A stretch of 28,119 nucleotides of DNA from a virus. Shown one piece after another: positions 1 to 28,119 of the stretch; within the stretch, counting starts at the first letter, position 1, and every line of letters starts with the position of its first letter. The notes under the pieces are model-generated. The model worked only from the letters and a program-made list of their open reading frames with translations. It had not been told where the DNA came from and did no database searches. The position numbers were made by a program, and so were the translations under genes. The stretch lies in the IMG/VR virus record IMGVR_UViG_3300032326_000132, positions 1 to 28,119 of that record; one strand, written 5' to 3'.

Positions 1-1
1 A

Positions 2-163
2 GAATACGAAGCCTTCCTCGAGTGCTTGGATCCCACTGATCGTAAAGAAGCCATGCGCCTCCAGCAACTGCTCCTCGTTGAAATGCTGGACGAAGAAATG
101 GCTAGGCAAGATGAATACCCTGATGCCAACATGGTTATTGACCGCTTCCGATTGACAAAGTGA
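2..163 (+). CDS. C-terminal part of a hypothetical protein (5' end outside window)
   Basis: An open frame runs from the window edge to a TGA at 161-163 and gives 53 residues, rich in Glu, Leu and Met. The codon use resembles the genes that follow and there is no internal stop. The start lies upstream of the window. The -35 box of the first promoter (152-157) lies inside its last codons, the same overlap seen further along this region. No family is recognised. The reading frame is well supported by context, but the function is unknown. Confidence 0.6.
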   Translation, partial: EYEAFLECLDPTDRKEAMRLQQLLLVEMLDEEMARQDEYPDANMVIDRFRLTK

Positions 164-180
164 CAGTTTGGCAGTATAAT
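152..180 (+). promoter_or_regulatory. Sigma70-type promoter P1 of the plus-strand array
   Basis: TTGACA (152-157), 17 bp, TATAAT (175-180). It is followed by a 31-nt leader with an AGGAG ribosome site (202-206) before the ATG at 212. It overlaps the stop codon of the preceding gene and should drive the overlapping five-gene group 212-1679. Confidence 0.85.
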
Positions 181-211
181 TACTACTTACACACAGCAAC
201 TAGGAGCAACA

Positions 212-481
212 ATGAAAGCACTACAAGAGTTCATCGCACAGAAGAATCACTGGAATTCCTTCTTCAAAGGCGAGCAGTATGAGATTAAAACTGCCAAAGG
301 TCGTCGGCGTGTGGCAGATATGATTGATGCGGCCCTTAGTCCTGAGAACTTGACCTGCGATGGAGAACTTCCCCGAGCAGAGGTCAATCGGAGATATAAG
401 GAGCTGGTCACAGCGGCTCGGCAACTGAAGAAGTTGGACCCTGCTGTTACATTCTACGAGTGGGAAGAGGAGATCATCTAA
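212..481 (+). CDS. Hypothetical protein, 89 aa
   Basis: The first gene behind promoter P1. The ATG at 212 follows AGGAG with 5 nt spacing. The product is 89 residues, hydrophilic, with a basic N-terminal half containing a GRRR run near residue 30, and an acidic C-terminus ending in WEEEII. It looks helical, and no catalytic motif, signal peptide or membrane segment is visible. The stop TAA shares its last A with the ATG of the next gene, so translational coupling is likely. I do not recognise the family. Confidence 0.75.
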   Translation: MKALQEFIAQKNHWNSFFKGEQYEIKTAKGRRRVADMIDAALSPENLTCDGELPRAEVNRRYKELVTAARQLKKLDPAVTFYEWEEEII

Positions 482-693
482 TGAAAGCCTATGTAACCAC
501 TATCCTGCGGCAAGAGATTGAAGTGCCAGAGGGTTGGGATCGAATGGATGTCTTTGACTTCCTGGGCGAGTACCAATCGTTCCGCACTGCGTTTCAAGGT
601 GTAAGCAACACAGATCAAACAGCCCGCATCATCGACGTGATGGTGTTGGAAGAAGAAGTAACTGAACTTGGAGAGGAGAGCTTCGATGCCTAA
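481..693 (+). CDS. Hypothetical protein, 70 aa
   Basis: I chose the ATG at 481 because it overlaps the upstream stop (TAATG) and has a GAGGAG ribosome site at about 468-473. A longer frame from 460 would add seven residues that overlap the previous gene. The product is 70 residues and strongly acidic in its last 25 residues (EEEVTELGEE). The next gene starts inside it at 686. No family is recognised, and it may be a small effector expressed early in infection. Confidence 0.7.
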   Translation: MKAYVTTILRQEIEVPEGWDRMDVFDFLGEYQSFRTAFQGVSNTDQTARIIDVMVLEEEVTELGEESFDA

Positions 694-1303
694 TTGGTGC
701 AACAACACGGTAGAACTCTACCACGAAGATCCTGCTATGCTCGAGCGAGCTCGCGAAGCATTCAACAAGGGTGCTCTGCTACACGAATTCATTCCTGTGC
801 CCTTGTGCTTGACAGAGACTATGGCGGGTGCCCATGGTGATCCAGAGAAGCAGGCAGCTCTTGAGAAGAGCGAACAGGACAACCTCAATGCCTACAACTA
901 CAAGAACTGGTATGACTTCTGCGTGGCTGAATGGGGCACCAAGTGGGATGTGGGCGGTGACGGCTATCCAGCACAGGATATCCCAGGCGGCTTGATGTTG
1001 ACATTTGACAGTGCGTGGGCTCCTCCTACTAATGCTTACGAGCGTCTCATGGAGCAGGGCTTTAAGATCCGTGCCATGTATTACGAACCCGGCATGGCCT
1101 TTGCTGGCATCTGGGAAGATGGCAACGATGACTATTACGAGTATGGCGACATGAACTCCACTGAAGTGGCAGACACACTGCCTGCGGAGTTGGATGAAGC
1201 ATTCTGTATCAGCGAGAGCATGGCAGAATACGAAGAAGAGAATCAAGAGATTGATTTGGATGGTGGGTTGAGTGCAACTAACGAACAAGAAGAGCAAAAA
1301 TGA
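686..1303 (+). CDS. Api92/DUF1281-like protein with ferredoxin-like fold
   Basis: The 205-residue product begins MPNWCNN, the hallmark N-terminus of the Api92/DUF1281 family seen in phages and plasmids. That family is predicted to adopt a ferredoxin-like fold and has no established biochemical role. Support also comes from a W-rich middle (NWYDFCVAEWGTKWD, residues about 78-92), a DSAWAPP segment near residue 110, and an acidic ending. The start at 686 follows a GGAG site at 675-678 and is preferred over an in-frame upstream Met at 668, which would overlap the previous gene further. It overlaps the next gene by ATGA. Confidence 0.75.
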   Translation: MPNWCNNTVELYHEDPAMLERAREAFNKGALLHEFIPVPLCLTETMAGAHGDPEKQAALEKSEQDNLNAYNYKNWYDFCVAEWGTKWDVGGDGYPAQDIPGGLMLTFDSAWAPPTNAYERLMEQGFKIRAMYYEPGMAFAGIWEDGNDDYYEYGDMNSTEVADTLPAELDEAFCISESMAEYEEENQEIDLDGGLSATNEQEEQK

Positions 1304-1425
1304 ATAAGACTAACAAAGAAATGAATACAGAGCACGATCGTAAAGAGATCCTGCGGGTGCGTCCAAAGGATCAACGATTTGACTTTACAGCTCTAGAAGC
1401 GGCTATTAGGAGTTGGTTTAAATGA
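1300..1425 (+). CDS. Hypothetical small protein, 41 aa
   Basis: This 42-codon frame fits exactly between its neighbours. Its ATG overlaps the upstream TGA (ATGA at 1300-1303) and its own TGA overlaps the next ATG (1422-1425). The product is basic (NKTNKEMN at the start, LRVRPKDQRFD in the middle) with a short amphipathic C-terminus. The double overlap is the main evidence that it is a gene. It shares an RVRPKD segment with the C-terminus of the next protein. Function unknown. Confidence 0.6.
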   Translation: MNKTNKEMNTEHDRKEILRVRPKDQRFDFTALEAAIRSWFK

Positions 1426-1679
1426 GCCGTCTCGCACTCTATGGCAGACCCTATGTGATCTTCGATGCTACCAATCGAGAACACAGACAATGGTTTGCCG
1501 ACTTCAACAAGTCGGGTGCGTGGAGTAAATGTCCGGTTCGTTTTGTAGTTGATGACGACCATGGCGATTTGATTACCATGATTCAAAGGCACCTAATTCA
1601 GTACTATGTGGACAGAGAGTTCGCCAAGGATCGGGTGCGCCCAAAAGATGTTGTGAAAAAACAACAAAAAAAGACGTAG
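1422..1679 (+). CDS. Hypothetical protein, 85 aa
   Basis: Last gene of the five-gene overlapping group behind P1. The ATG at 1422 has AGGAG about 10 nt upstream. The product starts MSRLALYGRPYVIFD and has an aromatic and charged core (EHRQWFADFNKSGAW) with a strongly basic Lys/Gln-rich tail. No enzyme motif is evident. The basic tail could contact nucleic acid, but this is only inference. I do not recognise a named family. Confidence 0.7.
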   Translation: MSRLALYGRPYVIFDATNREHRQWFADFNKSGAWSKCPVRFVVDDDHGDLITMIQRHLIQYYVDREFAKDRVRPKDVVKKQQKKT

Positions 1680-1686
1680 AATTGAG

Positions 1687-1715
1687 TTGACAGGATGACG
1701 TTTTGGCAGTATAAT
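1687..1715 (+). promoter_or_regulatory. Sigma70-type promoter P2
   Basis: TTGACA (1687-1692), 17 bp, TATAAT (1710-1715). The 32-nt leader contains AGAGGA before the ATG at 1748. The -10 surroundings (GGCAGTATAATTACTACTT) are nearly identical to P1, which suggests duplication of a promoter cassette. Confidence 0.9.
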
Positions 1716-1747
1716 TACTACTTCAACAACGCAATAGAGGAAACGAA

Positions 1748-2110
1748 ATGTTCGCAATCGCTGAAAAAGAGACTTTCAACGCAGAAGCTGTCCAAAACGC
1801 CCTGAACGAAGCTGGCATGGCTGCTCGTACAGCCGCAAAAGCAGAACACCTGAAGTTGGGTGGCGACCGTGGTGCTTGCGGCTTTGCGTGGGTCAACGTG
1901 TACGGTGTGCGCTCAAACAGCCGTTTGGGCAAGACACTTCAGAGCTACGGCTTCCGTAAAGACTACACTGGTTCGCTCCAGCTGTGGAATCCATCCAAAG
2001 CAGGCGTTCAATCTCTGGACATTCTGGAAGCGGGTGCCTATGCCTACGCAGAGGTGCTCAAACAGAAGTTGGGTCTGGAGAAGGTTTACGCAGGATCCAG
2101 GATGGATTGA
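1748..2110 (+). CDS. Hypothetical protein, 120 aa
   Basis: A single gene behind P2. The product has an Ala-rich helical N-terminus (residues about 12-32), then a Gly- and aromatic-rich middle (GGDRGACGFAWVNVYGVRSNSRLGK, given here only as composition) and a second helical part. No transmembrane segment or known catalytic motif is seen. The ATG lies behind AGAGGA. It resembles compact conserved phage proteins of unknown function, and I cannot name the family. Confidence 0.75.
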   Translation: MFAIAEKETFNAEAVQNALNEAGMAARTAAKAEHLKLGGDRGACGFAWVNVYGVRSNSRLGKTLQSYGFRKDYTGSLQLWNPSKAGVQSLDILEAGAYAYAEVLKQKLGLEKVYAGSRMD

Positions 2111-2124
2111 TTTGCCAAAAGAGG

Positions 2125-2153
2125 TTGACGAACAGCCTCTTTGGTGTTATACT
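2125..2153 (+). promoter_or_regulatory. Sigma70-type promoter P3 with dyad around the -35
   Basis: TTGACG (2125-2130), 17 bp, TATACT (2148-2153). The -35 hexamer sits in the loop of an inverted repeat: AAAGAGG at 2118-2124 and CCTCTTT at 2136-2142. It drives the gene at 2209. Confidence 0.75.
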
Positions 2154-2159
2154 TAACAC

Positions 2160-2176
2160 ATGTTCAAAAAGAACAT
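2160..2176 (+). repeat. Short inverted repeat in the leader of the 2209 gene
   Basis: ATGTTC (2160-2165), AAAAA, GAACAT (2171-2176). It lies just after the predicted transcription start of P3, so it could be an operator or a 5' stabilising hairpin. This is the only cassette of the array with a longer leader (55 nt). Confidence 0.5.
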
Positions 2177-2208
2177 ATTTTTACACACACAGAAAAGGAA
2201 ATTTTAAA

Positions 2209-2586
2209 ATGGCTACTGATAAACTCTTTACCGTCGCAGGCACTTCAGCTCTCAATGGCGTGACTAAGGTCCGCTTTGCTAACGATCAGATGCGAGTCAA
2301 AGTACTTGCTAAGTCTGGTCATACAGATATCAACCTCATCGAGCTTCCCGAAGCTATGACTAAGTTGGATGCTGTCAAGTTCATTAAGAACCTTGACGAG
2401 TTTGCCAATGTGGTTGAGCAAGTGGCAATCGCCGACTATCTGGATCGCAAGGACGAGAAGCCTGCCAAGGTTGCTGCTCCTAAAGTCAAGGCCACTGCCG
2501 TTAAGGCCCCTGCCAAGACTAAGGCTGCTCCTAAGGCAAAGACTCCAGCAGTTGACACTTCCGAGATGGAAGACGCTCCATTCTAA
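2209..2586 (+). CDS. Conserved phage protein with Lys/Ala/Pro linker and SSB-like C-terminal tip
   Basis: The ATG at 2209 has AAGGA nine nt upstream, and the gene has its own promoter. The 125-residue product has a compact N-terminal domain (residues 1-82, opening MATDKLFTVAGTSALNG), then a histone-H1-like Lys/Ala/Pro/Val linker (about 83-112), then an acidic tip DTSEMEDAPF. The tip resembles the conserved acidic tail of bacterial SSB (DDIPF type), which recruits replication and repair proteins. The N-terminal domain looks like a family I have seen among phage hypothetical proteins. A DNA-linked role is inferred from the basic linker and tip, and is not shown. Confidence 0.75.
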   Translation: MATDKLFTVAGTSALNGVTKVRFANDQMRVKVLAKSGHTDINLIELPEAMTKLDAVKFIKNLDEFANVVEQVAIADYLDRKDEKPAKVAAPKVKATAVKAPAKTKAAPKAKTPAVDTSEMEDAPF

Positions 2587-2592
2587 TCTACG

Positions 2593-2638
2593 ACACCGTA
2601 TCGCACACTGAGATAATTACTAGTATGCGATACGGTGT
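2593..2638 (+). repeat. 13-bp perfect inverted repeat spanning the next start codon
   Basis: ACACCGTATCGCA (2593-2605) and TGCGATACGGTGT (2626-2638), separated by 20 nt and followed by TTCATTTT. It could be a weak terminator for the 2209 gene. The 3' arm includes the TG of the ATG at 2625, so folding would also hide that start from ribosomes. No promoter of the array lies between it and the 2209 gene. Confidence 0.7.
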
Positions 2639-2807
2639 TTCATTTTCAGAAGATTATATGGGCGGGTGCGTGGTCATCCGTGATTTCAAAAGCGAACCAG
2701 TTGGGCGAGTGCTCTGCTGTATAGTTCGTGACAATAGGTACGAAGCTGAACAGACAGCACAATACCTGTGCGATTTACTCAACAAAGATTTAAACAATCA
2801 ATCATGA
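2625..2807 (+). CDS. Hypothetical protein, 60 aa
   Basis: Sixty residues with three Cys, two of them adjacent (LCC). An alternative start is the Met at residue 12 (2658). The first ATG lies in the 3' arm of a 13-bp inverted repeat and lacks a clear ribosome site, so the true start is uncertain. The stop overlaps the next ATG (ATGA at 2804-2807), which supports a real gene pair. It has no promoter of its own, so expression would depend on read-through from P3. Function unknown. Confidence 0.55.
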   Translation: MRYGVSFSEDYMGGCVVIRDFKSEPVGRVLCCIVRDNRYEAEQTAQYLCDLLNKDLNNQS

Positions 2808-2992
2808 ACTGGGTTCAATACGAAGTGTGGTCCGAAGACGATTCGGGTCACCAGGAGCTTATCGAGACTACCGCAAGCAAGAAAGATGCTCTACGCATCG
2901 CAGAAAGAACTCATAAAGATACCAACACGATAGTCACAGTCTACGAGGAAACAACAGACGGTGACTATGCGTTGATTAAAGAATTTAGTTAA
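2804..2992 (+). CDS. Hypothetical protein, 62 aa
   Basis: The ATG at 2804 overlaps the upstream stop and gives MNWVQYEVWSEDDSG, a 62-residue acidic protein. An in-frame ATG at 2768 would add 12 residues but overlaps the preceding gene. It consists of predicted alternating strand and helix (EVW..., TASKKDALRIAERTHKD, TIVTVYEE), like a small alpha/beta fold that often holds regulatory roles in phages. No named family is recognised. It lies 6 nt before the tRNA cluster and is probably co-transcribed with it. Confidence 0.65.
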   Translation: MNWVQYEVWSEDDSGHQELIETTASKKDALRIAERTHKDTNTIVTVYEETTDGDYALIKEFS

Positions 2993-2998
2993 GATAAT

Positions 2999-3083
2999 GC
3001 GACTGTGGTGAAATAGGTAGACACAAGGGACTTAAAATCCCTCGCCGCAAGGCATACCGGTTCGATTCCGGTCAGTCGCACCA
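2999..3083 (+). tRNA. tRNA-Leu (anticodon TAA)
   Basis: The acceptor arms GCGACTG (2999-3005) and CAGTCGC (3073-3079) pair perfectly, followed by discriminator A and an encoded CCA. The anticodon stem AGGGA/TCCCT encloses CTTAAAA, with TAA at 3033-3035. The T-arm CCGG-TTCGATT-CCGG is canonical. The extra arm is long, as expected for tRNA-Leu. It reads UUA and UUG. Confidence 0.95.
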
Positions 3084-3088
3084 AGTTA

Positions 3089-3166
3089 GGGCCGTTAGCT
3101 CATGTTGGTTAGAGCAGTGGACTCATAATCCATTGGTGCTGTGTTCGACTCACAGACGGCCCACCA
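3089..3166 (+). tRNA. tRNA with anticodon CAT (Met, or Ile if C34 is lysidine-modified)
   Basis: Acceptor GGGCCGT (3089-3095) with ACGGCCC (3156-3162), A, and encoded CCA. The anticodon loop is CTCATAA (CAT at 3124-3126). The T-arm CTGTG-TTCGACT-CACAG is canonical. The variable region TTGGT resembles Escherichia coli tRNA-Ile2 more than elongator tRNA-Met, so an AUA-reading tRNA after host TilS modification is plausible. Confidence 0.92.
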
Positions 3167-3169
3167 GAT

Positions 3170-3246
<77 letters not shown>

Positions 3247-3258
3247 ATACCCATTTGG

Positions 3259-3287
3259 TTGACAGGGTCTTTGTTTGATGCTATAAT
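3259..3287 (+). promoter_or_regulatory. Sigma70-type promoter P4
   Basis: TTGACA (3259-3264), 17 bp, TATAAT (3282-3287), then a 25-nt leader ending in AAGGAG. It lies directly after the tRNA cluster and drives the gene at 3313. Confidence 0.9.
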
Positions 3288-3312
3288 ACATACATCGCAA
3301 CAAGGAGCTGAC

Positions 3313-3528
3313 ATGGGATACAAGGTAGTAGCAGACAAGTATGAAATGGACCAGATGCGTGTCAAATACGGTCCACGCAAGGGCCTGGAAGGACCATTCA
3401 ACTTCTCAGGCAGGGTTCTGTACTACGACAACTCCGAAGGAATGTACTACGATCCTACTACAGATTTCTATGTAGAGGACAGCGAAATGACCCTGATCCG
3501 TGATGGGTTTCTCCGACAGTTCGCTTGA
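3313..3528 (+). CDS. Hypothetical protein, 71 aa
   Basis: The ATG at 3313 follows AAGGAG with 7 nt spacing. A longer frame from 3259 would start inside the promoter and is rejected. The product is rich in Tyr, Asp and Met (YYDNSEGMYYDP, residues about 38-49) and carries a basic GPRKGLEGP patch near residue 20. No known motif is visible. Its TGA stop lies inside the -35 of the next promoter. Confidence 0.75.
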   Translation: MGYKVVADKYEMDQMRVKYGPRKGLEGPFNFSGRVLYYDNSEGMYYDPTTDFYVEDSEMTLIRDGFLRQFA

Positions 3529-3553
3529 CGCCTAGCCCAAAAGGCCTTATAAT
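3525..3553 (+). promoter_or_regulatory. Sigma70-type promoter P5
   Basis: TTGACG (3525-3530), 17 bp, TATAAT (3548-3553). The TGA stop of the previous gene (3526-3528) is part of the -35 hexamer. The spacer holds GCCT (3530-3533) and AGGC (3542-3545), a short dyad. Confidence 0.8.
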
Positions 3554-3578
3554 TAAAGCTCAACAGAAGGAGAAGCAT

Positions 3579-3767
3579 ATGGAAGTCAAACTGAATGGCC
3601 TGTACAAAGTCACAGTGACTGAATATGATTGCGGTGTACAACGAGTTGATCCCAACGACACCCGCTTCTATACTACACTGGAAGAAGCCCAAGCCTACAA
3701 GGCACACTGGGAAACAGGCGGTAGCCGTGAGTGCTACTGGAGAGCAGAGATCCAACATATTGGTTGA
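3579..3767 (+). CDS. Hypothetical protein, 62 aa
   Basis: The ATG at 3579 follows AAGGAGA in a 25-nt leader. A longer frame from 3525 overlaps the promoter and is rejected. The product opens MEVKLNGLYKVTVTEYDCG and then has a helix rich in Ala, Glu and aromatic residues (LEEAQAYKAHWE). This looks like a small alpha/beta protein. No family is recognised. The stop TGA lies in the next -35 box. Confidence 0.75.
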   Translation: MEVKLNGLYKVTVTEYDCGVQRVDPNDTRFYTTLEEAQAYKAHWETGGSRECYWRAEIQHIG

Positions 3768-3792
3768 CAGGTTGTCCAAACGGTGTTATAAT
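3764..3792 (+). promoter_or_regulatory. Sigma70-type promoter P6
   Basis: TTGACA (3764-3769), 17 bp, TATAAT (3787-3792). The stop codon of the previous gene (3765-3767) lies in the -35. The leader ACATACATAGACAGCAAGGA is almost identical to those of P8 and P10. Confidence 0.9.
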
Positions 3793-3818
3793 ACATACAT
3801 AGACAGCAAGGAGCACAC

Positions 3819-4004
3819 ATGAAAGTCAGCAAGAAAGAAATCGCCAAGTTCCAAGCTAAAGAGCAGAAACAGCTCACAGGACGTGAAGTCAATCGTGTTC
3901 AGGACCGCAAGACTGGTGAATTCTACAACCCACAAGAGGCCTTTGACGCCATGATGAACAAGCCTGAGATCCTGGCAGTGTTTAAGCGTCTGGCGGTGCG
4001 CTGA
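3819..4004 (+). CDS. Hypothetical protein, 61 aa
   Basis: A Lys-, Glu- and Gln-rich basic protein of 61 residues behind P6 with AAGGAGC. The first 30 residues look helical (KKEIAKFQAKEQKQL), followed by DRKTGEFYNPQEAFDAM, a pattern seen in small phage proteins. No catalytic residues or membrane segment are visible. The stop TGA shares its A with the next ATG (TGATG at 4002-4006), so the two genes are likely coupled. Function unknown. Confidence 0.7.
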   Translation: MKVSKKEIAKFQAKEQKQLTGREVNRVQDRKTGEFYNPQEAFDAMMNKPEILAVFKRLAVR

Positions 4005-4150
4005 TGAAGTATACACTGATTACCAAGCAGGGAAAAGTGTATACTTTCTTTGTACTGGCTGTGGCTGAGACATATCAGCAGGCCTACGGTGGAAAGATTG
4101 TAACAGACGAGATTTTGGTTGACAACCCAGTCGAATCCGTGTATAATTAA
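4004..4150 (+). CDS. Hypothetical small protein, 48 aa, encoding the next promoter in its 3' end
   Basis: This 49-codon frame starts at ATG 4004, overlapping the previous stop. It opens MKYTLITKQGKVYTFFVLAV, a basic then hydrophobic segment of about 12 residues that is too short for a clear membrane span. Promoter P7 lies entirely inside its last codons: TTGACA falls in the codons for LVDN, and TATAAT is Tyr-Asn just before the TAA. Coupling and codon use support it, but without a recognised family it remains moderately supported. Confidence 0.55.
   Translation: MKYTLITKQGKVYTFFVLAVAETYQQAYGGKIVTDEILVDNPVESVYN
4119..4147 (+). promoter_or_regulatory. Sigma70-type promoter P7 inside a gene end
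   Basis: TTGACA (4119-4124), 17 bp, TATAAT (4142-4147), followed by a leader with AAGGAGC before the ATG at 4175. The whole promoter is within the coding sequence of the 48-aa gene. Confidence 0.9.
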
Positions 4151-4174
4151 CACATACACAGCAAGGAGCACACA

Positions 4175-4354
4175 ATGACAGCAGTTCAAACACTCGCCCT
4201 ACGATACGCAGAGAAGCTGGTTGCCTATCACGAAGCCCAACAAAGCGATTGGAGCGACAAGGAACGTGCCCTGCGTGTCGCACGTGATGAGATGTACGAT
4301 GCTCAGAACGCCTTGAACGAAGCCTGCGAGCGTGAAGCGGCTCTTAACCAATAA
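4175..4354 (+). CDS. Hypothetical helical protein, 59 aa
   Basis: This 60-codon frame starts 27 nt after the P7 -10 box, behind AAGGAGC. The product (MTAVQTLALRYAEKLVAYHE at the start) is Ala-, Glu- and Arg-rich and appears entirely helical, with two likely helices (residues 3-22 and 26-56), perhaps a helical hairpin or short coiled coil. It contains one Cys. Its promoter and ribosome site are clear although the frame is short. Function unknown. Confidence 0.75.
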   Translation: MTAVQTLALRYAEKLVAYHEAQQSDWSDKERALRVARDEMYDAQNALNEACEREAALNQ

Positions 4355-4363
4355 CCCTACAGG

Positions 4364-4392
4364 TTGACAGGCTATTCAAAAGGCCTTATAAT
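4364..4392 (+). promoter_or_regulatory. Sigma70-type promoter P8
   Basis: TTGACA (4364-4369), 17 bp, TATAAT (4387-4392). A short dyad lies across the spacer: AGGC at 4369-4372 and GCCT at 4383-4386. The leader carries GGAGCGAA (4413-4420). Confidence 0.9.
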
Positions 4393-4424
4393 ACATACAT
4401 AGACAGCAACAAGGAGCGAACCAA

Positions 4425-4718
4425 ATGGCTAAACTATTGATCCAAACCCAAGTGTACGAGAACTACGGTAGCGCTGATGAGCCCTACTGGAAGCCCAAAG
4501 GCGGTGCGGACTATGTGGTCAAGAAGTTCAAGGACTTCAACCGTGTCACTGAAACTGTCATGGCCTTGCGTCCTCAGATTGAGCAGGACAACGAGTTCTA
4601 TCGCGAGTACGTCATCAACTTTGAAGTTGTGGCCAACGACTACCTCACAGACTTTGAGCGTAGCCAATGGGAGTACGAAGGCAAAATCACTTATCCCGCA
4701 AAGGAGTTGGCATGGTAA
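4425..4718 (+). CDS. Hypothetical protein, 97 aa
   Basis: Starts 32 nt after the P8 -10 box with AAGGAGCG. The 97-residue product opens MAKLLIQTQVYENYG, which suggests a beta strand, followed by a YWKPKGG turn and a helical, acidic C-terminal half. I see no catalytic motif and no membrane segment. It overlaps the next small gene by 7 nt. It has the look of a conserved phage accessory protein, but I cannot assign a family. Confidence 0.75.
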   Translation: MAKLLIQTQVYENYGSADEPYWKPKGGADYVVKKFKDFNRVTETVMALRPQIEQDNEFYREYVINFEVVANDYLTDFERSQWEYEGKITYPAKELAW

Positions 4719-4807
4719 TCCCGCAAGCAATCATCAACCTAGCCATTGTGCTGGCGCCTGTGTGGATCATGGGAATAGCCCTAATGGTTGACTGGTTATT
4801 CAATTAA
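4712..4807 (+). CDS. Tiny single-span membrane protein, 31 aa
   Basis: ATG at 4712 with a consensus AAGGAG ribosome site at 4701-4706. The 31-residue product (MVIPQAIINLAIVLAPVWIM, then GIALMVDWLFN) is almost wholly hydrophobic and fits one transmembrane helix. It overlaps the end of the 97-aa gene, and its last codons encode the -35 of P9. Tiny membrane proteins in phages can affect host membrane or exclusion functions. That is only a possibility here. Confidence 0.65.
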   Translation: MVIPQAIINLAIVLAPVWIMGIALMVDWLFN

Positions 4808-4816
4808 TCGTATAAT
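4788..4816 (+). promoter_or_regulatory. Sigma70-type promoter P9
   Basis: TTGACT (4788-4793), 17 bp, TATAAT (4811-4816). The -35 is inside the 31-aa gene. The leader has AAAGGA before the ATG at 4843. Confidence 0.85.
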
Positions 4817-4842
4817 TAACATATAGAAACAAAGGAAATCAA

Positions 4843-5073
4843 ATGACACTGAAACAACGAGCAATCCTCCAAACAGCAGGCATCGTAACAGCAATCACAG
4901 TGGGCAGTGTGGGCATCACGCTGGTCCTACAGATGCTGACAGCAGAGCAGATCGTCAACGGCTTTGCCATCCTCAGCATTGCCGCACTGATCTACAGCAT
5001 GTACGGCGTGGTCCTGAGCCGCTTGGAGTACGATGAAACTGTCAAACGATTGGTTGACATGAACGCCAAATGA
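4843..5073 (+). CDS. Two-span membrane protein, 76 aa
   Basis: The product has a short basic N-terminus (MTLKQR), a first hydrophobic segment at about residues 9-32, a short loop (TAEQ) and a second segment at about 36-58, then a charged tail. This is typical of a small inner-membrane hairpin protein. There is no lysis-protein hallmark that I can identify. The -35 of P10 is encoded by its last codons (LVDM), and the stop lies inside the promoter spacer. Holin-like or exclusion roles are possible but unsupported. Confidence 0.7.
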   Translation: MTLKQRAILQTAGIVTAITVGSVGITLVLQMLTAEQIVNGFAILSIAALIYSMYGVVLSRLEYDETVKRLVDMNAK

Positions 5074-5082
5074 CTGTATAAT
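5054..5082 (+). promoter_or_regulatory. Sigma70-type promoter P10 inside a gene end
   Basis: TTGACA (5054-5059), 17 bp, TATAAT (5077-5082). The upstream stop TGA (5071-5073) lies in the spacer. The leader contains GGAGCGAA (5101-5108). Confidence 0.9.
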
Positions 5083-5109
5083 TGATACATAGACAAGCAA
5101 GGAGCGAAG

Positions 5110-12009: not shown

Positions 12010-13482
12010 TTAAGTAAAAACTTTAACACCATAATGAGCTTCAAAGTTTCTTGCGTCCGTTATGTTGTTAACCATGGGTTGCCCCTTGATATTAAGGCTG
12101 GTGTTCAATAGCATGGGGCATCCTGTCATTTGATACCATGTCTCTAGTAGTCTTCTAATCCTACTTCCATCATTTGGCACAGTTTGTACACGACTAGTGC
12201 CATCACGATGAATGATAGCAGGAAATAACTCAGGATGCCTACAACGACTGATGAACTGCATATACCTATGGTCACTGCTAGCGCCACAGAGATCAAAGTA
12301 CATATCAGCCAACTCTTCCAAAATAATTGGGGCAAACGGTCTGAACTGTTGTCGTTTCTTGATTTCATTTACTCGATCCTTTACGTCTGGACCACGAGGA
12401 TCCGCTAACAAACTACGATTGCCCAATGCCCGTGGACCAAACTCTGCAGGGCCTTGAGCCACTCCGCAAATTTTATTGTTTAAAATATAATCGGCAATTT
12501 CTTTAATACCTGTAGTGGGCTCAATATTGTAGCCAATGAATGGCGTGAAGTGTTTGGGTTCTATGCGCCATTCTGGTTTATGTGCCAGTACTGCGCCAAT
12601 GGCACTGCCCGCATCACCTGGGTTAGGCATAATCCATACATGGTCGAAGTAGTCGTATGCAATGGGATTTGCCAAACAGTTTAACGCACATCCACCCATT
12701 AATACTAGATTGTCGCTGTTAACATATGTCTTTGTTTCTTTAAGAATTTTATCAAATTGTAATTCGTAAACCTGCTGAGTGGCAGCGGCAATATCAAAGG
12801 TGTCATTGACGATTAATTCTGGAGCCCAATCTTTACAGCCGCGATGTAGATTTTGTTTAAAGGACACAATCTTATTACTGTCTTTAAAGAAGTCGTTGAG
12901 CATACGCTTGCTCAACTGATCTGGATTGCCGTATGCTGCCATACCCATTAGAATATATTCTTCTTCGTTGGGTTTTAAATGACAACGCTGTGTCATGGCA
13001 CTGTACCACAGGCCCATGCTATGAGGATATCCTTGACTATATACTTTCTTTAAAGACTTACCCTTACCTTGCCATATAGTTAGTGTTTCAAACTCTCCAA
13101 TGGCATCAATCACTACAACACATGCTTCATCAAAACCGCTGGTATGAAAACCTGCTGCCGCATGACTCTTATGATGCGATGTATACTTAATCGGAGCAGT
13201 GATACCATATCCAGCAAGATACTGTTTGATATTGTTATTGTTCCATTTCCATCCTTGGCCAGCATATAATTGGCGCACCGTCTTTAGATATGGATTTTCG
13301 TACCAATAGATACAACTAGGTTCGCCCCACGACTTGGCATAATCCACAAGTTCTTTACATAAGTCCTTGTCATTCTTGATACCGCTGAATCGTTCGCTGT
13401 GACTGGCAAACACCAGTTTCTCATCACAAAACACAGCCAAGGCCGCATCGTGACTATTTGCTGAAATGCCCCAGTTAATCAT
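12010..13482 (-). CDS. NodU/CmcH-family carbamoyltransferase
   Basis: 490 residues. The N-terminal Kae1-like ATPase domain shows NSHDAAL (9-15), HHKSH (103-107) for metal binding, VVVIDAIGE (122-130) and GGCALN (263-268). The C-terminal domain carries the family signature GPAEFGPRALGNRS (344-357), HRDGTSRVQTV (425-435) and MLLNTSLNIKGQP (457-469). Such enzymes make carbamoyl-AMP from carbamoyl phosphate and ATP and carbamoylate a hydroxyl group. Phage members may act in nucleotide or DNA hypermodification, but the substrate here is not identified. It is translationally coupled (ATGA) to the 33-aa gene upstream. All family motifs look intact. Confidence 0.9.
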   Translation of the reverse strand: MINWGISANSHDAALAVFCDEKLVFASHSERFSGIKNDKDLCKELVDYAKSWGEPSCIYWYENPYLKTVRQLYAGQGWKWNNNNIKQYLAGYGITAPIKYTSHHKSHAAAGFHTSGFDEACVVVIDAIGEFETLTIWQGKGKSLKKVYSQGYPHSMGLWYSAMTQRCHLKPNEEEYILMGMAAYGNPDQLSKRMLNDFFKDSNKIVSFKQNLHRGCKDWAPELIVNDTFDIAAATQQVYELQFDKILKETKTYVNSDNLVLMGGCALNCLANPIAYDYFDHVWIMPNPGDAGSAIGAVLAHKPEWRIEPKHFTPFIGYNIEPTTGIKEIADYILNNKICGVAQGPAEFGPRALGNRSLLADPRGPDVKDRVNEIKKRQQFRPFAPIILEELADMYFDLCGASSDHRYMQFISRCRHPELFPAIIHRDGTSRVQTVPNDGSRIRRLLETWYQMTGCPMLLNTSLNIKGQPMVNNITDARNFEAHYGVKVFT

Positions 13483-13580
13483 TTGTAAATATGTGGATCT
13501 CGTTTTCTCATTTCTTTACGTCTCTTACGTAACTCGAAATAATCTGTTATACTGTAATATATGTTTTTTAACCAAGCCAT
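13479..13580 (-). CDS. Small basic protein, 33 aa
   Basis: A 34-codon frame fits exactly between primase and carbamoyltransferase. Its ATG (13580) lies inside the end of the primase gene with AAGGA 8 nt before it, and its TGA overlaps the next ATG (ATGA). The product opens MAWLKNIYYSITDYFELRKR and ends RKRDPHIYK, a short aromatic helix followed by a dense basic stretch. I recall similar micro-proteins in marine T4-like phages. Nucleic-acid or membrane-surface binding is possible but unproven. Confidence 0.7.
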   Translation of the reverse strand: MAWLKNIYYSITDYFELRKRRKEMRKRDPHIYK

Positions 13581-14545
13581 TTTTTCATCCTTAATTGTAT
13601 TTTTAAAGGCATAGATTCTTTACTGCTCGCTATGCTCCATAATGTATATAGCTTTCCGCCTAACCGCACAGCATCGTTCACATCTTTGACACCTTGGGGC
13701 CAGTCGGGCATACTAACACTCCAACCTAATTCAATTGCCTGCTCTACTAATTTTAAACCTGACGGATCTCTATCCGGAACAACCACTATCTCTCGCTGTA
13801 GTTGATTCAATAATGCTATTTGTTGCGGACCCACTTCGTTACTCATAACAGCACATCCGTCTACACAAATAGCATCAAGTGGTCCTTCTGTCACTATGGT
13901 AAACTTGCGAGAATAGTCTTGGTTGTCTAAATTAAACACATAGCCGGGCTGTTGTTCACTGATGTATTTGACTTTACCATCTCTAGTTAATCTAGCAGTA
14001 TAGCCCACTAGTCTGCCTTGATAGTAAAATGGCACAATCAATCTGTTTTGAAAACCATCTTCGTCAGTCCAGTGCCACGGATAATCGTCTACAGTAAAAC
14101 CGCGTGAATACATATATTCTAACACGGGCCTTAGTTCTTCCGGATTACTATCTAGCCAGGACAGTATGGGCTTCGAGCCCAATGGCATAGCTTTGTCTAT
14201 AAAGGTAGGAATGACGTTAACAGTTCCTTTGTACGCAGGATCTTCGTTTAGTCTTAACGCTTCCAAACTACACTTTGTAATCAAATCATCTGCTACATTG
14301 AGCCACTGTAACAGTCTTTTAAATTTAACTGAAATCTTTCTACCAGGTTGCCAACTTGCTTTAAAGCCGCAATTGAAGCAATGATAACTTACACCTTCGG
14401 TTATCATTATGCCGCCACGACCTCTAGTATCAAAACTAGATCCATTGTGATGGCAACAGATAGCATTAAAGCTAATCCACCCGCTTGGGGTTGCTTTTCT
14501 CTTAGGAGGTAGGTAAGATGTTACTGTGTCTATGATAAGGCTCAT
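13568..14545 (-). CDS. DNA primase, T4 gp61-like
   Basis: 325 residues. The N-terminal zinc-binding domain has CCHH (30-33) and CFNC (56-59). The TOPRIM core has TEGPLD (219-224) with Glu220 and Asp224, and PDRDPSG (257-263) with Asp258 and Asp260. KDVNDAV (287-293) is typical of DnaG-type primases. It would make RNA primers for the lagging strand with the gp41-like helicase encoded two genes downstream. A sigma70 promoter (TTGACA, 17 bp, TAAAAT) ends 6 nt before the ATG, so the primary message would be leaderless. Confidence 0.93.
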   Translation of the reverse strand: MSLIIDTVTSYLPPKRKATPSGWISFNAICCHHNGSSFDTRGRGGIMITEGVSYHCFNCGFKASWQPGRKISVKFKRLLQWLNVADDLITKCSLEALRLNEDPAYKGTVNVIPTFIDKAMPLGSKPILSWLDSNPEELRPVLEYMYSRGFTVDDYPWHWTDEDGFQNRLIVPFYYQGRLVGYTARLTRDGKVKYISEQQPGYVFNLDNQDYSRKFTIVTEGPLDAICVDGCAVMSNEVGPQQIALLNQLQREIVVVPDRDPSGLKLVEQAIELGWSVSMPDWPQGVKDVNDAVRLGGKLYTLWSIASSKESMPLKIQLRMKKWLG

Positions 14546-14551
14546 AGACTA

Positions 14552-14580
14552 ATTTTACAATCTAATTGTTATCTTGTCAA
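14552..14580 (-). promoter_or_regulatory. Sigma70-type promoter for the primase gene (leaderless)
   Basis: On the minus strand TTGACA (14580-14575), 17 bp, TAAAAT (14557-14552), then 6 nt to the ATG at 14545. The stop TAA of the upstream gene is part of the -10. The -35 is inside that gene. Confidence 0.75.
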
Positions 14581-15649
14581 TTGTTCTGATGTGATTGTCG
14601 TCACGAACTGGCACATCTTTATATACAATATTACCATTTTCCGCTACAGGCATCTCCGCCAAAGGAGTCCATGATGTAACGCCACCATTGCCGTCTACTT
14701 GAGCAACAGTTAGATTCCACGAACCGTTTGGTAACGCTGTGCCGCCGCCTACACGTCGACCGTTAATAACAAACGACTCACCAATCGCATAACCTATGCC
14801 AGGTTTGCCTATATTAAATGTATATTCAGTACCACCAGAAGTTTTGGCAATGTCGACTGTGGCACCAGTTCCATTATACGATGTTTGAATAAATTTAACA
14901 CGCATCCATGCATAACTTCTATTGTATGTAGGATACGAAATAGTTTTCGAAGCAGAAGTGTCAGAAGGAAATACGCCAAAACTTAAGGCATCGGTCCATT
15001 CTGTGTAAGAATTCACAATTTCATCCTGTGTAAATTGTACAGTGACAGCAGCATTAGATTTGTTGAATTCAAAATCTAATTCAATAGTGTCGTCAGTGAC
15101 CGAATTTAAAAAGTTAGGTTTTCTAATCTCAACGGCATCGCTAAACCATGTGGTGGTTGTGATGTTATTAACTCTTTCGGAAAGTAAATTGAAACGTGTG
15201 ATGTAACGTTCCGGTGTTGGGACGGACACAGCACTGCCTAACAGTTCCATTTTACCTACAGCCCCAAATTGTGTGTCGGCATATAATATAGTCTTGGTAT
15301 CATCCTCATTTTCTCTATAAATGGTAAATGATAAAAACTGTGGATCCAGTTCTACTAAATCGTCTGACGAAATAGAAATAGTAGCTAGACCCGTCGTTGC
15401 TGTTGGAGTCACGTCTGCCACTACTACTTCCTTACCAGCAGTATCCATCACATTCATTTTTAAGATCATTTCAGAAATATCTATCCGTTTCTGATCCGAA
15501 TTTTTTACATCCAAGGTAAGTACGTTGTCAACACCTTGATAAAGTTTTATACGATTTTGATACACAATGTTCCACCTTACAGGAAAAAGAGTCACATCCG
15601 CGACGACATTGATTCGGTTTGGATATAAATAACTTGAAATTTTTTGCAT
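14555..15649 (-). CDS. Putative late structural protein, 364 aa
   Basis: A beta-rich 364-residue protein starting MQKISSYLYPNRINVVADV. Ser/Thr/Asn-rich strands and turns (TPTATTGLATISISS, YNRSYAWMRVKF, GGGTALPNGSW) resemble baseplate, neck or fibre-type virion proteins. I recall related openings among T4-like marine phage structural proteins. A perfect late motif TATAAATA lies 21 nt before the ATG with AAGGA between, the clearest late promoter in the window. It sits among replication genes but has its own late signal. The exact virion position is unknown. Confidence 0.75.
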   Translation of the reverse strand: MQKISSYLYPNRINVVADVTLFPVRWNIVYQNRIKLYQGVDNVLTLDVKNSDQKRIDISEMILKMNVMDTAGKEVVVADVTPTATTGLATISISSDDLVELDPQFLSFTIYRENEDDTKTILYADTQFGAVGKMELLGSAVSVPTPERYITRFNLLSERVNNITTTTWFSDAVEIRKPNFLNSVTDDTIELDFEFNKSNAAVTVQFTQDEIVNSYTEWTDALSFGVFPSDTSASKTISYPTYNRSYAWMRVKFIQTSYNGTGATVDIAKTSGGTEYTFNIGKPGIGYAIGESFVINGRRVGGGTALPNGSWNLTVAQVDGNGGVTSWTPLAEMPVAENGNIVYKDVPVRDDNHIRTIDKITIRL

Positions 15650-15670
15650 TTGGCTAAAAGTCCTTACTAC

Positions 15671-15678
15671 TATTTATA
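15671..15678 (-). promoter_or_regulatory. T4-type late promoter motif (TATAAATA)
   Basis: A perfect TATAAATA on the minus strand, 21 nt before the ATG at 15649 and with a ribosome site (AAGGA) correctly placed between. Its edge touches the ATG of the divergent gene at 15678. Confidence 0.7.
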
Positions 15679-16058
15679 TGGTTAAACTTAGAGATAACAT
15701 AGAGAATCAACTACCCTTTATCAGCGTATTAAACTACGGTGAACTAGAATACGTGGGCATTATCATCAATCAAGATCAGTTTGTTACAAGCTTCTACGAC
15801 TTAGAAGCAATTAAAACACCCGACGAAAAAACTCTTTTACTAGAACTTGGAGAAGTATGGTGGTGGGAAAGCAATCGACAGATTCCGATTAGTATCTTTC
15901 TAAGAAGAGAAATAGAACCTTTCAAGTACAGTATCAAAACCTTTAATAGTAAAGATGTGAGAGTAGTACTCGGCCCGGTAGTTAATTTAATGAATCTAAC
16001 GCTCAAACGAATAAAACGCAAGAGTGTACAGCTAGTAAGAAAGCCGCCAAGCCGTTAA
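15678..16058 (+). CDS. Hypothetical protein, 126 aa, isolated on the plus strand
   Basis: The only plus-strand gene within the large minus-strand block. The product (MVKLRDNIENQLPFISVLNY at its start) has a strand-rich core (YVGIIINQDQFVTSFYDL, LGEVWWWESNRQIPISIFL) and a strongly basic C-terminal tail (KRIKRKSVQLVRK). The WWW run near residue 55-57 is notable. There is no ribosome site and only a poor promoter (TTGCAT, 18 bp, TACTAT, then 4 nt to ATG), so it may be leaderless. Its 3' end overlaps the DnaE-like gene by 4 nt. No family is named with confidence. Confidence 0.65.
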   Translation: MVKLRDNIENQLPFISVLNYGELEYVGIIINQDQFVTSFYDLEAIKTPDEKTLLLELGEVWWWESNRQIPISIFLRREIEPFKYSIKTFNSKDVRVVLGPVVNLMNLTLKRIKRKSVQLVRKPPSR

Positions 16059-16633
16059 CTATAATCGTAACTTAGCTGTTCACAAATTAAATTCATCTGT
16101 ACAACAATAGCCATCGCATAAGCAACTGCGTGGGCCTTCTTAAAGTAGTACTCACCATCCTCGGGCTTTGTCCAAATAGTCGTCATCACTGTCGTCCAAT
16201 CCATCCCAATCAAATTCCTCTTCGCGGGTCTTATCATAGCCAAAACGGCCGCTAGTTGGAGTATACTCGTGGGTTTCATCTGTCTCAAGATGCTGCCGTG
16301 TCCGTTGACGTGAAATAGTAAATTGCTGAAATCGTCCTGCTCTAAAAGGTCCCATAGTGGTTCAGTCTCCATAAGTTGGGCAAGATGTGCTTCATCTCTA
16401 ACACCCTTATAAATGTTAACGTTCAAAAAGTCTATTTTAAAGTAGCCTCGTTCTTCTGCCTCTTTATAATCTATGCCTGCTAAATTTGTAACGGGATTAC
16501 AAGGAATTGTCTGTAAGTATATACCAGTATTATGAGCAACTAATTTAGAATCGTCGCGACGGCTTGCCTTGATATGCTTGATAACATCGAGAGCTTGATT
16601 CCGATCTAAAAAATCAATGTCGATATCTGGCAT
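16055..16633 (-). CDS. Miniature DnaE-like (C-family polymerase palm) protein
   Basis: 192 residues. MPDIDIDF (1-8) matches the DnaE active-site segment PDFDVDF. AHNTGIYLQTIP (33-44) corresponds to KHAGGVVIAP. FKIDFLNV (65-72) corresponds to KFDFLGL with the third catalytic Asp (Asp68). RQMKPTSILQLAAVLAMIRP (117-136) resembles the LKP...ALYRPG segment, and FKKAHAVAYAM (164-174) resembles FNKSHAAAYAL. DnaE proteins exceed 1,000 residues and carry PHP, tau-binding and OB domains that are absent here. The activity is unknown: a minimal polymerase, a relic or a regulator. The ATG overlaps the upstream stop (TAATG). Confidence 0.85.
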   Translation of the reverse strand: MPDIDIDFLDRNQALDVIKHIKASRRDDSKLVAHNTGIYLQTIPCNPVTNLAGIDYKEAEERGYFKIDFLNVNIYKGVRDEAHLAQLMETEPLWDLLEQDDFSNLLFHVNGHGSILRQMKPTSILQLAAVLAMIRPAKRNLIGMDWTTVMTTIWTKPEDGEYYFKKAHAVAYAMAIVVQMNLICEQLSYDYS

Positions 16634-16803
16634 TAGTGCTTTACCTCTGATTCAAATAACATTAGTGGAAGTGCGTCTACTAGATAGCTGGCATATTGGT
16701 CAGCCGATTCTACATCATCAAACCCTGTCAATTTAACGTATACTGCAGCATCCTCTTCGCTAACAATAACTTCCAAATCTAATTTTGTTGCGTTTGGATT
16801 CAT
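16633..16803 (-). CDS. Hypothetical acidic protein, 56 aa
   Basis: A 57-codon frame bridges the zinc-finger gene and the DnaE-like gene. Its ATG at 16803 overlaps the upstream TGA (ATGA), and its TAA overlaps the next ATG. The product opens MNPNATKLDLEVIVSEEDAA and continues VYVKLTGFDDVESADQYASY, giving strand, helix and strand-like spacing. It is acidic. Exact coupling on both sides is strong evidence for a gene. It may act with the DnaE-like protein, which is only inferred from adjacency. Confidence 0.75.
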   Translation of the reverse strand: MNPNATKLDLEVIVSEEDAAVYVKLTGFDDVESADQYASYLVDALPLMLFESEVKH

Positions 16804-17498
16804 AAGTTAGCCTCCTTGACTACTTCTTTAACAAGCTCAAGATCCGTTCGTTGTTTTTTAAATTTTTTAACCCATACATTAGGGTCTATAACATTACTTA
16901 TCGAAGCTAACTGTTCATCACTCAGTGATGCTAGCAATTCTTTACCAGTAGTACAATTCAGTATCAACCACGGACTAACTTTACCATCTCTAATATCATA
17001 AGTTGCTCTGTTTACACTAACATACTTAAAATAATGACTCCATACACTGTTATTATCGTTTGCCCACGATTGCATATGGGTTACACTTCTGTTGAGTGCT
17101 GTTTCCACTTGTTCTGTATGAATCAATTCCAACACATATTTTTCATAAAGCGCATCTCTACACCAGTGATCTAGCTTGGCTCCACTACGTACTACCCAGT
17201 CGATATAATGATCCGGGTACAACGGATTTACATTACTGACATAGCTGCCAAATTTTACAAACGCATTGTAATAAGGACTCTTGGCAAATTCGCTGTGTGT
17301 TTTTATAGTTTTAGCATTCTGTGTTAGTTGATAAAATCTCACATATGTTTGATAGCCTATGACAACATGTTTTTCATCTTTGGCTAAATGTCTGCGTTTT
17401 TGTTCGCACATATGAACAGCCAGTGTTTTTTCCTGGGTGTAGCCGTGCCCACAAAATTGACAGATATAAGGTTTATTGTTCACACCAAAATTTAACAT
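16800..17498 (-). CDS. Zinc-finger protein, conserved in T4-like marine phages
   Basis: 232 residues. The N-terminal YICQFCGHGYTQEKTLAVHM (residues 11-30) is a C2H2-like finger with Cys13, Cys16 and His29 plus Cys31 or His37. The rest is helical and rich in Tyr, Trp and Lys (HYIDWVVRSGAKLDHWCRDA near 114-133). I recall close relatives as conserved proteins of cyanophage-type viruses without an established role. DNA binding or loading within replication would fit the context. I chose ATG 17498, which overlaps the upstream stop, over a TTG three nt earlier. Confidence 0.75.
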   Translation of the reverse strand: MLNFGVNNKPYICQFCGHGYTQEKTLAVHMCEQKRRHLAKDEKHVVIGYQTYVRFYQLTQNAKTIKTHSEFAKSPYYNAFVKFGSYVSNVNPLYPDHYIDWVVRSGAKLDHWCRDALYEKYVLELIHTEQVETALNRSVTHMQSWANDNNSVWSHYFKYVSVNRATYDIRDGKVSPWLILNCTTGKELLASLSDEQLASISNVIDPNVWVKKFKKQRTDLELVKEVVKEANL

Positions 17499-17968
17499 CA
17501 AAATAATTTAGCAATTTCTTCTTTACTATAACCTAAATCTTCTGCCATAGATTTTAGTTCCGATAACTCTGATAATTTTGCCAATAATTCAATTTCATCA
17601 TCTTTCATATCAGGGTACACTAAATTTAGAAATTTAATGCGTTTGTTATCTTTTTTCTTTTTAAATCCTATCCATTCGTGATAGAATATCTTTTTACTTT
17701 CATGCCCGCACATACTAAGCAACTGCCACATTAACTTAGGATGACTTTGTAAGTCGTACCAATATTTGTTAAAGTACTCATTGACAGTAAGAACAAAGTG
17801 TTCTTGTGTGTCTCTAGGTTGACCTTTGACATTGCTAATATATCGATTGAGAATAAAGAACTCTTGCTTAAGACTCTTTCTTTGAAGGTCGTCCATTTCG
17901 TCCCACATCGAGCGGGCACCCATGTCGACAGCAGCCATTTTTTCTTTTAGTTCAATCTTTTCGCTCAT
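17498..17968 (-). CDS. Helical conserved protein, possibly gp62-like clamp-loader subunit
   Basis: 156 residues from ATG 17968 (an earlier TTG at 17977 is possible). Almost all helical. FFILNRYIS (37-45) resembles the FIVNR-x-x-S segment of T4 gp62. A long aromatic stretch (VNEYFNKYWYDLQSHPKLMW) and a basic FKKKKDNKR (102-110) follow, then an acidic end. T4 gp62 is the small subunit of the sliding-clamp loader. The resemblance is weak and no gp44 or gp45 is in the window, so the name is only a hypothesis. It overlaps its neighbours on both sides. Confidence 0.65.
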   Translation of the reverse strand: MSEKIELKEKMAAVDMGARSMWDEMDDLQRKSLKQEFFILNRYISNVKGQPRDTQEHFVLTVNEYFNKYWYDLQSHPKLMWQLLSMCGHESKKIFYHEWIGFKKKKDNKRIKFLNLVYPDMKDDEIELLAKLSELSELKSMAEDLGYSKEEIAKLF

Positions 17969-18281
17969 CTTCTTCAATCTCAGTTGGTGGCAAAATACCG
18001 TTGCTATGTCGATCTGTAGATTTTTCTACATCTTGAAATAGTCTTTTTTCCTGTGCTGTTAGTTTATCCTTGTGTGTCTTACGGGGATTGCCACACATAA
18101 AACATTCTGGATTTCCGCAGTCCATTGCGTGATGCTTGGCCAAACGATGCGGCTCTTTTAGCACTTTGTTTTCATCAGCAAATGAATTATGCTGTTTAGC
18201 AATTTTAACTTGCTTCTTGATGGCATTTTCATCTTTGAGTAAACGCTTACTATGCTTGAACTTGTCTTCTTCTTTGCTCAT
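17952..18281 (-). CDS. Hypothetical protein with CGNPxCxxCGNPRK motif, 109 aa
   Basis: The basic N-terminal helix (KHSKRLLKDENAIKKQVKIA) is followed by HRLAKHHAMDCGNPECFMCG and NPRKTH (residues 45-70). Cys55, Cys60 and Cys63 with nearby His50, His51 or His70 could form a small zinc site. The C-terminus is acidic. I recall this Cys motif in many phage hypothetical proteins without a known role. The ATG overlaps the upstream stop (ATGA), and the 3' end overlaps the next gene. Confidence 0.75.
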   Translation of the reverse strand: MSKEEDKFKHSKRLLKDENAIKKQVKIAKQHNSFADENKVLKEPHRLAKHHAMDCGNPECFMCGNPRKTHKDKLTAQEKRLFQDVEKSTDRHSNGILPPTEIEEDERKD

Positions 18282-18550
18282 AAAGGTTTATCCTTTGATA
18301 GTCTGTATATCATTATAGCACGATCCAGTGCCTTCTGTAAAGCAGGATTGGTTTTTGCTTCACGGTGAATTTCACCCCACATTTTACTTTCTCGTATATG
18401 CTCAATTAACGGTCTTCCGTCAGGTGTCCGTGTATCAGGTTTATGATCATATCCAATCAATGTGCGTTCCGTTTCTCCAAACTCACGAGCATATATTTCG
18501 TCGCCATTGCGTTCGTATATGTAAGTAGCGCCAGGCTTAAGAGATCCCAT
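18278..18550 (-). CDS. Hypothetical protein, 90 aa
   Basis: The product has a strand-rich start (GATYIYERNGDEIYAREFGE), then GYDHKPDTR and a helical C-terminus (SKMWGEIHREAKTNPALQKA, then ALDRAIMIYRLS). Relatives seem common in T4-like marine phages in the same neighbourhood, by memory. No active site is evident. It starts 1 nt after the stop of the 168-aa gene and ends with ATGA overlap into the next, so it is part of a tight operon starting at the 19065-19093 promoter. Confidence 0.75.
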   Translation of the reverse strand: MGSLKPGATYIYERNGDEIYAREFGETERTLIGYDHKPDTRTPDGRPLIEHIRESKMWGEIHREAKTNPALQKALDRAIMIYRLSKDKPL

Positions 18551-18551
18551 A

Positions 18552-19058
18552 TTATAGTATTTTGCTTAAATCAATTAATTCCATCTGTCTTGAAATTTCT
18601 TTGACAAAATAACAACACAAGGGTTTAGGTTCTTGACCTAAGGGTACTGCTAATAACTGGCCGTTTTTCATTTTAGGAAAGTACCACTTAACATCATTAT
18701 AAAAATTTACAATTTCAATTTTTTTAAACTCTACCCTAAAGCTACTGAGCGGATTAAAACATAATGCTTCAAAGCCTCGATCATTTAAACTTGTTAGTGG
18801 CAGTATTTCTATGTCACAACTGCTTTGTGGATCGCCTACTGCTATGCTCCAGTCTAAGGGCATAGTAACTTCGTCTTCTCCTATTTTAAGTACCATTGCC
18901 GGACTATTAAAACTTTCTAAGAAAATTAGCGGCATGAAGAAGAAATCAGGATCTTGAGGAGTACTATTATCTAGTACTGCGAACCTCATATTCTCATCTA
19001 CTTCTTCGGGTAGGTTATTAAGGTCGTATGATAAATTGTCTAATGTTAATATTTGCAT
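18552..19058 (-). CDS. Conserved phage protein, 168 aa
   Basis: The product from ATG 19058 opens MQILTLDNLSYDLNNLPEEV and continues with FMPLIFLESFNSPAMVLKIG and VTMPLDWSIAVGD, a beta-rich pattern. I recall this family in cyanophage- and pelagiphage-type genomes with no known function. An upstream in-frame ATG at 19076 is less likely because a TTGACA-17-TATTAT promoter ends 6 nt before 19058, so the predicted transcript begins at or next to this ATG. It is the first gene of the operon running down to the DnaE-like gene. Confidence 0.78.
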   Translation of the reverse strand: MQILTLDNLSYDLNNLPEEVDENMRFAVLDNSTPQDPDFFFMPLIFLESFNSPAMVLKIGEDEVTMPLDWSIAVGDPQSSCDIEILPLTSLNDRGFEALCFNPLSSFRVEFKKIEIVNFYNDVKWYFPKMKNGQLLAVPLGQEPKPLCCYFVKEISRQMELIDLSKIL

Positions 19059-19064
19059 GTTGTT

Positions 19065-19093
19065 ATAATACAACATTTAGGTAATGTTGTCAA
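19065..19093 (-). promoter_or_regulatory. Sigma70-type promoter with operator-like dyads (leaderless)
   Basis: On the minus strand TTGACA (19093-19088), 17 bp, TATTAT (19070-19065), 6 nt to the ATG at 19058. An 8-bp inverted repeat (ACAACATT and AATGTTGT, 5 nt apart) occupies the -35 edge and spacer. A third half-site ACAACAT covers the start codon. Confidence 0.8.
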
Positions 19094-19096
19094 CCT

Positions 19097-20563
19097 TTAA
19101 TTCCAATCAATCTTGTCTAGTGTGAATGGATACTTGGCTTCTTTGTAGAATTTCTTCCGTGCCGTAAGATGCCGCTTTGCGTATTTAGACGTCGAGGTAA
19201 TGTCCCAGATTTGGACAAAGTCCTTGTCGTCTGCTTTTCTAATGCCTCGCCCAATACTTTGTATAACGCGGACAAAGCTCTTTCCGGGCTCCAAAAGAAC
19301 CAGATTAAAAATACGGGGGATATTAATACCCACAGCGGCCACACCGTAAGTCGCCACAATAATCTTATTAGTACTAGTTTTAACATCGTCGTATTCTTCT
19401 TTCCTGTCTTTTGTTTTAACTTCTCCGGAAATAAACACACTATCTTCCAGCTCGTTAACAAGAAACTTCCCGGTATCGATTCTATTAACAAGTACCAACG
19501 TGTTACCACTGTCGGCTATTCCTTTAATCATTTTGCTGATATAAACCATGCGGTCGTCATCAGTAACTAGATATTTTAATTCTTCTGCGTAAGTCTTAAA
19601 CTCAGGCAAATCTATCAACTGAGCAATGTTAACATGACAATTACTCAGTACACCTTTTTCCTGTAATTCATGTGCCTTAATTCCGCCGATTACAGGACCG
19701 ATGCTGGCAAAAATACTTTCATATTCGAATGCTTCTTTAGGCACAGTGCCTGTTAATCCCCAGCGTACTGGCGCATTAGCAAGATTTTGTGTAAGCAAAT
19801 TCTTCAGTACTTCGGCTTTTGCCATGTGTACTTCATCAACAATAACACATGCTACACCTTCTAAAAATTCAGCAAGTGATACAATGTCATGTTCTAAGTT
19901 TTTACTTTTCTTATCTAGTATGTTCAGACTTTGCCATGTACAGATAGTGTGAGTTTTATTTAAATCTTTACGATCTCCGTAGTAAACACCTACATCAAGA
20001 TCCACGTTGATAAAATCTTCTTCTGTTTGTTCAACAAGACTTTTATTAGGAACAATAGTAATTGTTCTACCTAACGGTTCGCATAATTGTGCCAACGTAG
20101 CTGTGGTAATTGTTTTACCGGCGCCTGTTGCCACCTCTTGTAAACTCTGCGGATTCTCGAGAAAATTATTAATAGTGTCAACTTGATAATCACGCAACAT
20201 GATAGGCAGACCTTCTTGCTGGTGACCCTTAGGCCAAGTTTTTCCTTGGTCGGCCCAGTACGATTCTGTAACTTTAGCAAAGGCTAAATTTGTAGGCTGT
20301 CTTAAATCTTCAATAGAAGAAACGTCAATTCCTGAGCTATCTAGCAAACTTAATATCTTGGGTAGTTGATTGATATAACCGTTGCCGCCGAGACCAAACA
20401 ATGTTACTTGCCCGTCCCATCTGCCTAGCTTATAAGCTGGATGATACTTGGCATAGGGAATATCGTACTTGAATGCGTTAGATAGTTTTCTACGCATTTC
20501 CACACTGAGACCCTCTATTTTTATGTTAACTTCGTCCTTGATTATTAGCTTACATGATGACAT
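19097..20563 (-). CDS. uvsW: UvsW-type DNA/RNA helicase
   Basis: 488 residues from ATG 20563, which has AAGGA 7 nt upstream. Longer in-frame starts (20569, 20596) are less well placed. The N-terminal substrate-binding region (about 1-115) precedes an SF2 core with MLRDYQ (122-127), ATGAGKT (145-151), DEVH (243-246), a motif III region GLTGT, and motifs V/VI (VGINIP and QSIGRGIRK) in the second RecA domain. T4 UvsW (503 aa) unwinds R-loops and branched DNA and turns off origin-dependent replication late in infection. It starts inside the end of the 391-aa gene, so coupling is likely. Confidence 0.93.
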   Translation of the reverse strand: MSSCKLIIKDEVNIKIEGLSVEMRRKLSNAFKYDIPYAKYHPAYKLGRWDGQVTLFGLGGNGYINQLPKILSLLDSSGIDVSSIEDLRQPTNLAFAKVTESYWADQGKTWPKGHQQEGLPIMLRDYQVDTINNFLENPQSLQEVATGAGKTITTATLAQLCEPLGRTITIVPNKSLVEQTEEDFINVDLDVGVYYGDRKDLNKTHTICTWQSLNILDKKSKNLEHDIVSLAEFLEGVACVIVDEVHMAKAEVLKNLLTQNLANAPVRWGLTGTVPKEAFEYESIFASIGPVIGGIKAHELQEKGVLSNCHVNIAQLIDLPEFKTYAEELKYLVTDDDRMVYISKMIKGIADSGNTLVLVNRIDTGKFLVNELEDSVFISGEVKTKDRKEEYDDVKTSTNKIIVATYGVAAVGINIPRIFNLVLLEPGKSFVRVIQSIGRGIRKADDKDFVQIWDITSTSKYAKRHLTARKKFYKEAKYPFTLDKIDWN

Positions 20564-21725
20564 CAACATTTCCTTGAAGAGGCTTTTTATCCCCATAATA
20601 TATAATTAGATCAACGTCAGTGCAGTAAACATAACTTTTACTATTTTTAAAACTCGTTGTAAACGAAATCACACTTTTAGGCTTCCATTTGTCTTTAATG
20701 AAGAATTTGGGCAATTTACTATTGGCAATGCCAGCAACTTGCGAATGCTCGGAAAGATTTTTATTGTATCCTAATTCAGAAATGGTTTTGTTGAACCCAG
20801 CTGGATCATTGCCTTGATTAAATCTAAAATAAATTCCAATATGGTCATCAACACCGTTTGCTTTTAGTGCGTCTGCGAGCAAATTTAGTGATTTTTTGTT
20901 CACAGTAGAGTCGTGTCCGTCAAAAATTACTAAAAGTGGCAGTCTTTTAAGTTTTATTAAACTGGCTATTACCTCTGTTAAGGTACAAGATGAGTTATCG
21001 ATAAAAATTTTAGTGGACGGTCGTTGTGCTATCAACGTGGTCAAGAATTTATTGGGTAATTTTTCGAAAAAATCGTACTGATACCGGATTTTTCGGTCAT
21101 TTAGTAAAAGATGATTTTCACTGGTATACGTGCCGATATCGTCTGTCAGTATTTTTTTCAAATTTTCATTTTTCGAGTCAAGTATCGAAAAATTTATTTC
21201 TGAGGATGACAACGTGCGATCAATGTCTTCGTAAAATTTCATGATTTTTTCATCAATTTCGAAATTTTCTCGAAGAAATTCACCTACCAGTACATGAATG
21301 TTTTTTTCAGTGAGTGATACGGAAAAATGTCTAGTGCCGTGAGTGGATAACGATCCTTGTAGTCGATTGTTAAGGCCTGTGAGCTTGTTACGAAGTCTCT
21401 TGTCGTAGGTAAACTCTATAACTAAGGTGTCTGCATCACCGGGATCTATGTAAATTTTGCGAATTTTTTGAATTACTCTAAAAGGTTCGGACCATGTATC
21501 AGAATTGATCACATTGTGAACGTCATCCACGATGCCATCTAGGTGTACTGCGTTTTCTTTGAAAATTTTGGTCAATAATTTTGACTGATTTTCAGTCAAA
21601 AAAGTATTTTGTAAAAGTTGTCGAGCTAAACTCAACAATATTCGCTTATCTTTCGAAGGAAATACCTTTTCGGTCAAAAAGGCATTTTTAAAAAGGTGTA
21701 TAAGTAAGGCATCAACAGTTATCAT
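20550..21725 (-). CDS. Unknown protein linked to uvsW, 391 aa
   Basis: 391 residues with no motif I can assign. The N-terminal third is helical and basic, the middle mixed, and the C-terminal third has alternating strands and helices (LPLLVIFDGHDS near 258-269, GIYFRFNQGND near 300-310, SYVYCTDVDLIIYYGDKK near the end). This could be a Rossmann-like or nuclease-type fold. It lies between the uvsX group and uvsW, has its own perfect sigma70 promoter with a leaderless start, and overlaps uvsW by 14 nt. A role in recombination or replication is inferred from position only. Confidence 0.75.
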   Translation of the reverse strand: MITVDALLIHLFKNAFLTEKVFPSKDKRILLSLARQLLQNTFLTENQSKLLTKIFKENAVHLDGIVDDVHNVINSDTWSEPFRVIQKIRKIYIDPGDADTLVIEFTYDKRLRNKLTGLNNRLQGSLSTHGTRHFSVSLTEKNIHVLVGEFLRENFEIDEKIMKFYEDIDRTLSSSEINFSILDSKNENLKKILTDDIGTYTSENHLLLNDRKIRYQYDFFEKLPNKFLTTLIAQRPSTKIFIDNSSCTLTEVIASLIKLKRLPLLVIFDGHDSTVNKKSLNLLADALKANGVDDHIGIYFRFNQGNDPAGFNKTISELGYNKNLSEHSQVAGIANSKLPKFFIKDKWKPKSVISFTTSFKNSKSYVYCTDVDLIIYYGDKKPLQGNVDVIM

Positions 21726-21730
21726 AGTAA

Positions 21731-21759
21731 ATTATAACATACGTTTGCGAAAATGTCAA
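21731..21759 (-). promoter_or_regulatory. Consensus sigma70 promoter of the 391-aa gene (leaderless)
   Basis: On the minus strand TTGACA (21759-21754), 17 bp, TATAAT (21736-21731), then only 5 nt to the ATG at 21725. The -35 begins directly after the stop codon of the preceding gene. It has the same arrangement as the promoters at 19065-19093 and 14552-14580. Confidence 0.85.
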
Positions 21760-22215
21760 TTAAAGTGTAGCATCTTCCATTCCAGCTACTCGTAATTTTA
21801 TAATATTGCTAAGTTGCCATTGTTTGATGTCAAGCGACTTGGTAATACCCAACCATTTGTTGCGTAGCAAGGCAAATTCATTGATAATTTTTTCATAATC
21901 AACAACATCTGCCTCGCCGTCAACAAATTTCTCGCAATCACGACTACTAAGAGCCCGTTGGTAAGTTTCTAGATATTTTCTAAACAGTTGACTTTTAAGT
22001 CGCCTGAGTTCGATGTTCAAATATTCCAAAATTGCTTCAATTTCTTGTAGTTGACTAAATCGTTGTTCTACAATACCTGGCATAGCTGCTGAAGCTTTTT
22101 CTATGTTACCTGAAATACGAGCATCGGCTCTGGCCGCCTGTAATTCAGTTTCGTAATACGCCACAGCATCTGGAATATTCGAAATATCTTTAGAAACTTT
22201 TGAATACCAACTCAT
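21760..22215 (-). CDS. Helical protein, candidate UvsY analogue
   Basis: 151 residues, nearly all helical with coiled-coil-like heptads (FSQLQEIEAILEYLNIELRR near 53-72) and basic segments, ending KQWQLSNIIKLRVAG. T4 UvsY is a 137-residue helical mediator that loads UvsX onto gp32-coated DNA. Size, helical character, the Trp/Gln-rich ending and position two genes after uvsX make an analogue plausible. I see no strong sequence match, so no name is given. The ATG lies immediately after the upstream stop, with GAGGA inside the end of that gene. Confidence 0.75.
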   Translation of the reverse strand: MSWYSKVSKDISNIPDAVAYYETELQAARADARISGNIEKASAAMPGIVEQRFSQLQEIEAILEYLNIELRRLKSQLFRKYLETYQRALSSRDCEKFVDGEADVVDYEKIINEFALLRNKWLGITKSLDIKQWQLSNIIKLRVAGMEDATL

Positions 22216-22464
22216 TTAATCCTCGTCTTCATCAAAATCCCAATTATCTTCGTCGTCGACACTTTCTTCACTATCCTGGTCAAGGTAATATTCAATTGCG
22301 TCGTCGAGTGACTCGTCGAATCCTATCGAATCTTTCAAAGTTTTGTCGCCAATACCATGATCGGCCAGTAAATCTACATAGCGTTCAGCTAGCGACTCCA
22401 CTGCCTTTTTGTCAGCATACTCTTTAAATAGAAGCCATATGTCGGCAATTTGATTTTCGTTCAT
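22216..22464 (-). CDS. Acidic conserved protein next to uvsX, 82 aa
   Basis: 82 residues. The helical N-terminal part MNENQIADIWLLFKEYADKK is followed by a strongly acidic tail of Asp and Glu (from about residue 62 to the end). Similar proteins occur beside uvsX in T4-like marine phages by my recollection, function unknown. The acidic tail may mimic DNA or bind UvsX or gp32, which is inference. The ATG overlaps the uvsX stop (TAATG). Confidence 0.75.
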   Translation of the reverse strand: MNENQIADIWLLFKEYADKKAVESLAERYVDLLADHGIGDKTLKDSIGFDESLDDAIEYYLDQDSEESVDDEDNWDFDEDED

Positions 22465-23534
22465 TATGCGGTCTCCTGTTCTCCGTCAATAGTAGTTATC
22501 TCAGAAGGAATATTTTCTCCATGATTAGTAACATCTTTCATGATAGCATCCAATCCAGATTTTTCATTTCGTTCCCAAGGCTTACGGAATTGTTTAATAA
22601 TTTCACCATCTCTAGTGATATAAACAAGGCTGTTACCTTCTTTCTTCAACATACCTTTGCCTTCAAACAAATCGACTAATCCGCTGTATGGACTCATGCC
22701 GGTAGTGTATGGAATTTCAACTTGTACACTTTCAAAAGGTTTAGCGTAACGAGTTTTCATAATTTTACAGGCGGCGCGAATACCGTGTACTTCACTAGTC
22801 TTGTTACCATCAGAGTCTGTTTTCAATTTCAATTTACGCATAGCAACTACAATAGAGCTAGCGTAGATAAAGCCTTGTCCACCTGAAATTTTGTCATCTG
22901 GATCAAACATATCCTGGCTTGCGTATGTATGGTTAGTACAAACTAAACCAACATTATAACTACCAAACATGTTTACACAGTTACGAACAAGACTAGTAAG
23001 TGCCTTAGGTTTACGACCCATGTCACCTTTCATATCGCCTGCTTCGAACTGATTTACGTCAGTGGGAGTTAACAACATACCCAACGAGTCAACAACAAAT
23101 AAGACTTTAGGACGTTCTGCCATTGCCTTATATTCTTTCATGAACTCTGAAATAGTCTTGGCCACATCGTCAATCATGGCCATGTTAAGTTTTAACAACT
23201 TATCTTCACTTGTGTCAACACCAAGGTCGTGTAACCACTTTTCATCCAGTGCGTTTTCACTGTCGACAAGAATTGTATAAATTCCTTGTTCCTGTGCGTT
23301 CTTAATAATATTGCCAGAGCAGATGTAGCTCTTGCCTGCGCCAGATTCTCCGGCAAATACTGTAACTTTTCCTAACGGAATACCTTTGTTAAAGTCTCCG
23401 CTAATCAAATAATTTAAGGCATAATTGCCTGTTCCGACCCAATCGGTAGGATCGTTAAATCCTACGCCTAAGCCGTCAATACTCTTAGTAAGAGTCTTTC
23501 TAAATTTACTTAAATCAAATGCCTTTGTTGCCAT
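22464..23534 (-). CDS. uvsX: UvsX RecA-like recombinase
   Basis: 356 residues. The RecA core shows Walker A GESGAGKS (62-69), a catalytic-Glu segment VDSENALD (90-97), Walker B VLFVVDS (144-150), and the ISGGQGFIYASS loop region (about 217-228). It polymerises on single-stranded DNA and drives strand exchange for recombination-dependent replication and repair. Length is close to T4 UvsX (391 aa) but shorter at the C-terminus. It starts by overlapping the stop of the 69-aa gene (TAATG). Confidence 0.95.
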   Translation of the reverse strand: MATKAFDLSKFRKTLTKSIDGLGVGFNDPTDWVGTGNYALNYLISGDFNKGIPLGKVTVFAGESGAGKSYICSGNIIKNAQEQGIYTILVDSENALDEKWLHDLGVDTSEDKLLKLNMAMIDDVAKTISEFMKEYKAMAERPKVLFVVDSLGMLLTPTDVNQFEAGDMKGDMGRKPKALTSLVRNCVNMFGSYNVGLVCTNHTYASQDMFDPDDKISGGQGFIYASSIVVAMRKLKLKTDSDGNKTSEVHGIRAACKIMKTRYAKPFESVQVEIPYTTGMSPYSGLVDLFEGKGMLKKEGNSLVYITRDGEIIKQFRKPWERNEKSGLDAIMKDVTNHGENIPSEITTIDGEQETA

Positions 23535-23743
23535 TATTCGTCCCTTTCTAATTCGGTAGCTTCTTTCACCAGAGCTACTAATTGGTCAATAGTTGAACAC
23601 ATAATCTTTGCGTTCTTCCAATCACCGTCTGAATCTTTCCCGCCAATTTCAAACATAAAACCGTTGTCGTACATTTGAATAGAAAAAGAATCATTTACTT
23701 TAGCGAGCTTATCGCCGATCTTGTTTACTTGTTTTTTAGCCAT
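23534..23743 (-). CDS. Hypothetical protein upstream of uvsX, 69 aa
   Basis: 69 residues with a basic start (MAKKQVNKIGDK), a strand pair (FSIQMYDNGFMFEIGGKDSD) and a helical acidic end. The ATG at 23743 has AGGAG 9 nt before it. It is the first gene after the gp32-side hairpin and is coupled to uvsX. It resembles a conserved small family of T4-like marine phages, without known function. Confidence 0.75.
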   Translation of the reverse strand: MAKKQVNKIGDKLAKVNDSFSIQMYDNGFMFEIGGKDSDGDWKNAKIMCSTIDQLVALVKEATELERDE

Positions 23744-23763
23744 ATGATCTCCTCGTAGGTGGC

Positions 23764-23787
23764 AATGAGGGCACGAGGGCCCTCATT
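23764..23787. repeat. 8-bp inverted repeat between gp32 and the uvsX group
   Basis: AATGAGGG (23764-23771) and CCCTCATT (23780-23787) with an 8-nt loop. In the gene direction (minus) there is no T-run after it, so it is unlikely to be a strong terminator. An mRNA processing or stabilising hairpin for the gp32 message is possible. Confidence 0.6.
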
Positions 23788-23797
23788 TTAAAAGCTA

Positions 23798-24775
23798 TTA
23801 TTGCTTTTGACGATTGCGAATCATCGCAAGAATGTCTTCTGCTCTGCCGCCGCCAGCGGAAGATGAAGCTTCTTGTTTAGGTGCTACTGGAGCTGCCTTA
23901 GCAACGCTAGTGGTGTCTTCTTCCCACGGAGCATCTTCGGTATCAGCTGCCTTAGTCTTAGCAACTGGATCGCCTGTTGCTTGGCTCATGCCAGCAGGCT
24001 TGTAGTATTGACTCCAACGATCCATATCAAATGGTTCGCCTTCGACACTTGCTTCGAACATTTCTTTGATAACCTTAAGTTCGACATCGCCTGGCTTTTT
24101 AGGCAGGAAGTCTTTGAGATTATACAAGCCGTGCTCTTTTAAAGCTGTCTGTTCAACATCGCTCAATGGACGCTCACGACGACTCCACTTACTAGTAGAG
24201 TAGTCAGCATAGCCGCCTTTACTTGTCTTAATAAGTTTAAAGTCAACACCGTGGAGTAGGTCTGTTGGCAGATTGTCCATTTCTGGATCAAGCAATGCGC
24301 CACGAATCAATTGAAAGATTTGTGGGCCGATAATGAATCGACGAATTGGATTCGAAGCAGCATTTTCTTCTTTCAGACCGTCTTCAACAACGAAGCCTTG
24401 GAAGATATAACTACGCTTTTTCCAATACTTATTGGCCATTTGTTTAAGCGATTCGTCTTTGTACCATGGACGCACTTCTGCTAGAATAGGGCATGTGCCG
24501 CCATACATTTCCATACAAGGTACTTGGACTTGAACTGGACGACTATCTGTGCTGCCACTAACTCCAGCAAACGGCAATTTAATCATTGCTCGTTCTGCCC
24601 AGAAAAATGTGTTGTCAGAGTCACCGTCTGGTAAGAATCTTACTGTTGCTTCAGATCCTTCTTTGAGATTCCAGAATGGATAAATTGAATTATCACCACC
24701 GGAACGTTGATTGTTGTCGGAACCACGTGATTCCTGTTCTTTGAGCTTTGCTCGGATTTCTGCTAAAGATGCCAT
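23798..24775 (-). CDS. 32: gp32-like single-stranded DNA-binding protein
   Basis: 325 residues (T4 gp32 has 301). A basic N-terminal region (LAEIRAKLKEQ) suits the cooperativity domain. The OB-type core runs from YPFWNLKEG (32-40) to about residue 230. The acidic C-terminal part (DTEDAPWEEDT) suits protein recruitment, followed by an unusual extension RAEDILAMIRNRQKQ. In T4 a zinc is held by His64, Cys77, Cys87 and Cys90. Here only Cys87 and Cys95 remain in that region with no nearby His, so the zinc site looks degenerate. It should coat single-stranded DNA at forks and control its own translation. Confidence 0.9.
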   Translation of the reverse strand: MASLAEIRAKLKEQESRGSDNNQRSGGDNSIYPFWNLKEGSEATVRFLPDGDSDNTFFWAERAMIKLPFAGVSGSTDSRPVQVQVPCMEMYGGTCPILAEVRPWYKDESLKQMANKYWKKRSYIFQGFVVEDGLKEENAASNPIRRFIIGPQIFQLIRGALLDPEMDNLPTDLLHGVDFKLIKTSKGGYADYSTSKWSRRERPLSDVEQTALKEHGLYNLKDFLPKKPGDVELKVIKEMFEASVEGEPFDMDRWSQYYKPAGMSQATGDPVAKTKAADTEDAPWEEDTTSVAKAAPVAPKQEASSSAGGGRAEDILAMIRNRQKQ

Positions 24776-24821
24776 AATTGTTCTCCTATTAATAGCCTTA
24801 AGTTTGCTTTTTGTGCCTATA

Positions 24822-24845
24822 TTGTTTTAGAACCCTCTAAAACAA
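24822..24845 (-). promoter_or_regulatory. 10-bp leader hairpin upstream of gp32, possible autoregulatory site
   Basis: On the minus strand TTGTTTTAGA, loop GGGT, TCTAAAACAA: a perfect 10-bp stem whose 3' edge is 46 nt before the gp32 ATG. About 45 nt of A/T-rich, apparently unstructured leader separates it from the start. T4 gp32 represses its own mRNA by nucleating at a 5' pseudoknot and spreading over an unstructured leader. The layout here is similar. Confidence 0.6.
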
Positions 24846-24876
24846 AAAACGCATACATGTTATTGTATACGTTTTT
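24845..24876 (-). terminator. Bidirectional terminator-like hairpin between the 696-aa gene and gp32
   Basis: AAAACGTATAC and GTATGCGTTTTT arms on the minus strand (8-bp core with one G-T pair, 8-nt loop), flanked by A-run and T-run so that it reads as a terminator in both directions. It should stop late read-through from the terminase side. Confidence 0.8.
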
Positions 24877-24883
24877 ATTTATC
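24876..24883 (-). promoter_or_regulatory. Late-type motif (GATAAATA) upstream of gp32
   Basis: GATAAATA on the minus strand lies directly before the terminator hairpin. A start about 7 nt downstream would fall inside the 5' arm, so a transcript from here could not fold the terminator and would read into gp32. Confidence 0.4.
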
Positions 24884-24914
24884 TTAGCAAGAGATTTCTT
24901 GCTTAAAAATGGTT

Positions 24915-27005
24915 TTATCTTGCCAATCCTGCAAGTTTCTTCATTCGATTCATTTCGCCTAAGCTAGTTAATTTAGCAATTACTTTTTCAGCAATAGGTC
25001 CAGCATTGTCACCGAATTTCTTTTCGCAGGCAATTTTAACACCTTCTTCACCTTTAGGGAAGTTTCCTTCGTTGGCGTTATACATACTCTTAACAAATTC
25101 AATTAATTCGTCTGCTTTGTTTCCAAATACGTCTTCAACTTTCATTCCTGCTTTAGTAATTGCTTCGCCTAGTGTCATTTCTTTACCAGCAATACGAATG
25201 ATTGTTTCTGCTGTTGCGCCAGCTTTCTTGGCTTTCTTAATAGCGTCAGCCATTCCTTTTTTAGCTAAATGACGAGCCTTATTTTTGACGGTATTTCCGA
25301 ACTCGTCTTTATCGTCGCCTTTCTTTTTGTAAGGACCATCAAACGGAGGATCTTCTTTTTCCTCAGCGACTGGTGGTGGCATCACAGGTGCTGGCTCAGC
25401 TGGTGCTACTGCTGCAGGTTCAGCCGGTGGTGCTTCTGGTGCAGGTGCTGCTGGTGGTGCCGCGTCCATGCCGCCATCATCCGCAGGGGATTGAATCTGT
25501 GTTAAAATGTCTGTGCCGTTTTCTTCGTCTTTAATTTTAATGTAATCTTTAAGAATATCTCTTACATCATGTTCGGGGTCGATATCGGCAAGTTCTTTAA
25601 AAACATCAGTTAGTTCATCATCATCAATAATGTCAGATAAACTTTCAACAGCATTACTTCCGTCAGTGCCTACAGGCATTGGTTGTGCTACTAGTTGATT
25701 TAATTTTTCTACAGCTTCTCTCTTGCTGTTTTCATCATCACTGAAAATATCAACACGTTCACCTAAAATACTATCTATAAAGTTTTCAAACTGAACTTCT
25801 GGTGAGAAACTTTCTTTCTTAGAAGACTTCTCGTCTGCTTTCTTAGCACCTGCGCGGCGTTGTTCGGCCTTTTTAAATGCTGAAGGTGCAAAGTCTCTTT
25901 CGTCAGGATCGCTATCATAAGCATGTCCAGCTTTCTCATATTCGTCTGCATCTTTCTCTGCTTTGCCCTTGTAAGACTTTAATGTATCTTTGCTTAGTTC
26001 GCTCAGCATATCATCTGGGTCAACATCTTTTACAGGAATGTCACTTTCGTCAACTAGTTTAAAGATATAAGGAAATACGTTCTTAAGTTCTTCGTTGAAT
26101 GTACGGATAGTTAATCTGTCTATCCAGTCATTCATAACGTCTTCTGGAATTTCTTTAGCATCGCTAGCGTGGAAGTTTTCAGCAAATTCAACATAGCGTG
26201 TAGCACTTTGTAAACTATGGATTTCTTTTTTAACAGCATCGATTCTTTCCATTACTTTAGAATGAATGCTTCCCATTGCTTCGCTAACCATGGGATTTCT
26301 AGAAACATACTGCTTAAACATTCTTAGGTTGCTCAATTCTTCACTAAGACCAATTACGTGTCCGCCAATAGAATCATACGGTGTTCCGCCGTGTGCCACG
26401 TGTGTAGCCAATGCTCTAGCACCATTTAGATGCTTGTAAGGATACTTAAATCTTTCGCCTTGAGCATTTTCAATATAGATGCTTTCAATGCGTTGAGCTC
26501 GTCCAGCTGGGTTCTCAAAATTTACTGGAGCACTATGTTTAACAATTAACTTAGCATCACCCAATTGTTGATAGCTAGTTTTGCTAGTGCCGTATAATTT
26601 ACTTTCAGACATAGTGTCTTCTCCGTTGTTCTTTTTAGACATGAATTCGTAGTCTCTTTTATCTAGATTGCTTTTAGAAATATCTCTAGTATCAAAATTC
26701 ATCAGGCGCTGTTTCGCAAATTCTCGTAATTCTTGAAGGAAATTATAAAATTTGTTCTTTACAAATTCATCTTTTTCTTCCACGATGTCGTTGGAGTAAA
26801 TTACTACAAGTCCGTCTTCTTCCGAAATACTTACATCGATAGATCCTAACGGAACTCGATTATGGTGATAGTCAAAATTAAAAAATCTTGCTAGCGCGGG
26901 CTCGGACGTTGATTCGCGATCCTCGTCTCGAAGTTTTACTTTTGGAAACTGTGTTCTAATTTTTCCAAATAATTCATCAGCAATGTTGCTTAGATTCTTG
27001 TTCAT
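24915..27005 (-). CDS. Large conserved late protein, 696 aa, with Pro/Ala linker
   Basis: 696 residues. A helical N-terminal domain opens MNKNLSNIADELFGKIRTQF. The central part is charged and helical (about 110-500). A Pro/Ala-rich linker spans about 505-552, and the C-terminal domain (about 570-696) ends MNRMKKLAGLAR, a motif shared with the 223-aa protein. There is no catalytic signature. It lies next to the large terminase, starts 5 nt after a late motif GATAAATA and ends before a terminator, all typical of a virion or assembly protein. I recall related proteins of unknown function in marine T4-like phages. Confidence 0.75.
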   Translation of the reverse strand: MNKNLSNIADELFGKIRTQFPKVKLRDEDRESTSEPALARFFNFDYHHNRVPLGSIDVSISEEDGLVVIYSNDIVEEKDEFVKNKFYNFLQELREFAKQRLMNFDTRDISKSNLDKRDYEFMSKKNNGEDTMSESKLYGTSKTSYQQLGDAKLIVKHSAPVNFENPAGRAQRIESIYIENAQGERFKYPYKHLNGARALATHVAHGGTPYDSIGGHVIGLSEELSNLRMFKQYVSRNPMVSEAMGSIHSKVMERIDAVKKEIHSLQSATRYVEFAENFHASDAKEIPEDVMNDWIDRLTIRTFNEELKNVFPYIFKLVDESDIPVKDVDPDDMLSELSKDTLKSYKGKAEKDADEYEKAGHAYDSDPDERDFAPSAFKKAEQRRAGAKKADEKSSKKESFSPEVQFENFIDSILGERVDIFSDDENSKREAVEKLNQLVAQPMPVGTDGSNAVESLSDIIDDDELTDVFKELADIDPEHDVRDILKDYIKIKDEENGTDILTQIQSPADDGGMDAAPPAAPAPEAPPAEPAAVAPAEPAPVMPPPVAEEKEDPPFDGPYKKKGDDKDEFGNTVKNKARHLAKKGMADAIKKAKKAGATAETIIRIAGKEMTLGEAITKAGMKVEDVFGNKADELIEFVKSMYNANEGNFPKGEEGVKIACEKKFGDNAGPIAEKVIAKLTSLGEMNRMKKLAGLAR

Positions 27006-27010
27006 ACTGA

Positions 27011-28119
<1,109 letters not shown>

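Follow-up and report, generated by a model that had tools for sequence, protein, structure and literature searches.

The window analysed here is the whole of a 28,119-nucleotide virus record (IMGVR_UViG_3300032326_000132), itself a genome fragment. An intact 192-aa ORF, from ATG to TAA, was read on its minus strand at positions 16055-16633, and the plus-strand frame across the same interval is full of stops. The initial annotation had placed a 192-residue DnaE-like protein here, which is borne out, with the strand settled as minus; the segments MPDIDIDF, AHNTGIYL, FKIDFLNV and FKKAHAVAYAM, on which that proposal was built, are all present and follow each other in DnaE order. We call this product the C-half and its partner, found in related genomes, the N-half. 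The features of the locus are given below, with neighbour counts taken over the homologous loci that have room on the tested side.

10041-10571, plus strand: 2OG-Fe(II) oxygenase-like protein
10545-11993, minus strand: DnaB-like replicative helicase (gp41-like)
12010-13482, minus strand: carbamoyltransferase with both Pfam domains, between the helicase and primase genes
13568-14545, minus strand: DNA primase (gp61-like), downstream of the C-half in 104/110 loci
15678-16058, plus strand: convergent ORF (PHROG 11637), directly after the C-half in 139/140 loci
16055-16633, minus strand: C-half of a split minimal Pol III alpha (PHROG 11778), comprising palm strands with D3, D5 and D68 and shortened fingers
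16118-16144, minus strand: FKKAHAVAY codons (residues 164-172), the fingers motif by sequence, with H168 and Y172 invariant
16424-16438, minus strand: KIDFL codons (residues 66-70), with the third catalytic Asp, D68; K66 and D68 invariant
16610-16633, minus strand: MPDIDIDF codons (residues 1-8), the first metal-ligand motif by sequence and invariance (D3 and D5; D7 also invariant)
16633-16803, minus strand: 56-aa ORF whose end overlaps the C-half start codon; assigned to no family, with just a weak PHROG match (E 0.15)
16800-17501, minus strand: C2H2-zinc-finger-like protein (PHROG 11058), upstream of the C-half in 142/146 loci
17498-17977, minus strand: gp62-like putative small clamp-loader subunit (PHROG 11758), upstream of the C-half in 141/146 loci
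20550-21725, minus strand: 391-aa ORF without a convincing family match, between UvsW- and UvsY-like genes; close to the corresponding place, an exonuclease subunit is encoded in RaK2 and PBECO4

The 192-aa ORF matched PHROG 11778, labeled "DNA polymerase," over its full length (E 4.5e-68) and the full-length DnaE family PHROG 405 with an E value of 6.8e-9; its likeness to DnaE is thus not due to chance. Single-sequence searches gave sub-threshold matches (Pfam, 0.1 and 0.22; NCBIfam, 0.01; PDB, 0.07), and a homologue, at locus L217, clears the cut-off of the Pfam fingers family PF17657 (26.7 bits versus 22). An AlphaFold2 model of the C-half, made from a 72-row alignment, reached a pLDDT of 91.9 and a pTM of 0.80, and the first 16 matches returned for it by Foldseek were C-family-type polymerases. 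In the structure comparison, the best 16 of the 33 matches listed were of DnaE/PolC type, three of them titled just "DNA polymerase" and counted by their PolC-like numbering, with Z scores of 6.0 to 9.6 and 184 to 190 of the 192 residues aligned; the first unrelated entry, in row 17, had a Z score of 3.1. The predicted fold is that of a C-family palm and fingers, and the relation to the DnaE palm proposed initially withstood this comparison. Taken together, the ORF is almost certainly the C-half of a C-family core.

Superposition on E. coli DnaE (2hnh) showed which parts of the cellular enzyme are represented. The model spans residues 400 to 784, and this region uses up the whole 192-aa chain, leaving no PHP domain and no C-terminal clamp- and tau-binding region; the loss of everything outside the palm and fingers, as initially described, was thus confirmed. 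Residues 413-424, 568-666 and 773-788 of M. tuberculosis DnaE1 (5lew) align to positions 1-13, 56-141 and 161-176 of the C-half profile, and the two Asp motifs are separated by about 43 residues in the C-half versus about 144 in M. tuberculosis DnaE1. From the gaps in this alignment, the C-half lacks about 100 residues where the thumb would be and about 87 in the fingers. The earlier figure of about 90 residues missing between the first two motifs was therefore about right, and the second deletion, which lies between the RP and FxKxHA motifs, had gone unmentioned. The portion of the palm that precedes PDIDIDF is also absent from the ORF, which begins with MPDIDIDF; unlike in full Pol III alpha (DnaE/PolC), the palm half with the GS motif is not in the same chain. 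We assume here the usual domain limits of DnaE, including the position of the thumb, the PHP domain and the layout of the clamp- and tau-binding region, and we take its catalytic Asp residues to be D401, D403 and D555 in E. coli and its RP and KSH fingers motifs to be those contacting the incoming nucleotide.

We then considered how well these residues are kept. D3, D5 and D68 were invariant in all of 120 distinct usable C-half sequences, which form 31 clusters at 70% identity and were taken from the window and 160 other loci through a motif filter that demanded D at positions 5 and 7 and that L219 alone failed; L219 and L265, both genes cut by a contig end, were left out. Retention of the three catalytic Asp residues, as first noted in this single sequence, thus extends to the phage homologues. 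D7, H34, K66, R135, P136, H168 and Y172 likewise never varied in the 120 sequences. The length of the C-half is near constant, with 188 to 193 aa in 71 of 78 distinct sequences, and comparison with four relatives (dN, 0.045 to 0.155; dS, 0.76 to 1.77) gave a dN/dS of about 0.06 to 0.11, indicating that the gene is under purifying selection.

The family is broad. By tblastn, 84 phage records matched the C-half, 63 of them covering at least 80% of the query; relatives at 33 to 54% identity included Rak2-like phages, PA5oct-like phages, Atu_ph07, Phosso, XacN1, SCTP-2 and others, and the weakest matches were to the full-length DnaE of Streptomyces and Moorella phages. At least 556 relatives were present in IMG/VR, and others came from scans started with distant members. 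When bacterial and archaeal genomes were scanned, 13 relatives were obtained, all on contigs titled MAG or uncultured bacterium that are probably phage contigs (the C-half sequences were read in all of them and the surroundings in L288), and a bacterial origin of the C-half was not retained on these grounds.

A search with PF07733 (Pol III NTPase domain) detected a short separate frame, above the family cut-off, in 13 of 14 long records carrying the C-half. These frames are open over 156 to 320 aa and match between profile positions 11 and 98. The N-half family is PHROG 11127, matched over its full length with E values of 9.4e-43 to 3e-87. Its proteins terminate in GxGRGSS...EFLR, at which point a full DnaE, here that of a Moorella phage, continues with NPERxx and PDIDVDF; G.GRGS was kept in 61/61 N-halves, after one stray full-length DnaE had been set aside from the count. 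The boundaries of the two halves are complementary. On the M. tuberculosis DnaE1 chain, the N-half profile stops at residue 406 and the C-half begins at M413; on E. coli DnaE, the N-half profile stops at 392 and the C-half match begins at about 400; in PF07733 positions, N-halves end at 89 to 98 and the C-half starts at 101. The AlphaFold model of an N-half (pLDDT, 91.9; pTM, 0.71) agrees with this arrangement: its residues 61-168 superpose on E. coli DnaE 271-393 (Z score of 9.8 with 2hnh), and the best 15 of the 17 rows listed were all of DnaE/PolC type (Z scores of 7.6 to 12.0; the next, 2.5). Residues 1-60 had no structural match by Foldseek.

The ORF had been read initially as a C-family mini-core in its own right. 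This was rejected, because a separate gene encodes the GRGS part of the active site; the ORF is the C-terminal half of a split Pol III alpha and not a complete mini-core. We also looked for a fused form, and none of the 174 C-half frames or the 106 N-half frames holds both, although three clusters carry both genes. The N-half was not found within the 28-kb record of this virus, which is a fragment, and the presence of the pair in this phage is therefore inferred from its relatives. The distance matrices of the two halves correlate with an r of 0.94 over 23 genomes, as any pair of genes passed on vertically should.

Of the 63 phage records with at least 80% cover, 62 were identified by name, and 61 of these have both halves. 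The exception, PP728206 (109 kb, marked UNVERIFIED), lacks the N-half. Further profile searches detected the N-half in 10 of 13 records, with misses in G005 (198 kb), G008 (219 kb) and PP728206, and the C-half in 11 of 17, with misses in six IMG/VR records of 91 to 212 kb; the IMG/VR records lacking one half (91 to 219 kb) may be fragments. In 19 records selected without G005, G008 and PP728206, the C-half, the N-half and gp44 were found in every case. The halves lie tens to hundreds of kilobases apart in most genomes. The circular, 141,644-bp genome of the Alishewanella phage Slickus01 (L195) carries both halves and a B-family polymerase (PolB), and the split pair is thus not limited to genomes above 200 kb.

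A PolB (PF00136) was found in 13/14 and 12/12 records of relatives with the split genes, in agreement with the coexistence of C- and B-family polymerases proposed at the outset. Both catalytic motifs of PolB were present at 11 of 12 loci, SCTP-2 being without a match to the DTD pattern. Inspection of the ORFs of the 28-kb fragment, without a profile, revealed no PolB. In Atu_ph07 (W02) and PA5oct (W03), at loci L096 and L098, the PolB matches fall in separate open frames in each genome, and the gene may therefore be split or interrupted in these two phages.

The genes around the two halves link them to the clamp loader. Downstream of the N-half, gp44 was found on the same strand at a distance of 0.7 to 2.5 kb in all 52 testable loci, after exclusion of those with less than 4.5 kb downstream; among the 19 selected records, it lay within 3.6 kb of the N-half in 18 and 8.5 kb away in Slickus01. 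In L216, L217 and L288, the N-half, a Cpn10-like gene, gp44, the gp62-like gene, the zinc finger gene and the C-half are collinear on one strand within 5 to 7 kb (the halves of L218 are identical to those of L217, and three lineages were counted). A Cpn10/gp31-like gene, such as that at 899-1243 on the minus strand of L111, was seen in all 52 N-half loci with downstream room. As to the gp62-like family, 3 of 24 members matched the clamp-loader family PHROG 225 (best E value, 2.5e-9), and in L217 the gene is immediately 3' of gp44; a PDB profile search with the family gave 11 listed chains, seemingly unrelated, with no clamp-loader chain among them. Weak profile similarity and the position after gp44 point to the PHROG 11758 gene as a putative gp62.

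A C-family core beside a B-family replicase had been called unexpected in the initial annotation, a view that no longer stands. In the sections available, Iyer et al. (2021; PMC7824862) describe "group 2.2" jumbo phages in which PolB is accompanied by a minimal Pol III alpha in two parts, consisting of an N-terminal NTP-binding protein and a C-terminal Mg- and template-binding protein encoded by distant genes. They suggested that the split parts reconstitute the enzyme, perhaps aiding one-strand synthesis or repair, and proposed the split minimal form as a model of the ancestral Pol III enzyme. The present system is alike in having two proteins beside PolB, and our ORF, which fits the C-terminal unit, is most likely a unit of that published kind. 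It differs from the "distantly located" genes of that description in that, in three lineages, the halves flank gp44-gp62 in one cluster, and from jumbo phages in that a 141-kb phage, below the jumbo limit, also has the pair. In the available text of the phage CBB paper (PMC5259590), a Pol III alpha-like protein, the other half, is described as appearing truncated, and in that of the Atu_ph07 paper, such a protein is mentioned merely as a predicted subunit. The kind is thus already known (PMC7824862), and what is added here is the clamp-loader linkage, the two-half clusters, the 141-kb phage and the invariance counts, which we did not find in the accessible parts of PMC7824862 or of the CBB and Atu_ph07 papers. 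A search of the open-licence literature, judged mostly from titles and abstract openings, yielded no experimental study of the split enzyme.

The labels of PHROG 11778 and PHROG 11127 say just "DNA polymerase" and are silent on two halves of one core. The C-half shares its palm/fingers fold and catalytic residues with cellular Pol III alpha (DnaE and PolC) but has no PHP, thumb, OB, clamp- or tau-binding parts, and the palm is divided over two genes. The full-length DnaE of the Moorella phage MTATph1 type, also C-family and a weak match to the C-half, differs in being a single 1,070-aa chain with N-terminal and thumb regions.

We propose a minimal polymerase core of the C family (Pol III alpha-like) built from two subunits, in which the C-half would be the part that deals with metal ions and template. 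A partner of about 160 to 200 aa, encoded elsewhere in the genome, would bring the other half of the palm, including the GRGS motif, which is expected to hold the triphosphate of the nucleotide being added. Together, the chains would form a single active site of palm and fingers that lacks PHP, thumb, OB and tau-binding parts. This second polymerase would probably use the clamp and clamp loader of the phage and act alongside the B-family replicase, with the filling of gaps, repair or a share in lagging-strand work as candidate roles. We infer assembly, catalysis, clamp use and role from the data above, and the whole, a two-subunit accessory C-family polymerase working beside the B-family replicase, is in our judgment somewhat more probable than its alternatives combined. 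The pair is likely to be catalytically active and would, with a reasonable but lesser probability, perform template-directed DNA synthesis; the latter is not assured, because the thumb and about 87 DNA-holding residues of the fingers are missing. Dependence on the clamp loader is possible, at somewhat less than even odds. Improbable, in our opinion, is a variant in which the clamp loader itself is the site of assembly, one half being made with gp44 and the other with gp62, so that the C-family core would become active only where a clamp is loaded; these phages would then have a mixed replisome, its B- and C-family polymerases sharing one loader.

The same deletions, together with the retention of all catalytic residues, would fit an assembled pair that is an active nucleotidyltransferase and does not copy a template, adding nucleotides to ends or modifying another macromolecule. 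We regard this as unlikely, though the least so of the alternatives, since the RP and FKKxHAxxY motifs, which presumably face the nucleotide, are nearly or fully invariant and the genes are grouped with those for clamp loader, primase and helicase, which indicates DNA synthesis. The tight linkage to clamp-loader genes could also suit a non-catalytic scaffold or decoy that occupies, for example, the clamp loader, the clamp or the host replisome, and a second polymerase is not strictly needed, since PolB has both catalytic motifs in 11/12 loci. However, a decoy would not need the metal ligands that are invariant in 120/120 sequences, even in relatives at 33 to 40% identity; moreover, nothing was found to support the decoy for host clamp or tau suggested initially, the clamp- and tau-binding regions of DnaE, in their assumed layout, being absent. 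Such a role is quite unlikely. Finally, decay of a captured host dnaE, to which the small size of the C-half and the apparent truncation printed for the other half in CBB (PMC5259590, in the text available) might point, was ruled out by the dN/dS of about 0.06 to 0.11 and the near-constant length in 71/78 sequences, and is made still more implausible by the at least 556 relatives and the joint retention of both halves.

If the two-subunit polymerase reading is true, hundreds of large-phage genomes would have retained, next to a B-family replicase that seems intact, a C-family polymerase of very small size with its active site divided between two chains. With two short proteins, the catalytic core of the bacterial replicase would be easy to test in isolation, and the clamp-loader linkage tells which components to add in such an assay. 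The proposal of Iyer et al. (PMC7824862, in the sections available) that this form resembles the ancestor of Pol III would thereby become testable.
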